From Desulfonatronovibrio magnus (GTDB lineage: Bacteria > Desulfobacterota > Desulfovibrionia > Desulfovibrionales > Desulfonatronovibrionaceae), in contig NZ_KN882175.1 in the NCBI RefSeq assembly GCF_000934755.1, positions 86,456 to 150,455 on the forward strand: DNA of 64,000 nucleotides. The letters are read 5' to 3'. The notes under the pieces were generated by a model, which saw only the letters and a list, made by a program, of their open reading frames with translations, searched no databases and was not told the DNA's origin. Positions within the stretch are counted from its first letter, which is position 1. Each line of letters begins with the position of its first letter. Both the position numbers and the translations under genes were made by a program. This document shows positions 1 to 64,000 of the stretch, piece after piece.

Positions 1-443
1 ATCATGAGTACCCTGGCCAGAGTAAGTCTCTGGGCCATACCCCTGGAAAAAGTACCAGCCTTTTCATAAGCAAAAGCTTTCAGACCAACCTGATCCAGAA
101 AGCTGGTCAACTTTTTTTCGTGGGCCTCCCGATAATATAACCTTGCCCAGAATTTCAGATTATCCAGAGCAGTTAACTGGGGATATATGAAGGTACTATG
201 CCCGAGATAGGCTACCTGCTCTCTGTCAATATTATATTCCACCACTCCGTCTGATGGTGCAATCAAGCCTGAAATAATATTCATGAGTGTAGTCTTGCCA
301 GCGCCATTAGGCCCGGCAATCAGGGTTACAGTTCCAGGCATGACTGTCAAACTAACATTTTTAAATACCAGCCGCAGATCAAAGAAATGAGTAATCTTGA
401 TCAACTTTAGCAGGAAATGTTTTTGAGAGCTGAAAGCATTCAT
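1..443 (-). CDS. ccmA: Heme exporter ATPase CcmA (partial, runs off window)
   Basis: ABC-transporter ATPase of cytochrome c maturation System I. It would energise, with CcmB, the release of heme-loaded CcmE at the cytoplasmic membrane. The reading frame opens at ATG 443 (MNAFSSQK) and is still open at the window edge. The Walker A motif GPNGAGKTT lies near residue 44, and a degenerate signature SRGMAQRL followed by ARVL lies near the edge. The glycine-poor signature is usual for CcmA. CcmF and CcmE lie upstream on the same strand, which fixes the assignment. About 1 kb of repeats separates it from ccmF. Walker B and the C-terminus are outside the window. Confidence 0.88.
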   Translation of the reverse strand, partial: MNAFSSQKHFLLKLIKITHFFDLRLVFKNVSLTVMPGTVTLIAGPNGAGKTTLMNIISGLIAPSDGVVEYNIDREQVAYLGHSTFIYPQLTALDNLKFWARLYYREAHEKKLTSFLDQVGLKAFAYEKAGTFSRGMAQRLTLARVLM

Positions 444-471
444 TAGTGACTGCCGATTTTAAGCAACTTAA

Positions 472-525
472 ATCTTATATAAGCAAAATCAGATGGTTAC
501 ATTTTCAAGTTTTTTAAAATTTTTA
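472..525 (+). repeat. Left-end fragment of a family A repeat
   Basis: This AT-rich stretch matches the first 50 or so bases of family A (AAAATCAGATGGTTACA and the T-rich run after it). It stops at a CTT where copy A1 begins. It looks like an older A copy into which A1 inserted. The remainder of the older copy was not found beyond the array. Confidence 0.55.
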
Positions 526-528
526 CTT

Positions 529-830
529 CTAAGTAACTAAAACCAAATTATCAACAAAATCAGACGGTTATAGTTTTCACAATTTTAAGATTTTTACATA
601 TGATTGATTCTCAATTACCAGAAAAGTTCCGTCAAAGATGAGAGCTTTGCGCCTGGCACAGGGACTGTCCCTCGCTGTGTAAATTTTTTCATTTAAGCAA
701 ATTTTTTCCAGGAACCAATGCAGTATCATGCTTTATTATAGTACCTTGCGGGGACTGTCCCAATTTCCAGAAAAGTGACAGACTCGTAAAGTTACTCACA
801 GGTTCGGTCCCGGGCCGCCCGGGTGAGGAG
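529..830 (+). repeat. Family A repeat, copy A1
   Basis: Non-coding element of about 300-390 bp, seen twelve times here. The left end is AAGTAACTA followed by an AT-rich block. The core has the hairpin arms AAAGTTCC and GGAACTTT, then GGGACTGTCCC twice. The right end is AGTTACTC, GGTTCGGTCCC and the palindrome CCCGGGCCGCCCGGG, then GTGAGGAG. A CTT stands just outside each end. A1 is the first unit of an A1-C1-A2 head-to-tail array between ccmF and ccmA. Confidence 0.85.
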
Positions 831-833
831 CTT

Positions 834-1173
834 CTAAGTAACTAAAGCCAAATTAGCAATAAATTCAGAGCATTATGGTTTTACCTTACAGATTGCTTCG
901 GTCGCTTAGGCTCACTTGTGGGTGACAGGTTTTCAGCAACCACTTCCCTGACATCTCAGGTGTCATTGCGAGCGAGTCTTCGAGCGCGGCAATCCTTGTT
1001 GCGAGCGAAGCGAAGCAATCTCGTGTTAAGGCTATTACCTCTTTTTTTGTGGCTTAAGCCACATTTCAAAGAAGCGGCTGGAGCCGCAAGAACAAGACGT
1101 CCCCAGGCTGGAGCCTGGGAACGAGGGGTATAAGTTACTCACAGGTTCGGTCCCGGGCCGCCCGGGTGAGGTG
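834..1173 (+). repeat. Family C repeat, copy C1
   Basis: Shares about 50 bp of left end and 45 bp of right end with family A but has a different core. That core contains GCTTCGGTCGCTTAGGCTC, GGGTGACAGGTTTT, ATTGCGAGCGAGTCTTCG and, in long copies such as this one, the palindromes GTGGCTTAAGCCAC, CGGCTGGAGCCG and CCAGGCTGGAGCCTGG. CTT stands on both sides (831-833 and 1174-1176). A small open frame inside (918-1133) has no ribosome site and recurs only because the repeat recurs. Confidence 0.85.
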
Positions 1174-1176
1174 CTT

Positions 1177-1482
1177 ACAGGTAACTACAATCGTTTTGAT
1201 AATAAAATCAGATGGTTACAGTTTTCATGTTTTTACGATTTTTGCTTATGATTCATGCACATTTGCCTTAAAAGTTCCGTCAAAGATGGGAACTTTGCGC
1301 TTGGCACAAGGTCTGTCCCTCGCTGTGTATATTTTATCATTAAACCCAATTTCTTCCAGGAACCAATGCAGCATCAATCTGTTTTATAGTACCTCGCGGG
1401 GACTGTCCCAATTTCCAGAAAAGTGAAAGTTCTTCAATGTGGAGGCGGCTTATCGCAGGTTTGATCCTGCCCCCATGATGAA
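1177..1482 (+). repeat. Family A repeat, copy A2 (degraded right end)
   Basis: Begins ACAGGTAACTACAATCG directly after the CTT that ends C1 and keeps the AAAGTTCC/GGAACTTT hairpin. The first GGGACTGTCCC block is mutated and the second is intact. The right end is decayed to GCAGGTTTGATCCTGCC. It stops a few bases beyond the ccmF stop codon. Confidence 0.75.
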
Positions 1483-1489
1483 GGTTTTT

Positions 1490-3403
1490 CTAAGCTGACT
1501 CCATCTCCTGAACCTTACGCACCCTTACTCTGCTCATAATTAATAAACCGGCTACACAGACAATTATACTTCCAATCCATATCCAGTTCACCAGAGGTGT
1601 TATATTTATTTTTACTGTAATGGTTTTTTCCTGATTGAAAGCAAGGATGGTTGAGTACAGCTCATTGCCAAGAGTAGGTATAACCGACACCTCAGCGTAA
1701 GGTGAATCAAAGTTGTGAAAAAGTTTGCGTTGAGGGGTGAGCATGCCAATTTCCCTGCCATCTTTGTAAGCAACAAGGCGGGCCTCATAGATGGCTAACC
1801 CCGGAGACAGTATCTCTTCAAATTCAATATAGTGAAACTCGTAGTTCTGCATGGTCACTCGTTCCCCTTTGGGAATTACAAATTCTCTGCTGTCCTGAAA
1901 AGGTCCGGAAAAAGCAACCCCAAAGACAATCATGGCCACACCGAGGTGAAGCAAATAAACATTCCATCCAACTCTTCTTTTTCTGACCTGAGGAGTCAGA
2001 ATAATATACATAAAAGCAGAAAGCATTCCGGCTACACCTGCAGCAGCGGCTACTACCGGCATGATTACTCGTATTCCACCGATCCACAGACCAATCATCG
2101 TACACACAAAGACTATCCCGACGATGATCAAGCTGTTTTTATCCTTAACTCCGCTTTTCCAGTTATACCAGGGACAGATACATAGGATAATCGCCATTAA
2201 AGTAAATACAGGCAGGCATACCCTGTTGTAGAAATCCGGACCTAAGCCTATGGGGCTGTCGGTCCAGATCCTGGATATAACAGGCCACATGGTACCCATG
2301 GCAACAATTACTGCCAGTGCAAGCAGCAGCCATGTTGTGACAATCATCAATCCCTGTTTGCTCCAGAAATCATCAACCGCACTCTTGTCGCTTTTTCCTG
2401 TTAGTGCTACAAAAAATGTAAAAATCAGGCTCACGCCAATAAGAGACACCAGCGGGACACCCACACCGGTTCCGCCAAAGGTATGCAAAGAGTCAATTAC
2501 ATTGCTTCTTACCAGAAAAGTAGCAAAAAAACATGTGATAAGGCTCATGCAGATCAAGATCAGATTGGAACGGTGCAAAGTATTGCGTTGCTTGCCTATC
2601 ATTGCTGTATGCAAAAAAGCTGTGCTGACCAGCCAGGGAATAAGTGAGGCATTTTCAACTGGATCCCATGCCCAGTATCCTCCCCATCCAAGCTCCATAT
2701 ATGCCCACCAGCCACCAAGCAAAATGCCTCCTCCGGTCAGCATGACCCAGGCAAATAGAACCCAGTTTCGGCTTTGAAAAAGCCATGAACGTTGATCTCC
2801 AGTTACCCATCCAGCCAGAGCCAGACAGGCTGGAATGGTAAAACCAGCATATCCCAGAAATGTCATTGGAGGATGAAAAATCATGCCCACATTTTGTAAA
2901 AGAGGATTTAACCCGCGACCGGACATGGGAACCGGGTCTAAAATTTCAAAAGGGTTGCTGGGTCCAGTGAGCATCAATAGGAAAAAGGCTTGAATCATAA
3001 AGAAAAAACCCCAGAAATAGCCCTTGGTACGTTCTGGTAAGCTTTTGTAAACAGGGGAATATATCCATATAAATCCCATCAGAGCCATTATCCAAAGCCA
3101 AAATAGCATTGATCCGGCCTGACCGGCCCAAAAGGCTGACACTCTGTATACCATGGGCAGAAAATCATCAGAATGACGAAATACATAGGAAAATGAATAA
3201 TCGCGTAGCCAGAAGGCCTGCAAAAGAATGAGCGAGGCCAGAGTAATAATCATAAAGGCCGCTATGTGACTCTTCTCCATCCAGGCCAGAGACCGCAAGC
3301 GATCTTTTTCATTAGTGCGTAGTGCTTCCCAGAAAAAAAACAGCCCCATGACAACGTATATCAACAAAGATATGAGTAAAATAAAAAAACCGATATATTG
3401 CAT
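1490..3403 (-). CDS. ccmF: Cytochrome c-type biogenesis protein CcmF
   Basis: Large integral membrane protein, part of the heme lyase that joins heme from holo-CcmE to apocytochrome c on the periplasmic side. The sequence has many hydrophobic segments and, near residue 240, the tryptophan-rich heme-handling WWD motif GWGGYWAWDPVENAS. A soluble C-terminal loop precedes the last transmembrane helix. The frame stays open back to a TTG at 3421. The ATG at 3403 is preferred because GCAGGAAAT lies just upstream of it (637 aa, normal for the family). It sits between ccmE and ccmA. Repeats lie on both sides: A3 upstream and A1-C1-A2 downstream. Identification is firm. Confidence 0.96.
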   Translation of the reverse strand: MQYIGFFILLISLLIYVVMGLFFFWEALRTNEKDRLRSLAWMEKSHIAAFMIITLASLILLQAFWLRDYSFSYVFRHSDDFLPMVYRVSAFWAGQAGSMLFWLWIMALMGFIWIYSPVYKSLPERTKGYFWGFFFMIQAFFLLMLTGPSNPFEILDPVPMSGRGLNPLLQNVGMIFHPPMTFLGYAGFTIPACLALAGWVTGDQRSWLFQSRNWVLFAWVMLTGGGILLGGWWAYMELGWGGYWAWDPVENASLIPWLVSTAFLHTAMIGKQRNTLHRSNLILICMSLITCFFATFLVRSNVIDSLHTFGGTGVGVPLVSLIGVSLIFTFFVALTGKSDKSAVDDFWSKQGLMIVTTWLLLALAVIVAMGTMWPVISRIWTDSPIGLGPDFYNRVCLPVFTLMAIILCICPWYNWKSGVKDKNSLIIVGIVFVCTMIGLWIGGIRVIMPVVAAAAGVAGMLSAFMYIILTPQVRKRRVGWNVYLLHLGVAMIVFGVAFSGPFQDSREFVIPKGERVTMQNYEFHYIEFEEILSPGLAIYEARLVAYKDGREIGMLTPQRKLFHNFDSPYAEVSVIPTLGNELYSTILAFNQEKTITVKINITPLVNWIWIGSIIVCVAGLLIMSRVRVRKVQEMESA

Positions 3404-3520
3404 GTTATTTCCTGCAGACAATCACTTGAGAGTTAAAAGTTATCAGTTAATTGTTATTTATTATTTGTTAAAGAAAAAATTAACATGATTGCAGTGTTAA
3501 GTATCAATCGTGTTAGCTGA

Positions 3521-3906
3521 GCTGCCCGGGACCGAAGCTGTGAGTAGCTGTCTTTAAAGTGGAGCCTGCATCATGCAGGCAATTTAATTCCAGGCGGCTG
3601 GAAGCCCCCTCCACATTGAAGATCAGCCCCATATCTAAAAATTGGGACAGTCCCCGCAAGATACTATAAAAAAGATTGATGCTGCATTGGTTCCTTGTAA
3701 AGATTTGCTTTACTGAAACAATTTACTCAGCGAGGGACAGTCCCCCTCCGGGCTGTAAGCCTCCGGGCAGGAAGCTGTGTCAGGCGCAAAGTTCCCATCC
3801 TTGACGGAACTTTTCTGGCTAATGTGCATCAATCATAAGCAAAAAACGTAAAAAAGTGCAAACTCTAACTATCTGATTTAGCTACTCATTTGGATTTAGT
3901 TACTTA
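3521..3906 (-). repeat. Family A repeat, copy A3
   Basis: Minus-oriented copy between ccmE and ccmF. The outer part of its right end is truncated to CTGCCCGGGACCG. It carries two optional modules: the GGAGCCTGCATCATGCAGGC and CCAGGCGGCTGG palindromes found also in A7 and A9, and the CCTCCGGGCTGTAAGCCTCC insert next to GGGACAGTCCC. Confidence 0.78.
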
Positions 3907-3937
3907 AAAAAAATACCAAACAGTATATAATAAATAA

Positions 3938-3967
3938 AAAAAGGATGGAATAAACTCCATCCTTTTT
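3938..3967. terminator. Bidirectional intrinsic terminator between ccmE and ccmF
   Basis: Perfect 12-bp stem AAAAAGGATGGA (3938-3949) and its complement (3956-3967) with a 6-nt loop. A or T runs flank it on both sides, so it can act in either direction. It lies downstream of ccmE on the minus strand and ahead of A3 and ccmF. The ccm genes may therefore not be one simple transcript. Confidence 0.75.
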
Positions 3968-4037
3968 GAAACAATATCATTAATTATAAGATGAAAGCTC
4001 TGTATCTATTAACAACATTAAAGCAAACAAAATCTAA

Positions 4038-4487
4038 CTAATAAGGGACACTGTCCGGATGCTCTCCAGCCTGATAACCGCCATCTGCTTCATACTTTGA
4101 AGCACACTTGGTCATAAGGGTAGAAGCCATAAACATATTCTCTCCGGAGTTTATGCCTCCTTCAACAATAACCTCAACACCCGGAGCAAAAAGATCCGGG
4201 ATTGCTCCGGTGTATCTGACCCTTATAATCTGACGGGCATCCTCTTTATCATGCAAGTTGAAAGTCACTCCCAGTGCGTCAGCATCACGCTCGAGATCAG
4301 CCTGGCCCACCATGCCGAAAAGTCTTGCTCGATCAAGCCTGTCCACATCCATGGCCAATGCCTCAGATACTTCAAGGAAATAGGTGCTGTTCTGACTGAT
4401 ACTGGTAACTATCAAATAGCCTACACCTGAAAAAATCAGACAGAAGGCCACAAGATACATCATTTTGGGGCTTTTTTTGCGAGTCAT
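4038..4487 (-). CDS. ccmE: Cytochrome c maturation protein CcmE, CxxxY variant
   Basis: Periplasmic heme chaperone with an N-terminal anchor (about residues 9-30) and an OB-fold domain, 149 aa. Classical CcmE binds heme covalently through a histidine in an HxxxY motif. Here the position is cysteine: C128-A-S-K-Y132, after the conserved TLMTK. This CxxxY form is known from Desulfovibrio-type bacteria and archaea, whose System I lacks CcmH. The tail is short and has no histidine cluster. It lies upstream of ccmF on the same strand and ends at a terminator. Function is confident from motif and context. Confidence 0.93.
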   Translation of the reverse strand: MTRKKSPKMMYLVAFCLIFSGVGYLIVTSISQNSTYFLEVSEALAMDVDRLDRARLFGMVGQADLERDADALGVTFNLHDKEDARQIIRVRYTGAIPDLFAPGVEVIVEGGINSGENMFMASTLMTKCASKYEADGGYQAGEHPDSVPY

Positions 4488-4653
4488 AAAGATACCTCAC
4501 TAATAATATCATTGCAAAAATCTGCACTATATATCAGGTTAGCGATGGTGCACCTGACTTCTGACTGAACTGACCACTAAATGATCAACAGATAGTTATA
4601 CTAATCACAAATAGCCCAATATTCAATAGTTAATTTTCGACACAAATAGTATT

Positions 4654-5694
4654 TTATTGTTGCCTTTTGTCGATTAGCTGTCGTCTGCGCTGTCTGGCCA
4701 GTTCTCGCATATCCACCACTTCATCGGTCTCGTCAACTATTTCCTTGCCCAAAATTTCTTCAAGTACATCCTCAAGAGTGACCAGACCGGCAATACCACC
4801 GTACTCATCAATCACAATAAATAAATGCAGTCGTGATTCAAGAAACTTTATCAGCAAACGCTCCAGGTTCATGATTTCAACCACAAAATTTGCCGGACGC
4901 ATCAAACTTTCCAGCCTGACATTATTCTGATCATTAGCCAGGGCTTCAAGAACTTCTCTTCTGTAGACGACTCCAACAATTTCTTCAGGATCATTGTTTT
5001 CATATACTGGTATCCGGCTATGTGGCCAGACAGTCTTGTGCTTTCTTGCTTCAGAAACAGTCATATGCGCCGGGAGGGAAAAAATAACCATCCTTGGTGT
5101 CATGATATCCTTGACCATTTTTTTGTCTAACGAAAGAATATTCTGGATGGACATCTCCTCGTAAGGCTTTATGTTGCCGGACTTTCTGGTCATGCTGATC
5201 ATGGCCAGCAAATCTTCTTCCGAGGCTCCTGGAGAGTGCTTCCTTTTCTCAATCAGGGAAATAATCTTTCTGCATATATATATAATTGGAGCAAGGAACC
5301 AGACGAGAAATCTGAGCGGCTCGGCAATGAGAATTGCAATTTTGCGATTGTAGATCACTCCAAGAGTTTTGGGAATGATTTCTGAAAAAATAAGTATTGT
5401 AAGAGTAAAGACTATTGTAAAATAAACAAGATTTTGAGCACCGAAGACATGAGCCGCTGCTGCACCGGCGACTGCCGCACCTGCCGTATTGGCAATGGTG
5501 TTAAGAGTGAGGATGGCGGCAATGGGCTGGTCTACTTTTGAACGTAGATTATAGAGCACAAATCCAGCTTTGCGCTTTTCCTTTTTAAGTCTCTCAATGT
5601 AGCTCCAGGGTACGGAGTACAATGCGGCTTCAGCTATGGAACAAAATGCTGAAATAATCACCGCCAGGGAGAAGGCTATTATCAGCTCCCACAT
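4654..5694 (-). CDS. CNNM/DUF21 and CBS-pair membrane protein (HlyC/CorC family)
   Basis: Integral membrane protein of the CorC/HlyC (CNNM) group, linked in other bacteria to Mg2+ or Co2+ efflux. Residues 1 to about 150 form the hydrophobic DUF21 region with a GAAVAGAAAAHVFG stretch. About 195-320 is a CBS pair, opening near KDIMTPRMVIF, which in relatives binds adenine nucleotides. The usual C-terminal CorC_HlyC domain is missing: the protein ends about 25 residues after the second CBS, at 346 aa. The start is ATG 5694 (MWELIIAF) without a clear ribosome site. The name hemolysin in older annotation is historical. Confidence 0.85.
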   Translation of the reverse strand: MWELIIAFSLAVIISAFCSIAEAALYSVPWSYIERLKKEKRKAGFVLYNLRSKVDQPIAAILTLNTIANTAGAAVAGAAAAHVFGAQNLVYFTIVFTLTILIFSEIIPKTLGVIYNRKIAILIAEPLRFLVWFLAPIIYICRKIISLIEKRKHSPGASEEDLLAMISMTRKSGNIKPYEEMSIQNILSLDKKMVKDIMTPRMVIFSLPAHMTVSEARKHKTVWPHSRIPVYENNDPEEIVGVVYRREVLEALANDQNNVRLESLMRPANFVVEIMNLERLLIKFLESRLHLFIVIDEYGGIAGLVTLEDVLEEILGKEIVDETDEVVDMRELARQRRRQLIDKRQQ

Positions 5695-5826
5695 AAGAAT
5701 TTTATATTAGCAGCAAGATTTAATAGTGGCAAGCATAAAGATAAGAGGCTTTTCAGCTTAATTTTGTTTTCCATTTCCTGGTCATTCCCGCCATAGCAGC
5801 TCTGGACTACATTTTTGTTTTATTAT

Positions 5827-5972
5827 AACACTACAGCGACACTTTGCGCAAATTATCGCCCCGGCCACCGGGGACAGGCACTTTTGCCGACCTCAAACGG
5901 TAAAACAGGCGGACTATCCGGCGACAAAAGAGCCAGCCCCCTTCCAGCTTAAAAAAAGTGTCGCTGCAGTGA
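5827..5972 (+). repeat. Family D repeat, copy D1
   Basis: About 145 bp bounded by the inverted ends TAACACTACAGCGACACTT (left) and AAGTGTCGCTGCAGTGATA (right). The core carries GGGGACAGGCAC then TTTTGCCGACCTCAAA and AGAGCCAGCCCCC, a layout like family B. TA stands at both outer edges, so a TA target is possible but cannot be proved from one copy. It is an intact D copy just upstream of gmhB. A GTG in its right end is in frame with gmhB but is not the start. Confidence 0.7.
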
Positions 5973-6025
5973 TAAAAAACACGCTCAGAACGGTGATCAA
6001 TACACTTACCTCAAGGAGACTTTAC

Positions 6026-6616
6026 TTGCAAATCACAAACATCTTTCTGGATCGGGATGGAACCATCATTGAAGATAAACATTACCTGTGCAGTCCGGAG
6101 AAAATATCCTTCATCCCGGGCGCTCTGCAGATTTTGAGATCCATGGTTGAGCATGGCCTGAAGATTTTTCTTGTCACCAACCAAAGTGGCATCGGGAGGC
6201 AATACTTTACAGAATTCCAGTACTTCGAGGTACATAACCAGTTATTGAACTTACTTAAACAATATGGAATAGAGCTGACTGGTTCCACTTACTGTCCTCA
6301 CAGGCCGGACGATAATTGTCCATGTCGCAAACCTGAGACTGGCATGTGGACTGCCCTGGCAGAAAAACATAAGTTAGACTGTGAACAGTCAATAATCATC
6401 GGAGATAAAGTTTCAGACATTGATATGGGATATAATGCCGGTTTCAAAAGTGGAATACTTGTATTAACCGGACATGGAAAGAAAGCCCTCTCACATTACA
6501 ATGCTGTCTACAATAAAGACAAATGGTATTATCTTCGGCAGGATCAGAACTTCCCAATTATTGCAGCGCAGGATCTTGGAGATGCCTGGAACTGGATTCG
6601 ATCAAGGTATGAATAA
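6026..6616 (+). CDS. gmhB: D-glycero-D-manno-heptose 1,7-bisphosphate 7-phosphatase
   Basis: HAD-superfamily phosphatase that removes the C7 phosphate of heptose 1,7-bisphosphate on the way to ADP-heptose for the LPS inner core. Motif I FLDRDGT is at the N-terminus. The zinc loop CPHRPDDNCPCRKPETG, diagnostic for GmhB, follows, then motif IV GDKVSDIDMG. The TTG at 6026 is chosen because AAGGAG lies 7 nt ahead. The longer frame would start inside repeat D1. The protein is then 196 aa, close to the family norm. Two GT9 heptosyltransferase-type genes follow on the same strand. Confidence 0.9.
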   Translation: MQITNIFLDRDGTIIEDKHYLCSPEKISFIPGALQILRSMVEHGLKIFLVTNQSGIGRQYFTEFQYFEVHNQLLNLLKQYGIELTGSTYCPHRPDDNCPCRKPETGMWTALAEKHKLDCEQSIIIGDKVSDIDMGYNAGFKSGILVLTGHGKKALSHYNAVYNKDKWYYLRQDQNFPIIAAQDLGDAWNWIRSRYE

Positions 6617-6645
6617 CATGAGCTGTCAACCCCAGGATCAGCCAC

Positions 6646-7674
6646 ATGACCTATAAACGTATAGGGGTCTGGCAGACCGCGTTTCTTGGAGACACGATCC
6701 TGACCCTGCCTTTGCTGCAGACCCTTAAATCCAGCTACCCAGGTTCAGAAATTCATTTCTTTGTAAGAAAAGGCTTAAAAACCCTGTTTGAAAATCAGGC
6801 AAGCCTCATTGTTCATGAGTTTGATAAGCATGGACAGGACAAGGGTTTTTCAGGCATTATAAACGTGTCCAATAAAATCAGGAAAATCGGACTGGACCTG
6901 TGGATTTCTCCGCATACCAGCTTCAGAAGCGCCTGCGTCTGTTTTTTTTCCAGACCAGGCTTAAGCATTGGATACAGTCAGCCTTTCTTCAACAACTTAA
7001 TCTATCACAAAACAATTGATCGGCGTTTTCATGACTTGGAAGAAATTGAGCGTCTTTTGCGTCTTGTAAAACCTCTAAACATAAACGCAAAAGAACACTG
7101 GCCCCAAATCACTTTATCAGAAAATGATATCAAGCTGGCCCTGGAATGGCGAAAAGAAAATATCTCCGGCAAAGCAATAGGCATTCACCCAGGGTCCACA
7201 TGGCCCACCAAAATGTGGCCCCTGGAATATTTTGCTCAGTCCATAAATTTGGCCATGAAACTGCCTGATACTCAAATTGTTATGTTTGCAGGTCCAGGTG
7301 AAAGTACACTCGTCCAAAACATAATCAGCAAGACTGACAAACCTGATAAAATTATTAATCTCGCCGGACAGTTAAGCCTTGCACAGCTTGCAGCCCGCAT
7401 AGGACTTTTAGACTGTTATCTGACAAACGACTCCGGTCCCATGCACCTGGCCTGGCCTCAAAATGTCCCTGTAGTGGCCATTTTCGGACCAACAACAAAA
7501 GACCTTGGGTTCTTTCCCAGGGGCCCCCAATGTCATATACTTGAATACCCACTGCCATGCAGGCCCTGTGGACTGCATGGACATAAATCCTGCCCACAGA
7601 AACATCATGAGTGCATGAAAAAAATTCTGCCGGAAACAGTTTTTGCAAAAATAAAGGAAATACTTGGTGTCTAA
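6646..7674 (+). CDS. Glycosyltransferase family 9 (heptosyltransferase, WaaF-like)
   Basis: GT-B fold transferase expected to add a heptose to the LPS inner core from ADP-heptose on the cytoplasmic face. The N-terminal nucleotide-fold start is IGVWQTAFLGDTILTLPLL. Donor-site motifs in the C-terminal half are GIHPGSTWPTKMWP, LTNDSGPMHLA and VAIFGPTTKDLGF. A cysteine-rich stretch PLPCRPCGLHGHKSCPQ follows and is seen in many delta-proteobacterial relatives. 342 aa, start ATG 6646 after CAGGATCAGCC. It overlaps the next gene, so translation is probably coupled. Acceptor specificity cannot be read from sequence. Confidence 0.9.
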   Translation: MTYKRIGVWQTAFLGDTILTLPLLQTLKSSYPGSEIHFFVRKGLKTLFENQASLIVHEFDKHGQDKGFSGIINVSNKIRKIGLDLWISPHTSFRSACVCFFSRPGLSIGYSQPFFNNLIYHKTIDRRFHDLEEIERLLRLVKPLNINAKEHWPQITLSENDIKLALEWRKENISGKAIGIHPGSTWPTKMWPLEYFAQSINLAMKLPDTQIVMFAGPGESTLVQNIISKTDKPDKIINLAGQLSLAQLAARIGLLDCYLTNDSGPMHLAWPQNVPVVAIFGPTTKDLGFFPRGPQCHILEYPLPCRPCGLHGHKSCPQKHHECMKKILPETVFAKIKEILGV

Positions 7675-8659
7675 AACTTACTTGACTGTACGTCTCAGTT
7701 CACTTGGAGATGTTCTTCTGACTACTGGTGTAATGGCCTACTGGCACAAAATTAGACGATACCGTTTTATCATGCTGACCAGAGCTGGTTTTGCTGATCT
7801 TTTTAGAGGTCATCCAGCTGTTGAGAGGGTGATTCCAGTCCAACAGAATGATTTAAGTCTGATGCAGTGGTGGGATTTATGTCATATTCTGAAAAAAAAA
7901 TATCAATCAATGGAAATCATTGATCTGCATGGCAATTTAAGGACCATGCTTTTAAAACATATCTGGCCTCAACAAACTCATACATATGCAAAACTTTCAT
8001 TTTATCGCAGACTTTTTGCCTTAACAGGCATAAAAATAGCCGGAAAAAAACTGCTTCAAAACAATATACCTCAGCGCTATGCCACAGCACTTGAGAGTTT
8101 TCCACCTGACCCTTCTGAAACAACTCCCAGAATATATCTTTCAAATACAGAACTGCTTCAGGCAGAACAAACCCTGAAAAACGTTTCCGGCACTGAGGGT
8201 GTTATTGCCATCCATCCCTATGCAACTCACGAGACAAAAACCTGGCCCAGGCAAAACTGGAAGACTCTTACATCCAGTCTGGACCAGGCGAAAATTCCAT
8301 GGATCATAATAGGCCGGAGCCTGAATCCATTATATCCAGGAGATATGAGAGATCTGACCAACAAAACAGATATAAGGCAGGCTGCCTCCATAATAAAAAA
8401 ATGTTCAGCCCTTGTAACAGCTGATTCCGGCCCCATGCATATTGGTTCGTCAACAGGCACGCCAGTAATCGCCCTGTTCGGACCCACAAGCAGGGAATGG
8501 GGTTTTTATCCCTGTGGACCAGATGATGTTGTGCTGGAAAAAAAACTGCCATGCAGGCCTTGTTCCCTGCATGGCAGATCAAAAATTAAATGCGGGGTCA
8601 AGTGCATGGAGAATATCCAGACAGAAGAAGTGATGATTGCAATAAAACGAATTTTATGA
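7667..8659 (+). CDS. Second family 9 glycosyltransferase (heptosyltransferase-like)
   Basis: Diverged paralogue of the preceding enzyme, 330 aa. It has the same layout: LSSLGDVLLTTGVM at the N-terminus, AIHPYATHETKTWP for the donor phosphate region, VTADSGPMHIGSSTGTPV and ALFGPTSREWGFYP, then LPCRPCSLHGRSKIKCG. Start is GTG 7667 with AAGGAAA upstream. A TTG at 7664 is an equal alternative. It overlaps the preceding stop by about 8 nt. It probably adds the next core sugar. The gene ends 27 nt from the convergent ATPase gene and no terminator is visible between them. Confidence 0.88.
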   Translation: MSKTYLTVRLSSLGDVLLTTGVMAYWHKIRRYRFIMLTRAGFADLFRGHPAVERVIPVQQNDLSLMQWWDLCHILKKKYQSMEIIDLHGNLRTMLLKHIWPQQTHTYAKLSFYRRLFALTGIKIAGKKLLQNNIPQRYATALESFPPDPSETTPRIYLSNTELLQAEQTLKNVSGTEGVIAIHPYATHETKTWPRQNWKTLTSSLDQAKIPWIIIGRSLNPLYPGDMRDLTNKTDIRQAASIIKKCSALVTADSGPMHIGSSTGTPVIALFGPTSREWGFYPCGPDDVVLEKKLPCRPCSLHGRSKIKCGVKCMENIQTEEVMIAIKRIL

Positions 8660-8686
8660 CAGGGTTTCAGGAGTAAGCCCCTAACC

Positions 8687-10471
8687 TCACCCATCCCCCA
8701 ACCATCGCTCATCGGATGTCCAGGCCATATCATGCGCCTTTAGAAAATCCAGCGCCTCAGCCGTGAATCCGGTCAGGGAGAACACGATGTACACGGATTT
8801 GGGCACGGGTTCCAGTTCTTTCAGCAATTCTATTTTTTTAAGAAATCCCTCAGCTTCGGCCTTAGAAAATTTCTTGGTGTCCCGGTATTTCACCTCCCCG
8901 ATGATGGCATACTCCCCTGCCCCGGCCCTTGCGAAAACATCAATGAGCAGGTCCGGTTTTTCAATGGGCGACGACCGGTAGGTCCAGACGCTTTCGTAAT
9001 CAACGAAGCGAAAATCTTCCGGCAGGTTTGCGGTCATGGCATTGAACGTCTCGTTGTCCCGGAAGGCATGAAAACGGAGCCGGTTGATGATCAGGAACTC
9101 GGCATACGCGCCCTTCATACGGTTCAAACGGCCGAGCAGCTGGTGGTATTTGCGTTGATATTCGTCCAAGAGTGCTTTGTATTCGTTGCGAATGTCCTTT
9201 TCGTCAAAGGCTTCGATTTCTTTTTGATAAACACTCCGAAAGACCTTGTCGAAAATGTTGTCTTCCACCCCCTGATACTCGAAATTGCTGGCTCCTTCCT
9301 CAATGATGTCGCCTTTAACCAGAGCGTGGAGCTTTTTTTCCAGCTCGTAATCCGTCATGCTTAAATCCAGCTTTTCCAAAAGCTCTTTCCGGGTCACCTG
9401 ACGCTCCCGATTTTTGCACAGATACAGGACGATCTTTTTGGCGTTCTGTTCGTTCACCCGGGAAAACACCGAATGCACGTATTCCATCCAGGTGTTGCGG
9501 ATATTGCCCTTCTTGTGCCGGGTTTCATATTCCATGACCGCAAGCAGGCCGTCCGGGGTAGCCAGATCCGGTTCCGGACAGGTGGTGGTGAACAAGGCGC
9601 TGACGTAAAAGGGGTTGCCCTCGCTGAGTTCCGCGATCATCATGGAGGTTTGTTCGGTGACGGGCATCTCATACATCTGCGCATACTTGAAGACCATCTC
9701 GATGGTTTCATCCATGGGCATGTTGTCGTAGCCATATTCGATGAACCGCCCGGGCAGCATCATCATCAGATCGTGGCGCAACCACCCAACCCAGCTTCCG
9801 GAAACAATCAACGGAGCGTTTCGGTATTCAGCCGTGCGCATGTAGCCGGCGGCAAAATCGCTAGCCCGACTGGTTTTGCCTTCGTCCCAATAGATCTCAC
9901 TGTTCAGAAACTGAAATTCATCGATGATCTGCACAATGCATTCGTTTTGGCGGTCGGCGATATTCACTGGAGCTTCTCGTACGATATCCCAGAGATGATC
10001 CACATGGCGGCTTCGCAATACGGCCTCGACACCGTGAATCGACTCTGCCAGATAATCCAGACCTTCCATCTGGACAATTTCCAATGCCTTGGAAAAATCC
10101 GATCTTCTTGCCGCGGTCAAGAGGATGTATTCGGGTTTGCGTGTCTTGAATGCAATATACTGATAGAGAAATTGCACATAAAAGTCCCAACAGAAATCCA
10201 CCGCCCATTTGCTGCCCTCGCCAAGCTCGTAATAAAACGGAATCACCCCGTCGTTCTTCTCGTAAGTAAGGTTGTAGAGGCGTTGCAGGAAAGCCGTCTT
10301 GCCGGTTTTTCGGCGGGACACAATAGCAGTACTTTTGGAGATTCCTTTTTTGATGCCGTTGATCCATTTCAGAAACCAGTCCAGTTCCTTTTTCCGGCCC
10401 GTGAAAAGGTCCGGATTGCCGATTTTTTCTTTAAGGTATGTTTTCAAGTTCTGTCTCCTTTTGGTTTTCAT
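8687..10471 (-). CDS. AAA ATPase (archaeal-type) with C-terminal PD-(D/E)XK-like domain
   Basis: 594-residue P-loop ATPase of the archaeal ATPase/DUF234 type. Walker A is RRKTGKTA near residue 55 and Walker B is VQIIDEFQFL. A sensor-like VSGSWVGW follows. A helical middle contains a winged-helix-like part (RKELLEKLDLSMTDYELEKKL). The last 90 residues carry a nuclease-type core, KPDLLIDVF then IIGEVKYR, matching D...ExK. Function in cells is unknown for the family. ATG 10471 has no ribosome site. A TTG eight codons in (10447) has AGGAG at good distance and may be the true start. Base composition is GC-richer than its neighbours, which suggests acquisition. Confidence 0.8.
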   Translation of the reverse strand: MKTKRRQNLKTYLKEKIGNPDLFTGRKKELDWFLKWINGIKKGISKSTAIVSRRKTGKTAFLQRLYNLTYEKNDGVIPFYYELGEGSKWAVDFCWDFYVQFLYQYIAFKTRKPEYILLTAARRSDFSKALEIVQMEGLDYLAESIHGVEAVLRSRHVDHLWDIVREAPVNIADRQNECIVQIIDEFQFLNSEIYWDEGKTSRASDFAAGYMRTAEYRNAPLIVSGSWVGWLRHDLMMMLPGRFIEYGYDNMPMDETIEMVFKYAQMYEMPVTEQTSMMIAELSEGNPFYVSALFTTTCPEPDLATPDGLLAVMEYETRHKKGNIRNTWMEYVHSVFSRVNEQNAKKIVLYLCKNRERQVTRKELLEKLDLSMTDYELEKKLHALVKGDIIEEGASNFEYQGVEDNIFDKVFRSVYQKEIEAFDEKDIRNEYKALLDEYQRKYHQLLGRLNRMKGAYAEFLIINRLRFHAFRDNETFNAMTANLPEDFRFVDYESVWTYRSSPIEKPDLLIDVFARAGAGEYAIIGEVKYRDTKKFSKAEAEGFLKKIELLKELEPVPKSVYIVFSLTGFTAEALDFLKAHDMAWTSDERWLGDG

Positions 10472-10512
10472 GCCACAGAACGTTTATCCGGAATTTTGCC
10501 GTTTGAATAACG

Positions 10513-11026
10513 GTATCTGTTTAGCGCTTACAAGTAACTACAATCGTTTTGCCAATAAAATCAGATGTTTACATTTTTCACATTTATACGGTTTTTGCTC
10601 ATGATTGATGCACATTTGCCAGAAAAGTTCCGTCAAAGATGAGAACTTTACGCCTGGCACAGCTTCCTGCCCGGAGGCTTACAGCCCGGAGGGGGACTGT
10701 CCCTCGCTGTGTAAATTTTACCATTAAAGCAAATTTCTTCCAGGAACCAATGCAGTATCCTTCTTATTTATAGTACCTCGCGGGGACTGTCCCAATTTCC
10801 AGAAAAGTGACAGACTCTTAAAGTTACTCGCAGGTTCGGTCCTGGTCCGCCCAGGTGAGGATCTTTTAAGGAAAGCAGGGGACAGGCACTCCGGGACCCA
10901 CTTGAGCATCAATTTGTGTTCAAAACTCATTCTTTGGGATAAGTGGTCCCGGAAAAGCCAGTCCCCCTCCGGGCTGTATGCCTCCGGGCAGGAAGCCATG
11001 CCACATCCAAAGCGCTAAACAGATAC
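10513..11026 (+). mobile_element. Family B MITE-like element B1, carrying A4; 8-bp target duplication
   Basis: Terminal inverted repeats are perfect over 17 bp: GTATCTGTTTAGCGCTT at 10513-10529 and its complement at 11010-11026. The 8-bp direct repeat GAATAACG lies immediately outside both ends (10505-10512 and 11027-11034). The B body (from about 10863) has GGGGACAGGCACTCCGGGAC, GGTCCCGGAAAAGCCAGTCCC and CCTCCGGGCTGTATGCCTCC. A complete family A unit is nested inside. There is no transposase frame, so the element must be mobilised in trans. Confidence 0.88.
10530..10862 (+). repeat. Family A repeat, copy A4, nested in B1
   Basis: Full-length A unit whose left edge follows the CTT of the B1 terminal repeat (gcgCTT) and whose right edge is followed by CTT and then TTAAGG. 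The uninterrupted copy B8 reads gcgCTTTTAAGG at this point. A4 therefore entered B1 with CTT present on both sides afterwards. It carries the CCCGGAGGCTTACAGCCCGG insert. Confidence 0.85.
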
Positions 11027-11048
11027 GAATAACGCTGTAACTAAGTGT

Positions 11049-12783
11049 TCAACGAATCATACTGTTGAGCTTAAACACCCGCCAGTCCTGATTGCCCATA
11101 CAGTAAATCACATACTGAGAAATTTTGGCCTTCGGATATTCCTGACGCAGGCCTTCCACATAGCCAGCTACTTGCTCAGTGTCTTCAGGCTGCAGGGTAA
11201 ACTCTTCAATGGTTGTCTTGAACTTCCTGAACTCCGCGTTGGAGTAGTACTTGAACTCGATGACCATGCGGATGCCTGCAAAACATTCGTTGTATTTGCC
11301 AACAAATTCAAGATCTGTTCGCCCTTTGGGATACGAGCGCTCCACGTTCCAGGCAAACCACGGGGAAAGGTGGCGGCTGCACAGCTCAAAAAAGGTGGTG
11401 CGGTAAAAGTTTTCGTTGACCTGCTGGAAAATGACTTCCGGGAGCTGTGCGACGTAGCGCTCCCAATAGGCCCCGAACAGGGCTTCAAGGTCCAGATCCT
11501 GGGTGAAGCGACGCATGGCCTGGCTATATCCGGTGGAAACATCGATGCTGTGCAGCTCGTTGAAGTATTCCGTAAATATTTTGCGCATATTCAGGTTAGG
11601 CAGCCTGAGAAGAAAGGCATCCTGTTTGGTGAGCATGCCCAGGTAGTAGAACGAGACGGGGAAAAAGCTTTTCTCGAAAAACTGGGACATGTTGAATTTG
11701 GCGGTCAGGAAATTTCTGTCGTAGTCTATGGTGTTATGCAGCATCAATTGATCCACGAACCCCTTGGTCAGCCCCGGATTGGAACCAGTGATCCGCCGCA
11801 CCCACTCCAGGTCCGTCTTCAGGTTCATGTCCGTGAGATATTCCGGATATTCTGTGCCGGGTAAAATAATCCAGAAAGTAGATGAGAATGGTGGAGTTGT
11901 ACACTGGTTCGCCGTCCGTGCGGATGAAGTGGTAACCGTTATACTGGTTCTTGATCAGGGCGTCGGTTTCCCCGCGCGTGACCGGATCCATCCCGTAATC
12001 CTGGTACACCTCGTCCAGAAGCCTGTTCACCTCGCCCTGGGTGAAGCCCAGCATGTTCTCGTAGGTAGGATCAAGGGTGATGAACGTGGCCACATTATAA
12101 CCCGAGGCAAGCTCGTCAATGGTGATGGGCAGCACCCCTGTGATGAATACGTTCTGGATGGTCCGGCTTTTGCGGCCCTCCTTGAGGGTCTTGAAAAAGG
12201 TCTTCAAAAAGCCCTCGTCGTCCATCAGTTCCTGGAACAGGCGGTCCTTGTGCCGGACAATGAGCTGATTGGCGAAGTTGTCGTACTCGTCGATGATCAC
12301 AAATAGAGGAGGAAGATTTCTTCCCTGCACTGCATTGAGAACACGTCGGAGGTTAGATGTAGCTGACTGCTCATGATCGATAATTACAGACTGCTCAAAC
12401 CATTGACGAGAGGTGTTAACCAGGAGCTCGAGCTTAAGGTTGCAAACCTGATCAAAATCCTTAGCGATGGCTTCAATTCCACCTCTTGGTTCGATTGTGG
12501 AAAAATCCAGGTGCAGCACGAAGCACGAATTATGCAAATCCGTAGGATTACGCCCGATCCAGGTGTGGCCGAAGAGTTCCTCAAACCGGTGTTTGCGGCG
12601 AATGTCGTAGTAACATTCCAGCATGGTGCAGAGCAGGGACTTGCCAAAACGTCGCGGCCGGAGAAAAACCGGGTTATTAACTTGTTCCAATTTTGCAATG
12701 TATTCCGTCTTGTCAACAAAATAACCTTTTTCTTCCACCATGGCCTCGTAACTGGCCTCGGCATAAAGTACGCGCTTCTTCAT
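11049..12783 (-). pseudogene. AAA-ATPase-like/PD-(D/E)XK protein, broken by a frameshift
   Basis: One gene split into two frames. The upstream part (from ATG 12783) has VDKTEYIAKLE, the Walker A region RPRRFGKSLLCTML and FVIIDEYDNFANQL, then loses homology after YFLDYFTRH. The family sequence resumes in another frame as EYPEYLTDMNLKTDLEW and runs to 11049, with a C-terminal nuclease-like GRTDLEF and MVIEFKYY. The shift lies at about 11844-11868 and equals one base. The intact neighbour (12901-14706) shows what the joined protein should look like. A sequencing error is possible. Otherwise all key motifs are kept, so the lesion is recent. Confidence 0.82.
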
Positions 12784-12900
12784 GATTGCCTCCGCTGCAA
12801 GTCCATCATCAAAGTTCCGTTCAGGCAGATCTTAACAATGTGCTGCCAGGTGCTGCTCCTTTTGGCTATGCATGTTGTGTAACCTTGATCCTTCATATCA

Positions 12901-14706
12901 TTACCCTGCTGCACACTTCAAACCTCTCTCTCCATCTCCCATCACCTCTTCCATATACACCAACTCCCAGCCGTGAAACACAATAATGGCCTTTTTAAGA
13001 CGCACCTGCCCATAAGGGGCGAGGGACAGCATCTTGTGCAGATGCTCGTTATCAGCGTAGCGTGCAAGCTGTTTGCGGCTCATGGAAATTTTTTCCTGCA
13101 ATCGTTTCTCGAGCTTTCTTTTATCGTCGGTTCGGGGAATGTATTTGAACTCAAGCAGATAGGCATAGCCGATGTCCCGGTACTTGATGCAAAACGGCTT
13201 GAGGACGATATCCGCATAGCCTTTGTTCAGTTCCTCTTCAGAAAGAGAAATGTAAAAATCGCAGATTCCAAGATAGGCCAGGAAAAAAGCCTGAATAACC
13301 TTTTCTCCCTGGATGTAATCCCGCACCCGGGTCTGCCGATTGATCTCCGAGGCCAAAAATTCGAACACCGGCTTGAACTCGCCCCTGTAGGCAAGTTTGC
13401 GGAACTTGTCCCGAAGATGATACATGTCCACAGCAAAAACATCCACATCCTCGTAAGACTCCCGGATGTATTCGTACATCATGGTCCGGATCGCCTCGTT
13501 GGGGATAGTCAGAACAGGGTCTCCCTCCTGGTACTCGCCCTTGAAGGTCAGCAGCCCGAAAAAATAGAGCAGGGAAATAAAATTGCTCGAATCGGCCAGT
13601 TTTTCATATGGAAAGCTTTTGGTGATGTCGGAGACGATACTTCCATTTTCGATGATCTCCTTCAATCGGCTGAAATTACCGTTCAGATCCTGGTCCAAAA
13701 CGATCAAATGCCTCAGCTTACCATAATCCATCCGGAGGTTGTCGTCGATCAGGTAATCGGGGACATGATTCTTGTTCATGGATTTCCCCATGAAATAGAG
13801 AATTGCGTCCGTATTGAAGACTTTGTTCGAGGCTCTTTTGGAAAAGCGGTAGCCGCCGTACCATTTTTGCATCACCTGCAACGCTTCCTGCTCATCCAAA
13901 TGAAACAAGCCCCGAGAACTGTAATACTCCATGATCTCTCGCACATCTTTGTCCGTAAACCCCAGAGCTTCATGGAATTCCTCATCCATGGACACGTTGT
14001 TGCCCACATTGAACCCGCTGGTCACATCATCCATGGTCACCGGGGAAACACCGGTGATGAACATCCTGGCCAGTCCGGCTCCACTACCCGAAGCCATGGC
14101 TTTCAAGTTGGTGAAGAATTGCTTGAAATATCCTGCCTCTCTGACAATCTTCCGGTACTCAAGCGGACCGTATTCCGCCAGGAGCGTATTCGTGAAGTTG
14201 TCATATTCATCGATCAGCAGGTAGATCTTGAGATCGCTTTCAGCCAGCTCCGACATCAGGACATGCAACTTCTCATGTGCCGTCCTCTCAATATCCATTT
14301 TTTTGATCAGAGTGTCAGGAAGATATTTTGCATACTTTGAAACAAATGTGTTCAGCTTTATGGTGCAATAATTGTTGAAATCCTCCTGAACTTTATCCTT
14401 ATCCTTGATAACGGCGGAAAAGTTAAAATCCAGGACCATATACTTTCCCCGTTCCGGAGTGGGATTGTTCAGGATCCATGTGTCACGAAAGAATTCCTCG
14501 AAACGATCATCCTTGGCAATGTCATAGTAGGAATGGAGCATGGACAAAAAAAGGGTTTTGCCGAATCGCCGCGGGCGGATCAGAAAAATATGAGGGCTTT
14601 TCTCGACAATGGGAATAAACACCGTCTTATCCACATAGTAATCATTCTGGGCATTGACCGCCTCGAAATCTCCTTTCCCGTAAGGGATTCTTTTTATGTC
14701 CTGCAT
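12901..14706 (-). CDS. AAA-ATPase-like protein with PD-(D/E)XK domain (PF09820/PF08011 type)
   Basis: 601 aa, intact. The N-terminus has DYYVDKTVFIPIVE, then the P-loop RPRRFGKTLFLSML near residue 45, Walker B LLIDEYDNFTN and the family motif FITGVSPVTMDDVTSGFNVG. The C-terminal third has ADIVLKPF and LLEFKYIPR, the D and ExK of a PD-(D/E)XK fold. Its biochemical role is unknown; the family is expanded in many anaerobes. It is a paralogue of the frameshifted gene downstream on the same strand. Start is ATG 14706 (MQDIKRIPYG). A long open frame on the opposite strand is a shadow. Confidence 0.85.
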   Translation of the reverse strand: MQDIKRIPYGKGDFEAVNAQNDYYVDKTVFIPIVEKSPHIFLIRPRRFGKTLFLSMLHSYYDIAKDDRFEEFFRDTWILNNPTPERGKYMVLDFNFSAVIKDKDKVQEDFNNYCTIKLNTFVSKYAKYLPDTLIKKMDIERTAHEKLHVLMSELAESDLKIYLLIDEYDNFTNTLLAEYGPLEYRKIVREAGYFKQFFTNLKAMASGSGAGLARMFITGVSPVTMDDVTSGFNVGNNVSMDEEFHEALGFTDKDVREIMEYYSSRGLFHLDEQEALQVMQKWYGGYRFSKRASNKVFNTDAILYFMGKSMNKNHVPDYLIDDNLRMDYGKLRHLIVLDQDLNGNFSRLKEIIENGSIVSDITKSFPYEKLADSSNFISLLYFFGLLTFKGEYQEGDPVLTIPNEAIRTMMYEYIRESYEDVDVFAVDMYHLRDKFRKLAYRGEFKPVFEFLASEINRQTRVRDYIQGEKVIQAFFLAYLGICDFYISLSEEELNKGYADIVLKPFCIKYRDIGYAYLLEFKYIPRTDDKRKLEKRLQEKISMSRKQLARYADNEHLHKMLSLAPYGQVRLKKAIIVFHGWELVYMEEVMGDGERGLKCAAG

Positions 14707-14729
14707 GGTTTATCTCTTTGTTCTTTCTT

Positions 14730-14850
14730 GTAACTTCAAATAAACTGGCCCCCGGATCAAGTCCGGGGTGACGGTTAAAGCAAACTATTACTCTTTGTCG
14801 TCATTCCGACGAAAGCCGGAATCCAAATTTTTTCTTGTTCCCAGGCTCCA
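14730..14850 (+). repeat. Family E repeat, copy E1
   Basis: Carries CCGGATCAAGTCCGGGGTGA followed by GTCATTCCGACGAAAGCCGG and a TTCCCAGGCTCCAGCC tail. The same order of blocks occurs at 54803-54930, and a short related piece is near 44850-44885. The CATTCC...GGAATCC hairpin type is widespread in proteobacterial genomes. It lies just upstream of the 601-residue ATPase gene, close to where its promoter should be. Confidence 0.65.
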
Positions 14851-14887
14851 GCCAAAAATGTTATAGTTTAACCCATTTTATAGTAAG

Positions 14888-15115
14888 CTCCTCCCCCGGG
14901 CGGCCCGGGACCAAACCTGCGAGTAGCTGAAAAAAACAGCCTTAGCACGTTAGAGATTGCCGCGCTCGAAGACTCGCTCGCAATGACACCTGAGCTGTCA
15001 GGGATGTAGTTGGTCAAAACCTGTCACCCACGAGGGAGCCTAAACGACCGAAGCAATCTGTATGGTAAAACCATAATGACCTGAATTTATTGCAGATATG
15101 ATTCCAGTTACTTGT
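14888..15115 (-). repeat. Family C repeat, copy C2
   Basis: Short C form without the paired GTGGCTTAAGCCAC palindromes. AAG (CTT on the other strand) stands at 14885-14887 and 15116-15118. The second of these is shared with the left edge of A5, giving a head-to-tail pair. Confidence 0.82.
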
Positions 15116-15118
15116 AAG

Positions 15119-15420
15119 CTCCTCACCTGGGCGGACCAGGACCGAACGTGTGAGTAACTTTACGAGTCTGTCACTTTTCTGAAAATTGGGACAGTCCCCG
15201 CGAGGTACTATAAAAAAGATTGATACTGCATTGGTTCCTGGAAAAAATTTGCTTAAATGAAAAAATTTACACAGCGAGGGACAGTCCCTGTGCCAGGCGC
15301 AAAGCTCTCATCTTTGACGGAACTTTTCTGGTAATTGAGAATCAATCATATGTAAAAATCTTAAAATTGTGAAAACTATAAACGTCTGATTTTGTTGATA
15401 ATTTGGTTTTAGTTACTTAG
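15119..15420 (-). repeat. Family A repeat, copy A5
   Basis: Ends at AAG 15421-15423, followed by CAGGGGACAGGCA, a scrap of the family B or D core that abuts the ubiD stop codon. It is close in sequence to A1, sharing the GATTGATTCTCAATTACC variant and lacking the CCGGAGG insert. Confidence 0.82.
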
Positions 15421-15438
15421 AAGCAGGGGACAGGCATA

Positions 15439-17280
15439 TCAGATAATACCATAAAGGGGTTGCCCCTTGGCTCCGAGACTGTCCACTCTCTTCTCCACAT
15501 CAGGGTCATCTTCCAGTACTGGAGGATGGTAAGGCTTAAGTCTGCCATCAATAACTATTCCCATGGTAGCCCCAAAATGCTTGCAATGAACAAATTCTCC
15601 TATACCATAAATATCTGTTGCAGGATCTGATCTGGTAAAAACTACCCACAAAAAATTATTCCATAAAGAAGCAGCAAAGTCAGCATCATCTACAACAGTC
15701 ACTAGCGGAAAACCATCTATACCCGGGGTATGATAAAGTTGTTCTGCAAGTTGTCTCAATACAGGATCTTGGGTATCTCGTTTTTGAGTGCTCACCGGAC
15801 CTTCAATCAACAGTATACCTGGAGCCATAAATCTTATTTTTCCAAATCCTTCAGGAAGACTCATGTTTTTAGGTAAACGACTGCTTAGATTTCTTTTGAT
15901 ATTACCGGCAGCAGCCATGACAAGCTTGGATCCCTGGTTAAGGCTGATTCCGGAGTAATCAAGAGTATCCATGGTAGTTCTGGTAATAAAGTGCATATCC
16001 CTTGAAAAATCCAGCCTCTTGAGCATATGATTGAAAAAACATGGAATATTCTTGGCTGAAAGCCCTGCATCGTCTTCCAGAGCAGCGATAAACAGATACT
16101 TTGATAAAGAGGTCTGACTCTGACCCAATAGATTCATAGCACAGGTCAAAAGCTCCTGAGGCTGCCTCTCTCGGGCGTAAGGAACATAGCTCTCCCGACC
16201 CACTGCGAGAAGCAAAGGATGTACTCCGGCTGCATCTACAGCATGCACTTCGTGGACACCGCTGAATACAGTTGGAATAAGCTGATGTGTCAATTCATGG
16301 ATCAAAGTGCCGAAAACAGTATCCTCCTGGGGAGGTCTGCCCACTGTGGTAAAAGGCCAGACCGCATCGGGACGATGATGCACCTGCTCAACCATCATGA
16401 CTGGAAATTCATGCTTCAAACTGTAATAGCCAAGATGATCCCCAAAGGGTCCTTCAAGTTTCTCACCACCCGGCAGTATATAACCCGAAATGCAGAAGTC
16501 AGCCTCTGCAGGTACAGGCAGACCATTAGCTGCTCTGACCATTTTCATCCGATGCCCGCCCAGTGCTCCAGCAAAAATTATTTCAGGCACATTTTCCGGC
16601 AAAGGCATTACCGCAGACAATGTCATGGCCGGAGAACCGCCGATAAAAACATTTACTTTCAAAGGCTTTCCCATTTTAAGAGCCAGCTGATGATGATGCC
16701 CGATCCCTCTGTGAATTTGATAATGCAGTCCGACTTCTTTATTCATTTCAAAATCGTTGCCAGTCAGCTGCACCCTGTACATGCCGATATTAGAAGCCAT
16801 CAGACCAGGCCTGTCCGGGTTTTCAGTGTAGACTTGAGGTAGAGTTACATAGGCGCCTCCGTCCTTAGGCCATGATACCAGTCCGGGAAGTTTGGAAATG
16901 GCAGTCTGTCTCTGAATTACAGGTCCCTTTCGGACCATGGCGGGCAACACCCTGGCTAACATGGGAAGTACATCAAAATACTTCCAGGGAGCTTTTATGA
17001 AAAGCATAGGGTCGATTTTGAGCTTGAAAAGATTATCCATGGTTTTCAGGGTATCGCGAAATATAAACCTGGCTCTTTCCATGGTTCCAAACATGTTGGC
17101 CAGCATGGGGAAAGACGTACCCTTGACATCGGTAAATAAGAGTGCCGGGCCCTGATGCTGATAAACCCGACGCTGTATAGCGCCAATTTCAATATATGGA
17201 TCAACTTCTTTGCTGATCCTGACAAGATCGCCCCGTGCCTCCAAGTCTTTAATGCATTGTCTGGTATTTTGGTAACCCAT
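15439..17280 (-). CDS. UbiD family prenylated-FMN decarboxylase
   Basis: 613 aa. UbiD enzymes remove carboxyl groups from aromatic or unsaturated acids using prenylated FMN made by a UbiX partner, which is not in this window. Recognisable blocks are MYRVQLTGNDFEMNKEVGLH, HRGIGHHHQLA, the catalytic-region motif LEGPFGDHLGYYSLKHEFP and TTVGRPPQEDTVFG. The C-terminal part includes FHVVTVVDDA-like PLVTVVDDADF. It is longer than E. coli UbiD (about 500 aa) and resembles the 600-residue group found in anaerobes. Substrate is unclear: a quinone precursor, for example late in the futalosine menaquinone pathway, is possible. The neighbouring SBF-like gene is divergent. Confidence 0.85.
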   Translation of the reverse strand: MGYQNTRQCIKDLEARGDLVRISKEVDPYIEIGAIQRRVYQHQGPALLFTDVKGTSFPMLANMFGTMERARFIFRDTLKTMDNLFKLKIDPMLFIKAPWKYFDVLPMLARVLPAMVRKGPVIQRQTAISKLPGLVSWPKDGGAYVTLPQVYTENPDRPGLMASNIGMYRVQLTGNDFEMNKEVGLHYQIHRGIGHHHQLALKMGKPLKVNVFIGGSPAMTLSAVMPLPENVPEIIFAGALGGHRMKMVRAANGLPVPAEADFCISGYILPGGEKLEGPFGDHLGYYSLKHEFPVMMVEQVHHRPDAVWPFTTVGRPPQEDTVFGTLIHELTHQLIPTVFSGVHEVHAVDAAGVHPLLLAVGRESYVPYARERQPQELLTCAMNLLGQSQTSLSKYLFIAALEDDAGLSAKNIPCFFNHMLKRLDFSRDMHFITRTTMDTLDYSGISLNQGSKLVMAAAGNIKRNLSSRLPKNMSLPEGFGKIRFMAPGILLIEGPVSTQKRDTQDPVLRQLAEQLYHTPGIDGFPLVTVVDDADFAASLWNNFLWVVFTRSDPATDIYGIGEFVHCKHFGATMGIVIDGRLKPYHPPVLEDDPDVEKRVDSLGAKGQPLYGII

Positions 17281-17334
17281 ATTCTGTACTCCGTGGATTA
17301 AAATTACTTGCCACCAATAGTTTAATGGTTTAAA

Positions 17335-17361
17335 TTTTCGTACTTAGTTATCGTACTAAAA
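17335..17361. promoter_or_regulatory. Candidate operator in the ubiD/symporter divergent gap
   Basis: Inverted repeat TTTT-n-GTAC, nine bases, GTAC-n-AAAA in the 100-bp gap between the two divergent starts. It also reads as a direct repeat TCGTACT spaced by six. It is symmetric enough for a dimeric regulator. No regulator gene is adjacent and no second copy was found, so this is only a candidate. Confidence 0.3.
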
Positions 17362-17380
17362 TGGTTAAGGATTTTGCATA

Positions 17381-18349
17381 ATGAAAAAATGGATGCTTCA
17401 AAACTGGTTTCTTCTGGGGCTGCTTATTGCAGCCTTTGCTGCCTGGCTGACTCCGGGAATCGGGGCTTCAGGTGGCTTGCTGCGCAGTGAAATAACTACA
17501 AAAATGGGCGTGGTTTTGATTTTTTTCTTTCAAGGCCTAACACTCTCTCTTCAAGTCATGAAAAAGGGAATGCTGCAATGGAAACTCCATCTATACACCC
17601 AGGCGTTTATTTTTGCTGTCATACCTGCTTTATGCCTTATTTTCATTATTCCCCTGTCAGGCATATTAATGCCTGAACTTGCTATCGGTTTTTTCTTTCT
17701 GGCAGCCTTACCCACCACCATTGCCACTTCTGTCGCATATACAGCCATGACCAGGGGCAACGTTGCTGGAGCTGTTTTTAATTCCACCCTGGCAAACCTG
17801 GCAGGCATTTTCATTACTCCATTTCTGTTAAGTATATGGATGCAGACAGGGGGTACGGCACTGCCATTAAGCAGGCTTTTTCTGGATATTTCAATGATGC
17901 TGCTTGCTCCCCTGCTGGTTGGCCAAATAGTCAGACCCTTTGTCAGCGCGTGGGCAGACCAGCGGAAAAAACTTTTTTCAATGCTGAGCAGCATAATAAT
18001 TATCTATATTGTTTACGCTGCATTCTGCAATTCCTGGCAAAACAATATATGGGGCAGCCACGGCGCAGGCGTAGCCCTGACAGCCGCCTTTGGCGGACTA
18101 TTTTTCTTTATCTCCATAAAGTTTCTTGTGTATAGAGGAATAAAGGTTTTAAAATTCAACCATGAGGATGCAATGGCTGCTCTGTTCTGCGCCCCTCAAA
18201 AAACTCTGGCTGCCGGAGCTCCCATGGCCAGCCTGATCTTTGCTTCTCAGCCAGGTCTGGGAATTATTTTACTGCCCCTGATGTTTTACCATATTTTTCA
18301 ACTCTTTATCGGTGGAGTTCTGGTAAACAAGATCAATCAGAGCCTGTGA
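17381..18349 (+). CDS. SBF-like (bile acid:Na+ symporter superfamily) membrane transporter
   Basis: 322 aa, about ten hydrophobic helices. It belongs to the SBF_like group (YfeH type) of the BASS superfamily, which move organic anions with sodium. Typical pieces are the LPTTIATSVAYTAMTRGNVAGAVFNSTLAN stretch (residues about 110-140), the substrate-site region of the family, and ALFCAPQKTLAAGAPMA near residue 270. Start is ATG 17381 with AAGGA upstream. It overlaps the convergent fxsA stop by 13 nt. Substrate is not predictable. Divergent placement next to ubiD may hint at an aromatic or keto acid. Confidence 0.82.
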   Translation: MKKWMLQNWFLLGLLIAAFAAWLTPGIGASGGLLRSEITTKMGVVLIFFFQGLTLSLQVMKKGMLQWKLHLYTQAFIFAVIPALCLIFIIPLSGILMPELAIGFFFLAALPTTIATSVAYTAMTRGNVAGAVFNSTLANLAGIFITPFLLSIWMQTGGTALPLSRLFLDISMMLLAPLLVGQIVRPFVSAWADQRKKLFSMLSSIIIIYIVYAAFCNSWQNNIWGSHGAGVALTAAFGGLFFFISIKFLVYRGIKVLKFNHEDAMAALFCAPQKTLAAGAPMASLIFASQPGLGIILLPLMFYHIFQLFIGGVLVNKINQSL

Positions 18350-18765
18350 ACATGGACATTGCCCTGACGCATCCACAGATCAATCTTTTTCAGGAGCCAA
18401 AACTTGATAGGCTGCCTTGTTGCAGGCACTAAAACAAGAACTCCCAGGATGTCAGTCAGAAAACCAGGAGTCAGAAAAACCAGACCAGCGGCAAAAATAA
18501 GAAATGCGTCAATAATATCATTAGCAGGTGGAATCCCCTGCTGAATATTTGCTCTCATCCTCATCATGGTCTGAGCCCCCTGCATCTTAGCAAGAAAAGC
18601 CCCAAGGAAAGCTGTGCCAATAACCAGAATTATGGTCCATAGGGGACCGATATAAGTTCCGATCTTAATAAGCACATAAATTTCTAAAATTGGAATAATT
18701 ATAAATGCCGCAAATAGCTTAAATAATATGGTATACCCTCTTTTAAAAAGCGGTTTTTCCCGCAA
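18337..18765 (-). CDS. fxsA: FxsA family membrane protein
   Basis: 142 aa with the FxsA core. It opens FKLFAAFIIIPILEIYVLIKIGTYIGPLWTI, followed by GTAFLGAFLAKMQG and, after a hydrophilic turn, FLIFAAGLVFLTPGFLTDILG, the hallmark of the family. Three or four membrane segments are predicted. E. coli FxsA relieves F-exclusion of phage T7; the normal role is unknown. The listed start is TTG 18765; the exact start is uncertain. Its end overlaps the convergent symporter gene. Confidence 0.85.
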   Translation of the reverse strand: MREKPLFKRGYTILFKLFAAFIIIPILEIYVLIKIGTYIGPLWTIILVIGTAFLGAFLAKMQGAQTMMRMRANIQQGIPPANDIIDAFLIFAAGLVFLTPGFLTDILGVLVLVPATRQPIKFWLLKKIDLWMRQGNVHVHRL

Positions 18766-18825
18766 CCCAACTTAAGCAGGTATTGATAAGTTGGAGGTTA
18801 GCAGCAATATTCAGACTTCAGACTT

Positions 18826-18863
18826 AAGGCTGAAGGCTGAAGGCTGAAGGCTGAAGGCTGAAG
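18826..18863 (+). repeat. Heptamer tandem repeat (AAGGCTG)
   Basis: Five perfect copies of AAGGCTG plus AAG. The complementary heptamer makes up the array at 20959-21054, on the other side of C3 and the MATE gene. Confidence 0.85.
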
Positions 18864-18952
18864 ATTCAGGTTACTGGACATTATTGACCTTGTCAGTGAC
18901 AAATATTTTCTTGTTTTTTTCTACATGATTGAAGGGATAAGTTACTTGTTAG

Positions 18953-19340
18953 CTCCTCAACCAGGCGGCCCCGGACCGAACCTGTGAGTAACTTAAACCC
19001 CTCGTTCCCAGGCTCCAGCCTGGGAACGTTTAGTTCTTGCGGCTCCAGCCGCTTCTTTGGAATGTGGCTTAAGCCACAAAAAAAGAGGTAATAGCCTTAG
19101 CACGAGATTGCTTCGCTTCGCTCGCAACAAGGATTGCCGCGCACGCCCCAGTTGAATGGCTGCGCCTACACTGCGTGTATTCAACGAGGTAAAAAGACTC
19201 GCTCGCAATGACACCTGAGCTGTCAGGGATGTAGTTGCTCAAAACCTGTCACCCACGAGGGAGCCTAAGCGACCGAAACAATCTGTATGGTAAAGCCATA
19301 ATGCTTTGAATTTATTACATATACGATTGTAGTTACTTGT
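18953..19340 (-). repeat. Family C repeat, copy C3 (long form)
   Basis: Full C with all three paired palindromes, and with a 50-base insert (GCCCCAGTTGAATGGCTGCG and following) within the ATTGCGAGCGAGTC block. The same insert in altered form is in C5. The flanking trinucleotides are TAG and CAG instead of AAG, so this is an older copy. It ends 4 nt from the MATE stop codon. Confidence 0.8.
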
Positions 19341-19344
19341 CAGT

Positions 19345-20748
19345 TCACTTTCCAGCCTTTAGTTTGTTTATTGTGTTGTTGGGTTGCTGAATTCTGCGAC
19401 CTCTTCTTTGCGCAAATTTTGTCCAGTCTTTGAACTGATAAAAATAAAGCATAAGCACGGACTGTATCACCATAGAAATCAGCATGGCCAGCCATATACC
19501 TGTAGCTTCCTGCATATATATATGACCTAAGTAATAAGCAAGAGGAATTCTAATCAGCCAGGCAGAGCTGCCCATAACAATCATTTGATAAAAAGTAGCC
19601 CCCGCCCCTGTAAGCGCCCCTCCGAGAATCATGGATATAAGCAGGAAGGGCATGGCGGCCATATTAAATTTCAGATAATTGATCGCTTCAACGCTGACCT
19701 CTGGGTCAGGTGCGATGAAGTGGGATATGGGCTCTATAAAAAGCCACAATATAAGAGTAAACGTACTCACAAGTCCCAGACCAAAAAGCATGACCAGATA
19801 ACCCATGCGTTTAGCACCCTGGACATCTCCCTGTCCAAGATAATTGCCTACCAGAATGGAAGCAGTAAAGTTAAACGCAAAGCCGGGCAAAAACAGAAGC
19901 GATTCCACCCTGATTCCCGCGCTCATTCCAGCAAGCGCAATCACGCTGCCTACAGGCAGGGCTGCGGTAATGGCGTATAATACCATATAGGCTGAATGCC
20001 AGACTATCTGCATAAGTCCCGCAGGCCAGGCCACCTTGAAAAGATATGGAAAAGCCTTCCTGATCCAGCGCCATGGAGCAAAGCTTTTAATTTTAAGGAA
20101 ACCCTGCCTGTAAAGCACAATAAGGCAAAAAAGCATGCCACAAATTATTGAGGCAAAGGTACTCCAGGCCAGACCTTTATAGCCAAACTGAGGAAAACCC
20201 CACCAGCCAAGTCCAAAGGCAAAGTCACCGAAAGTATTGACTACAGTCACAATCATCATGGCATACAAGGGGATCATGACTTTTTTCTGGGCCCTGAAAA
20301 AGGCATTGGAAACAATGAGCAGATAATATCCAGGAAGGACATACAGGTATACTTTGAGCAAGTAAGCTGCAATATGTGTTATATCCTCAGGGATGTGCAA
20401 GAGATCCAGAAATGCGTCCCGGAAAAGCATTCCCAGAATCAAAAAAATCAGCCCGAGAATTACACCTATCTCAAGCCCCAGACCGATATATCGCTGCACT
20501 CTGCGCACCAGGCCTGCACCGTATGCCTGACTGATGGCAGCCACACTACCGTTGGCAAGAGCAATGGCCACAACAAGAAAAAAGAACAGAGCCTGGGTAA
20601 TGATTCCCATGCAGGCCTGAACATCTCTGCCCAGCCTTCCTGCAACCCAGACATCCACAAAACCAATGAGGAAATGAAAAAGCATCATAATCACCTGGGG
20701 CCATGCCAGCCTCCAGATGCTTCTATATGAGGAACTCAGTGAATCCAA
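19345..20748 (-). CDS. MATE family multidrug/Na+ antiporter
   Basis: 467 aa with about twelve membrane helices in two similar halves. MATE pumps expel cationic or other small molecules in exchange for Na+ or H+. The N-terminal half begins WRLAWPQVIMMLFHFLIGFVDVWVAGRLG, the usual helix 1 signature with VDVWVAGRLG. The linker and second half include GMSAGIRVESLLFLPGFAFNFTASILVGNYLGQGD, where the conserved GNYLGQG matches the family. The start is TTG 20748. The C-terminus is basic. The drug profile cannot be inferred. C3 lies directly after the stop. Confidence 0.9.
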   Translation of the reverse strand: MDSLSSSYRSIWRLAWPQVIMMLFHFLIGFVDVWVAGRLGRDVQACMGIITQALFFFLVVAIALANGSVAAISQAYGAGLVRRVQRYIGLGLEIGVILGLIFLILGMLFRDAFLDLLHIPEDITHIAAYLLKVYLYVLPGYYLLIVSNAFFRAQKKVMIPLYAMMIVTVVNTFGDFAFGLGWWGFPQFGYKGLAWSTFASIICGMLFCLIVLYRQGFLKIKSFAPWRWIRKAFPYLFKVAWPAGLMQIVWHSAYMVLYAITAALPVGSVIALAGMSAGIRVESLLFLPGFAFNFTASILVGNYLGQGDVQGAKRMGYLVMLFGLGLVSTFTLILWLFIEPISHFIAPDPEVSVEAINYLKFNMAAMPFLLISMILGGALTGAGATFYQMIVMGSSAWLIRIPLAYYLGHIYMQEATGIWLAMLISMVIQSVLMLYFYQFKDWTKFAQRRGRRIQQPNNTINKLKAGK

Positions 20749-20958
20749 TTGTACGCCTTATATCATTTATGACTGCAACTTCAGCAACTTGCGCTGAAAG
20801 TCTGCAAAAATAGTTGTTATCAGTTGGTGATTTACCTTTGCAAGCCTGCCCCCCCGAAGAAAATTCGAAGGATTTTCTGCACAGAATAATTTTTCCGGGA
20901 TATCAAAAAACAAGAAAGTTGTTTGAAACTAAAAAGACCACTAAGGTCCAATAACTTA

Positions 20959-21054
20959 AGCCTTCTGCCGTCACTTGTCTGCCTTCACCCTTCAGCCTTC
21001 AGCCTTCAGCCTTCACCCTTCACCCTTCAGCCTTCAGCCTTCACCCTTCTGCCT
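20959..21054 (+). repeat. Heptamer tandem array (CTTCAGC / CTTCACC)
   Basis: About a dozen 7-bp units, mainly CTTCAGC and CTTCACC with CTTCTGC at the ends. It lies between the MATE start and the rhomboid stop. The preceding 200 bases (20749-20958) hold no recognised feature. Confidence 0.85.
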
Positions 21055-21105
21055 GAAAAAGTTTCAGCTGGATTGCAGCGAAGCCAGCGATAAATCAATA
21101 CCATA

Positions 21106-22032
21106 TCAGAATGATACCAGAAAAACATCCAGTAACCCTTCTCCAAAAAGAGCGATGAGCCAGCTTTCCACAACGAGCAATATAGCAGTCATCCCGAAAA
21201 GAAAGTCCACCTTGCTTACATTTTCCACAGTATCGCGCATAACCATAGCCAGCCAGCCAATTAAAAAACCCGCAAGCAATCCAAATAAGTGTGCTCCAAG
21301 GTCAGTGTTTTCTCCACCCACTCCAAGCAAGGCCAGCAATGCCAATCCCAAAACAAAGGCATTGGTCACAGACAGCCTCGAATGCTTGATAGCGGTGATG
21401 GCCATGATTCCCACTGCGGCAAAAACTGAAGTGGAAAAACCAATACTTAAATGAGTAGGAGCCATAACCCAGGCATTTACATAATTGCCCAGAGCTCCAG
21501 CCAGAATAATGGCCAGCCACCCCAGACCCATTCCAAGATTGGTGCAGACAGTAAGAATAAAAGGAGCTCCAATTATCACGTTTCCAAGTACATGAGCAGG
21601 ATCACTGTGCAGGGTCAAAGCTGTAACAGTCCTCCATATTTCTCCATCCATAATTCTGGCCGCATCCACACGGCCCTGTTCCAGCCAGGGTAATGTTGAC
21701 CACTCAGGGCCACCAAGACCTTCATAAACAATGGTAAAGAATAAAAGAAGCAGCGACAAAACAAACAGATTTGCATAAACATTTTGCTGTTGCAATACCG
21801 GCAGTGCCTTGGTTTTAGGAAACTGTTTCTCTTCTTCTTCATAAAGCCTGATTTCATCTATGGCTTTAACCGCCTGAGACTTGGGCACCAGCAGTTCACC
21901 ATCTTCTCCCCAGGCATGGTCAATCCCCATGGCAATAAGTACCAATTCCCACTCTGCTTTTTTTTGTTCATCAGGATGGGCAATACCTGGTATCCTCAGG
22001 TCTTCCAAAATATTTCTGAAGTCTTCATTCAT
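21106..22032 (-). CDS. Rhomboid family intramembrane serine protease
   Basis: 308 aa. The first 110 residues are soluble, with an acidic, charged patch near RLYEEEEKQFPKTK. Six membrane helices follow. The catalytic serine sits in IGFSTSVFAAVG (GxS motif) and the catalytic histidine in LGAHLFGLLAGF. The HSDPAHVLGNVIIGAPF block corresponds to the H(x)nN motif region of helix 2. It cleaves membrane-anchored substrates within the bilayer; substrates are unknown. Start is ATG 22032 with no clear ribosome site. Confidence 0.88.
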   Translation of the reverse strand: MNEDFRNILEDLRIPGIAHPDEQKKAEWELVLIAMGIDHAWGEDGELLVPKSQAVKAIDEIRLYEEEEKQFPKTKALPVLQQQNVYANLFVLSLLLLFFTIVYEGLGGPEWSTLPWLEQGRVDAARIMDGEIWRTVTALTLHSDPAHVLGNVIIGAPFILTVCTNLGMGLGWLAIILAGALGNYVNAWVMAPTHLSIGFSTSVFAAVGIMAITAIKHSRLSVTNAFVLGLALLALLGVGGENTDLGAHLFGLLAGFLIGWLAMVMRDTVENVSKVDFLFGMTAILLVVESWLIALFGEGLLDVFLVSF

Positions 22033-22526
22033 AATTCAGTTGTACTAATCATGTATCTGTCGCAGGGTCATGCTGGAAAGAAAGCATCAAGCTTTATCGA
22101 CAACGGGCTATTGTTAACTGGACAGTTTATAGTTGCTGAGCTGGGGTAGTTAAGCGCTATCAGGTAGAACAATAGAGAGTTCCTTCATTATTGTAAATAT
22201 CACTTTTTTTCCATGTGACCATCATCTTTCATTTTTGACATAATTCTGGCATGTAAAAAAAATTCTGTAACTATTCACCATGTTGCGAGGTGAGCCTGCA
22301 TCCTGAGTTGTTTTCTGTTGCTGCAAACTCCCAGCATGAGCCCGTAAGTCAAAACCATTAATTTATTCAAGCAGCCCCAAGGCTGTCCCTGTGCATGATT
22401 TTGAGTAACTGGCTCAGGGCTGGTCAAACAAGCAGCAATGGCGAAAACAAACCAGGATGCAGTCATTATCAGAAAGTAGAAAAATGTGATGAACAGATAC
22501 AAATTTCCAGTCTTTTTAATGCCTTA
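22033..22526. other. Intergenic region without recognised gene
   Basis: About 500 bp between the divergent rhomboid and ABC-transporter genes. Small frames on both strands lack ribosome sites and similarity. No family A-E repeat was seen. The last part, next to the promoter described below, is AT-rich. Confidence 0.5.
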
Positions 22527-22555
22527 TTGACATTAATGCATGGTTTGTTTAAGAG
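22527..22555 (+). promoter_or_regulatory. Candidate sigma-70 promoter of the amino-acid ABC operon
   Basis: TTGACA at 22527-22532, a 17-bp spacer and TAAGAG at 22550-22555. It lies 55 bp ahead of the ATG at 22610. The -35 is perfect and the -10 is weak. Confidence 0.5.
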
Positions 22556-22609
22556 ATTCGGATATGTAAGAGGACCCTTTGTTACAAAAACTTTTTTATG
22601 GAGGTTTTA

Positions 22610-23371
22610 ATGATCAGAAAATTTATTCTCACAACTTTGCTTGCAGCCCTGTTGCTTATCACAGGAGTGTTTGCCGGTCCATCTCATGCAAAAAAACTTA
22701 CGGTCGCAGTTGACACAGCCTTTGTACCTTTTGAATTCAGAGATCCTGACACCGGTGAATATGTTGGATTTGATATTGATCTATGGGCTGCCATAGCAGA
22801 AAAAATCGGTGTTGAATATCAGCTTCAGCCTATGGATTTTTCCGGAATTGTCCCTGCTCTGCAAACCGGCAGTGTTGATGCTGCTCTGGCAGGAATTACC
22901 ATCACTGCTGAAAGAGAAAAGGTTGTTGACTTCTCTCACCCATACTATGACAGCGGTCTGTCCATAATGGTCATGGCTGATAATGACGAAATAGCTGGCC
23001 CCGAAGACATTGAAGGCAAGCGTATCGCAGTGCGCACAGGCACCACCAGTGCCAACTATGCCCCAAGACTAAACCCTTCAGAGATTGTTCAGTTTCCCAA
23101 CATTGAAGCAGCTTACATGGAAGTTCGGGCTGGCAGAGTAGATGCAGCAATGCACGATACCCCCAACGTAATGTACTACATAAATACAGCAGGAGACGGT
23201 CAGGTCAAGGCAGTGGGTCCACGCATGCAGGCTCAATCATACGGAATCGGTTTTCCTCTTAATAGCAGCCTGAGAAATGACGTCAATATCGCTTTTCTGC
23301 AGCTTGTTGAGTCTGGCAAGTATGCTGAAATATACCGTAAATGGTTTGGAACAGACCCCAACCCCAGATAG
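22610..23371 (+). CDS. Polar amino-acid ABC transporter, periplasmic binding protein
   Basis: 253 aa SBP_bac_3 family protein that captures an amino acid in the periplasm for the permease and ATPase that follow. The signal peptide is MIRKFILTTLLAALLLITG with likely cleavage after PSHA. Family landmarks are FVPFEFRD, GFDIDLWAAIAEKIG, LQTGSVDAALAGITIT and DFSHPYYDSG. The ATG at 22610 has GGAG 5 nt upstream; an ATG at 22598 in the same frame lacks a site. Ligand is uncertain: glutamine/glutamate-type by gene order. A stable hairpin follows the stop and may keep this gene's message more abundant than the rest. Confidence 0.9.
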   Translation: MIRKFILTTLLAALLLITGVFAGPSHAKKLTVAVDTAFVPFEFRDPDTGEYVGFDIDLWAAIAEKIGVEYQLQPMDFSGIVPALQTGSVDAALAGITITAEREKVVDFSHPYYDSGLSIMVMADNDEIAGPEDIEGKRIAVRTGTTSANYAPRLNPSEIVQFPNIEAAYMEVRAGRVDAAMHDTPNVMYYINTAGDGQVKAVGPRMQAQSYGIGFPLNSSLRNDVNIAFLQLVESGKYAEIYRKWFGTDPNPR

Positions 23372-23382
23372 TTTTTTCATTG

Positions 23383-23410
23383 CTCCGCGGGTTGACATTA
23401 ACCCGCGGAG
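23383..23410 (+). terminator. Intercistronic hairpin after the binding-protein gene
   Basis: Perfect 11-bp stem CTCCGCGGGTT (23383-23393) with AACCCGCGGAG (23400-23410) and a 6-nt loop, followed by only a short T run. It is more likely an mRNA-stabilising or partly terminating hairpin than a full stop, since the permease follows 77 nt on. Confidence 0.7.
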
Positions 23411-23487
23411 TTTAGCGTAACCAACTGATTTTCAATCTAAAATTAATCCCCCACAACATATTTTGCATTTTTAGACGGTATAAATAT

Positions 23488-24144
23488 ATGGATTTTCAAT
23501 TTCAATTTGTTTTAAACACCCTGCCCCAGTTGATGAAAGGGGTTAAGCTGACCATTTACATTACCTTTTATGGCTTAGTTGGGGGCATCATACTCGGTAC
23601 TCTTACCGGACTGATTCTGGCCTACAGAATTCCCCTGCTCAATATTATCGGAGCTGGATATGTATGGATTATCCGGGGAACTCCCATTGTTGTTCAAGCC
23701 ATGTTTGTCTACTTTGCTCTGCCGCTGGCCATGGGCATACGCCTGACCGGACTTTATGCAGCCATACTTGTTCTGGCCATTAATGCCGGAGCATATATAG
23801 CGGAAATAGTCAGAGGCGCAGTACTATCCATCAATAAGGGTCTGGTAGATGCAGGCCTGGCGCTGGGACTGTCCAGATTGCAGGTGACTGCTTCTGTTGT
23901 AGGCCCCCTGGCTTTTCGCAGAATGATTCCTCCCCTTGGCAACCAGTTCATTATAGGACTCAAGGATACGTCTTTGTTCATTGTAATTGGGGTCGGCGAG
24001 CTCACCCGACAGGGACAGGAAATCATGGCTTCTTCATTTCGCGCCCTGGAAGTTTGGACGGCAGTAGCAATTATATATCTTGTACTGACCACAATACTTG
24101 CGCTCTCATTACGCTGGCTTGAACGGAGAATGAAAATAATATGA
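23488..24144 (+). CDS. Polar amino-acid ABC transporter permease
   Basis: 218 aa His/Glu/Gln/Arg-type permease with five or so helices. The N-terminus is LMKGVKLTIYITFYGLVGGIILG. The ATPase-contact EAA loop is seen as DAGLALGLSRLQVTASVVGPLAFRRMIPPLGNQ (about residues 118-150). IRGTPIVVQAMFVYFALP is the usual stretch after helix 2. It works as a homodimer, or heterodimer with a second permease, but only one permease gene is present here. Its stop overlaps the ATPase start (ATGA). Confidence 0.92.
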   Translation: MDFQFQFVLNTLPQLMKGVKLTIYITFYGLVGGIILGTLTGLILAYRIPLLNIIGAGYVWIIRGTPIVVQAMFVYFALPLAMGIRLTGLYAAILVLAINAGAYIAEIVRGAVLSINKGLVDAGLALGLSRLQVTASVVGPLAFRRMIPPLGNQFIIGLKDTSLFIVIGVGELTRQGQEIMASSFRALEVWTAVAIIYLVLTTILALSLRWLERRMKII

Positions 24145-24869
24145 AAATTGTTGAATGTAAAAAAGTTTGTAAAAGTTTCGGTGAACTTAAGGTTTTACGT
24201 GACATTGATCTATCCATAAATACCGGGGAAGTGGTGGTAACCTTAGGACCCTCAGGGTCCGGCAAATCAACCCTGCTTCGCTGCATCAATGTTCTGGAAA
24301 AAATTACATCGGGAGAACTGATTGTTGACGGCATGAGCGTTACAGACCCCAAGACTGATATACGCCTCATCAGACAGGAAGCCGGCATGGTATTTCAGCA
24401 ATTCAATCTTTTTCCACAAATGACTGCATTGGAAAATGTTGCCTTTGGACCAAGAAAGGTAAGAAAATCCTCCAAAAAGGATGCCCACGCTCTGGCCAGG
24501 GAACTCCTCGGAAAAGTGGGCCTTGCTGAAAGAGCCAGCTATTACCCCTCCCAGCTTTCAGGGGGGCAGCAACAAAGAGTAGCCATTGCCAGAGCCCTGG
24601 CAGTTAAACCAAAACTAATGCTTTTTGATGAACCTACATCAGCACTTGACCCCGAACTTAAGGGAGAAGTGCTTTCAGTAATGCGTTCCTTAGCTGAAGA
24701 AGGCATGACCATGATCGTGGTTTCCCACGAAATCAACTTCGCACTTAATGTCGGCAGCAGGCTCATTTTTATGGATGACGGCAAAATCATCCATGACGGC
24801 TCTCCGAGAGAACTCTACGAAAATCCTCCTACTGAACGGCTCAACGACTTTCTGCACAACATACAATAG
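24141..24869 (+). CDS. Polar amino-acid ABC transporter ATPase
   Basis: 242 aa. Walker A is GPSGSGKST (about residues 33-41), the Q-loop VFQQFNLFPQ, the signature LSGGQQQRVAIARALA, Walker B LMLFDEPTSALDP and the switch histidine in VVSHE. All are intact, so it should hydrolyse ATP. It is the third gene of the transporter and is translationally coupled to the permease by a 4-nt overlap. The diguanylate cyclase gene starts 11 nt after its stop, so the two are probably co-transcribed. Confidence 0.94.
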   Translation: MKIVECKKVCKSFGELKVLRDIDLSINTGEVVVTLGPSGSGKSTLLRCINVLEKITSGELIVDGMSVTDPKTDIRLIRQEAGMVFQQFNLFPQMTALENVAFGPRKVRKSSKKDAHALARELLGKVGLAERASYYPSQLSGGQQQRVAIARALAVKPKLMLFDEPTSALDPELKGEVLSVMRSLAEEGMTMIVVSHEINFALNVGSRLIFMDDGKIIHDGSPRELYENPPTERLNDFLHNIQ

Positions 24870-24880
24870 ACGGAAAAATA

Positions 24881-25792
24881 ATGTCAGACTCAGGTCGTGC
24901 CAAAATACTGATAGTGGATGACACTCCTACCAACATCCAGGTCCTCGCAGAAATTCTCGGCCAGGATTATGAAATATTCTTTGCACTGAATGGATATGAA
25001 GCCATTGCAATGGCTGAAGCACAGCAGCCAGATGTCATTCTGCTGGACATCATGATGCCCAAGATGGACGGGTTTGAAGCTTGCAGGAAACTTAAGGAAA
25101 ATCCGGCCACAAAATCCATTCCGGTCATTTTTATTACTGCGTTGACCATGGAAGAAGATGAAGCCAGAGGATTTGAAATCGGAGCGGTTGATTATATCAC
25201 CAAGCCCATCAGACCGGCAGTAGTGCGAGCAAGAGTCAAAAATCATCTGGAACTCAAAAGGTACCGTGATTACTTAGAGAATATTTCCATGAAGGACGGT
25301 CTGACAGGAGTAGCCAACAGAAGAAGGCTTGACGAATACTTAGACCAGGAATGGCGTAGATCCAAGCGGCAGAAAGAGCATATATCGCTTCTTATGCTGG
25401 ATATTGACCACTTCAAGCTCTACAATGATAATTACGGCCACTCTGCTGGTGATGAATGTCTAAAAAAAATTGCTACAACAATTGAAAGTTCTTTGTCCAG
25501 ACCTGCGGACCTGGCAGCAAGGTTCGGCGGAGAAGAGTTCGCATGCGTACTTCCTGAAACTGACCTTGATGGAGCAAAAAATATAGCTGAAAAAATCCAT
25601 AAAAATATTTTTGATTTGGCCATCCCACATGAGTATTCTCCTGTAAGTTCCATCATAACTATGAGCATCGGCATTGCAGCCACAATTCCAAAAAATGGTC
25701 TGTCTGTGGAAAATTTCATCCAAAATGCAGACAAAATGCTTTATGAAGCCAAAAGATCAGGTCGCAACAGCATTAAAGCTCAAGAATTTTGA
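24881..25792 (+). CDS. Response regulator with diguanylate cyclase (GGDEF) output
   Basis: 303 aa. The receiver domain (about residues 5-120) has IVDDTP, the phospho-acceptor region DVILLDIMMPKMDG, and VDYITKPI. The GGDEF domain (about 135-300) has NRRRLDEYL, LDIDHFKLYND and an active-site GGEEF. RPAD five residues ahead of it forms a product-inhibition I-site. It should make cyclic di-GMP on phosphorylation. No histidine kinase is nearby. It follows the amino-acid transporter with an 11-nt gap, linking nutrient uptake to c-di-GMP signalling by position only. Confidence 0.92.
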   Translation: MSDSGRAKILIVDDTPTNIQVLAEILGQDYEIFFALNGYEAIAMAEAQQPDVILLDIMMPKMDGFEACRKLKENPATKSIPVIFITALTMEEDEARGFEIGAVDYITKPIRPAVVRARVKNHLELKRYRDYLENISMKDGLTGVANRRRLDEYLDQEWRRSKRQKEHISLLMLDIDHFKLYNDNYGHSAGDECLKKIATTIESSLSRPADLAARFGGEEFACVLPETDLDGAKNIAEKIHKNIFDLAIPHEYSPVSSIITMSIGIAATIPKNGLSVENFIQNADKMLYEAKRSGRNSIKAQEF

Positions 25793-25882
25793 AAAAATAC
25801 AATATCTCAGAATAATCACTCCTGGACATAAACACGCAATATTCATTTAAAATGAGATCAGGGTCAGTTACAACTTATACTC

Positions 25883-28800
25883 ATGTCTCGCAACAATAAT
25901 CTCCAGCACCACACTGCCACAGACACCAGTTGTCCACAACTCGAAGGTTTTGCAGGACTTTTTTTTGATAAACGAGACTACGATCTCCTGAGGCTTGTAA
26001 ATGATGTTTACAACGAATCGTCTCTATCCCAACAGAAAAAACTGCTGGCCCCTTTCCTGCATCCTCATGGCATTAAAGAGATGGCCGCTTCCAGACCTTT
26101 GCGGGTGGCCTATTCTGTAGCCCAGCTTCTGGGATCTCTTAAAACAGGACAGTCATCTGACAGAATCCGTGCGCTCAACTCATTGCGTGATGAGGTTTTA
26201 TCAACCTCCAGCGGGCCTCTTCGCCTCAACACAGCGAGGGTGCTTGTGGAAATAATGAAAAACCTGGTTCGAAGCCATGGTGACTGCCGCAAACAGCTTG
26301 AGCTCGCCCGTGATTTTGCCCAGGTTTCATCAGGAAAACCCAGATTAGTGCGCGCTGAGCTGAAAAAATACCGTCTGTTGGAAATGCCCGAGACCTGGAA
26401 TCAGACTGCCTTTGATGAACATGTGCATGATGTTAACACTACAGGCAGAAAGTCTCCCACCCATCTCATAATGGACGCCTGGATCAAGGGAATCAGAAGT
26501 CTGACTGTAGTCTATTACAATCATGTTCAGAGGGAAGTTGCTGAAGAACTGCTGCGGGCTGCTTCCATTATGGATATTCAAGTCAAAATCGGCTTAGAGT
26601 TCATTGTCAGACACAGATCAAAACAAGTAAGAATGATCTGGATGCCGAGAGGGTTCAGTGGCCCCATGGGTTTTATGGAATTTTTAAAGGCCCCGAGAAT
26701 TGAAGATCTTATGCAAATGGGGCGTGAAGTTTCTAAGCTGAGTCAATCTTATACTCTCAATCTTCTCAAATCCTTCAACGATAACCATCTGGAAACAGTC
26801 AATAAAAAATATGCCATCAATCTTGAGAAACTGACTGAGTCAAACTTTCTAAGCTCAGTAGGTCCTGGTCAGGCATCCATTCACCATCTTGGCAAGTTCA
26901 TTCAGGAGTGTATTGCAAGACAGGCAGGAGCGAGTACCAAGCATGATGATGGATTGCAGCCTGTAAATGAAATCAACTTTGGTGCTGACCAGATATTTGA
27001 TAGCCGACTATCCATTCCGGATATTTATGATATTATTGAAGACTATCTGAGACCTTCCAAAAATCCAGACATCCAGGAGCTTGTGCATGCTGAAAATCCT
27101 CCTGAACTCCTATCTTTAAGCCCTTACGAACTGGTTGCTAAGCTCAAAAGCCTGCACTCCAACTCAGATATTACCCTCAACCTGTGCGATCTGAAGGTGG
27201 AGGATGTCATTGAACTGCTTTATGATTGCAAAGGGCTTATTACCCACCTTGAACTACTCAACCTGAAAAATCAGGTCCTGGGACGGGAGTTTGACAAGGA
27301 AGAAATAATCAATCTGCAGGCTGCATTGAATTCCGGCAACGTCATAACCCTGAAAAGGTACCTCAGCAGAATGCACGAAAATGCCTGCAGCAAGGAAGGT
27401 ATAGACCAGGAGCGAATACAGAAACTTATTGATATTTTATGCGACATACCTGTCTTTCAAAATTATTATAAATATCGCCATCTTGGCTCTCGGGTCGGAT
27501 CCGATTCCACCGGTCGTTCACAAAGGCTTTACGGCATGGGGCTTGTCCTGTCGGATTCTCTGCCCAAAAGCTCCCGCAAGCAGCTTAAAGACCACAAAAA
27601 CACTGCCTATCACCCTGTAGGAATAGGACTCAGTTCTTTTACACGACATACACTGATTCCTTTTCGAGGCTCCGGACCATTTTCATCAAAGCTATTTTCA
27701 TTGCTGCGGAAAACCCCTGTACTCAAAAGACTGGGCTACAGAAAAATTACTGACTGGGAAATAAAGGACTACTTTCATTCAACAGAAGATGAAAGCAACA
27801 TATACACTGTTGGCGGCATCAGAAATGACGATCAGTCTAAGGCATCATCAACAGAACCTCACTCCAGTAACTATTCGTCCATTCCCATAAAATATCTCAA
27901 CACTAAAACAAAAATCGTGGGAAAAGTCCTGCTGGGCTTTCTGCCTGCTTTTCTGACATTTTACTTCAATCAGGAATGGTGGCTTCTGGCCTATTTCGGG
28001 GCCTTGATCTGGTTTGGAATCACAGGAGTCCGCAATATAATCCAGTCTGTTCTGGGATGTGGAGGAATAAATCGTCCCAATCTGGTCAAGTGGAACAGTT
28101 ACGTCAGCTGGGACAGGCTTGCAGACTCTCTTATGTTTACAGGTTTTTCCGTACCTCTGCTGGATTTTGTCATCAAAACCTGGCTGCTGGATAACACTTT
28201 AAACATGACTGTTTCCACTAATCCTGTTCTGGTTTATTCAGTTATCTCTTTAGTCAATGGAGTTTACCTGTCTTCCCATAATCTGTTCCGGGGGTTGCCG
28301 CGGGCTGCGATAATCGGCAATTTCTTTCGAAGCATTTTGGCCATACCATTGGCACTTTTTCTCAACTGGCTTGCTGGAGGGACATTGGCGCTGATGGGTG
28401 TTATGGCTGTGGACCTGATATTGCAGCAATGGGCAGCCATCATCTCCAAGCTGGCTTCAGATACTGTAGCTGGAGTGATTGAAGGATTGGCGGACAGAGC
28501 TCAGTTCATCAAAAAAAGAATTCAGGATTATAGAATCAAATTTAATCATCTCTTCAATACCTATGCTCAGCTGGAACTGCTTTTTCCCTTAGATGACGTT
28601 CTTTCCCTGCTTGAATCAACCAAGGAACTGCTTCAGTCCATAGAGTATGAGAAGCGGGATATGGTCAACATAGTTATAGTCAATGCCCTGGACCTTATGT
28701 ACTTATGGATGTACCAGCCCAGAGCCAGGCTCGTATTGCGCCAGATGTTTAAAACCATGACCAGAGAGGAACGCAAGGTAATACTCCTTTCCCAGCATGT

Positions 28801-29014
28801 CCTTTTCCGGGAGAAACAGATCAGTCAGCTCCTTCTTGATGGACTTGTTGGAAAAAATTTCTCTAAACCTCTATCGTTCTATCTTGATCACTGGCGCACT
28901 TACCTTGAAGAACTGGAATATATGGCAGAAAAATGCCCTCCTCTTAAAAACGAACTGGGCAGAAAAAGCTTCATCAGTGACTTCTATAAACCTGATAATG
29001 AGGTTTCTGTCTAA
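25883..29014 (+). CDS. Large conserved-looking protein of unknown function, membrane C-terminal part
   Basis: 1043 aa, not recognised. The N-terminal 650 residues are soluble and helix-rich. About residues 190-280 contain alternating strands and helices (IRSLTVVYYNH, VAEELLRAASIMDIQVKIGLEFIVRHR) that could be part of a barrel-like fold. Residues about 670-870 have five or six hydrophobic segments (VLLGFLPAFLTFYF, WLLAYFGALIWFGI, AIPLALFLNWLAGGTLALMG). The last 170 residues are soluble again and hold an FPLDDVLSLLESTKELLQSIE stretch. Codon use matches the neighbours. Start is ATG 25883 without a strong ribosome site. It may be in the transcript of the preceding cyclase (90-nt gap). A6 follows its stop by 25 nt. 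Confidence 0.75.
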   Translation: MSRNNNLQHHTATDTSCPQLEGFAGLFFDKRDYDLLRLVNDVYNESSLSQQKKLLAPFLHPHGIKEMAASRPLRVAYSVAQLLGSLKTGQSSDRIRALNSLRDEVLSTSSGPLRLNTARVLVEIMKNLVRSHGDCRKQLELARDFAQVSSGKPRLVRAELKKYRLLEMPETWNQTAFDEHVHDVNTTGRKSPTHLIMDAWIKGIRSLTVVYYNHVQREVAEELLRAASIMDIQVKIGLEFIVRHRSKQVRMIWMPRGFSGPMGFMEFLKAPRIEDLMQMGREVSKLSQSYTLNLLKSFNDNHLETVNKKYAINLEKLTESNFLSSVGPGQASIHHLGKFIQECIARQAGASTKHDDGLQPVNEINFGADQIFDSRLSIPDIYDIIEDYLRPSKNPDIQELVHAENPPELLSLSPYELVAKLKSLHSNSDITLNLCDLKVEDVIELLYDCKGLITHLELLNLKNQVLGREFDKEEIINLQAALNSGNVITLKRYLSRMHENACSKEGIDQERIQKLIDILCDIPVFQNYYKYRHLGSRVGSDSTGRSQRLYGMGLVLSDSLPKSSRKQLKDHKNTAYHPVGIGLSSFTRHTLIPFRGSGPFSSKLFSLLRKTPVLKRLGYRKITDWEIKDYFHSTEDESNIYTVGGIRNDDQSKASSTEPHSSNYSSIPIKYLNTKTKIVGKVLLGFLPAFLTFYFNQEWWLLAYFGALIWFGITGVRNIIQSVLGCGGINRPNLVKWNSYVSWDRLADSLMFTGFSVPLLDFVIKTWLLDNTLNMTVSTNPVLVYSVISLVNGVYLSSHNLFRGLPRAAIIGNFFRSILAIPLALFLNWLAGGTLALMGVMAVDLILQQWAAIISKLASDTVAGVIEGLADRAQFIKKRIQDYRIKFNHLFNTYAQLELLFPLDDVLSLLESTKELLQSIEYEKRDMVNIVIVNALDLMYLWMYQPRARLVLRQMFKTMTREERKVILLSQHVLFREKQISQLLLDGLVGKNFSKPLSFYLDHWRTYLEELEYMAEKCPPLKNELGRKSFISDFYKPDNEVSV

Positions 29015-29039
29015 GCGCCTTATTTTTTCTACTTAGAAG

Positions 29040-29373
29040 CCGCCTCACCCGGGCGGCCCGAGACCGAACCTGTGAGTAACTTTACGAGTCTGTCACTTTT
29101 CTGGAAATTGGGACAGTCCCCGCGAGGTACTATAATAAAAAATGTTACTGCATTGGTTCCTGGAAAAAATTTGCTTAAATGAAAAAATTTACACTGCGAG
29201 GGACAGTCCCCCTCCGGGCTGTAAGCCTCCGGGCAGGAAGCTGTGCCAGGCGCAAAGTTCCCATCTTTGACGGAACTTTTCAGGCAAATGTACATCAATC
29301 ATAAGCAAAAATCGTAAAAACATGAAAATTGTATCCGTCTGATTTTGTTAGCAAAACGATTGTAGTTACTTAG
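29040..29373 (-). repeat. Family A repeat, copy A6
   Basis: Complete minus-oriented unit. AAG stands at 29037-29039 and 29374-29376, and TACTTAG stands before both. It carries the CCGGGCTGTAAGCCTCCGGG insert. It begins 25 nt after the stop of the 1043-residue gene. Confidence 0.85.
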
Positions 29374-29672
29374 AAGCTCTTCTCCCGGGGTCCTCGAGTG
29401 ACAATCTTAACAGCAGAACAGTGACTGACCTACCTGTAACTTTTTTTAGCTGTAGCCATGAACATCCATACTTTGTGATTGATTGTCATAAATTATAAGG
29501 TTAGAAACAAAAAGAAGTCTCTGTTTAACAGCTTACAAAAAAGGCTTGAATTTTTGGGAAAAGCAGACTTTTTTCTGGATCATTTTGTTGAAAAGTGAAA
29601 ATCAGCATGAATCGCTTAACCAACTGTTTAATCTAAGGAAACTACCTTTCCAAAAAACCATATGCGGTTGCT

Positions 29673-29701
29673 TTGACAGTTTTTTGCGCATCCATTAAAG
29701 T
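29673..29701 (+). promoter_or_regulatory. Candidate sigma-70 promoter for the asmA-family gene
   Basis: TTGACA at 29673-29678, 17-bp spacer and TAAAGT at 29696-29701. It is 88 bp ahead of the start codon, in a 415-bp gap that holds nothing else recognised. Confidence 0.55.
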
Positions 29702-29789
29702 TACAGAACTGACTTATAAATTTTCAAAACTATCAGCTTTGAAACATGAAAAGGGTTATACCGGGAAATTTTCTCAAAGGAAGTGACAT

Positions 29790-31718
29790 ATGTTTAAAGT
29801 ATTTAAAATCGCCCTGATGCTGGCAGGTATATTACTGACCATTTTCATTCTGGCGGCCATACTAATACCCATGCTTATTGATGTTAATGACCATAAAGAC
29901 AGAATTTCTCAGGAGATTGAAAATGTTACAGGTTATCAGGTTGTCATTGACGGGGATGTGGAGCTTTCCTTTGTCCCATGGATAGGGATTGGGCTGGGAC
30001 AAACTCATGTCAACAATCCTCCCGGTTTTGACGACACACCCATGGCATCCTTAGAGCAACTTCAAATCAGGATCAAATTCTGGCCACTTTTTGCAGGAAG
30101 ACTTGAGGCTGAAAAAATCGTGCTCAATGGCTTGAATTTAGACCTGATCAAAGATGAGAATGGTCGGGCAAACTGGCTGTATGCTTTTGATGATGCAGAA
30201 AAAATGGTTCAGGAAGAAATACCCCTCAATGATGAATTGCCTGCTGATACTGATGAACAAACCTCTGGCTTTTTCTTTCTGATGCCGGACATTGAAGGCC
30301 TTGCTATCTCCAACGCTGGAATTTCTTATGATGATCGGCAGAACAATACAGGATTTTCACTATCGGATTTTCACCTCAGCACCAGCAGAATTGCCCTTGA
30401 CTTGCCTATTAGTATTGAAGGTGGCTTTAATCTGAAAATTAACGAACCAGACCTTGGCTTCAAAAATAATTTCAGTACAACAATGTTACTGGATACTTCC
30501 AGCCAGGTCTTAAGTGGACAAAACTTTGACATGAGTTTCAATATTCAGGGAGATATACTGCCTGAAGATATTACAGATGGACACATTGTCTTTGATGTTA
30601 ATTACAATTTACAAGAAAATTCAGTTCAAGTACCGGCTTTCCAGTTTGATATGCTTAAGACTGAACTGATGGGTCATTTTGGAGTGAGTGGGATGAACTC
30701 GATTCCTGCTGTTTCTTTCAACATTGAAGGTAGAAATATCACTCAAAATATGTTTATGGTTCCAACTGCTTCAGGTACCAAGGCAGAAAATCAGGATTAT
30801 TCCGGTGACAATAAGCACTCGCCCATGGATCTATCATTTTTAAACGACTTTTCTTTAGATGGAGAGCTGACACTTTATGACACTTTAATTTCCGATGTGA
30901 CTATAGACCATTTATATCTAAAAATTTCATCTCGAAATGGACGTATGGACATTTCTCCTTTCAATGCACGACTTTATCAGGGTGAACAGACAGCAGAAGT
31001 GTCCCTGGAAGATCTGGATGGAGTATTGCAGATAACTGCCCGGCAAACCCTCAAAGATCTTCAGACTGGCCCGTTAATAACCGATATTACACAAAAAAAA
31101 TTCTTTTCAGGCAAGGCTGATATGGATCTCAGCCTTGTTACATCTGGTCATAACCCCGACGCGTTAATTGCCAACCTTGCCGGCAGTTCCAGTGTGCAGA
31201 TCACAGACGGTGTCATTAAAGGAATTGATCTGGAAAGGATGATAAGGGATGTATTTGCTGTTTCTGCCGGGGAAATCAACACCCTGACTCAGCGTCAAGG
31301 TGAAACAGAATTTACCAGCCTTGGAGCTGACTTTGATATTAACCAGGGCATTGCAAGTTCACAAAATTTGCTGCTCAATTCTCCAGCGATTAAACTGCAG
31401 GGCGATATGGTAATCAATTTACTTGAGTCATCCATGATTTCACACTCCCAGGTCAGTTTAGATGGAGCACTCAAGCAGGAAATTGAAGCACGCCACAATA
31501 CACGTGATCCCAGAATACCGTTAAGAGTACATGGCCCCTTGGACAACCTTTCTTTCGGGCTTGACAATGAAGCAGTCCTAAGAAGCCTTATTTTGCGACA
31601 TGGAGATGGTGCAGCGCGAAAACTTCTTGATGCTATCACTTCTCCAGACGAGGAACCAGAAACCTCTGAACCACAATCTGATGCTCTCGAGGGGCTGCTG
31701 CGCAGAATTATGCCTTGA
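29790..31718 (+). CDS. AsmA family protein
   Basis: 642 aa. AsmA-type proteins are anchored in the inner membrane, extend into the periplasm and are linked to outer-membrane lipid or phospholipid supply. An N-terminal helix (residues about 5-28) is followed by the family opening DVNDHKDRISQEIENVTGYQVVIDGDVELSFVPWIGIGLG. The C-terminal third has the AsmA_2 signature, with FSGKADMDLSLVTSGHNPDALIANLAGSSSVQITDGVIKGIDLERMIR. AGGAAG precedes ATG 29790. It stands alone with its own promoter candidate. Confidence 0.9.
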   Translation: MFKVFKIALMLAGILLTIFILAAILIPMLIDVNDHKDRISQEIENVTGYQVVIDGDVELSFVPWIGIGLGQTHVNNPPGFDDTPMASLEQLQIRIKFWPLFAGRLEAEKIVLNGLNLDLIKDENGRANWLYAFDDAEKMVQEEIPLNDELPADTDEQTSGFFFLMPDIEGLAISNAGISYDDRQNNTGFSLSDFHLSTSRIALDLPISIEGGFNLKINEPDLGFKNNFSTTMLLDTSSQVLSGQNFDMSFNIQGDILPEDITDGHIVFDVNYNLQENSVQVPAFQFDMLKTELMGHFGVSGMNSIPAVSFNIEGRNITQNMFMVPTASGTKAENQDYSGDNKHSPMDLSFLNDFSLDGELTLYDTLISDVTIDHLYLKISSRNGRMDISPFNARLYQGEQTAEVSLEDLDGVLQITARQTLKDLQTGPLITDITQKKFFSGKADMDLSLVTSGHNPDALIANLAGSSSVQITDGVIKGIDLERMIRDVFAVSAGEINTLTQRQGETEFTSLGADFDINQGIASSQNLLLNSPAIKLQGDMVINLLESSMISHSQVSLDGALKQEIEARHNTRDPRIPLRVHGPLDNLSFGLDNEAVLRSLILRHGDGAARKLLDAITSPDEEPETSEPQSDALEGLLRRIMP

Positions 31719-31893
31719 TTTTATTACCCTTCACAAGGCAATCTAATCATATTACCCTGTGAGGAATTATGTTACATTGGTTAATAGCGAATGTAACACT
31801 GACTTAAGAGTTTTATATTTGGCTAAACTGTTGCCAATAGAAATCATTTTATGAATAAAGGTGTGACCAGGTAAATTCAGAACTTCCAGTCTC

Positions 31894-32046
31894 GTAATAG
31901 TTTAGCCCATTTTAAGAAAAGAAGCGGACAGGCACTCCGGGACTCTTTTTGAGCAATAACTGATGCTTTAAACGTGTCATATATGTGGCAAGTGCATTCT
32001 AAAAGTGACAGTCCCCTTGCCACACACCCAAGCGTCTAAATTAAAC
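31894..32046 (+). mobile_element. Family B element B2 (decayed)
   Basis: Left end GTAATAGTTTAGCCC at 31894, then CGGACAGGCACTCCGGGAC and GACAGTCCCCTTGCCACA. The right end is decayed to GCGTCTAAATTAAAC. Flanking 8-mers no longer match, so this is an old copy. The remaining bases of the asmA-DUF4139 gap hold only a weak hairpin (GTTACATT/AATGTAAC, 31771-31797). Confidence 0.62.
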
Positions 32047-32127
32047 CCAGCATGCTGTTTTGTATGAAGGCTCTGAACAAACACTTTTGACACCTTTTAG
32101 TTACTCTGAAAATATTCGAGGATTATC

Positions 32128-33711
32128 ATGGAATATAACTTGTCTACTCACTTTCCCCTCCACCGGATTATGAAGTCATTTTTTTGGTCTCTTCTGTTTA
32201 TTTTGATAAACTGTACCTCAGTTTACTCCACTCCAAAAAAAGTTCTCATTTTTCCCGATTCAGCAAGAGTGTGGGCTGAGGACACCTTAGCCCCTCTGGA
32301 CCATGAAGGGCGGGTTATTCTGAAATTGTCCCTTCCGCCCCAGGCCCAACCTGAATCCATAATTGTTAACCTGAGTCATGACTCCAGAGCAAATGTCACG
32401 GATATTGCATGGAATAGAAGTGATTACGCAGAACTTGATAAAATTATTCAACTACAGCAACAGTTAAAAGAGCTGAAGCACAATAGATCAGAACTGAAGG
32501 CCTCCCTGAACTCCACCATAACCGGCAAGGTCTTCTGGGAAGAACAGGCCCGTTTTCAAGCTTCGGATATTTCAGTCATGGAACATATCCAGTCAGCTAT
32601 ATCCTCCAACCTGCACCGTCTGTATATTGATATTGACAAATACGAAGAAGAACTGGAAAAAATTAATGATAAAATTAAAAATATCCAGAACAGACTGCAA
32701 GAGGTTTCAGGACCGGACAACAAGAACTGGCTTGTAAAAATATTTCTTGATGAAGTTTCCACAGACAAGAATATTTTTGTAGAATACAACTATATACTTA
32801 ATAACTGTGGCTGGAAATCTTTTTATCGTCTTGAAGCAGATCCAGGAAATTCCAACATCAATTTTTCATGGGAAGCAGAAGTCTGGCAAGGCAGCGGGAC
32901 CGACTGGAAAGATGTACACGTCAGTCTAGCGACTTTAGAGCCCATACGCCGCCTGACACCCGGCACCATTCCTCCATGGAGGATTGAACCTGTGCAGGAT
33001 AAAACACCAGCTCCAGGAAGAATCGCCGCGCGAACTACCATGGAGCATTATTCGGCTGCAGATATGCTCATGAGTTCTGCACCTGCTCCTGAACTTGAGA
33101 GAACATCGTCTTTTTCTCAGTGGCGTCTTGGAAATCGAACCATTGAAGCCGGCACTAAGGTAAGGATTCCTCTGGAACAGGAGAACTGGCCAGCTGAATT
33201 TACTTACCTGCTGAGACCAAGCATTGACAATCAGGCTTTTATTAGAGCAGAGACTGAGTTTGAACAGGCAAAAGACTTGCCCCCCGGACAGGCAGTGTTT
33301 CTCCTGGAAGGTGCAGTAATCGGCAAGAGACATATCCGCATAGCGGGCACAGAGGAAACCCTGTTTTTTGGATCTGATCCCTTTGTAACATCCGAGCTGG
33401 TAATTAGAGACAAAAAATCAGGAGCCAGGGGCATAATTGCCAACAGACAGACATTTTTATGGGATTTTTTGATTCGTTTGGAAAATCAGCATCAATATCC
33501 CGTATCAATAAGACTGGAAGAGCCGGATCCGATAATTGGAGATGAACGAATCAAGACTTCTTTCGAGTTTTTGCCCAAACCCGATAAACGTGAAGACAAT
33601 TTAATCATCTGGAACCTTAGCCTTAATCAAAATGAATCATCAACAATGGAAATAATCATCAATATAGAAGCCCCCAGGGATATGGACATAAACTGGGGAT
33701 GGAGACGGTAG
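32128..33711 (+). CDS. DUF4139-domain (mucoidy inhibitor A-like) secreted protein
   Basis: 527 aa. A hydrophobic N-terminal stretch (SFFWSLLFILINCTSVYS) looks like a signal peptide; ATG 32128 has GAGGA upstream, and an ATG 42 nt further in is the alternative. DUF4140-like N-terminal strands come first. A coiled coil spans about residues 105-195 (LQQQLKELKHNRSELKASLN and later YEEELEKINDKIKNI). The DUF4139 beta-rich part follows, with DEVSTDKNIFVEYNYILNNCGWKSFYRLEAD and WQGSGTDWKDVHVSLATLEP. Function is unknown; relatives are called mucoidy inhibitor A. The FapA-type gene starts 14 nt on, so they are likely co-transcribed. Confidence 0.82.
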   Translation: MEYNLSTHFPLHRIMKSFFWSLLFILINCTSVYSTPKKVLIFPDSARVWAEDTLAPLDHEGRVILKLSLPPQAQPESIIVNLSHDSRANVTDIAWNRSDYAELDKIIQLQQQLKELKHNRSELKASLNSTITGKVFWEEQARFQASDISVMEHIQSAISSNLHRLYIDIDKYEEELEKINDKIKNIQNRLQEVSGPDNKNWLVKIFLDEVSTDKNIFVEYNYILNNCGWKSFYRLEADPGNSNINFSWEAEVWQGSGTDWKDVHVSLATLEPIRRLTPGTIPPWRIEPVQDKTPAPGRIAARTTMEHYSAADMLMSSAPAPELERTSSFSQWRLGNRTIEAGTKVRIPLEQENWPAEFTYLLRPSIDNQAFIRAETEFEQAKDLPPGQAVFLLEGAVIGKRHIRIAGTEETLFFGSDPFVTSELVIRDKKSGARGIIANRQTFLWDFLIRLENQHQYPVSIRLEEPDPIIGDERIKTSFEFLPKPDKREDNLIIWNLSLNQNESSTMEIIINIEAPRDMDINWGWRR

Positions 33712-33725
33712 GAGTTTAAAAACAT

Positions 33726-35588
33726 ATGAACAAGGCCACTATTGAGCTTGTAGTCACTCAGGATGGACTCATTATCAAGGTGCACAAATACACTCCGCCA
33801 TCTGGCAAAGGTTCTCCCCTGACGGAAAAACAGATTCTTGCTCAGCTAAAACAAATCGGGATCAGAATGGACATAAACCATGACCTGATCCATGCAGTTG
33901 TGGCCAAAGCTGTTTCAGGGTCAGATATTACAGGAATGGCTGTCCTTAAAGGTGTTGCACCCTGTATGAAAGGCGCAGAGTATTTCAAACTGAAAGGCAA
34001 TCCCGACCTCCCTGTCTTTAAAGGCATGGTTATAGGCAGTATTGAAAAGCATAAAGAAGATATTCCCGGCATAGACGTCTTCAATCAAAAAGTGATGCCG
34101 GGGGATAGCCAACAGCCCACAGCAGTAAAAATTGGTTCTGGCTGTGTTCTGAATCAAAAAACCAATAATGTTCTGGCTCGGGGGTATGGTCAAGTACTGT
34201 CACATGATCACTCTGTGAGGGTCAAACCTCTTTTTCGCATCAGTCCGGATAAGACCAGAATCACCAGCGTGCTTTTTCACTCAGATTTTTATAATAAAAA
34301 GATCACTGTAGAAAGAATTGTTGAAAGCCTGACCGCAATGCAGCTTGGTGAGACCATCGTGCTTAAGACCATTGAAGAGGGGCTGCGCAGGGCGGCAAAA
34401 AACAAGTCACCGCAAATTGCTGTCGTTGCCAAAGGCAGGCCTCCCTTAAATGGGCGTGATGGTTATTTTGAGCCTTCAGATGCCATCAAACCTCCTGAAA
34501 TTGATGAAAGTGATGTTAATATCAAGGTTGACTATAGAGAGCGAGGAATTTTCAGAACAGTTGCGACCAATACAGAACTTGGAAAAATATATCCTCCTGA
34601 AGAAGGAACCGATGGATATGATGTTTTTGGCAAATTGCAGGAGGCTAAGACAGGCAAGGAAGCGAAACTGAAACCCGGCAAAAATGTTTCCATGGCCCCT
34701 TCAGGCCTTCTGTCATCAACCATGTCGGGTCTGGTTGTTTTTGAGAAAAATACCATTTCTGTTTTAGATTTTATGACCATCAATGGAGATGTGGACTATT
34801 CCACAGGCAACATCAGACTGGAAAGCGGGTCAGTTGAAATTACCGGGTCCATCAAGGAAGGCTTTGTAGTGAAAGCCCCTGAGCATATACTGGTCCACGA
34901 AAATATTGAAGATGCAAGAGTTTCAGCAGGAGGTAAAGTCGAGGTAAACTTTGGTGTAGTTATGAAAGGCTCAGGCAAGATACAGGCCGGAGGAGCCTTT
35001 CGATGTAAATTTGCCGAAAATGCGATGATTCAAATAGGTGAAGACCTGAATTTTTCCAGCAACCTGAATAATTGCCGTATCCATTGCAAGGGTGCTGTTC
35101 TTGCGCCTGAAAAAGGGATAATCATGGGTGGAGAGATCAAGGCGGAAAAGTATATTGAAGTCAACCAGATTGGATCGGAATATGGCATAAAAACAGATAT
35201 TTACGTGGGGCCTGCCAAAAAAAATATTGAAAAGCTTGCCAATGAAAAGGCTGAACTGACAAAACATCACCAGGAAATTAAAAATATCCTCATGAAAAAC
35301 GCCATGGAAAATAAGTCTGGCAAGCTCACTGCTGAGCAAAAGAAAAAAACCAAGGAACTGATGGAGACATATGCTAAAATTCAGGAAAGAATAAAAAAGA
35401 TGGACAAAATCATTCGGGAAAAAGGAATCTCACCGGAAGATGCCAGAAAGCATTATGTCAAAGTCAAACAGACGGCTTATCCTGGAACAAATATATACTT
35501 TCAAGGTAAATCCCTGAAACTCGTGGAAGCAGTGCATGGCGCAAAGTTTTCTTATGATCCTGCCAAAGATTCTATAATTTGGGGGTAA
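33726..35588 (+). CDS. FapA/DUF342 family polymer-forming-type protein
   Basis: 620 aa. DUF342 (FapA) proteins have an N-terminal domain, a central right-handed beta-helix and a coiled-coil tail; in Vibrio FapA affects flagellar assembly and polar localisation. Here the N-terminal part ends with the family motif GTDGYDVFGK. The repetitive strand-rich block (about residues 330-490) reads DYSTGNIRLESGSVEITGSI, HVENIEDARVSAGGKVEV-like and AVLAPEKGIIMGGEI. The coiled coil is at about 500-570 (IEKLANEKAELTKHHQEIK). No flagellar genes are in the window. AT-rich spacing of 14 nt from the DUF4139 gene suggests a shared transcript. Confidence 0.87.
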   Translation: MNKATIELVVTQDGLIIKVHKYTPPSGKGSPLTEKQILAQLKQIGIRMDINHDLIHAVVAKAVSGSDITGMAVLKGVAPCMKGAEYFKLKGNPDLPVFKGMVIGSIEKHKEDIPGIDVFNQKVMPGDSQQPTAVKIGSGCVLNQKTNNVLARGYGQVLSHDHSVRVKPLFRISPDKTRITSVLFHSDFYNKKITVERIVESLTAMQLGETIVLKTIEEGLRRAAKNKSPQIAVVAKGRPPLNGRDGYFEPSDAIKPPEIDESDVNIKVDYRERGIFRTVATNTELGKIYPPEEGTDGYDVFGKLQEAKTGKEAKLKPGKNVSMAPSGLLSSTMSGLVVFEKNTISVLDFMTINGDVDYSTGNIRLESGSVEITGSIKEGFVVKAPEHILVHENIEDARVSAGGKVEVNFGVVMKGSGKIQAGGAFRCKFAENAMIQIGEDLNFSSNLNNCRIHCKGAVLAPEKGIIMGGEIKAEKYIEVNQIGSEYGIKTDIYVGPAKKNIEKLANEKAELTKHHQEIKNILMKNAMENKSGKLTAEQKKKTKELMETYAKIQERIKKMDKIIREKGISPEDARKHYVKVKQTAYPGTNIYFQGKSLKLVEAVHGAKFSYDPAKDSIIWG

Positions 35589-35619
35589 CCAGGAAGCAAT
35601 GCGCTTTTTCTGGCAACAA

Positions 35620-36137
35620 GTAATCGTTTAGCTTTTTTATGAAACCAGGGGACAGGCACTAACGGGCCCTTACAAGTAACTACAATCGTTTTGCTAATAA
35701 AATCACATGTTTACAGTTTTCTAATTTTGACGATTATTGCTTATGATTGATGCTCATTTGCCAGAAAAGTTCCGTCAAAGATGGGAGCTTTGCGCCTGGC
35801 ACAGGGACTGTCCCTCGCTGTGTAAATTTTTTCATTGAAGCAAATTTCTTCCAGGAACCAATGGAGTATCAATCTGTTTTATAGTACCTCGCGGGGACTG
35901 TCCCAATTTCCAAATATGGGACTGTTCTTCAAGGTGGAGGCGGCTTCCAGCCGCCTGGAATTAAATAGCCTGCAGGATGCAGGCTCCACTTTTAAGACAG
36001 TTACCCACACGTTCGGTCCCGGGTCGCCCGGGTGAGGAGCTACTAAGTAACAACCGATGTTGTAAGCGTCTCATTTTTGAGGCAGGCGGTTCCGTAAAAG
36101 CCAGTCCCCGTGCACATGCAAAGTGCAAAACTATTAC
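35620..36137 (+). mobile_element. Family B element B3, split by A7
   Basis: Left end GTAATCGTTTAGC (35620-35632) and right end CAAAACTATTAC (to 36137). B body pieces are on both sides of A7: GGGGACAGGCACTAACGGGCC before it, and GTAAAAGCCAGTCCCCGTG after it. No matching flanking 8-mers remain. A7 therefore landed inside an already old B copy, at a different B position from the insertions in B1 and B6. Confidence 0.65.
35672..36039 (+). repeat. Family A repeat, copy A7, nested in B3
   Basis: Left edge follows CTT (35669-35671). It carries the GGAGGCGGCTTCCAGCCGCC and GCCTGCAGGATGCAGGC palindromes in place of the usual GAAAAGTGACAGACTC segment, as in A3 and A9. The right trinucleotide is CTA. 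Confidence 0.8.
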
Positions 36138-36163
36138 AAACGATCCTATCTATATCTTCCAGG

Positions 36164-36484
36164 TTAAAATACTACATACCTGTCACACTCTTCTATCATT
36201 TCCGCATTTCTTGCCTGTGTTGCAAAATCCTTGAAACCAACTCCAGGTACTTCCCCTGACAGCCCAAGGGCTCTAAAACTCACATCGCAAACTGAAAGCC
36301 TGGCTTTACCCAACAGTTTGGCAAAATTTTCATCCTTAGTCAGCATAACTGATTTGCCAGTAAAAAATATCTGCACTTTCACACCTTTTTTATCTGCAGC
36401 TGAAGTCAGATTGATCACCTGCTCCAGATACTTATCATCCCTGACAAGTATGCCCATTGTTTTAGATTCACTTGATTTACTCAT
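36164..36484 (-). CDS. DsrE-like small protein
   Basis: 106 aa with a single alpha/beta domain of the DsrE/DsrF/DrsH-like type (ILVRDDKYLEQVINLTSAADKKGVKVQIFFTGKSVMLT). Family members take part in sulfur transfer or are redox-linked scaffolds. There is one cysteine in the core (LSVCDVSFRALGL) and one near the end (IEECDRY). It is the last gene of the minus-strand series that runs from yedE and tusA. The start ATG 36484 has an AGGAGAATA-like site upstream. A sulfur-carrier role is inferred from family and neighbours. Confidence 0.72.
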   Translation of the reverse strand: MSKSSESKTMGILVRDDKYLEQVINLTSAADKKGVKVQIFFTGKSVMLTKDENFAKLLGKARLSVCDVSFRALGLSGEVPGVGFKDFATQARNAEMIEECDRYVVF

Positions 36485-36510
36485 TCAAAATATTCTCCTA
36501 TATTTCACTA

Positions 36511-36951
36511 CTAAAAAATTTCCTTGGCCTTTTCCAGAATGATATTTTTTACTTCCTTACTCGTTGAATAATTTAATATCAAAAGGGTCATGGCTTCCTT
36601 AAATAGTTGCTCCTGATTTTTGCCCTGATTTTCTTGAATACTTTCTAATACTTTTAATATGTCAAAAATATCTTTATTCAAACTGATTTTCACCTCAACT
36701 TGCTCTTGCTCCAGTTTGTCATCCAACGGCGAAATCTCAGATAAAAGATGGTAACATTCTAATATCTTTTCCAAACATTGCTGCTTGAAATATAGAGCCC
36801 CAAGAGACTTTACAACATCCTTGGTCGCTTGAATCTGATCAGGAGGCAGTTCATCCTTTATAAGGGCTTTCTTGGCTGCTTCCAGGGCACTATCATAACA
36901 ATTGCATCTCTCCAGCACTATGGCGGATGCCAAGTCCTTATCCATGTCCAT
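36511..36951 (-). CDS. Small helical protein of unknown function in the sulfur cluster
   Basis: 146 aa, not recognised. It is almost wholly helical by composition. Residues about 10-75 have a TPR-like alternation (ASAIVLERCNCYDSALEAAKKALI, ATKDVVKSLGALYFKQQCLEKILECYHLL), and a charged second half ends ILEKAKEIF. There are four cysteines, two as CNC. It lies 26 nt ahead of the DsrE-like gene, so they are probably co-translated. A helper role for sulfur-transfer proteins is a guess from position. Confidence 0.55.
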   Translation of the reverse strand: MDMDKDLASAIVLERCNCYDSALEAAKKALIKDELPPDQIQATKDVVKSLGALYFKQQCLEKILECYHLLSEISPLDDKLEQEQVEVKISLNKDIFDILKVLESIQENQGKNQEQLFKEAMTLLILNYSTSKEVKNIILEKAKEIF

Positions 36952-37083
36952 AAATAAGCTCCTTATCTCTACAGCGAATCTTTTTTAATGAATGTAGCAG
37001 CGCCAGCCTGCACTGCTGTATCTAAAAATTAGAATTTACCTCAGCAAATTTACTGGTATAACTTCACACTGAATCTTAAAAAA

Positions 37084-37257
37084 CTACCACCAGCATATCA
37101 CTTTATTATGGCTGAAGATATCGTCCACAAGGTTTTCCCAATCAACGTCAGGCCTGAAAACTTCAACAACCTTACAATCATTTTCATCACAAGTACTTCT
37201 AACAATATCTGATACCATTTTTTCAGGTTCGGATTTGAATATATGCAGTACCTTCAT
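37084..37257 (-). CDS. 57-residue small protein in the sulfur-transfer cluster
   Basis: Short frame from ATG 37257 to TAG, with AAAGGAG 11 nt upstream. The protein begins MKVLHIFKSEPEKMV and ends DDIFSHNKVICWW. The start (beta strand, SEP turn, helix) is like the N-terminus of TusB/DsrH-sized or DsrE-like folds. It has three cysteines (STCDENDCK and VICWW). Position between two DsrE-like genes on the same strand, correct codon use and a good ribosome site argue for a real gene. It may be a trimmed DsrE relative or a novel small partner. Confidence 0.6.
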   Translation of the reverse strand: MKVLHIFKSEPEKMVSDIVRSTCDENDCKVVEVFRPDVDWENLVDDIFSHNKVICWW

Positions 37258-37454
37258 AAAATTTTATACTCCTTTAATATATGCAGCCAATTTTTGACAG
37301 TGCCGTTAAAAAAAAATAGGGATTAGTGTAAACTTTTGGGCAATAAAGTCTAATTTTCCGACACTCGCTTCAGCAAGTCACTACCAGGGAATCGGAAAAA
37401 CCAGCTCAAATGAGTGCCGGATCCCAGGTCCACCCATAGTGTATCTGATTCTAA

Positions 37455-37742
37455 CTAAAAAGGGATAACATGCTGCGATTCATTAATCATTGCTGCAAGT
37501 TTGTCCTGATCAATAGGCTTAAATCCATATTTTTCAATATTAGCTGGGTTATTTGAATAACGTTCACCCTCCATTTCATCAAGAAAGCCCATGTTATCCT
37601 CATAAGCCTCGTTCATATCAGCGATTTCATGGTCCAGCACTACCATATTTACAGTTGCTGCATGTAAAAGCAGACCTAAGCTTGTTCTGAGTCCTTCATA
37701 TTGCTGGTCGATATCTTTTATAATTACTGTAACCCCAGACAT
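37455..37742 (-). CDS. DsrE-like protein downstream of tusA
   Basis: 95 aa. The first 50 residues, SGVTVIIKDIDQQYEGLRTSLGLLLHAATVNMVVLDHEI, match a DsrE-type strand-helix start. The rest is acidic and ends FKPIDQDKLAAMINESQHVIPF. No cysteine is present, so it cannot carry persulfide by itself; a structural or regulatory DsrE relative is more likely. ATG 37742 is chosen because AAGGGG lies just upstream; the in-frame GTG at 37748 overlaps that site. Start and the tusA stop are within 3 nt, which implies translational coupling. Confidence 0.68.
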   Translation of the reverse strand: MSGVTVIIKDIDQQYEGLRTSLGLLLHAATVNMVVLDHEIADMNEAYEDNMGFLDEMEGERYSNNPANIEKYGFKPIDQDKLAAMINESQHVIPF

Positions 37743-37744
37743 GT

Positions 37745-37990
37745 TCACCCCTTTTTGATGTAATAATTAGTCGACCCGTCATCTGCATCCTGCAAGCCCA
37801 AAAATTCATTGCCATTCTTGTTGCCAAAGTCAGGTATGTCATTCTTAGACCCTGGATCAGTGCCTAAAATGTGAAGTATTTGTCCTGAATCCATGTCTTT
37901 CAAGGCTTTTTTAGTCTTCAGCAGTGGCATGGGGCAACTCAATCCGCTTGTATCAAGAAATTTGTCCGCAGTGATGTTTGATAAATCCAT
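37745..37990 (-). CDS. tusA: TusA/SirA-family sulfur carrier
   Basis: 81 aa with the family core: FLDTSGLSCPMPLLKTKKALKDMDSGQILHILGTDPGSKNDIPDF. The cysteine of CPMP is the persulfide-carrying residue, and the GTDPG turn matches the usual tDpgs motif. A ribosome site (AAGGAGG-like GGAGGTTAGCC) lies ahead of ATG 37990. It is the first gene of the short series and stands downstream of yedE; repeats A8 and C4 lie between. It probably receives sulfur from the YedE-imported compound or from a desulfurase and passes it on. Confidence 0.9.
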   Translation of the reverse strand: MDLSNITADKFLDTSGLSCPMPLLKTKKALKDMDSGQILHILGTDPGSKNDIPDFGNKNGNEFLGLQDADDGSTNYYIKKG

Positions 37991-38121
37991 GGCTAACCTC
38001 CTTTATATATCAGTTAATTAATCATTTGGGTAAACAGTGAACTTAAGTCTTTACACGCAGCCAAAACTAAGGATATCAAATTAAAGTAACTATCGTTTTA
38101 TTTTAACAAATTCAGATACTT

Positions 38122-38455
38122 ACAAGTAACTATAATCGTTTTTGTAATAAAATCAGACGGTTATAATTTTCACAATTTTTATAATTTTTACATATGATTG
38201 ATTCTCAATTTCCTGAAAAGTTCCTTCAAAGATGGGAACTTTGCGCCTGGCACAGCTTCCTGCCCGGAGGCTTACAGCCCGGAGGGGGACTGTCCCTCGC
38301 TGTGTATATTTTTTCATCAAAGCAAATTTCTTACAGGAACCAATGCAGCATCAATCTTTTTTATAGTACCTCGCGGGGACTGTCCCAATTTTCAGAAAAG
38401 TGACAGTATCCTAAAGTTACTCACAAGTTCGGTCCCGGGCCGCCCGGGTGAGGAG
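38122..38455 (+). repeat. Family A repeat, copy A8 (near-identical twin of A12)
   Basis: 334 bp, flanked by CTT (38119-38121 and 38456-38458). Compared by eye with A12 at 61718-62051 it has the same length and one difference, close to the left end (TATAATCG against TATAGTCG). All other copies differ at many sites. It carries the CCCGGAGGCTTACAGCCCGG insert. Confidence 0.88.
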
Positions 38456-38458
38456 CTT

Positions 38459-38776
38459 CTAAGTAACTAAAATCGAATATGTAATAAATTGAGAGTATTA
38501 CGGATTTACCATAAAAATTACTTCGGTCGCTTAGGCTCCCTTGTGGGTGACAGGTTTTGAGCAACTACATCCCTGACAACTCAGGTGTCATTGCGAGCGA
38601 GTCTTCGAGCGCGGCAATCTCAAACGCGTTAAGGCTATTACCTCTTTTTTTGTGGCTTAAGCCACATTTTGAAGAAGCGGCTGGAGCCGCAAGAGTAAGA
38701 CGTCCCCAGGCTGGAGCCTGGGAACGAGGTGTATGAGTTACTCACAAGTTCGGTCCCGGCCCGCCCAGGTGAGAAG
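38459..38776 (+). repeat. Family C repeat, copy C4
   Basis: Long form with the GTGGCTTAAGCCAC, CGGCTGGAGCCG and CCAGGCTGGAGCCTGG palindromes. It shares CTT 38456-38458 with A8 and CTT 38777-38779 with the A fragment that follows. Confidence 0.83.
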
Positions 38777-38779
38777 CTT

Positions 38780-38872
38780 ACAAGTAACCAGAATCGTTTT
38801 TCTAACAAAATCAGACAGTTACATTTTTCAAATTTTTACGATTTATGCTTATGATTGATGCACATTTGCCAG
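38780..38872 (+). repeat. Left-end fragment of family A
   Basis: ACAAGTAACCAGAATCG through GATGCACATTTGCCAG, the first 93 bases of an A unit. The rest is missing. It ends 26 nt from the yedE stop. Confidence 0.72.
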
Positions 38873-38898
38873 TTTAGTTAGGTGAAAATGCAGCCGCA

Positions 38899-40095
38899 CT
38901 AAAAAATAACAAACTTTTCCGTTCTTTCGTTCCATATAGCCCAGAACACCCAGGCAAAAAGTATTAGAAGATAGAGAGGCAAGGCAAACTCCCAGCCAAA
39001 TACTGCCGGCATAAATGTGCCAGAACCTATCATTTCAATCAGTCCGGTATTGTGAACTATTTTATACCCTATGGAATTAAAGATGGAAAAGGAAACCAGA
39101 GTGAGCATCAGCTTGGTATGTCCCTCACCAGCCCGCCAAAGCGAACCAGTTCCACATCCACCGGCAAGCAACATGCCAAAGCCAAAGATTACCCCACCAA
39201 TCAGGCTGCCCAGCCAGAAAGGATGATGTACCCCCATCATATCAGGCTGAAGATAGTTCCACTTAATGACCGCAGACCCCAAACCGTAAATCATCAGACT
39301 CATGGCTATAACCCTGATCATTTCTGCATCTCCAGTCATAAATGGTTCACGAAATGCCCTGACAAAACACATTCTGGATCTATGCATGGTTATGCCGATC
39401 AACGCCCCAAAAAACAAAAGTCCGCCAATTTGGGTATGACCCTGAGCAGAAAAAATATAAAAAGATGCAATAACGCCAATTAATAGTGCTCCACCAATGA
39501 ATGGACTAACCTTACCCCAGTCAATGAGGGGCTCTTTCTTTAAATCGTGAACCTTGGGAGGCCGGGCTGCCTGCTGCGGAATATTGCTGATTTCCCAGAT
39601 TAGAAAGCGCAAACCAAAATATGCACCAACGCCAAGACCAATCATCATGGCATAACCACCCATGGAAAACATGCCGATGGCATTGTAAAAACCTCCGATA
39701 TTGCAGCCAGCGGCAAGAGCAGCTCCAAGCCCCATGAAAGCTCCGCCGGCAAGACCTTTCAAGTACTCATAGGGAGGCGCCATGCGAATGCGAAACTGTC
39801 TTCCCATCAATGCCGAAGCCATAGCACCGACAAAAAGTCCAATATTGGTCATGGACATGGTGCTGAGCCATGGTACAACAGGTCTGTCTGCACTCAAGCC
39901 AATACCATACAGTATCCAGTCCCCCCAGTTTCTATAGCCCCCAGTAATCCCCCAGGGACTGTGCCACATAAAAATCATTAGTGCCAGTATTGCGAGAAAT
40001 ATTCCTGCAAGCCATCCAGGCCAGTTGCGTTCGAATACCGCAATATAGTTTTTACGAACCTCTTCCCTGACGCTTTCCCAGAATATGCTAGCCAA
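38899..40095 (-). CDS. YeeE/YedE family sulfur-compound transporter
   Basis: 398 aa, about ten membrane helices. It belongs to the YeeE/YedE (TsuA/PmpA/B) family that imports thiosulfate or related sulfur species. Conserved cysteine-glycine hairpins appear in both halves: ALAAGCNIGGFYNAIG and LLAGGCGTGSLWRAGEGH, with MHRSRMCFVRAF between. The frame extends to 40191, but the TTG at 40095 has AAAGGAG six nt ahead and is the better start. tusA and DsrE-like genes lie downstream on the same strand, the common yedE-tusA arrangement. It probably supplies sulfur to them. Confidence 0.88.
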   Translation of the reverse strand: MASIFWESVREEVRKNYIAVFERNWPGWLAGIFLAILALMIFMWHSPWGITGGYRNWGDWILYGIGLSADRPVVPWLSTMSMTNIGLFVGAMASALMGRQFRIRMAPPYEYLKGLAGGAFMGLGAALAAGCNIGGFYNAIGMFSMGGYAMMIGLGVGAYFGLRFLIWEISNIPQQAARPPKVHDLKKEPLIDWGKVSPFIGGALLIGVIASFYIFSAQGHTQIGGLLFFGALIGITMHRSRMCFVRAFREPFMTGDAEMIRVIAMSLMIYGLGSAVIKWNYLQPDMMGVHHPFWLGSLIGGVIFGFGMLLAGGCGTGSLWRAGEGHTKLMLTLVSFSIFNSIGYKIVHNTGLIEMIGSGTFMPAVFGWEFALPLYLLILFAWVFWAIWNERTEKFVIF

Positions 40096-40389
40096 AGTAG
40101 ACTCCTTTACTAATTTAACGAATCCTGATATTTTGCTGATATCCTTTACAAACCATGCTTTGTTGTTTTGCAGGTAAGTATTATTCACCACATATTTTCA
40201 CTTTTCGTAAAGCTGATATTCTGACTGGTTTTCGCCATTACTATTAGTATCAACAGAAAAACAATCAGGATACAAGCTGCCCTCAGAGCATGGTGAATAA
40301 ATATTTTTGCAGAAGAACTTTACTTTGAAAGCCTGATTCAGCAACAAAACCTGGAAAAAATTGGCAACCTGTAAAAAACAGGAACAAAC

Positions 40390-40516
40390 GTAACTGTTTA
40401 GTTTTTTTGAATAGCAGGGGACATGCGCTTTTGCCGACCTCAAACCCAGCACAGCCGGACTTTCCGGCTGCAAGAGAGCCATTCCCCTTCCAGCTTAAAA
40501 AAGTGTCGCTGTAATT
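40390..40516 (+). repeat. Chimeric B/D repeat (D2)
   Basis: Begins with a family B-type end, GTAACTGTTTAGTTTTTTT, and finishes with a family D end, AAAAAAGTGTCGCTGTA. The middle (GGGGACATGCGCTTTTGCCG, CAGCCGGACTTTCCGGCTG) is D-like. The two families are thus joined in one unit, by recombination within the shared GGGGACA core or by a deletion. The bases at 40192-40389 hold no recognised feature. Confidence 0.6.
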
Positions 40517-40688
40517 CTATCAAGCCAAACTTACTCAAATGACAAATCCATAGCAACCTTTGTTCCAGCTTTAAATAATGATATAATACACTATTATTGT
40601 TCTTGTTTTTGATGGCACTTTGCACACATTGACTGTTAGATGATTAATCATATGTAAAAGTTTTATGCTATCTTTTCTCCACATTATT

Positions 40689-40707
40689 AAGTGTCGCTGT
40701 AGTGTTA
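40689..40707 (+). repeat. Solitary family D end
   Basis: AAGTGTCGCTGTAGTGTTA, the complete 19-bp D terminus, without a D body. It lies 26 bp ahead of the start of the CULT gene and may contribute to that gene's leader. Confidence 0.55.
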
Positions 40708-40733
40708 CACGACCTGACAAAACTAAAACTATT

Positions 40734-41132
40734 ATGATAGAGATCAGCATGTTTAGAACAGAATCAGAGCCAACTCATTTTGTAAAACACGAGTCAGACA
40801 GCAGAGTTGAAGATGAATACTCAGATAGAGATATCCTGTGCCTGAGCTGCAAAGCTCCAATAACTAAGGAAAGTGAAGCAGTCAGGATAAATGACTCTCA
40901 CCGGCATGTCTTTGTGAATCCGCATGGACTGGTTTTTGAAGTGGGCTGTTATGGCAATGCTGGCAATGTTCTATGCGTTGGCCAGATTACCTCAGAATTC
41001 ACGTGGTTTCCAGGATACTCATGGCAGGCTGTGAGCTGTGCGCTTTGTCTGACGCACCTTGGATGGGTATATTACTTAGATGGCAACGAGGCTTTTTTTG
41101 GCTTTATTTTAGATCGTCTTGCAAGACAGTAA
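40734..41132 (+). CDS. Bacterial CULT-domain (cereblon-type) protein
   Basis: 132 aa, a stand-alone CULT domain, the fold that in human cereblon binds thalidomide and cyclic-imide degrons. Zinc ligands are two CxxC pairs: C36/C39 (ILCLSCK) and C102/C105 (SCALC). The aromatic cage is W91, W97 and W111 (FTWFPGYSW and HLGW). The 6 and 14 residue spacing equals that of cereblon W380/W386/W400, and the C102-W97 and C105-W111 distances also agree. VNPHGLVFEV is the usual strand before the pocket. No signal peptide is visible. ATG 40734 is preferred; the frame opens earlier, across a repeat end. The gene stands alone, and the natural ligand is unknown; uridine-like compounds and cyclic imides are known in vitro ligands of relatives. 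Confidence 0.9.
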   Translation: MIEISMFRTESEPTHFVKHESDSRVEDEYSDRDILCLSCKAPITKESEAVRINDSHRHVFVNPHGLVFEVGCYGNAGNVLCVGQITSEFTWFPGYSWQAVSCALCLTHLGWVYYLDGNEAFFGFILDRLARQ

Positions 41133-41244
41133 TGATGATGCAACCACAGCTTTTTGCCAGTGATGCACGCTTAAAGAATGTTAAAAAAATGTTATCGTTA
41201 TTGGTTATTCAGTTATCTTTTTTTACAGGCAAACAAATGTATCC

Positions 41245-41293
41245 GGTTGGAACGAGGAGAGTCCGGAACTGCAGGATTCTCCTCGTTCCAACC
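41245..41293. terminator. Long perfect hairpin after the CULT gene
   Basis: 16-bp perfect stem GGTTGGAACGAGGAGA (41245-41260) with its complement at 41278-41293, and a 17-nt loop that can itself pair TCC with GGA. There is no T run. It may act as a factor-independent or processing structure for the CULT transcript, or may be an unassigned small palindromic element. B4 inserted 13 bp beyond it. Confidence 0.55.
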
Positions 41294-41306
41294 AGGTATA
41301 TTAACT

Positions 41307-41488
41307 GTAATAGTTTAGCCATTTGCATGTGGCACGGCTTCCTGCCCGGAGGCATACAGCCCGGAGGGGGACTGGCTCTTCCGGGACTCACTTGTCTCAA
41401 AAGTGAGACGTTTAAATTACCGTTGACCCTCAAGTGGGGCCCGGAGTGCCTGTCCCCTGCTTTCCTTAAAAAAGGGCTAAACTATTAC
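41307..41488 (-). mobile_element. Family B MITE-like element B4; 8-bp target duplication
   Basis: 182 bp with 14-bp terminal inverted repeats GTAATAGTTTAGCC (41307-41320) and complement (41475-41488). The direct repeat TATTAACT is present at 41299-41306 and 41489-41496. No repeat is nested inside. The body is the B core with CCTGCCCGGAGGCATACAGC and GTGAGACGTTT. It is a clean, complete insertion between the CULT gene and the M23 gene. Confidence 0.88.
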
Positions 41489-41502
41489 TATTAACTGAAT
41501 TT

Positions 41503-42336
41503 TCACTCCAGCAATAGCATAGGATCAACTGCCTGACCAAGAACATAGACACCTAAGTGCAGATGCGGCCCTGTCGCCCTGCCAGTCATGCCCACAAGGC
41601 CTACAAGGTCTCCCTTAGAAATATACTCACCCTTGTTTACATTGATTTCACTTAAATGCATATAAACAGTCACAAACCCAAGACCATGGTCCAGAATTAC
41701 AGTTTTGCCTCCAAAGTAAAAATCACCTGTTAAGATCACTCTGCCCGTTTCCATGGCCTTGACAGGTGTTCCCTCAGGTCCTCTTAAGTCCACTCCCCTG
41801 TGCGGTGCCCTTGGCTCATCATTAAGAAAACGCCTGACTCCAAAAGGAGAGCTTACGCTTCCTGATGCCGGCCGAACAAAATCAGTTGTCCAATATCTTT
41901 CAGGACTGAGAGTGTTCAGGGCATTCACAGTCTTCTCCCGTTCTCTAACTATACGATCGATAACTTCCTGAGGCGGAGTTACCATGGATTCAGGAAGCGT
42001 TAGGCGCTGCTCAGGATAGTCCTTGGCGGATATATATACATTAAACTCTTCAACAATCTGCTCATCGCCAAAATCAAAAGAAATAGACAATGGATACTTA
42101 CCTTTATGATCCAGCCCTGCACTTAGAAGAATGCTCTGTGTTCCGTTGAAATCTACCGGATACTCAACAGTTTTTTCAAGCCATTGAACTGTAAGGGAAT
42201 CTGGATTTTTATCAGACACAAACTCCACCCAAAACGGTTCACCCTGCCCTACCCTTTCGGGCAAGTTAATGGTTGCTGCTTTGACAGGCAAAACCCATAA
42301 AAAGAATACCAGTATGGCCAGCAATGCTCTTTTCAT
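41503..42336 (-). CDS. M23 family (LytM-type) metallopeptidase, exported
   Basis: 277 aa. The signal peptide MKRALLAILVFFLWVLPVKA is followed by a beta-rich region of about 100 residues. The C-terminal LytM domain carries the zinc ligands: H and D in PHRGVDLRG and the HxH of GPHLHLGVYV. The catalytic-side histidine is in VYMHLSEI. The enzyme or pseudo-enzyme would act on peptidoglycan cross-links in the periplasm. All four zinc and catalytic positions appear present, so it should be active. GGAGG precedes ATG 42336. It is the last gene of the minus-strand series from ycjX, after C5. Confidence 0.9.
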   Translation of the reverse strand: MKRALLAILVFFLWVLPVKAATINLPERVGQGEPFWVEFVSDKNPDSLTVQWLEKTVEYPVDFNGTQSILLSAGLDHKGKYPLSISFDFGDEQIVEEFNVYISAKDYPEQRLTLPESMVTPPQEVIDRIVREREKTVNALNTLSPERYWTTDFVRPASGSVSSPFGVRRFLNDEPRAPHRGVDLRGPEGTPVKAMETGRVILTGDFYFGGKTVILDHGLGFVTVYMHLSEINVNKGEYISKGDLVGLVGMTGRATGPHLHLGVYVLGQAVDPMLLLE

Positions 42337-42474
42337 ATCTCAACCTCCAATTTTTATTCCATCATAACCTGAATTGACAAACATTATACTCGAATTGTCT
42401 GCAGGGACGTATGACCTGCAATTATTCAGGCAGGGACAGTTTCTCTCATGCTATTAACTACCTTAAAAGTTAAT

Positions 42475-42734
42475 ATAATCGTATATGCAATAAAATCAAA
42501 ACATTATGGTTTTACCATACAGATTGCTTCGGTCGCTTAGGCTCCCTCGTGGGTGACAGGTTTTGAGCAACTACATCCCTGACAGCTCAGGTAACATTGC
42601 GAGCGAGTCTTTTTACCCTGAATAAACGCAGTGTAGGCGCAGCCATTCAACTGGGGCGAGCGCGGCAATCCCTAACCCGTTAAGGCTATTTCAAGTTACT
42701 CGCAGGCTTGGTCCCGGGCCGCCCGGGTGAGGAG
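42475..42734 (+). repeat. Family C repeat, copy C5, overlapping the TgpA-type stop
   Basis: Left flank CTT 42472-42474; the right flank is CTG. It has the GCAGTGTAGGCGCAGCCATTC insert seen in C3. The transglutaminase frame runs through its right end on the other strand and finishes at 42686. Confidence 0.8.
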
Positions 42735-44773
42735 CTGACAAGTAAATCTTTTAATGAATTCTCTTTTTCCCGGTCAGGATGTGGACCATACCTCTGCTCG
42801 TTATATACTTTTTTAATTCTTTCGACTTTGTCGGGAAAATACAAAGCCCACCATTGCCATATCTTATCCTCAGCACCAGGGGAACTCAAGTTATGTCTGC
42901 CCGGTGTTTTTGATGCCAATAGCTTCCAGGCCCTTATCCTGAACTGTTTACCTGTAGGATGGCTCCTCAAGGGAATCAAGCCTGACAGGACAAGTATCAT
43001 AATCAAACCAGATACAACCAGCCCCACCTTCATCCATAACTTGCCATCCTGGAAAACATTTTTCAGGATATTTTCAAAATCTGAAATTTTAATTCCGGTC
43101 CAGGTCTGATCAAAGGATGTCCTGACAGAGCTCCACATTCGTGCCTGCCTGGCAAGGTTTAAATCAATAACCCAATTGGTCCATTGCCACCTTAACCAGT
43201 CAACAACACGTACCGAAGGGGAAACCATTTGATCTGCAGGAATACTGTCTGTTGCTCCGTCTTCATCCTGCCCTTCATCCACATTCAAATCAAGGTAACG
43301 GGTTGGATCAAGCCTTACCCAGCCTCTGTCCGCAAACCATGCTTCTACCCAGGCGTGAGCCATGCTGTCCCTTATTATCCAGTATTCACCCACAGGATTG
43401 TATTCTCCTCCCCAGAAACCAACCACTACCCTTGAGGGGATGCTGTTCAGTCTCAAAAACATCACCATGGCAGCAGCATATAATTCACAGTACCCGGTTT
43501 TGGTCTGAGTCAAAAATTCTTCTAATGTCTGTCCATGTTCAAACCCGACTGGCGCCTGCAGACTGTATGAAAAACCCTGAGAGTTGAAATAAAACAGAAT
43601 GGACTGAGCAATATCCCATGGCTCACTGTCATCTTCAGCAAAAGTGCTGGCAATGTCGTGCACACTTTGACTGATATCATCAGGAATTCGCGTTCCTGCT
43701 GACTTTTCTTCAGGGGTCAAAGGCTTTGTATTTTCCATGACTGAATAAAGCTCATATCTGACAGCACTTTCCGGAGCTTCATCAAGCTTCACAGTGCCAT
43801 CACGGTTATAATTAACTCCGGATAAATTCATAATCCTGCCGGGAAAGTACAGTCCGAACAAATGCTCTGTTCTCCCCGGATTAAGAGTAATAGTCTGCAA
43901 AACAACATCCTCACCAACAATTGAGGATCGCAGTGGTGTTGTCTGGTAGTCATGCGGGGCCCCGGGAATCCAACTTGAACCGTCAGTCTGCCATAGAACA
44001 GCCCCCCTCCAGTATAGGTGGGAAGAGTGGTAAACCTGATCTATCTGAGCCCTGAAAGCAATCCTGTTAGATTCAGCAATACCTGCAATACCACCAGGAG
44101 TCATCTCTGGACTGAATCCAGTTCGAGCTATTTCAAGTCCTGCCCCCAAGTTCAGCATAGGATTGATATTTCTTGGAAAAGCGAAAAAAATCAAAAGCCC
44201 CAGCAAAACCGTAATCATGGTCAAAAAAAGAGCAAAACCAGCTAACTTGAGAGAAAAAAACTTGCTCAGACGAAAATTTCTTCCAGACTTAACCGCCTGA
44301 TCAAAGATGTGCTGCCACAATATCAAAACAAGACCTGTAAAAAAATATGAGAAAATTAAAACTCCAAAACCCAGATCAAATCTGATTATTGAAGCCACTC
44401 CAAGTCCCAGAATTCCTAAACCGCAAAACTGAAAGGCATCTCGCTGTTTTTTAAGCTCCATCAGCTTAATGGACAACATAAGGGCAAGGGCCTGGGCCAT
44501 GACTATCTGCCAGCCCTGATCCCAATTAGTTACTGTGGCAAGACCGCTCAGAGCCAGGACAAGCATTAGCCTTAAACTGTAAGAGAAAACTTCATTTTTT
44601 CCCTGAAAGGCATGGACAAACACAAGAATAACTGCCGCAATCCAGAACCAGACTATCCACCAGCTCAAAATGGGGTTCAAGGCAAGCATTACACAAGATC
44701 CTGAAATACTTCCCAGGATGGGCGTCCAGTACCTGATGCTGCCAGGTGTTGCGTAAGAAGATAAGTTGTGCAT
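42686..44773 (-). CDS. TgpA-type membrane transglutaminase (DUF3488 and transglutaminase-like)
   Basis: 695 aa. About six helices come first (DUF3488). A periplasmic transglutaminase-like domain follows with the triad cysteine in TKTGYCELYAAAMVMF, histidine in MAHAWVEAW and aspartate in VRLDPTRY. A further helix (LVVSGLIMILVLSGLI, about residue 605) and a cytoplasmic tail complete it. The last 15 residues, SSPGRPGTKPASNLK, are translated from the right end of repeat C5. The original end is therefore lost or lengthened. It follows MoxR and DUF58 genes, the usual trio, with repeat A9 between. Confidence 0.93.
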   Translation of the reverse strand: MHNLSSYATPGSIRYWTPILGSISGSCVMLALNPILSWWIVWFWIAAVILVFVHAFQGKNEVFSYSLRLMLVLALSGLATVTNWDQGWQIVMAQALALMLSIKLMELKKQRDAFQFCGLGILGLGVASIIRFDLGFGVLIFSYFFTGLVLILWQHIFDQAVKSGRNFRLSKFFSLKLAGFALFLTMITVLLGLLIFFAFPRNINPMLNLGAGLEIARTGFSPEMTPGGIAGIAESNRIAFRAQIDQVYHSSHLYWRGAVLWQTDGSSWIPGAPHDYQTTPLRSSIVGEDVVLQTITLNPGRTEHLFGLYFPGRIMNLSGVNYNRDGTVKLDEAPESAVRYELYSVMENTKPLTPEEKSAGTRIPDDISQSVHDIASTFAEDDSEPWDIAQSILFYFNSQGFSYSLQAPVGFEHGQTLEEFLTQTKTGYCELYAAAMVMFLRLNSIPSRVVVGFWGGEYNPVGEYWIIRDSMAHAWVEAWFADRGWVRLDPTRYLDLNVDEGQDEDGATDSIPADQMVSPSVRVVDWLRWQWTNWVIDLNLARQARMWSSVRTSFDQTWTGIKISDFENILKNVFQDGKLWMKVGLVVSGLIMILVLSGLIPLRSHPTGKQFRIRAWKLLASKTPGRHNLSSPGAEDKIWQWWALYFPDKVERIKKVYNEQRYGPHPDREKENSLKDLLVSSSPGRPGTKPASNLK

Positions 44774-44921
44774 AACTATCTGAGAGTTGGGATAACTTGA
44801 AAATAAAAGTTATCAGTAAATTGTTAATAACTGGACAGTGAAAAGTTATCCCCGTCATGCCGGACTTGATGCGGAATCCAGGAATTATCTTAGTGTAAGA
44901 TCGCCCAGAGTTATTGAGAAG

Positions 44922-45288
44922 CTCCCCACCAGGGCGGCCCGGGACCGAACCTGCGAGTAACTGTCTTTAAAGTGGAGCCTGCATCCTGCAGGCTATTTAA
45001 TTCCAGGCGGCTGGAAGCCGCCTCCACATTGAAGAACATTCCCATATTTGGACATTGGGACAGTCCCCGCGAGGAAACGTTAAAAAGTTTGATACTGCAT
45101 TGGTTTCTGGCAAAAATCGGTTTTAATGAAAAAATTTACATAGCGAGGGACAGTCCCTGTGCCAAGCGCAAAGTTCCCATCTTTGACGGAACTTTTCTGG
45201 TAATTGTAAGTGAATCTTAAGGAAAAATCGTAAAAAAATGAAAATCATAAAAGCTTGAAATAATTGACATAAAAATATAGTTACTTAG
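44922..45288 (-). repeat. Family A repeat, copy A9
   Basis: AAG on both sides (44919-44921 and 45289-45291). It carries the GGAGCCTGCATCCTGCAGGC and CCAGGCGGCTGGAAGCC palindromes. It shares private changes with A11 (ACGTTAAAAAG and AAAATCGGTTTTAATG), so these two form a subfamily. It ends 7 nt from the DUF58 gene's stop. The gap on its other side contains a short E-like piece (GTCATGCCGGACTTGATGCG). Confidence 0.83.
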
Positions 45289-45295
45289 AAGTTGT

Positions 45296-46240
45296 TTATA
45301 GTTCAGAGTTATGAACCGGCAACGGCTCAACAAGAGCCAGAGACCATAGAGCCTGTTCCAGGTTAAGTTTGCCTGAACCAGATATTTCAACTGCTGGCAG
45401 GTTCAACTTCCATGAGGTATTAGACAGAACCATTTCATCCAGCAACGTCCGAAAAAGTGAAAGCCTTTTTTCAGTATCTAAGTGTTGATAAACAGGATCA
45501 TCCCAGTCCAACACAAGAGCCTTAGATGCTTCATGAGCAAAACTGTGAGCCGGCCATTGCGAATTGTCTGCTCCCATGGCAGGTTTTTGCCAGTCAAGAC
45601 GACGCCACACAATACTGGACATACTTTCGCCGGGGCGGTATTGCCTGATACCTTTCCATTCTCCCAGACCCTGCCCGGTGTTGAGAGTTTCTGACTGCTT
45701 TTCATTCTTTGCAAAAACCTGTTCCATAAGATCATTATCCGGAGCAGGAGAAACCACAATCACAGCCCTGGCATCATAGTATCCTCCTCGAACCACAAAG
45801 CCAAAAGGAAAAGACGAAGTTACTTTAACATAAGGTAACGAAACTTTGCCTCGATGCCATGGGGTCCATGGCAGGAAAACTTCACTGGATGCTTTAGAGT
45901 TAAGAACGGGTATAACCTGGGTATGGTCTTCCAGGCCAACATCAAGAACAATGGATGCCAGGCGTTTGTTATTTTTAATACTTATCTGAATTAGATTTTG
46001 TCTTTGGGCTGTAGGAACTTTGCTGGAATTTGCTTTTATGCTCAGTCCGGAAACATTATAAAGAGCAGTCAGGCCTGAAAGAAAAAGAAGACTCAACAAT
46101 AAAGAGGTGAGCAGGAATAGAACATTATTATTGCTGTTGACAGCGGCGAGTCCCAATACCATGGTCAAAAGTACATAAATCCAGCCCGAAAGGCTCAGCC
46201 TGGCTCTGATTGTACTTACTTTTCTACTATCCCCAGACAT
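45296..46240 (-). CDS. DUF58 family protein
   Basis: 314 aa. Two N-terminal helices (IYVLLTMVLGLAAVNSNNNVLFLL and the following) anchor it. The soluble part holds the DUF58 hallmark EWKGIRQYRPGESMSSIVWRRLDWQKP, which corresponds to the R-Y-pGD-n-R-IhW motif, and precedes a VWA-like region, ALVLDWDDPVYQHL. It is the usual partner of MoxR ATPases and TgpA-type proteins; biochemical role is unresolved. It begins within the end of the moxR frame (14-nt overlap), so translation is coupled. Confidence 0.9.
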   Translation of the reverse strand: MSGDSRKVSTIRARLSLSGWIYVLLTMVLGLAAVNSNNNVLFLLTSLLLSLLFLSGLTALYNVSGLSIKANSSKVPTAQRQNLIQISIKNNKRLASIVLDVGLEDHTQVIPVLNSKASSEVFLPWTPWHRGKVSLPYVKVTSSFPFGFVVRGGYYDARAVIVVSPAPDNDLMEQVFAKNEKQSETLNTGQGLGEWKGIRQYRPGESMSSIVWRRLDWQKPAMGADNSQWPAHSFAHEASKALVLDWDDPVYQHLDTEKRLSLFRTLLDEMVLSNTSWKLNLPAVEISGSGKLNLEQALWSLALVEPLPVHNSEL

Positions 46241-47135
46241 CAGAGATAATTTTCCGGGTCAGGGTTTCTCTGTCCTGGGTGGTACGAAAAGTCAATCGGT
46301 GGTTCAAAACATTGTATGCTATGAATCGCAGGTCATCGGGAAGAACATAGCTTCTTCCCTCTATCATGGCTGTGGCCTGGGCTGATGACTTGAGGGCGAG
46401 CATACCCCTGGGAGATAGTCCGGCCCGAATTTCTTCATTTTTTCTTGTTGCTCTGGTCAGGGTCATGACCATGTCAATTATTTCATCACTCAAAAAAATA
46501 TTTTGTCGCTCATTTCTTAAACGAGATATTTCCTCAAAACTGGCAGCTGCCTCTAAGTCTAATTCCATGGAAGCTCCTCTCAAAAGCTTTCTCTCAGCCT
46601 CCTGGCCTGGATAACCAAGTGTAATACTTAGTAAAAAACGATCCATCTGACTCTGTGGGAGAGAATTTACACCAAATTCTTCAAGAGGATTTTGAGTAGC
46701 TATGACCAGAAAAACTTCTGAAAGAGGATATGTTTCTCCATCAACGGAAACTTGTCGTTCAGCCATGGCTTCAAGCAGAGCGGACTGAGTTCTTGGAGAA
46801 GCTCTGTTAATTTCATCAGCGAGAATAATGGAATGAAAGATAGGTCCGGGATGAAAACGAAATGCGCTTTTAACAGGATCAAACATGGACACACCCAGCA
46901 CATCACCGGGCAGCAGATCACTGGTCATTTGAATCCTTGCAAAGTCCAGCCCCAGGACTCCGGCCATACTCAGGGCAAGAGTTGTTTTACCAACTCCTGG
47001 AATATCTTCAATGAGCAAATGACCGCCAGCCAGAAAAGAGGTCAATGCCAGCTGGACCTGATCTTTTTTATCAAGGATACATTTATTGATACTGCTGAGG
47101 ATATTTTCAACAACTATGTCTGTTTTTCTATCCAT
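46227..47135 (-). CDS. MoxR family AAA+ ATPase
   Basis: 302 aa AAA+ ATPase. Walker A is EDIPGVGKTTLALSM (about residues 35-50), Walker B is ADEINRASPRTQSALLEAMAE, and sensor 1 is VIATQNPLEEFGVNSLPQSQMDRF. A C-terminal lid has the arginine-containing LSPRGMLALKSSAQATA. MoxR proteins act as chaperones for maturation of partner complexes, usually with DUF58 or VWA proteins. It starts 6 nt after the DUF697 gene's stop and overlaps the DUF58 gene, so it sits inside one transcript. Confidence 0.94.
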   Translation of the reverse strand: MDRKTDIVVENILSSINKCILDKKDQVQLALTSFLAGGHLLIEDIPGVGKTTLALSMAGVLGLDFARIQMTSDLLPGDVLGVSMFDPVKSAFRFHPGPIFHSIILADEINRASPRTQSALLEAMAERQVSVDGETYPLSEVFLVIATQNPLEEFGVNSLPQSQMDRFLLSITLGYPGQEAERKLLRGASMELDLEAAASFEEISRLRNERQNIFLSDEIIDMVMTLTRATRKNEEIRAGLSPRGMLALKSSAQATAMIEGRSYVLPDDLRFIAYNVLNHRLTFRTTQDRETLTRKIISDVWG

Positions 47136-47141
47136 TAAACC

Positions 47142-48545
47142 CTACCCACGACCTACAGGCCTGACCATACGCTGAGCCTGCCTGCCCAGTCTCCAGATTA
47201 AAAAACCATTCAATGCGCCTTCACTTACCTTGGGAAGCATAAAACGAGTTGCGTCTGTCACTGCAGACATGCCTGCAGCAAAAGATATCTCTCCAAAGAT
47301 TGACTCATAGTACTCAGAAAAGGCCTCTACCCCTGCCTCAGTCTGTTCACCTATCACTCCGCTCAAATATGCCTGGATTATGGCTCTGAAAAGAACTACC
47401 GTACTTTGCCCGGCAGCAGGGCGCAAAGAGTAAATCTGCATAATTTCACTGATCAGTCTGAGAGATGCATACAGTACTATCATCTGGTCAATAAATTTGA
47501 TGGGAGAGGCCGCTGTTCCTACTGCAACATTTCTTGCATATGCCCTGATCCTTTTACGCGTGGCAAGGTCCAGAGTATAGATAAATGATTCTTCAAATTC
47601 CTTAAGCCACTCCGTGGAGTTCATGTAGCCGCTTTTATCCATAAGAGATGTTCTGAAAGCCTTTAATCTTTCCATCTGCTTTTTATCCATGCCCGGTAAA
47701 CTGTCTTCAGAGTTTACAGTATGATATTCAGTGAGATATTCGGTCAGAATCTTCATAGCCTCATCTTTTTTGTTTTGTGCCAGAAGCTGAAACTCTCGCC
47801 TTTGTGCAAGAATATTCAAAGCCTTAATATCTATCCTTGCAAGCTTTCTATATTTTAAGAAACTAAGAGAAATCTTAAACAAAACCCCAAAAAGCAGAGT
47901 TAAGAAAAGGATAAAAAAAGAAGAAGCAACGATATTCCAGGGAGCAGTTAGAGAAGACACCTCAGACCAGAACCTGACCATCTGATTCAGCAAAAAAATC
48001 CCCATGAAAGCAATGACAAATAACATAAACCACAATACAAACCTGTAAAGGAATGCTGGAATTTTGATTCCAGTTTTTTCAAGTTCTCGTAATTTCTGCT
48101 GAAAGAGCTTGGACATATCATCCTGCTCTTGCCTGAGCCTGTTGATTTCTTCGTCATCCACCCATTTCATATTCTTTTTTTCTTCAGAGTCTGGAGCAAA
48201 ATCAGGCTGCCCAAGTCCGGTATCATTCTCGCGAATAGTCGGGGCCTCTACATTTGTTTTACTTTTATACTCGCTTTTCCCAGCGACAGTGAAACCAGAC
48301 GAACTTCCATAATTCCGGGCAGACAGACTGGATATCCCTTCATAACTGGAAGGACCTTCCTGGTCTTTGACATGATTTTTATTGGCAGGATTAATATTAT
48401 GAGTCTTGCTTGTGTCATGTTTCTCAGAGACCAATACATTTGAGGGCACTTCATCACCACTGCCAGGATCTTCTTTCTGCCTGAACGTCCTTATCTCAGG
48501 TGGAATATCCAGTGGATCGCCGAGACGTTGATTACCTTTACTCAC
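47142..48545 (-). CDS. DUF697 (YcjF-like) membrane protein
   Basis: 467 aa. The first 150 residues are polar and low-complexity. A helical hairpin follows (FVLWFMLFVIAFMGIFLLNQMV and IVASSFFILFLTLLFGVLF, about residues 165-235). The C-terminal third has the DUF697 block RIRAYARNVAVGTAASPIKFIDQMIVLYASLRLISEIMQIYSLRPA. In E. coli, YcjF is encoded next to YcjX, and here ycjX lies upstream on the same strand. The long disordered start is unusual. The start is GTG 48545 with AAGGTG upstream. A role with YcjX at the membrane is inferred. Confidence 0.84.
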   Translation of the reverse strand: MSKGNQRLGDPLDIPPEIRTFRQKEDPGSGDEVPSNVLVSEKHDTSKTHNINPANKNHVKDQEGPSSYEGISSLSARNYGSSSGFTVAGKSEYKSKTNVEAPTIRENDTGLGQPDFAPDSEEKKNMKWVDDEEINRLRQEQDDMSKLFQQKLRELEKTGIKIPAFLYRFVLWFMLFVIAFMGIFLLNQMVRFWSEVSSLTAPWNIVASSFFILFLTLLFGVLFKISLSFLKYRKLARIDIKALNILAQRREFQLLAQNKKDEAMKILTEYLTEYHTVNSEDSLPGMDKKQMERLKAFRTSLMDKSGYMNSTEWLKEFEESFIYTLDLATRKRIRAYARNVAVGTAASPIKFIDQMIVLYASLRLISEIMQIYSLRPAAGQSTVVLFRAIIQAYLSGVIGEQTEAGVEAFSEYYESIFGEISFAAGMSAVTDATRFMLPKVSEGALNGFLIWRLGRQAQRMVRPVGRG

Positions 48546-48640
48546 ATTAACACCTTACTTTTGGGGATTATTTCTGTTACTTCTTTTTGGGCGGACTTAG
48601 GCCGAACCACTGTAGTCAGCTAAGTGGTATCTTTATATAG

Positions 48641-48785
48641 CCCTACAGCGAAATTTTATGTCAATTATTGCTTAGACAATTGGGGAAAGGCACTTTTGCC
48701 GTTCTCAACCCGCAAAACAGCCGGGCTATGGGGCGGCAAAGGAGCCAGTCCCATCTCAGCTATAATAAAGTGTGGCTGTAGTAAT
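48641..48785 (+). repeat. Family D repeat, copy D3
   Basis: Left end CCTACAGCGAAATTTT and right end AAAGTGTGGCTGTAGT are mutated D ends. The body keeps GGAAAGGCACTTTTGCCG, CAGCCGGGCTATGGGGCGG and GAGCCAGTCCC. It is inserted in the ycjX-DUF697 gap, 13 nt after the ycjX stop. Confidence 0.65.
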
Positions 48786-48798
48786 AAAAATTATGTCT

Positions 48799-50130
48799 TC
48801 ACTCTGAAATAAATTCAAAAATCCTGTCCAGACCAATATGCCTTGGTGGAAGCAAATAATTTTTTGGAGCATCCGGATATACCTTGTAAAATGGATAGTC
48901 ACCTGCAGACCAGTTTTCCGGCCATGTTTCAGGAAGAAGCGGCACAGAGTACTCCATAAAATTCTTTTCAGGGTTGTTGTAGATAATTTTACCATTGAGT
49001 CTGCGTTCTCCCTGTACAGGAAAGGTGGAATGACACGCACTGCACACAAACCACTTGCACTTCACGTCCGGAAGCATTCCTGCTGCCCGGTGGGTCATCA
49101 TTTTCAGCAGATTTTCCATTCTCTTATTATCAATATCCAGGGGATGGACCATATCAGCCTTGGCCGCAACAAAAGCAATCCTGCTCAGTGATTCATACAG
49201 AAAAGAAAAATACTTAGACAGCAAGGCCCCAATGTCCGACTTAGGACGCAGCAACTCACATAAATCAAGCAATATCCTTCTATTATCATTATAACGCCCA
49301 ACACCACCTGATAGAAGTGATGGTATATCCACCAGCACAATAATACTATTGGCTTTGGATATTCTGTCAAATAAGGGCATAACCAGCTTTTTCCTATAGT
49401 TTTGATAAGTTCTAAACATTTGTTTAGCCACATCAGGATGGTTCGCCCTTGCCTTGTTGGAGAGCGGCGCAAATTCTTCAGCAAATGAAATACCGGCATA
49501 TCTGCTCGCTGATATTTCCTTCTCTGTGCCTGGTGATGCCGGGCACCCCTTTTGGTCAAGCAGGAAAGTGGATGGAGATATCAGGGGTTTGTAATCCAGA
49601 ATCATCCTGGCCAAAGCTTCCTTATATCGACTCACAACTTCTTTATGAGTAATATTGGCTTGCGTAAGATAATTCAGATAAGGTCCTGCAGCCCTCGCAT
49701 AACCGTGGTGATCTGCAAAATGCTTTAAAATATGGTCAGACCATTCGTCATAACTACTAAAGGCTGCAATGGCTGCGTCGGCAACCCGTTCTCCTGGAAA
49801 ATCAAAAAAAGTCATTTTCTGGGAATAAAGCTTCCAGTCGGAACGTCTGAACCTGCATGTAAATTGCGAACAATCAGTGCTTTTTTCCGGCCAATGCTCT
49901 CTGGCCAGTTCCTCACGATACCCGGCATGATTAAATTCAGGGGGCCAGTCATTTTTCAAGGGACAGCGCTGAAAATCACTGATCTCAATCCCCTTGCCAA
50001 CATGAAAGCCACCTTGTCCAAATTCAGCAAGGTGCGACAAAAGGGAGGTTAGAAATACGGTCTTTCCACCGCCTGCAATACCGGTGACAGCCACACGCCG
50101 GTGGTCTCTAAGGTTCATTAAATTCAGCAT
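48799..50130 (-). CDS. ycjX: YcjX family P-loop NTPase
   Basis: 443 aa. The YcjX/DUF463 family carries a GTPase-like P-loop: here VAVTGIAGGGKTVFLTSLLSHL (residues about 12-33). The next motif is KMTFFDFPGERVADAAIAAF, a Walker B/DxxG-like block, and KADMVHPLDIDN resembles the base-specific motif. The family is stress- or envelope-linked in E. coli, without known activity. ATG 50130 follows an AAATT-rich leader. The DUF697 gene lies downstream after D3. The series ycjX to M23 is on one strand but repeat elements sit in three of its gaps. Confidence 0.9.
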   Translation of the reverse strand: MLNLMNLRDHRRVAVTGIAGGGKTVFLTSLLSHLAEFGQGGFHVGKGIEISDFQRCPLKNDWPPEFNHAGYREELAREHWPEKSTDCSQFTCRFRRSDWKLYSQKMTFFDFPGERVADAAIAAFSSYDEWSDHILKHFADHHGYARAAGPYLNYLTQANITHKEVVSRYKEALARMILDYKPLISPSTFLLDQKGCPASPGTEKEISASRYAGISFAEEFAPLSNKARANHPDVAKQMFRTYQNYRKKLVMPLFDRISKANSIIVLVDIPSLLSGGVGRYNDNRRILLDLCELLRPKSDIGALLSKYFSFLYESLSRIAFVAAKADMVHPLDIDNKRMENLLKMMTHRAAGMLPDVKCKWFVCSACHSTFPVQGERRLNGKIIYNNPEKNFMEYSVPLLPETWPENWSAGDYPFYKVYPDAPKNYLLPPRHIGLDRIFEFISE

Positions 50131-50144
50131 AATTTAAACTATTT

Positions 50145-50326
50145 CCAATAGTTCAGCCCTTTGCATGTGGCACGGCTTCCTGCCCGGAGGCATACAGCCC
50201 GGAGGGGGAATGGCTCTTCCTGGACCCTCTTGCCTCAGGTATAAGGAGTTTAAAACATGGGTTGATGCTCAAGCAGGTCCGGGAGAGCCTGTTCCCTGCT
50301 TTCTTTAAAATGGGCTGAACTGTTAC
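50145..50326 (-). mobile_element. Family B element B5
   Basis: Inverted ends CCAATAGTTCAGCC and GGCTGAACTGTTAC at 50145 and 50326, related to but different from the B4 ends. The body has CCCGGAGGCATACAGCCCGG. It fills most of the gap between the SSS symporter and ycjX. Outer 8-mers do not match (AACTATTT and ATAATTCA). Confidence 0.68.
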
Positions 50327-50337
50327 ATAATTCAGAT

Positions 50338-51705
50338 CTAACTTGAAGACTCACTGTTATCAGCCAATACAAAACCAGTATAGTTTGCAAAGACTCCCAC
50401 AACAATTCCGTGGATACCCAAGGGAGAACCAAGTCCATAGTTCCAGATCAACAAAGAAAATATTCCTGCTCCGGCTCCGACCAAAAACTTTTTTTGACTG
50501 ACCTTTTTCTGCATTACAGCCATTACTAACGGTACCAAAATAATGGGAGCCCAAAAGTTATACGAATATATCAGAATATCAAGTATACTCTCAATGGACA
50601 AGGCAAAAATAACAGCAAGTACACCCACCATTAGAGTGACTAAACGCGCCATAAGAACTTCACTTTTATGACTCATTGCTTCTTTTTTCAAGGGTTTCAC
50701 AATATCATTGCTGAAGCAGATGGCAGCAGCGTTAAGAAAAGAGTCTGCAGAAGACATGATAATAGCGATTACTGCAGCTATGACAATGCCCTGCAATATT
50801 GGGGGCAAAGCCTGCTGAATAACAAAAGGCATTGCCAGGTTGGGATTGATTTCAGGATTGAGGACCAGAGCGACAATACCGATAAGACCGGTAACAGCAA
50901 AAAATGGAAAGGAAAACAGGCCGCTGTACAATGTACCTTTGGAAACTTCACGGGCATCACGACCAATGAGCAGACGCTGCAGGTAAGGTGGAACAAGAGT
51001 TTCACCAAAGACAAAGGTAAGAAAAAGAGATGCCAGCGCAATGAGTGCCAGTGGCTCCACAGGAAGACTAAGGTGCCCTGATGGTACTGTGTTTACAATA
51101 TGTTCAATTCCGCCAGCGCTTTGAATGCCAAAATAAAGAGTCAGGGGTAAGCCAAAAGCCAGAATGACAAACTGAACAATATCCGTCCAGACGACTGCCC
51201 TCATCCCTCCAACCGTTGCGTAGGTAATAACAATACCGCAACCAAGCATTATTCCCCAGAAACGCTCAATCCCCAGAAAAAGATTCGTAACATACCCAAT
51301 AGCCCCTATCTGAGCCCCAAGTATTCCGGCACACAGTATAAAACCGAAAATTCCCGAAAAAACTTTGGCAGAAACTCCATAATGACTTTTCATAATATCC
51401 CCTACGGATATTGCATCGCGATATCTGTCCATTCTTGGGGCAATGTACTTTGCCACAAGAACTTCTTTTAGACTGAACCCCCAAAGAGCTACAATATTTA
51501 CGATACCGAGCAGGAATACTTTTTCAGCATTGCCCATGGAGAAACCGCCTCCAATGAATGAGGCTGACAGGGTAGCGAAGATCACCATGGATCCATAAGA
51601 TTTGCCTGCCACTGCATATTGAGAAATATTCTTGATTCCCCTTCCTGCCAGCATTCCGATGATCAAAACTGCAGCAAGGTAAATAAAGATAATTGCATTA
51701 GTCAT
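50338..51705 (-). CDS. Sodium:solute symporter (SSS family)
   Basis: 455 aa, about thirteen helices. SSS carriers take up amino acids, sugars or acids with Na+. The recognisable N-terminal pieces are AVAGKSYGSMVIFATLSASFIGGGFSMGNAEKVF and the GIMLGCGIVITYATVGGMRAVVWTDIVQFVI block near residue 155-185, a family consensus. The sodium-site serine pair is probably in IIMSSADSFLNAAAICFSNDIV. A GGAG precedes ATG 51705. Substrate is unknown. B5 follows the stop. Confidence 0.91.
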   Translation of the reverse strand: MTNAIIFIYLAAVLIIGMLAGRGIKNISQYAVAGKSYGSMVIFATLSASFIGGGFSMGNAEKVFLLGIVNIVALWGFSLKEVLVAKYIAPRMDRYRDAISVGDIMKSHYGVSAKVFSGIFGFILCAGILGAQIGAIGYVTNLFLGIERFWGIMLGCGIVITYATVGGMRAVVWTDIVQFVILAFGLPLTLYFGIQSAGGIEHIVNTVPSGHLSLPVEPLALIALASLFLTFVFGETLVPPYLQRLLIGRDAREVSKGTLYSGLFSFPFFAVTGLIGIVALVLNPEINPNLAMPFVIQQALPPILQGIVIAAVIAIIMSSADSFLNAAAICFSNDIVKPLKKEAMSHKSEVLMARLVTLMVGVLAVIFALSIESILDILIYSYNFWAPIILVPLVMAVMQKKVSQKKFLVGAGAGIFSLLIWNYGLGSPLGIHGIVVGVFANYTGFVLADNSESSS

Positions 51706-51857
51706 AATTATCTCCGTGTAAAATGTTATTAAAATTCATTATTATAAACCGCAACATAATCTCTTATAGATTAGAGCGACATTTAATACATAATAACTGT
51801 TTACCCCTATTTGAAAAAAACAGGGGACAGGTCCCCTGGCCCTGCTTTCCTTAAAAG

Positions 51858-52084
51858 CTCCTCACCCGGGCGGACCAGGACCGAACTTGTGAGTAACTAA
51901 AAAATCAGCCTTAACACGTTAGAGATTGCCGCGCTCGAAGACTCGCTCGCAATGACAGCTGAGCTGTCAGGGATGTAGTTACTGAAAACTTGTCACCCAC
52001 GAGGGAGCCTAAGCGACCGAAGTAATCTGTATGGCAAAACCATAATGCTTTGAATTTATTACTTATTTGGTTTTAGTTACTTAG
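51858..52084 (-). repeat. Family C repeat, copy C6
   Basis: Short form, AAG on both sides (51855-51857 and 52085-52087). It is the outer-left member of the pair inserted in B6. Confidence 0.82.
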
Positions 52085-52087
52085 AAG

Positions 52088-52421
52088 CTCCTCACCCGGG
52101 CGGCCCGGGACCGAACCTGTGAGTAACTTAACGAGTCTGTCACTTTTCTGAAAAATTGGGACAGTCCCCGCGAGGTGCTATAAAAAAGAAGGATACTCCT
52201 TTGGTTCCTGGAAGAAATTTGCTTCAATGGAAAAATTTACACAGCGAGGGACAGTCCCCCTCCGGGCTGTAAGCCTCCGGGCAGGAAGCTGTGCCAGGCG
52301 CAAAGCTCCCATCTTTGACGGAACTTTTCTGGCAAATGTGCATCAATCATAAGCAAAAATCGTGAAAATGTGAAAAATATAACCGTCTGATTTTATTAGC
52401 AAAACGATTCTAGTTACTTGT
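52088..52421 (-). repeat. Family A repeat, copy A10
   Basis: 334 bp, followed by AAG 52422-52424. It has the CCTCCGGGCTGTAAGCCTCC insert. Its right-hand neighbour is the CGCTAAACAGATAC end of B6. Confidence 0.83.
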
Positions 52422-52515
52422 AAGCGCTAAACAGATACTATTATTTTAAGCAATTGGATCCAGGCATAGCCAGTTCTAATGATACATGCAAAGGGCTGTT
52501 AAATTATTTCTACAA

Positions 52516-53145
52516 TCAGCAATACTCCCGACTACTCCATAAAACCCGCCCGATTACTCGCAAATTATCAAGTTCATCACCTTGTAAAGTAATGGGCATA
52601 AAGTTGCGGTTGCTGCTGAGTAAGACTACAAGCCCTGTTGAAGTTTGAACCCGTTTGACTTGAATGGTGTCATCAAGACCAACCACATATAAATTACGGT
52701 TGATTATGGACTGCTGACTTTGATCCACAAGAATTGCATCGCCTTCTTCAAGTTCAGGTGACATGCTTTCACCCACAATATCCATCAGCACCATATGCCG
52801 CGGACTGCCTTTCTGACTAATCCATTGCAGGGAAAAAGGAATCTCATCAACGATATTATCCTGAATCTCAAGAGAACCAGCACCGGCACACGCTTTAGCG
52901 CTAACTTTGGGAACTAAAAAAGAATCCTCACGTCCGGACTGATATATGGGACCCTGACCTGTTTTTATCCAGTTAGGGTTCAATCCAAGGATTGTAGCTA
53001 CCTGATATGGCCATCCCTTGGGAACACCTCTACTTTTAGCAAGGGTGATGGAAGCAGCCCCCACATTAAGCAGCTCAGCGAGTTGTTTTTGGGTTTTGAT
53101 ATCCGACGCCCTGCAGATTCTATAAAAAAAATCTTGAAAGTCCAT
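52516..53145 (-). CDS. Phage-type repressor with S24/LexA-like autocleavage domain
   Basis: 209 aa. The N-terminal HTH (about residues 1-60) is of the CI-repressor type: DIKTQKQLAELLNVGAASITLAKSRGVPKGWPYQVATILGL. The C-terminal S24 domain has a cleavage-site candidate AG in KACAGAGS, the nucleophile serine in GESMSPELEEGD and the base lysine in QVKRVQ. It should be cleaved on RecA activation. AGGAG lies 8 nt ahead of ATG 53145; the frame opens further upstream at 53166. No phage genes are nearby, so it may be a chromosomal SOS-linked regulator or a prophage relic. Confidence 0.86.
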   Translation of the reverse strand: MDFQDFFYRICRASDIKTQKQLAELLNVGAASITLAKSRGVPKGWPYQVATILGLNPNWIKTGQGPIYQSGREDSFLVPKVSAKACAGAGSLEIQDNIVDEIPFSLQWISQKGSPRHMVLMDIVGESMSPELEEGDAILVDQSQQSIINRNLYVVGLDDTIQVKRVQTSTGLVVLLSSNRNFMPITLQGDELDNLRVIGRVLWSSREYC

Positions 53146-53240
53146 ACTTGCATCTCCTGGAAACACTGCATTTATTAAAATTGGGAGGACAGTTTGCAGT
53201 TACTTATCTTATAATTTACCAAAGTAAACAAAGTTTGTCA

Positions 53241-53345
53241 ATAACACTGCATCGAGATTTTTATGTAAATTATTGCCTCGGTCACCTGGGACAGGCACTT
53301 TTGCCGACACCAAACCACAAAATAGTCGCTTAGCGGTATTGCCTG
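53241..53345 (+). repeat. Family D repeat, copy D4 (truncated)
   Basis: Left end AACACTGCATCGAGA and body GGGACAGGCACTTTTGCCG. It stops at 53345, one base from the stop of the Na+ channel gene, with its right end lost. Confidence 0.6.
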
Positions 53346-54140
53346 TTACTTCTCTTTTAATAAAATGGACACTTTATCATCTATTGAATCCAGTCTTCGC
53401 TCCAGCCTGTTCATTACTACCACAGGATCAAGCCTTGTTCCCTCCTCAAGAGATTTTTCCTCCATGGCGCTTACAATGATTCCCACTACCAGATTTATAA
53501 CAGTATAGGTGGTGACAAGAATAAATGGCACAAAAAACAACCAGGCGTGTGGATATATTTCCATTACAGGACGAACAATTCCCATGGACCAGCTTTCAAG
53601 GGTCATAATCTGAAAAAGAGTGTAAAATGAGGCACCAACGGTGCCAAACCATTCAGGAAAGCATTGACCAAAAAGTTTGGTACTTATGACCGCTCCAACG
53701 TAAAATATTATTCCCACTATTCCCGCAACAGAACCTACGCCAGGCATGGCATGAAGCATGGCTGCAACAACTCTGCGCATGGTCGGCAAAATGGAAATCA
53801 TGCGCATAACCCTTAAAACTCTTAATGATCTCAATACAGATAGTCCTGCCTGCTGTGGAACAAGAGATATTCCAACCACAAGGAAATCAAATATGTTCCA
53901 GCCATCTTTGAAGAAACGTCCACGCATGGCATAAATTTTAAGCAACAACTCTCCAACAAAAATTGCAAGGCATAAATTATCTACGGCTATAAGAAAAGAT
54001 CCTGCAACAGCCATGGCAGCTTCAGATGTCTCAAGCCCCAATACTATTCCATTGATTACAATAACCGTCATTACAAAGTTTTGGAAGCGCTTACTTACCA
54101 CTATGGCTTCAATTTTGGACCGCAATGAATTGTTTTCCAT
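53346..54140 (-). CDS. Voltage-gated sodium channel (NaChBac type)
   Basis: 264 aa single-domain channel that forms a tetramer in the cell membrane. Six helices are visible. S4 has arginines at every third place (R104, R107, R110, R113 in VLRSLRVLRVMRM). The pore loop carries the selectivity sequence TLESWSM at 180-186, where E182-S183-W184 equals the NaChBac LESW filter for Na+. S6 ends INLVVGIIVSAMEE and a C-terminal coiled coil follows (VVMNRLERRLDSIDDKVSILL). A GAGGAA ribosome site precedes ATG 54140. Relatives are involved in pH and motility responses in alkaliphiles. Confidence 0.93.
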   Translation of the reverse strand: MENNSLRSKIEAIVVSKRFQNFVMTVIVINGIVLGLETSEAAMAVAGSFLIAVDNLCLAIFVGELLLKIYAMRGRFFKDGWNIFDFLVVGISLVPQQAGLSVLRSLRVLRVMRMISILPTMRRVVAAMLHAMPGVGSVAGIVGIIFYVGAVISTKLFGQCFPEWFGTVGASFYTLFQIMTLESWSMGIVRPVMEIYPHAWLFFVPFILVTTYTVINLVVGIIVSAMEEKSLEEGTRLDPVVVMNRLERRLDSIDDKVSILLKEK

Positions 54141-54188
54141 ATTTGATTCCTCATAATCAGGAAGTTTAAAAGTCGCATTGAGTAAATA

Positions 54189-54343
54189 GTAACATTTTAG
54201 CCTGCCTTATGGAAAGGAGGGTGCACGCACTCCGGGACCCACTTTAGTATCAACCGGTGATTTTAAGCATCTCACTCTGGAAGCAGGCTAGTCCGGAAGA
54301 GCCAGTCCCTGTGCCACATGTAAGGTATAAACTATAGTATTAC
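54189..54343 (+). mobile_element. Family B element B7 (decayed)
   Basis: Left end GTAACATTTTAGCC, body GCACTCCGGGACCCACTTTAG and GTCCGGAAGAGCCAGTCCC, right end decayed to GGTATAAACTATAGTATTAC. Flanking 8-mers do not match. The following 54344-54565 holds no recognised feature. Confidence 0.65.
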
Positions 54344-54568
54344 AAAAAACAGACGAGAAGCATCAACTACACGCCTGATCATCCCTGGCTGAAACACAAA
54401 AACAGTGAAGAGATGCGAATTTATTTCAAAACTTTTTCAGATCATCAAGTAAAATAATGAGGACACGGCAAAAACAAAAAACAGCCAGGCAGAAAATTGC
54501 TATGCTACAATTCTTTTGACTTGCAACTGATTTACTAATAGTTAGTTTCAAACCGGACCAGTATGCTT

Positions 54569-54795
54569 CTAAGTAACTAAAACCAAATAAACAATAAATT
54601 CAAAGTATTATGGTTTTGCCATACAGATTACTTCGGTCGCTTAGGCTCCCTCGTGGGTGACAAGTTTTCAGCAACTACATCCCTGACAGCTCAGGTGTCA
54701 TTGCGAGCGAGTCTTCGAGCGCGGCAATCTCTAACGTGTTAAGGCTGATTTTTTAGTTACCCACAAGTTCGGTCCCGGGCCGCTTGGGGGAGTAG
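54569..54795 (+). repeat. Family C repeat, copy C7
   Basis: Short form, CTT at 54566-54568 and 54796-54798. The right end is mutated to GGGCCGCTTGGGGGAGTAG. It is followed by ACAAGTAACTTC, which leads straight into E2. Confidence 0.8.
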
Positions 54796-54802
54796 CTTAC
54801 AA

Positions 54803-54930
54803 GTAACTTCAAAAAACTGGACGCCGGATCAAGTCCGGGGTGACGGTTAAAGCAAGCTATTTCTCTTTATCGTCATTCCGGCGAAAGCCGGAATCCAGGC
54901 TTTACCCTGTTCCCTGGTTTCAGCCTGGGA
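54803..54930 (+). repeat. Family E repeat, copy E2
   Basis: CGCCGGATCAAGTCCGGGGT, then GTCATTCCGGCGAAAGCCGG and a TTTCAGCCTGGG tail, collinear with E1. It lies 66 bp upstream of the lipoprotein start. Confidence 0.68.
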
Positions 54931-54996
54931 ATATCTTTTTTTAATTTTGAGAAGGGATATCTGAAAGCTTTTAACTTTAAAGACTGGAGGTTTAAT

Positions 54997-55356
54997 ATGA
55001 AATACTTTTTCATGCTTTCACTGGCATGTCTGATTTTTTTGACAGGATGTGCAGCTTCCAATTCAGTGATCATGCCTCAGGAAGGTGGAACATATCAGAT
55101 CGTAACTTATGGAAGTTCTGAAAGACAGGCGAATCAGGAGGCCGTTTCTGAAGCTACAAAAGTATGTAATGAGGCTGGCAGGAACATGATCGTCTTAAAC
55201 CATGCTTCTAAGTATGAAGGTGGACTGGCCAAAGGAGATAAAGAGTTGATTCAGTTAGGATCTCAGATTGCAAGTATGCTGGATGGTAAGATTTCTCCGG
55301 TTAACACTTCTTCGCCCAATGACTACAAGGTTGTAATACATTTCAGATGCGAATAA
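54997..55356 (+). CDS. Small lipoprotein
   Basis: 119 aa. A lipoprotein signal peptide (MKYFFMLSLACLIFLTGC) ends in the lipobox LTGC, so the mature protein begins at C18 and is lipid-anchored. The remaining 100 residues have no recognised domain, with an alternating GGTYQIVTYGSSERQANQEAVSEATKVCNEAG stretch as in small outer-membrane lipoproteins. Two more cysteines (VCNEAG and FRCE) could form a disulfide. GGAGG lies 6 nt ahead of ATG 54997. It is a single-gene unit, facing the diguanylate cyclase gene across a terminator. Confidence 0.8.
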   Translation: MKYFFMLSLACLIFLTGCAASNSVIMPQEGGTYQIVTYGSSERQANQEAVSEATKVCNEAGRNMIVLNHASKYEGGLAKGDKELIQLGSQIASMLDGKISPVNTSSPNDYKVVIHFRCE

Positions 55357-55391
55357 AAAATTTTTTACTTAAGCCCTCAGAGGTCTTCACT

Positions 55392-55428
55392 CACATCAAC
55401 TGGCTGTAGAAGTCAGCCAGTTGATGTG
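55392..55428. terminator. Bidirectional hairpin between lipoprotein and cyclase genes
   Basis: 14-bp perfect stem CACATCAACTGGCT (55392-55405) and its complement (55415-55428) with a 9-nt loop. Flanking CACTC and GAGTG could extend it. It lies between two convergent stops and fits a shared terminator, though T runs are short. Confidence 0.65.
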
Positions 55429-55447
55429 AAAAGAGTGAGGGGAACGT

Positions 55448-56731
55448 CTAAGCAAGAACCTGAATCTGATTACGGCCCTGTGCCTTGGCTTCATAAAGCA
55501 TCTTGTCAGAAGCAGTAATCATTTCTTCAAGGCTGTCCTGCAGTACGGGACAAACCCCGATGCTCACTGTAACTTTTATGTCATGCTTATCAAAGTGAAT
55601 AACAGTGCTTTCAATAGAAGAACGAATTTTTTCAAAAACCCTTTTTACGCCCGCGCCGTCCATCCCGGCACATGCAACACAGTACTCCTCGCCCCCAAAT
55701 CTTGCTACCAGATCTGATTCACGAACACAGGACAAAATAGTCCGGCCAACAAAACGAATCACCTCATCTCCCGCGTCATGACCGAACTGATCATTACATT
55801 TCTTGAAGTGATCTATATCCATCATGGCGATAACAAGTCCTTTATTGTCTCTTCTGGCCCTCTCAAACATTTTGTCTGCTATGCCGAAAAAGTACCTGCG
55901 ATTATAAAGTCCGGTTAAAAAATCCTTTTCAGCCATATTTCTGATGGTTTTGATGTACTCTGTGGTTTCAATGTTATGCCTGACACGACAGTACAATTCC
56001 TCGGCAATGAAAGGTTTATGCATATAATCATTAGCTCCGGCCTTGAGAAAATATGCTGAAGTGGTGGCATCACCGACTCCTGAAAGCCCAATAACTGGCA
56101 ATCTGCTTTTGGAATGGCTGCGACGTATCTCTTTAACCAGATCCACACCATTGAGTTTGGGCATGTTGTAATCAGTAATCAACATACTAATGTCAGGTTC
56201 CTGCTTAAGTTTTGCTAATGCATCCTGACCATCTACAGCCTCAAGCACAGTAAAATTCCATACTTCGAGCAAATTCCTGACTATTTTCCGGCTTGTGTTG
56301 GAATCATCCGCCACCAGCACTTTCATGCCCATATTTTTCTGAAGGCGCTTAATGGTTTCCATGACCTGGACAACATTTTCCTGGTTTTCTTTAAGCACAT
56401 AGTCAACAATCTTCTTGGACCACATTCGCTCACGAAGTTTATCAGATAAAGTTGCTGTAAAAACCACAGAAGGTATTTCATACCCGACCACAAGGTCCAC
56501 CACTTCACCATTGGGTGCATCCGGCAAATGCAGATCTAAAAGTGCAGCAAAAAAAGTATGTGCTCTATTTTCAAGAACTTTTGCAGCCTCACGCAGTCCG
56601 GTGCACATGACAGGCTCAATCTTAAGGTGCTCCCTGACAGCATTCTGGAGAATATATGACAGAAAATTGCTGTCCTCGACAATGAGGACCTCTCTGTTTT
56701 TATCATGAAGATCTAACGGGGTAATATTCAT
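55448..56731 (-). CDS. Two-receiver diguanylate cyclase (PleD-like)
   Basis: 427 aa. Two receiver domains come first: VLIVEDSN with AALLDLHLPDAPNG (about residues 10-125), and VLVADDSN with MLITDYNMPKLNG and HKPFIAEEL (about 137-255). The GGDEF domain (about 275-427) has LYNRRYFFGIADKMFERARR, MMDIDHFKKCNDQFG and active site GGEEY, with RESD before it as an I-site. The layout is that of PleD, which dimerises through its receivers. ATG 56731 is preferred, with AGGA six nt upstream. It is the second diguanylate cyclase in this window. Confidence 0.92.
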   Translation of the reverse strand: MNITPLDLHDKNREVLIVEDSNFLSYILQNAVREHLKIEPVMCTGLREAAKVLENRAHTFFAALLDLHLPDAPNGEVVDLVVGYEIPSVVFTATLSDKLRERMWSKKIVDYVLKENQENVVQVMETIKRLQKNMGMKVLVADDSNTSRKIVRNLLEVWNFTVLEAVDGQDALAKLKQEPDISMLITDYNMPKLNGVDLVKEIRRSHSKSRLPVIGLSGVGDATTSAYFLKAGANDYMHKPFIAEELYCRVRHNIETTEYIKTIRNMAEKDFLTGLYNRRYFFGIADKMFERARRDNKGLVIAMMDIDHFKKCNDQFGHDAGDEVIRFVGRTILSCVRESDLVARFGGEEYCVACAGMDGAGVKRVFEKIRSSIESTVIHFDKHDIKVTVSIGVCPVLQDSLEEMITASDKMLYEAKAQGRNQIQVLA

Positions 56732-57187
56732 AATCAATCCTCATTTTTTTATATTGAAAAGTCTTGAAATAAACGGTTATCATAATTTTTTCTTTCTTGA
56801 CAGTTCAGCTTACTGATAAATCATGCCTGGCAGGTATACTTTGTGAATATTTATTTTTTATGAATATCACTGAATCCCTGAATTGTCCATGATTTCATCA
56901 CGCTGCAGCGAAAGTCATGCAGTGCCGCCTGAGAGAGAATGAATCTTTTGCCATCGGGATTCCTGAACTACTTGAAATTTGAGATAAATTTTCCAGCCCA
57001 GCATTTTTTTGCAAAAATTATGCTTCAAGGACAGCATAACTATCTCAAAGAAAACCAGATCGCAATCTTGCAAAGAATCTTGACTTGCATGTAGACTCGA
57101 GATAATCTGAAAAGTTGTAGTAGTATAGTTTCCATCTGGAGAGCCTTTCTTTCCGTGGCCTGGAACTGTTGTTTTTCTTTCCTGAAA
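56732..57187. other. Intergenic region without recognised gene
   Basis: About 450 bp upstream of the divergent cyclase. Frames here are short and lack ribosome sites. No A-E repeat appears until B8. Confidence 0.5.
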
Positions 57188-57195
57188 TGATTTTT

Positions 57196-57376
57196 GTATC
57201 AGGTTAGCGCTTTTAAGGAAAGCAGGGGACAGGCACTCCGGGACCCACTTGATCATCAATTTGTGCTCAAAATGACTCATTTTTGGGACAAGCGGGTCCC
57301 GGAAGAGCCAGTCCCCCTCCGGGCTGTATGCCTCCGGGCAGGAAGCCGTGCCACATGCAAAGCGCTAAACAGATAC
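57196..57376 (+). mobile_element. Family B MITE-like element B8; 8-bp target duplication, no insertion inside
   Basis: 181 bp. Left end GTATCAGGTTAGCGCTT and right end AAGCGCTAAACAGATAC are inverted repeats with three mismatches. TGATTTTT is present at 57188-57195 and again at 57377-57384. It is the reference for the uninterrupted B sequence: gcgCTTTTAAGGAAAGCAGG follows the left end. The body has GGGACAGGCACTCCGGGACC, GGGTCCCGGAAGAGCCAGTC and CCTCCGGGCTGTATGCCTCC. Confidence 0.9.
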
Positions 57377-57576
57377 TGATTTTTTATTTTGGCAGGAATA
57401 TCATGTAATTATGAGGGAAAGTACTTTAATGCTTTAACTGATAGTTGTTTCGATTGGCACAACCAGAAATGAAGAAAACCATTTCGGGATGAAAACTGAT
57501 CTGAATGTGATATTTTTTATTCCTCTTTGTGGTAAGGCACTGAACAAGCAGCAAATTTTTTATCTGGAGAAAAAAA

Positions 57577-58644
57577 ATGAAGAAATTTCACTATGGCATC
57601 ATTTTGTTTTTACTAACCCTTTCATTCCTTTTTTCAGGATGTTCTTCTGATGAAAGCGGGGTAGTGCCTGCAGAACATCAGACCTTTAATTTGTCCATGG
57701 CCACTTTTTGGCCCTCCACAGCCTTTCAGGTGGCTGAAATGCATAATTTATGGATCCAGGAGGTGGAACACAGAACAGACGGACGGGTCAAAATTAATCT
57801 TCATCCTGGCGAAGTGCTTCTTGGCGCAAGAGAAATATACAATGGAGTGGCCAGTGGCGCAGCAGATATTGGGACAACCTGCCCGTCTTACACTCCTGGC
57901 ATGTTCCCAATGATTGAGGCCTTTGAACTGCCAGGGTTTATTAACGCCAATGCAACAGCAGCCTCAGCAGCCATCAATGAAGGTTATAAAACCATTCGCC
58001 AGGAACTGGATCTGGATGAATTTGAAGATGTCAAGGTTTTGTTTCTCTGGGCCACGGGACCAGGTAATATTATGTCCAAAAGACCGGTTAGAACTCTGGA
58101 TGACATGTCAGGCATGGAAATCCGGGCTGTTGGTGGAACAGTGCCTTCAGTTGAAAGCCTGGGAGCAACAACTCACGCCATGCCCATGTCAGAGTCCTAT
58201 CTTGCTCTGGATCAGGGACTGGTTAATGGCATCCTTGCCCCCAACGAAACATTGCGTGCCTTCAGACTGGCTGAGGTAGTTGACTATGTCACCAACACCC
58301 CTTTTCTATACAATGTAGCATTCATCAAAATCATGAATAAAGATACATGGAATTCACTTCCTCAGGACATTCAGAACATTTTCAATGAAATGAATGAGGA
58401 ATTCGTTATTACCTACGCCCAAATGATGGATGAATTTTCACAGAATATCCTCGAACAGGCTGTTAATGAATACGGCATTGAAGTTATTGACCTTTCAGAT
58501 GAAGAACGGGAAAAATGGCTTGCCAGACTGACACCAGTTGTGCAAAACTGGATTGATAGACGCGAACAGCGTGGTCATCCCGCAAGCCTGGTTTATGAAA
58601 TTGCCCGTGATCTTGATATAAGGTTTTCTGAAAAATACCAGTAA
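57577..58644 (+). CDS. dctP: TRAP transporter solute-binding protein (DctP family), lipoprotein type
   Basis: 355 aa. The signal peptide ends in a lipobox-like LFSGC, so the protein is probably lipid-anchored, unlike many free DctP proteins. Family sequence includes WPSTAFQVAEMHNLWIQEVEHRTDGRVKINLHPGEVL, EIYNGVASGAADIGTTCPSYTPG, IMSKRPVRTLDDMSGMEIRAVGG and LDQGLVNGILAPNET, near the substrate-carboxylate site. The ligand is likely an organic acid. A GGAG lies ahead of ATG 57577. dctQ and dctM genes follow. A terminator-like hairpin separates it from them, which fits higher expression of the binding protein. Confidence 0.92.
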   Translation: MKKFHYGIILFLLTLSFLFSGCSSDESGVVPAEHQTFNLSMATFWPSTAFQVAEMHNLWIQEVEHRTDGRVKINLHPGEVLLGAREIYNGVASGAADIGTTCPSYTPGMFPMIEAFELPGFINANATAASAAINEGYKTIRQELDLDEFEDVKVLFLWATGPGNIMSKRPVRTLDDMSGMEIRAVGGTVPSVESLGATTHAMPMSESYLALDQGLVNGILAPNETLRAFRLAEVVDYVTNTPFLYNVAFIKIMNKDTWNSLPQDIQNIFNEMNEEFVITYAQMMDEFSQNILEQAVNEYGIEVIDLSDEEREKWLARLTPVVQNWIDRREQRGHPASLVYEIARDLDIRFSEKYQ

Positions 58645-58698
58645 TCTGGAAATACAGCTACTTAACTGCTCAAAGCCCTTTTGCGCTGAAAAGATTTC

Positions 58699-58735
58699 TT
58701 CCCCGGATCTGTCGGGTCACCGATGATCCGGGGAA
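58699..58735 (+). terminator. Hairpin between dctP and dctQ
   Basis: Perfect 11-bp stem TTCCCCGGATC (58699-58709) with GATCCGGGGAA (58725-58735), a 15-nt loop and a T-rich tail (TTCTTTT). It is strong enough for partial termination after dctP. Confidence 0.72.
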
Positions 58736-58780
58736 TTCTTTTGCAAAGTGAAATCTCTATCAGCCCACAGCACCGCACCC

Positions 58781-59272
58781 ATGAACAGATTGGAAAAAAT
58801 TATATATACTCTGGCCAAAAAAAGTTCCCAGTTTGCCCAGGCAGCCCTGGTCCTGGTTATGCTGGTAATTGTAGCCAATATTTTAATGCGTGCATGGTGG
58901 AAACCCTTACCGGGAAGCTACGAACTTGTAGAAATTCTTGGAGCCGTCATTCTATCCATGGGTGCTGCATACTGTGCGGTTACAAGGGGGCATGTTACTG
59001 TCAGCCTGCTTGTGGACAGGCTGTCCAAAAGAAAACAGGCTGTTGTAGATCTATTAACAGGCACAGTGTCATTTATATTTATTTCCATCATCAGCTGGGG
59101 CATGATCAAATACGGAAAAATGGTTTTTTCCCGTGGACTTGAAACCGCGTCATTGTCCATCCCTCTCTATCCCTTTTATTTTCTTTTAGCTGCAGGGCTT
59201 GTTATGCTTGCCCTTACTGCCATGCTGGAAGTTTTCAAAGCGTTGAACATTCTCATCAGATCAAAGGAATAA
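58781..59272 (+). CDS. dctQ: TRAP transporter small permease (DctQ family)
   Basis: 163 aa with four helices. Family blocks are AQAALVLVMLVIVANILMRAWW, GSYELVEILGAVILSMGAAYCAVTRGHVTVSLLVDRLSKR and a last helix FYFLLAAGLVMLALTAMLE. It pairs with DctM to form the membrane part of the Na+-driven importer. ATG 58781 is chosen; a GTG at 58748 in frame also lacks a ribosome site. Its stop is 4 nt ahead of the dctM start. Confidence 0.88.
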   Translation: MNRLEKIIYTLAKKSSQFAQAALVLVMLVIVANILMRAWWKPLPGSYELVEILGAVILSMGAAYCAVTRGHVTVSLLVDRLSKRKQAVVDLLTGTVSFIFISIISWGMIKYGKMVFSRGLETASLSIPLYPFYFLLAAGLVMLALTAMLEVFKALNILIRSKE

Positions 59273-59276
59273 AAGA

Positions 59277-60584
59277 GTGACCCCGATTCAAGTTGGAATC
59301 CTGGCCATAGTCCTGGTATTCATCCTTATTGCCGCTCGGATGCCGGTAGCTTACGTCATGCTCATCGTGGGCTTAGCCGGATATGCGCATGTGATTTCAC
59401 CTGCTGCTGCCCTGTCCATAGCTGCCTCATCCATTTACAACACTTTCGCTTCATACTCCCTGATTGTTGTACCTCTTTTTGTCTGGATGGGTTATATTGC
59501 TTATCACGCAGGAATAAGCAGGCGTATCTATGATGCGGCATATAAAGTTATTGGCAGCTTGCCCGGAGGCCTGGCACTGGCCACTATTGGAGCCAGCACG
59601 GCCTTTGGAGCCATCTGCGGGTCTACAACTGCCACCGCTGCCACCATGAGTGCTGTAGCTGTTCCGGAAATGAAGCGCTATAAGTATGCCAGATCTCTCG
59701 CTACTTCTGTTGTGGCATCTTCTGCAATCCTCGGAGTCATGATTCCGCCAAGTGTAATATTTATTCTGTACGGCATTGCAACCGGAGAATCCATTGCAAG
59801 ACTGTTTCTCGCTGGAATATTGCCCGGAATTCTGCTCATGTCTCTTTTCATGCTGGTTACCTACATCATGGTCAGACGCAATCCATCTCTCGCACCTGGA
59901 GGGCCCAAGGTCAAAATAAAGGAAAAAGTAAAAGCTGTTTTGAGGGGAGGCGTTGAGGTGGTGATAATTTTCCTGGCGGTTATCGGAGGGGTGTTTTCGG
60001 GTTACTTTACTCCCACAGAAGCTGGTGCTGTAGGTGCAGCAGCAACACTTGGGGTTGCTGTAGTCAGAAGACAATTGACATGGAGAGGTTTCCTGGATTC
60101 ACTGCGAGACTCTATCCGTATTTCAGCCATGATTATGTTTCTTGTGGCAGCTGCAACAATATTCGGCAGATTCCTCGCTGTCACCAACATTCCCATGACC
60201 ATGGCTGTCTGGGCCTCGGAACTTCCAATTCATCCAATCCTTGTCCTTGCCGTAATACTTGGCATTTATTTGATACTAGGCTGCTTTATTGACGCCCTGG
60301 CCCTGATCCTTCTAACTATTCCCATTTTCTATCCCGTTGCTGTTCAGCTTGGTTTTGATCCGGTCTGGTTTGGCGTCATTATTGTTCTTGTGGTGGGAAT
60401 GGGAGTAATCACACCTCCTGTTGGGGCAAATGTCTATGTTGTTGCCGGTATTGTTCATGATACACCTGTCACAACAATATTTCGGGGATCATGGCCTTAC
60501 CTCTTGACCATTTTAGTCTGTATTGCCATCCTGACCGCATTCCCGCAGATAGCTCTTTTTCTGCCGGGATTTTTCAGTGGATGA
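59277..60584 (+). CDS. dctM: TRAP transporter large permease (DctM family)
   Basis: 435 aa, about twelve helices, the transport subunit. Characteristic runs are AARMPVAYVMLIVGLAGYAH, YSLIVVPLFVWMGYIAYHAG, the FGAICGSTTATAATMSAVAVPEM motif (residues about 110-130), VVASSAILGVMIPPSVIFILYGIATGESIARLFLAGILPG and GVITPPVGANVYVVAGI. The paired hairpins with ITPPVG and MIPPSV carry the sodium and substrate sites in the family. Start is GTG 59277. The gene ends ahead of B9. Confidence 0.93.
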   Translation: MTPIQVGILAIVLVFILIAARMPVAYVMLIVGLAGYAHVISPAAALSIAASSIYNTFASYSLIVVPLFVWMGYIAYHAGISRRIYDAAYKVIGSLPGGLALATIGASTAFGAICGSTTATAATMSAVAVPEMKRYKYARSLATSVVASSAILGVMIPPSVIFILYGIATGESIARLFLAGILPGILLMSLFMLVTYIMVRRNPSLAPGGPKVKIKEKVKAVLRGGVEVVIIFLAVIGGVFSGYFTPTEAGAVGAAATLGVAVVRRQLTWRGFLDSLRDSIRISAMIMFLVAAATIFGRFLAVTNIPMTMAVWASELPIHPILVLAVILGIYLILGCFIDALALILLTIPIFYPVAVQLGFDPVWFGVIIVLVVGMGVITPPVGANVYVVAGIVHDTPVTTIFRGSWPYLLTILVCIAILTAFPQIALFLPGFFSG

Positions 60585-60620
60585 TGCTGTAGCGCCATCC
60601 AGACCCAACTCCGAAAAAAA

Positions 60621-60770
60621 GTAATAGCTTAGTTCTTTTAAGGTAATCAGGGGAACAAACGCTTTAGGACCCGCTTGAGCAATAAGCAATGTTTTCTACG
60701 TGTTATTTATGATGCAAGTGGGTTCAGGAAAAAGCAGCCCCTTGCCACACCCCAGGATCTGAATTATTAC
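60621..60770 (+). mobile_element. Family B element B9 (decayed)
   Basis: Left end GTAATAGCTTAGTT, body GGGGAACAAACGCTTTAGGACCC, right end GGATCTGAATTATTAC. Flanking 8-mers do not match. It ends 30 bp before the next gene's start. Confidence 0.65.
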
Positions 60771-60799
60771 TGGAATACTAATCAAAATGGAGGTCGATT

Positions 60800-61240
60800 A
60801 TGGAAAAAATATGGGTACTTGCGGCTGACAATGGCCGCGCGAGATTATTTGAGACCACAAAAAGAACAGTGCTTGAAAATGAAATACAGTCTCTCGTCAA
60901 TCCGGCAGCAAGACAATCAGTCAATGAAATTGTTGAAGACCGCCCTGGAAGGAGCCCACACCCATCTGACGGTGAAAAGCGGGTAGCCTACACCCCAACC
61001 TCTGATCCTAAAAAGCATGAAATTCAGCAGTTTGCCCGCTCTCTTGCTGAAACCCTGAATAATGGGGCCAGAGACAACAAGTTTCAAAAGCTGTATATTC
61101 TGGCTCCTCCTTCTTTTCTTGGCATGCTCAGGTCTGAACTAAGCAATGCAACTCAGAAAAAGATAGCAGGGGAAATTGATAAAAATCTGGCGCAGCTGAA
61201 AATGGAGGAAGTCAGGAAACATCTGCCTGAATACATGTAG
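60800..61240 (+). CDS. Host-attachment family protein (PF10116)
   Basis: 146 aa. PF10116 proteins were first described as required for attachment to host cells in an Agrobacterium relative and are related to the release-factor-like baeRF fold. The family opening is KIWVLAADNGRARLFE. The C-terminal half has FARSLAETLNNGARDNKFQKLYILAPPSFLGMLRSELSNATQKKIAGEIDKNLAQL, the typical conserved block. GGAGG lies 8 nt ahead of ATG 60800. No host interaction is implied here. It is a monocistronic gene. Confidence 0.87.
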   Translation: MEKIWVLAADNGRARLFETTKRTVLENEIQSLVNPAARQSVNEIVEDRPGRSPHPSDGEKRVAYTPTSDPKKHEIQQFARSLAETLNNGARDNKFQKLYILAPPSFLGMLRSELSNATQKKIAGEIDKNLAQLKMEEVRKHLPEYM

Positions 61241-61326
61241 ACAGCTTAGTCAGGAGGCTCTTATTGATCAAGCAAAGGGCAGGCATCAGGTATCTGCCTG
61301 CATAGCATTACTTGCAGGTGCACTAA

Positions 61327-61412
61327 AAGCCTGCCCTCTGCCCCCTGATCTCTAACCCCTGACTTCTGCCCCCCTGACCTCTGATCTCTGACCTCTGCCC
61401 TCTGCCCTCTGA
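61327..61412 (+). repeat. Heptamer tandem array (CTCTGCC / CTCTGAC type), left part
   Basis: Repeated units CTCTGCC, CTCTGAC, TTCTGCC and CTGATCT in a row. It stops at gaCTT, where A11 begins. The right part of the array follows A12. Confidence 0.8.
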
Positions 61413-61415
61413 CTT

Positions 61416-61714
61416 CTAAGTAACTACATTTTTATGTCAATCATTTCAAGCTGTTATGGTTTTCAGTTTTTTACGATTTTTCTTTAAGATTCACTTACAA
61501 TTACCAGAAAAGTCCCGTAAAAGATGGGAACTTTGCGCTTGGCACAGGGACTGTCCCTCGCTATGTAAATTTTTTCATTAAAACCGATTTTTGCCAAAAA
61601 CCAATGCAGTATCAAACTTTTTAACGTTTCCTTGCGGGGACTGTCCCAATGTCCATAGAGGAGACTCATTTTCAGTTACTCGCAGGTTCGGTCCCGGGCC
61701 AGCCGGATGAGGAG
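61416..61714 (+). repeat. Family A repeat, copy A11
   Basis: CTT at 61413-61415 and 61715-61717, the first inside the heptamer array. It carries the same private changes as A9 and a short form of the right half (CCATAGAGGAGACTC). Confidence 0.84.
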
Positions 61715-61717
61715 CTT

Positions 61718-62051
61718 ACAAGTAACTATAGTCGTTTTTGTAATAAAATCAGACGGTTATAATTTTCACAATTTTTATAATTTTTACATATGATTGATTC
61801 TCAATTTCCTGAAAAGTTCCTTCAAAGATGGGAACTTTGCGCCTGGCACAGCTTCCTGCCCGGAGGCTTACAGCCCGGAGGGGGACTGTCCCTCGCTGTG
61901 TATATTTTTTCATCAAAGCAAATTTCTTACAGGAACCAATGCAGCATCAATCTTTTTTATAGTACCTCGCGGGGACTGTCCCAATTTTCAGAAAAGTGAC
62001 AGTATCCTAAAGTTACTCACAAGTTCGGTCCCGGGCCGCCCGGGTGAGGAG
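61718..62051 (+). repeat. Family A repeat, copy A12
   Basis: 334 bp, one visible base different from A8 located 23.6 kb away. CTT 62052-62054 on the right is followed by CTGACTTCTGATCTCTGCCC, i.e. the heptamer array again. It is the youngest-looking insertion in the window. Confidence 0.88.
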
Positions 62052-62082
62052 CTTCTGACTTCTGATCTCTGCCCTCTGCTCA
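62052..62082 (+). repeat. Heptamer tandem array, right part
   Basis: Continuation of the CTCTGCC/TTCTGAC array interrupted by the A11-A12 pair. It joins seamlessly to the left part if the pair and one CTT-bounded junction are removed. Confidence 0.75.
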
Positions 62083-62129
62083 AACCCTATTCAAGATTTT
62101 AACCTTCTGATGCTGCCACAAACAGGGCA

Positions 62130-62882
62130 TTATCTGGGCACAATAAGGATTTGTCCTGCATGTTCAATAATATCAACACTTACGCCATAAACGTGCTCCA
62201 CCATAGCAGGGTTAACCTCGCATCTCCAGCCATGATGGAAAACCTTACCTTCTTTAAGAAAAAGAAACTTGTCCGTAAATCTGAATGCCATATTCAAGTC
62301 ATGCATAGTCATCACCGCAGCAATCTCATGCTCCTTCACCACATGGCCTATGGTGCGCATGATTTCCATCTGATTTTTCAAATCCAGACTGCTTGTAGGC
62401 TCATCTAACAGAATAACAGTAGGCTCCTGGACCAGAGCCCTGGCAATGCAGACTTTTTGCAGCTCACCCCCGCTCATTTCATCAATGTGACGCAAGGCCA
62501 GGTGTTGAAGCCCCATATGCCTGACAGCAGAGTCCACAATTTTCAAATCATTTTCACTTATTTTCCATTTAAGATAAGGCTTTCTGCCCAAAAGAATGGC
62601 ATCAAAGGCAGTCATCCTTCCTGCTTCACTTTTCTGTGCTACATAACCGAGCCTTCTCGCTATCTCAGCCGAACTCATTCGAAAAACATCTGCATCCTCA
62701 ACCATGACAGCTCCTTTGCCTGGCTTTAAGATACGGTTGACGCATTTCAAAAGTGTTGTTTTACCTACACCGTTGGGTCCTAATATGGTAAGAATTTCGC
62801 CTGGTGCTACGCTAAAATCCAAATTTTCAAGCACAAGACTTTTATTATAGCCGATGCACAGATCTCTAACAGAAAGAATCAC
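62130..62882 (-). CDS. Iron/cobalamin-type ABC importer ATPase (FecE/BtuD family)
   Basis: 250 aa. Walker A is GPNGVGKTT (about residues 36-44), the Q-loop LGYVAQKS, the signature MSGGELQKVCIARALVQEP, Walker B VILLDEPTSSLD and the switch histidine in MTMHDLNMA. It drives uptake of a siderophore, heme or corrinoid together with the FecCD permease, whose frame overlaps its start by 4 nt. The substrate-binding protein is not in the window. A11-A12 and the heptamer array lie after its stop. Confidence 0.92.
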   Translation of the reverse strand: MILSVRDLCIGYNKSLVLENLDFSVAPGEILTILGPNGVGKTTLLKCVNRILKPGKGAVMVEDADVFRMSSAEIARRLGYVAQKSEAGRMTAFDAILLGRKPYLKWKISENDLKIVDSAVRHMGLQHLALRHIDEMSGGELQKVCIARALVQEPTVILLDEPTSSLDLKNQMEIMRTIGHVVKEHEIAAVMTMHDLNMAFRFTDKFLFLKEGKVFHHGWRCEVNPAMVEHVYGVSVDIIEHAGQILIVPR

Positions 62883-63952
62883 CTGATCCTCCTTCTGATT
62901 AGCAAATATAGAAAAGTCGGTGCTCCGAGAAAAGCAGTAAGAATGGAAACCGGCAGAACATGTGGTGCAAGCATGAGCCTGGCCACTGTATCAGAAGCAA
63001 GAAGCAGAACCCCGCCAGTCAGGCATGCAGCAGGCATCAGAAACCTGTGATCATCGCCTATTATCCGCCTGACAATATGAGGACATATCAATCCCACAAA
63101 TCCAATAATGCCCAGAAATGAAACAATAGTAGCGGTAACCAGAGAAGCCACAATCATTCCTGTCATGCGCACTATCTGTACCTGCACGCCAAGACCTTTT
63201 GCTGTCTCATCACCAGCATCAATGGCATTGTAATTCCAGCGATTATATATAAAATAGAGAACTGAAAAAAAGACAACAATTGCCATAATCCTGATCTCGG
63301 TCCACCCTGCTCTCGATACATCTCCAAAGGTCCAGAACACCATGGCTGCCAGCTGAACATCATCAGCAAAATACTGCAAAAACATGGTGCCTGCTCCAAA
63401 GAGAGAGCCCAGGGCCACACCGCTGAGCACCATGACTTCAGGAGTAGCACCGCGCATTCTGGCTATAGCCACAATCACCATTGAAGCTGCCATACAGAAA
63501 AAAAAGGCAATCATTGTGGTCAAGTATGGATTGGCGATGGTTATCGCTCCTAGCTGGCTGCTCTGCATTACTCCGCTGCCCATAATCATCACAGAGAATG
63601 CGGCTCCAAATGCACCTGCCTGCGAAATACCGAGAGTAAAAGGAGAGCCGAGAGGATTGCGTAAAATGGATTGCATGGCTGCACCTGCAGCAGCCAGACC
63701 TGCTCCTGCCAGAAAGGCTGCCAGAGCATGTGGAAGACGAATATTTAAAACAATGACGTTATATCTGCTGTCATGAGACTGCCCCAAAAGTGCTTTGACA
63801 ACATCCCAGGCAGGAATTCTTACCGCACCAAACGAAATGGCAAGAATAAAAAAAAAGCCTGTCAAAAACAGCAGCAGAATTAGAAAAAAAACCTTACGGC
63901 CTATATATGTTTTGTATTCAAAGGGGATTTGACCATCATCAAAATGTGACAT
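62879..63952 (-). CDS. Iron/cobalamin-type ABC importer permease (FecCD family)
   Basis: 357 aa with a charged N-terminus and about ten helices. Family landmarks are IRLPHALAAFLAGAGLAAAGAAMQSILRNPLGSPFTLGISQAGAFGAA (residues about 72-120), the GAALAAAGxxxQ-type FecCD signature, and the C-terminal GLICPHIVRRIIGDDHRFLMPAACLTGGVLLLASDTVARL. It forms a homodimer with two ATPases. The ATPase gene overlaps its stop (ATGA type). Ligand among siderophores, heme and corrinoids is undetermined. The start is ATG 63952. Confidence 0.93.
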   Translation of the reverse strand: MSHFDDGQIPFEYKTYIGRKVFFLILLLFLTGFFFILAISFGAVRIPAWDVVKALLGQSHDSRYNVIVLNIRLPHALAAFLAGAGLAAAGAAMQSILRNPLGSPFTLGISQAGAFGAAFSVMIMGSGVMQSSQLGAITIANPYLTTMIAFFFCMAASMVIVAIARMRGATPEVMVLSGVALGSLFGAGTMFLQYFADDVQLAAMVFWTFGDVSRAGWTEIRIMAIVVFFSVLYFIYNRWNYNAIDAGDETAKGLGVQVQIVRMTGMIVASLVTATIVSFLGIIGFVGLICPHIVRRIIGDDHRFLMPAACLTGGVLLLASDTVARLMLAPHVLPVSILTAFLGAPTFLYLLIRRRIR

Positions 63953-64000
63953 GGATGGTCAGTTATATTATGTGGGAATTAATGTCAAAATGAAAACAAA

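Follow-up and report, generated by a model that had tools for sequence, protein, structure and literature searches.

A stand-alone CULT-domain protein from Desulfonatronovibrio magnus, a conserved bacterial relative of cereblon and putative reader of C-terminal cyclic imides

The stretch of 64,000 nucleotides from Desulfonatronovibrio magnus analysed here (the window) encodes a protein which, judged from sequence comparison and a predicted structure, is a member of the bacterial CULT group. Its gene is vertically inherited, common in sulfate-reducing bacteria, and under strong purifying selection. By analogy with human cereblon, the preferred reading of its function, with a probability of roughly 0.45, is that the protein would read cyclic imides at the C-termini of damaged proteins or peptides and pass them on, or shield them, via a partner. 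Thalidomide-type drugs and most targeted protein degraders have cereblon as their receptor, and here its pocket exists without the ubiquitin machinery that it serves in eukaryotes. The bacterial CULT group was described in 2015, with Desulfonatronospira thiodismutans named in the alignment (PMC4287342). To this knowledge are added the scale of the group, its vertical inheritance, an N-terminal motif, and the residues H58 and C72.

The frame at 40734-41132 (+) is complete and encodes 132 amino acids without an internal stop. It is a real, uninterrupted frame, as given in the preliminary description; its start, in contrast, is probably the second ATG at 40749 (MFRTES..., 127 amino acids), since two congeners begin with MYR... 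at the same place. The gene was found once in a search of the 4.8 Mb genome. The architecture is that of a stand-alone domain of 127-132 amino acids including about 30 disordered N-terminal residues. The LON domain and the DDB1-binding insert that precede CULT in cereblon are absent from the ORF, and no fused domain was present in the CULT ORFs examined. An apparent fusion (L111, a 336-codon frame) was judged artefactual, the frame upstream being open. The coordinates of the gene and its features are compiled in Table 1.

Table 1. Positions in the window of the CULT protein gene and its sequence features.
Feature	Position	Strand	Remarks
CULT protein gene	40749..41132	+	127 aa from the likelier start (MFRTESEP...); with 40734 as start, MIEIS is added
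N-terminal motif MFR, form in the window of the family-wide [LF][LF]R-x-P-like motif	40749..40757	+	
Linker between motif and CULT domain	40758..40826	+	variable, mostly disordered
Zinc motif 1, C36-x-x-C39	40839..40850	+	100% in 106 relatives
H56-x-H58, bacterial-type motif on hairpin	40899..40907	+	H58 100%, H56 91% of 106
Hairpin tip N62-P63-H64-G65 (NPxG)	40917..40928	+	N, P, G 100%
C72	40947..40949	+	98% of 106 bacterial sequences
Cage Trp 1, W91 (human W380)	41004..41006	+	
Cage Trp 2, W97 (human W386)	41022..41024	+	
Zinc motif 2, C102-x-x-C105	41037..41048	+	100% in 106 relatives
Cage Trp 3, W111 (human W400)	41064..41066	+	

Searches of PDB chains with phmmer gave the Magnetospirillum CULT protein as best match (E 4.8e-20) and human cereblon at E 1e-12 to 1e-14, a similarity far beyond chance. 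With a profile built from 40 relatives, the values were 1.6e-36 and 1e-19 to 1e-22, respectively. The only Pfam family matched was Yippee-Mis18 (PF03226), below threshold (22.9 bits; cut-off 26.6), and NCBIfam yielded nothing useful for the protein; routine annotation would therefore probably call it hypothetical.

An AlphaFold2 model was built from 78 sequences. The pLDDT values of the domain blocks (residues 31-132) were 89-98, and hairpin strands were predicted at residues 57-61 and 67-73. The first structure matches of the model were entries of the Magnetospirillum protein MsCI4 (Foldseek E 3.3e-11), followed by human cereblon. Comparison by VIA resulted in Z 20.1-20.4 and an rmsd of 1.2-1.3 Å over 101 residues at 35-36% identity for MsCI4, and in Z of about 18 at 29% identity for human cereblon. 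The beta-tent fold of the bacterial CULT group was thus found in the model, by Foldseek as well as by VIA.

Conservation of single residues was read from 106 non-redundant bacterial CULT sequences. Invariant among them were the four Cys, the three Trp, N, P and G of the hairpin, F92, G110, and F121. The preliminary description had proposed a stand-alone CULT domain with two CxxC pairs and a three-tryptophan cage of spacing 6 and 14. Each of these points stood: the pairs C36/C39 and C102/C105 are present, W91, W97 and W111 are intact, no LON or other fused domain was found in the ORF, and the fold predicted for the protein matches that of the Magnetospirillum CULT protein (Z 20, 1.3 Å over 101 residues). 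Neither a loss of cage residues nor a mismatch of the predicted fold, the two findings named there as refuting, occurred. In the alignment with the 106 bacterial sequences, human cereblon has Ala at the position of H58 and Thr at that of C72; no description of the bacterial conservation of these two residues was found in the cited CULT and cereblon literature. C72 is Leu in L064 and L072, the sole two members of family f5 sampled, and H58 is kept in both. A shared metal site of H58 and C72 is therefore unlikely.

Bacterial members of the group had been called few. This does not hold: the gene was present in 41 of 61 relatives and in 39 of 395 genomes of the phylum, and a genome-wide pattern scan of 84,980 species genomes found at least 383 coding sites in named genomes that match the CULT pattern. 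The best 80 of the 383 sites, from which the taxonomy was taken, were nearly all in records of sulfate-reducer type, the names of a few being Nitrospirae/Thermodesulfovibrio and Spirochaetes, so that the spread outside Desulfobacterota is under-sampled. The scan also places the gene in the culturable species Desulfofustis glycolicus, Desulfocicer vacuolatum and Pseudodesulfovibrio pelocollis. No CULT gene was found in 72,556 plasmids, 50,697 phages and the viral contigs searched. In a maximum-likelihood tree, the window protein grouped with its own genus (support 98/96), and the gene tree tracked the family labels with 19 changes (minimum 18, shuffled mean 28.7). For pairs of close relatives, dN/dS of the CULT domain was about 0.05-0.2. 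The role of the protein is dispensable, as several near-complete genomes of the family, among them G008 and G010, are without the gene. The size of this vertically inherited family and the strong selection on it indicate that the pocket has a bacterial job.

The usual locus in the family consists of panB/dtd upstream (divergent), CULT, and an M23 peptidase gene downstream (convergent). Family neighbours kept in the window are the M23 gene (41503-42336) and an upstream AsmA-like gene (29790-31718); the stretch between the latter and CULT contains a FapA gene and a TusA/sulfur-transport cluster. The genes nearest to CULT are the sulfur-uptake cluster and the M23 peptidase gene. The cluster (37745-40191), composed of TusA and a YeeE/YedE-type sulfur transporter, is inserted between the ancestral family neighbours and CULT. 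A perfect palindrome, ATGATTAATCAT, is located at 40640-40651, some 100 bases ahead of the start of CULT.

A survey of 106 homologous loci showed that the nearest neighbour on either side runs in the direction of CULT in half of the cases, and that neighbours within 60 bases occur upstream at 18 and downstream at 13 of the loci. An operon partner was rejected, as neighbours differ between clades, few are close and none is constant; guilt by association thus gives nothing general. In one Desulfobacterales clade (12 loci including duplicates: L067, L068, L092, L104, L108, L117, L127, L129, L137, L141, L142, L157), a gene resembling asparagine synthetase and a further ligase-like gene are divergent from CULT, and EF-G is mostly downstream. 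An explanation by imides of Asn, suggested by the divergent asparagine synthetase, was discarded because this arrangement is kept in one clade only.

Dispersed, non-coding intergenic repeats of 50-150 nt were detected around 36000-46000 on both sides of CULT. Units of 52-87 nt lie at 36000, 38415, 38736, 42694 and 44907, and units of 58 nt at 38240 and 41322. They are of the types GTTACTCACAAGTTCGGTCCCGGGCCGCCCGGGTGAGGAGCT and CCCGGAGGGGGACTG, occur in both orientations and elsewhere in the window too, and are REP- or MITE-like with no transposase seen. No transposase was recognised among the translations of the window ORFs, which were inspected by eye, with Pfam applied to ten neighbours. The placement of the gene between mobile elements, as described earlier, is therefore not supported: no transposase was seen with the repeats near CULT, and within the family the locus is ancestral, with its synteny kept. 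With respect to defence or phage functions, the CULT protein had no match in PADLOC or PHROGs.

Expectation-maximisation on 68 CULT sequences of less than 70% identity revealed a motif resembling [LF][LF]R-x-P, whose median distance to the first zinc Cys is 33 residues (IQR 30-35) on the N-terminal side. The log-likelihood ratio was 179, whereas 12 sets of shuffled sequences gave 135 ± 7. A strict form, defined as two hydrophobic residues followed by R or K, any residue and P, was present in 16 of the 68 sequences (shuffle mean 2.3, maximum 8 in 500). The Arg of the motif was conserved in alignment A3 also, and the copy in the window (MFRTESEP) is a weak form. Part of the signal may reflect shared descent and not constraint. 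No description of the motif was found in the cited CULT and cereblon literature. The linker that follows varies among relatives and is often acidic. Residues 1-30 of the window protein had pLDDT values of 53-59 per block in the AlphaFold2 model, and the same region of a relative (L155) had 42-55 in a second model; packing of motif and linker on the CULT domain is thus not predicted.

Uridine and C-terminal imides are both live candidates for the ligand of bacterial CULT proteins. Binding of C-terminal imides was reportedly described in a 2022 study in which the bacterial protein served as the crystallographic model. In humans, cereblon recognises cyclic imides at protein C-termini, and PCMT1 can produce these from C-terminal Asn (PMC11974815, PMC13001092). 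We infer, by analogy, that the ligand class in bacteria is the same as in human cereblon, and that handover proceeds through the N-terminal motif. In this mechanism, the three-Trp cage of the zinc-stabilised beta-tent would bind the flat ring of a cyclic imide. The ligands would be aspartimide or glutarimide C-terminal ends on damaged proteins or peptides, as for human cereblon, arising from backbone cleavage or through isoaspartyl methyltransferase. The CULT domain, having no enzyme of its own, would pass on or shield its catch through a partner, which could be a protease, a repair enzyme or a transcription factor; the [LF][LF]RxP-like motif on its flexible linker would be the best candidate docking site.

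The genome of the window organism has a true PIMT gene (E 4.7e-61). Nearly all relatives, with or without CULT, possess PIMT, Lon and ClpS, so that co-occurrence of these with CULT lends imide reading no support; PIMT permits it. A split cereblon with a separate LON-domain protein was rejected, since LON matches are found in every genome and none tracks CULT. Every genome had at least two such matches, nearly all in full-length Lon frames of about 800-1,000 codons, as were both of those in the genome of the window organism; short LON-domain frames were mostly from fragmented assemblies. The short N-terminal motif is the one piece of evidence for the adaptor step. The more specific proposal that bacterial CULT proteins are ubiquitin-free adaptors, in which the domain would catch imide-ended proteins and the motif would dock a protease or repair enzyme, is quite improbable at present. 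If true, the damage-reading step of cereblon would be older than ubiquitin. The motif offers a handle for finding the partner, and together with H58/C72 it makes the question of ligand and partner easier to test.

The protein could instead sense or buffer uracil, uridine or other pyrimidine-like small molecules through a protein partner. Uridine and deoxyuridine are bound in the same cage of the Magnetospirillum homologue with affinities comparable to that of thalidomide (PMC4449219), structure 4v31 was among the fold matches, and the pocket residues are conserved. However, no pyrimidine-metabolism gene was recognised by eye in the recurrent neighbour clusters and the listed tight-operon neighbours, and the authors of the uridine study found no biological context for uridine (PMC4449219); this explanation is unlikely. 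A role as a structural or regulatory zinc protein, in which the cage would bind a modified side chain or a non-imide protein end in the manner of a yippee- or Mis18-like reader, is likewise doubtful. It is in line with the beta-tent fold common to CULT and Yippee/Mis18 (PMC4287342) and with Yippee-Mis18 matches in Pfam (E up to 0.01) in 29 of 40 CULT members, but every sequence mark, the Trp cage included, is of CULT and not of yippee type.

The conservation of H58, C72 and H56 in the 106 bacterial sequences (Table 1), and the absence of H58/C72 from human cereblon, might point to a second site on the hairpin and thus to a metal-dependent catalyst or other enzyme, e.g., for imide hydrolysis. 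This is very unlikely in view of the replacement of C72 by Leu in the two f5 members that retain H58, and a structural role of the three residues in the hairpin is a simpler account. For the Magnetospirillum homologue, in which H-x-H and Cys are the same, 47 entries are deposited under a single sequence, and we know of no enzymatic activity reported for it. That CULT is cargo of mobile elements without a house function, as the short dispersed repeats on both sides might suggest, was rejected in substance, because the gene tree follows taxonomy, the flanking order is kept in the family, plasmids, phages and viral contigs gave no match, and purifying selection is strong.

Among characterised proteins, MsCI4 (cereblon isoform 4, MGR_0879, PDB 4V2Y) of Magnetospirillum gryphiswaldense is, like the window protein, a single domain. 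The two share the zinc site, the Trp cage, the NPxG hairpin, H-x-H and the hairpin Cys at about 36% identity. MsCI4 is the only protein of the bacterial group for which ligand binding is known; it binds thalidomide and uridine, and its hairpin becomes ordered upon binding (PMC4449219). The first zinc Cys of MsCI4 is preceded by only about 23 residues, which leaves no room for a motif at about -33. The protein of Desulfonatronospira thiodismutans (WP_008870657.1), likened through the published alignment (PMC4287342), belongs to the same family and CULT group in another genus. Yippee/Mis18 proteins (PF03226) are of the same beta-tent superfamily, and the window protein scored below the Pfam gathering threshold for them. 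The thalidomide-binding domain of human cereblon (residues 318-425) has fold, zinc site and the three Trp in common with the window protein, which differs in being without the LON domain and the DDB1-binding part, in having Phe in place of human H378, and in carrying H58 and C72 where human cereblon has Ala and Thr.

Follow-up and report, generated by a model that had tools for sequence, protein, structure and literature searches.

Repeats that supply the end of a bacterial protein have been described before, and the nearest cases are given here from excerpts of the respective papers. The RU-1 repeat appears to have removed the stop codon of the Erwinia carotovora amidase ECA3499 (PMC2759123). 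QMITE2 lies in frame at the 3' end of Coxiella enhC (Dugway), where the C-terminal 33 residues presumably derive from it and the stop codon follows immediately, and QMITE1 overlaps the ends of other Coxiella genes by 2-50 bp (PMC5896051). REP elements are high-copy palindromes, mostly intergenic and often adjoining 3' ends, for which coding-end cases have been counted (PMC3733652), and the palindromic elements of Rickettsia become translated parts of unrelated proteins (reviewed in PMC10969869).

The locus analyzed here lies in a 64,000-nt stretch of Desulfonatronovibrio magnus DNA (the window), in which the frame of a tgpA-type gene runs into a repeat, C5, that carries a terminal palindromic module, H. 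It resembles RU-1/ECA3499 in having a repeat at the end of an enzyme gene; as that case is given in the excerpt, it differs in that the repeat, host and enzyme are unrelated and the tail in ECA3499 is longer. Like QMITE2 in enhC, the repeat supplies a protein end with the stop directly after it (PMC5896051), but two strains were compared for enhC, whose extended protein had been described earlier, whereas the tgpA comparison draws on relatives of other species. H fits the REP-like family, as the excerpted report describes it, in being a short high-copy palindrome and mostly extragenic. Of the REP placement near 3' ends and between unidirectional or convergent genes, H shows greater closeness to 3' than to 5' ends, with 22 of 127 copies between convergent and 28 between divergent genes. 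It departs from that family in several ways: inspection by eye of both termini of the consensus for H revealed neither GTAG nor CGTC, the tags of two REP super-families (PMC3733652), no RAYT (Y1) transposase gene flanked by H was found, cassettes of 200-300 nt are attached, and convergent gene pairs are not enriched for H. Nearly half of the Rickettsia elements lie within genes (PMC10969869, excerpt), in contrast to H, which is nearly absent from predicted genes (126/128 copies outside). The titles and abstract openings of 12 of the 21 papers matched on Desulfonatronospira and Desulfonatronovibrio held no description of the H/C5 repeat family. Repeat-derived protein ends are already known, and the tgpA tail is a new instance, ordinary in kind. 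By itself it raises no new question; its value lies in clear boundaries: non-coding repeat DNA has turned into a conserved protein's C-terminus, a relative has the gene order intact and repeat-free, and the wider pattern, the near-absence of H from predicted genes and its closeness to 3' ends, was measured alongside.

The tgpA-type gene and repeat C5

The features of the locus are as follows.

41503..42336, minus strand: M23 peptidase gene, the 3' neighbour of tgpA (Pfam Peptidase_M23; order shared with genome G003)
About 42461..42747, plus strand: repeat C5, a cassette of ~232 nt plus a terminal H palindrome (match pile-up, boundary counts, repeat mask)
42686..44773, minus strand: tgpA-type transmembrane transglutaminase-like gene (695-aa ORF, ATG start, Pfam domains)
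42686..42745, minus strand: the last 19 codons (677-695) and stop of tgpA, in repeat DNA (ORF, repeat edge, orthologue comparison)
42693..42745, plus strand: H module, a 53-nt palindromic unit whose minus-strand reading encodes most of the new tail (72 aligned rows)
44909..45292, minus strand: repeat C6, opposite in orientation to C5 (repeat mask; H on the minus strand)
45296..46240, minus strand: gene upstream of tgpA (ORF)

The product of the tgpA ORF matched two Pfam models, TgpA_N (PF11992) at residues 23-347 (E 4.3e-56, 190.7 bits against a cut-off of 30) and Transglut_core (PF01841) at residues 379-490 (E 3.9e-20, profile positions 8-108 of 108); no NCBIfam model matched at E 0.001. Both domains suggest a TgpA-type transglutaminase-like enzyme, with the corresponding predicted activity. 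Over 561 codons compared with the nearest orthologue (G004), 109 positions differed at first codon sites, 66 at second and 251 at third, and this concentration at third positions (251 compared to 66 second) suggests that the gene is maintained; apart from its end, it is intact. The product ends ...KENSLKDLLVSSSPGRPGTKPASNLK. An initial reading made from the letters of the window (the sequence-only reading) had spoken of the domain tail of a conserved membrane enzyme; the membrane enzyme domains were found, whereas the tail itself, rich in Pro, Gly and Ser and unconserved, lies past the recognized domains.

The same reading had claimed that C5 supplies the C-terminus of TgpA, and this was borne out. 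The ORF at 42686-44773 enters the repeat. Since the C5 edge at 42745 falls inside the open frame, the repeat contains codons 677-695 together with the stop. The edge is sharp: among 104 local matches to 42300-42900, searched in the window and 39 same-genome stretches (one of which, L036, overlaps the window, so that a few matches were counted twice), coverage fell from 48 at 42744 to 4 at 42749, and more matches ended at 42745 (35) than at any other position. L036 was excluded from the repeat-mask sample as a duplicate of the window. H (42693-42745) provides 17 codons and part of another, and the adjoining cassette gives the remainder, including the stop, a TAG. Translation of the added part yields (S)SSPGRPGTKPASNLK, a peptide of 15-16 residues. 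The earlier count of 15 residues from C5 holds as a minimum and falls short of the 19 codons spanned by repeat DNA. The start of 42475 given in that reading differs from both the end of the gene, 42686, and the edge of the repeat, 42461.

An alignment of matches at least 35 nt long, with 72 rows of which one is a duplicate, gave the H consensus AGTTACTCACAGGTTCGGTCCCGGGCCGCCCGGGTGAGGAGCTTACAAGTAACT, whose ends carry AGTTACT...AGTAACT. Allowing up to 3 mismatches, the 4.81-Mb genome contains 283 copies of a 28-bp core, compared to 0 for a reversed-pattern control, so that the abundance exceeds chance. With a longer H query, matches were obtained in 7 of the 18 genomes of the family, the own genome included. 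Ten matches to Y1_Tnp were present in the genome; H was found at one of these ten loci, in a frame with an internal stop, where its density would predict 4-5 H in that amount of DNA. No mobilizing enzyme for H was found and there was no association with Y1_Tnp loci.

C6 is placed between tgpA and the upstream gene, its edge 3 nt past the stop of the latter. The upstream gene, which we took to be DUF58-like from the operon context, matched no Pfam or NCBIfam model at E 0.001. Two oppositely oriented repeats (42461-42747 and 44909-45292) therefore flank tgpA, their H modules pointing toward the gene, and the spacing between the upstream gene and tgpA, split by C6, is 522 nt in the window compared to 1 nt in G009 and 70 nt in G003. 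A search of Rfam over 41000-46000 at E up to 0.5 returned one weak miRNA match (23.3 bits, far under the cut-off of 70), which we attributed to chance.

Orthologous tails and the origin of the joint

At E 1e-20, tgpA had a match in 30 of 61 genomes and in 6 of 18 within the family, both counts including its own genome. We compared the tails of the five family orthologues; order-level relatives mostly align to about residue 550 (G055 to 685). This comparison had been set beforehand as the test that could refute a repeat-supplied end, and the tail was present in none of the five. G004, 74% identical over residues 119-680, ends ...KENLLRDLLVR and G006 ends ...RLKELLSRR, each directly before the stop; the ends are ...KLKSLLSGMYTRALPVND in G003, ...RLKYLLSGTYFNCNR in G005 and ...RLKTLLAGRLPCAYKQKKGYGTKSITP in G009. 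The tails of G003 and G005 are alike in SG-Y, and none of the five resembles the new peptide. Following the conserved LL there are 17 residues in the window, 2 in G004, 3 in G006, 12 in G003, 9 in G005 and 21 in G009. Because relatives show differing tails of 2-21 residues, the C-terminal end of TgpA appears to tolerate change.

The 21-residue tail of G009 contains no H. The ORF there enters the 3' flank of an opposite-strand tRNA-Arg gene (L086:4980-5100), and the tail is an independent, non-H change of the same protein end. Part of it was first read as another mobile repeat, since three of four genomes contained matches to it elsewhere, and that reading was dropped because the sequence is the 3' flank of the tRNA-Arg gene.

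The joint itself was best seen against G004, in which GAT TTG CTT GTT AGA TAG corresponds to GAT TTA CTT GTC AGC TCC TCA in the window, with LLV common to both. Since G004, which has no repeat here, encodes DLLV as well, the exact joint is ambiguous over ~11 nt. The H end TTACTTGTAAG matches G004 tgpA at the insertion site in 9 of 11 bases, the sole match of at least 9/11 among 1676 positions of the G004 tgpA fragment, for an 11-mer that was picked after the joint had been seen, which makes the match a lead.

Our strongly favored explanation is that a REP/MITE-like repeat inserted in the last codons of tgpA and that neutral read-through added the tail. The repeat, consisting of the cassette and the H palindrome, would have entered there, in the short gap ahead of the M23 gene, separating the original stop from tgpA. 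The entry site proposed from the sequence, the old stop or a point immediately ahead of it, fits G004, which stops one codon after the common DLLV. By chance, the frame entered has no stop anywhere in the H palindrome, so that translation would continue until the TAG at the H/cassette joint, with 15-16 residues added to the C-terminus. The repeat probably moved as a unit, and the tail is presumably translated, selectively neutral and kept since the TgpA end tolerates change. Neutral retention is the economical reading because no recognized domain extends into the tail and relatives vary at this end of the protein, and the predicted tail gives no sign of a functional role. Of the proposal that a mobile repeat had changed a protein end, the changed end is observed, and the mobility of C5 is suggested by its copy number and the empty site. 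The points that speak against insertion are that no target-site duplication was recognized at C5 by eye, that a mobilizing enzyme was not found and that local matches to G003 and G004 beyond the repeat revealed nothing recognizable as left over from the former 3' end. Such matches as occurred past the repeat (scores of 18 to G003 and 15 to G004) were short and were taken as chance. The pre-insertion state is known approximately: G004 has another 3' neighbour, a gene designated LGT, and G003 has its own tail.

A repeat-repeat rearrangement, or a deletion with its breakpoint in a downstream repeat, might instead have joined the frame to H with no insertion into tgpA, a possibility that we consider doubtful but the most serious competitor. 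The 3' neighbours of tgpA do vary, being M23 in G003, LGT in G004, tRNA-Arg in G009 and thioredoxin in G006; the repeat is abundant enough for recombination, and the old 3' end is not recognizable past it. However, G003, of the same genus, keeps the tgpA-M23 order without the repeat (26 nt between the genes compared to 349 nt in the window; no H match in its genome, which is 86% complete), indicating that no large rearrangement is needed. A small deletion beside a downstream insertion may still have produced the joint.

Placement of H and other repeat-derived protein ends

We surveyed the placement of H in same-genome stretches joined to 860 kb, the window included, using 564 gene proxies derived from codon usage (coding fraction 0.74-0.80). 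H copies lay off the gene proxies in 126 of 128 cases, a count that depends on these proxies since an ORF without a Pfam match may still be a gene. When copies were placed at random (20 rounds), on average 26.45 were intergenic and 96.05 fell within genes, while 3' ends received 3.0 and 5' ends 2.5. The two copies on genes were those of tgpA and folE2, both at 3' ends; the tgpA copy had been classed as inside since the stop falls just beyond H, and it is actually at the gene end. H clusters overlapped their neighbour by more than 5 nt at 6 of 84 3' ends compared to 0 of 89 5' ends (Fisher p 0.012), and clusters overlapping or within 20 nt were found at 30 of 84 3' ends and 10 of 89 5' ends (p 0.00014). 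Six of the 87 H-bearing clusters overlapped genes by more than 5 nt, four of them by 6-11 nt, folE2 by 24 nt and tgpA by 60 nt, the longest. Repeats directly adjoining stop codons are thus frequent, and tgpA represents the extreme of this distribution. A simple 3'-end preference is countered by the orientation of neighbouring genes because, among the 127 H copies with two neighbours, placement between convergent genes (22) was not above that between divergent genes (28).

The crowding of H clusters at 3' ends raises the possibility that H is kept for an RNA hairpin, whether for 3' protection of the mRNA or for decoupling of tgpA and M23, with the tail as a by-product. The folding energy of a 58-nt segment containing H, -22 kcal/mol (z -2.4 relative to shuffles), is in line with such a role. 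For 81 nt around H, however, z was weak, at -1.8 for the strand that is read and -0.8 for its complement, no T-run follows by eye, and the convergent and divergent counts do not favor a hairpin role either. Purging of harmful insertions would equally leave H crowded at 3' ends, and we regard a hairpin role as unlikely.

Across the 860 kb, repeat DNA was flagged at the end of or within 23 ORFs. Besides tgpA, nine and a further ten were scanned with Pfam, and three that span a masked stretch were left out of the scan. Five of the nine had matches; the further ten had none, nor did three additional ORFs from a smaller sample. The five are listed below.

L095:1963-2754, minus strand: folE2 (GTP cyclohydrolase, Pfam GCHY-1), C-terminus running 7 codons into H
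L114:16759-17850, minus strand: TsaD, 13 terminal codons in other (non-H) repeated DNA
L112:7521-8879: AroA, 10 terminal codons in a run of GGCTGAA units
L120:2028-3371: FliI/YscN-type ATPase, 4 terminal codons in other repeated DNA
L101:2860-3870, minus strand: trypsin-family protein, 4 terminal codons in other repeated DNA

The FolE2 product ends ...AYARIDSKVPHPGGRD, its last 7 codons in H, and FolE2 ends differ in the 9 relatives compared out of 17 with a match (...AYARICRPAV before the stop in G004, for example). The TsaD tails are likewise variable among the 7 relatives compared (15 with a match). It might be proposed that H enters beside stops at sites resembling its own end, repeatedly giving conserved proteins new C-terminal peptides. 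The folE2 joint falls elsewhere in H than the tgpA joint, which disfavors a fixed H target, and we find this generalization improbable. That a second conserved enzyme, FolE2, has an H-derived end could also suggest that the tgpA tail was taken into function as an adaptive C-terminal innovation. The composition of the tail, its position outside the domains, its lack of conservation and the 2-21 other residues carried by relatives argue against this, and we give it very little credence. C-terminal tails of otherwise conserved proteins in repeat-rich genomes are not to be read as functional. An assembly or sequencing artefact at the repeat, conceivable in a draft genome of 134 contigs with many repeats, is scarcely credible for a joint deep within a 797-kb contig, at a repeat of 285 nt, which is short, and with a gene order across the joint that agrees with G003.

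Repeats make up ~11% of the window. H palindromes alternate with cassettes of 200-300 nt in modular arrays, for example at 525-1451, 38118-38872 and 61412-62056, and the arrays contain several kinds of cassette whose end sequences recur. Another short repeat, whose core is GGGGACAGGCACT, has 7 copies in the window, one of them at 10864-10899; at two or more sites it directly adjoins an H end.
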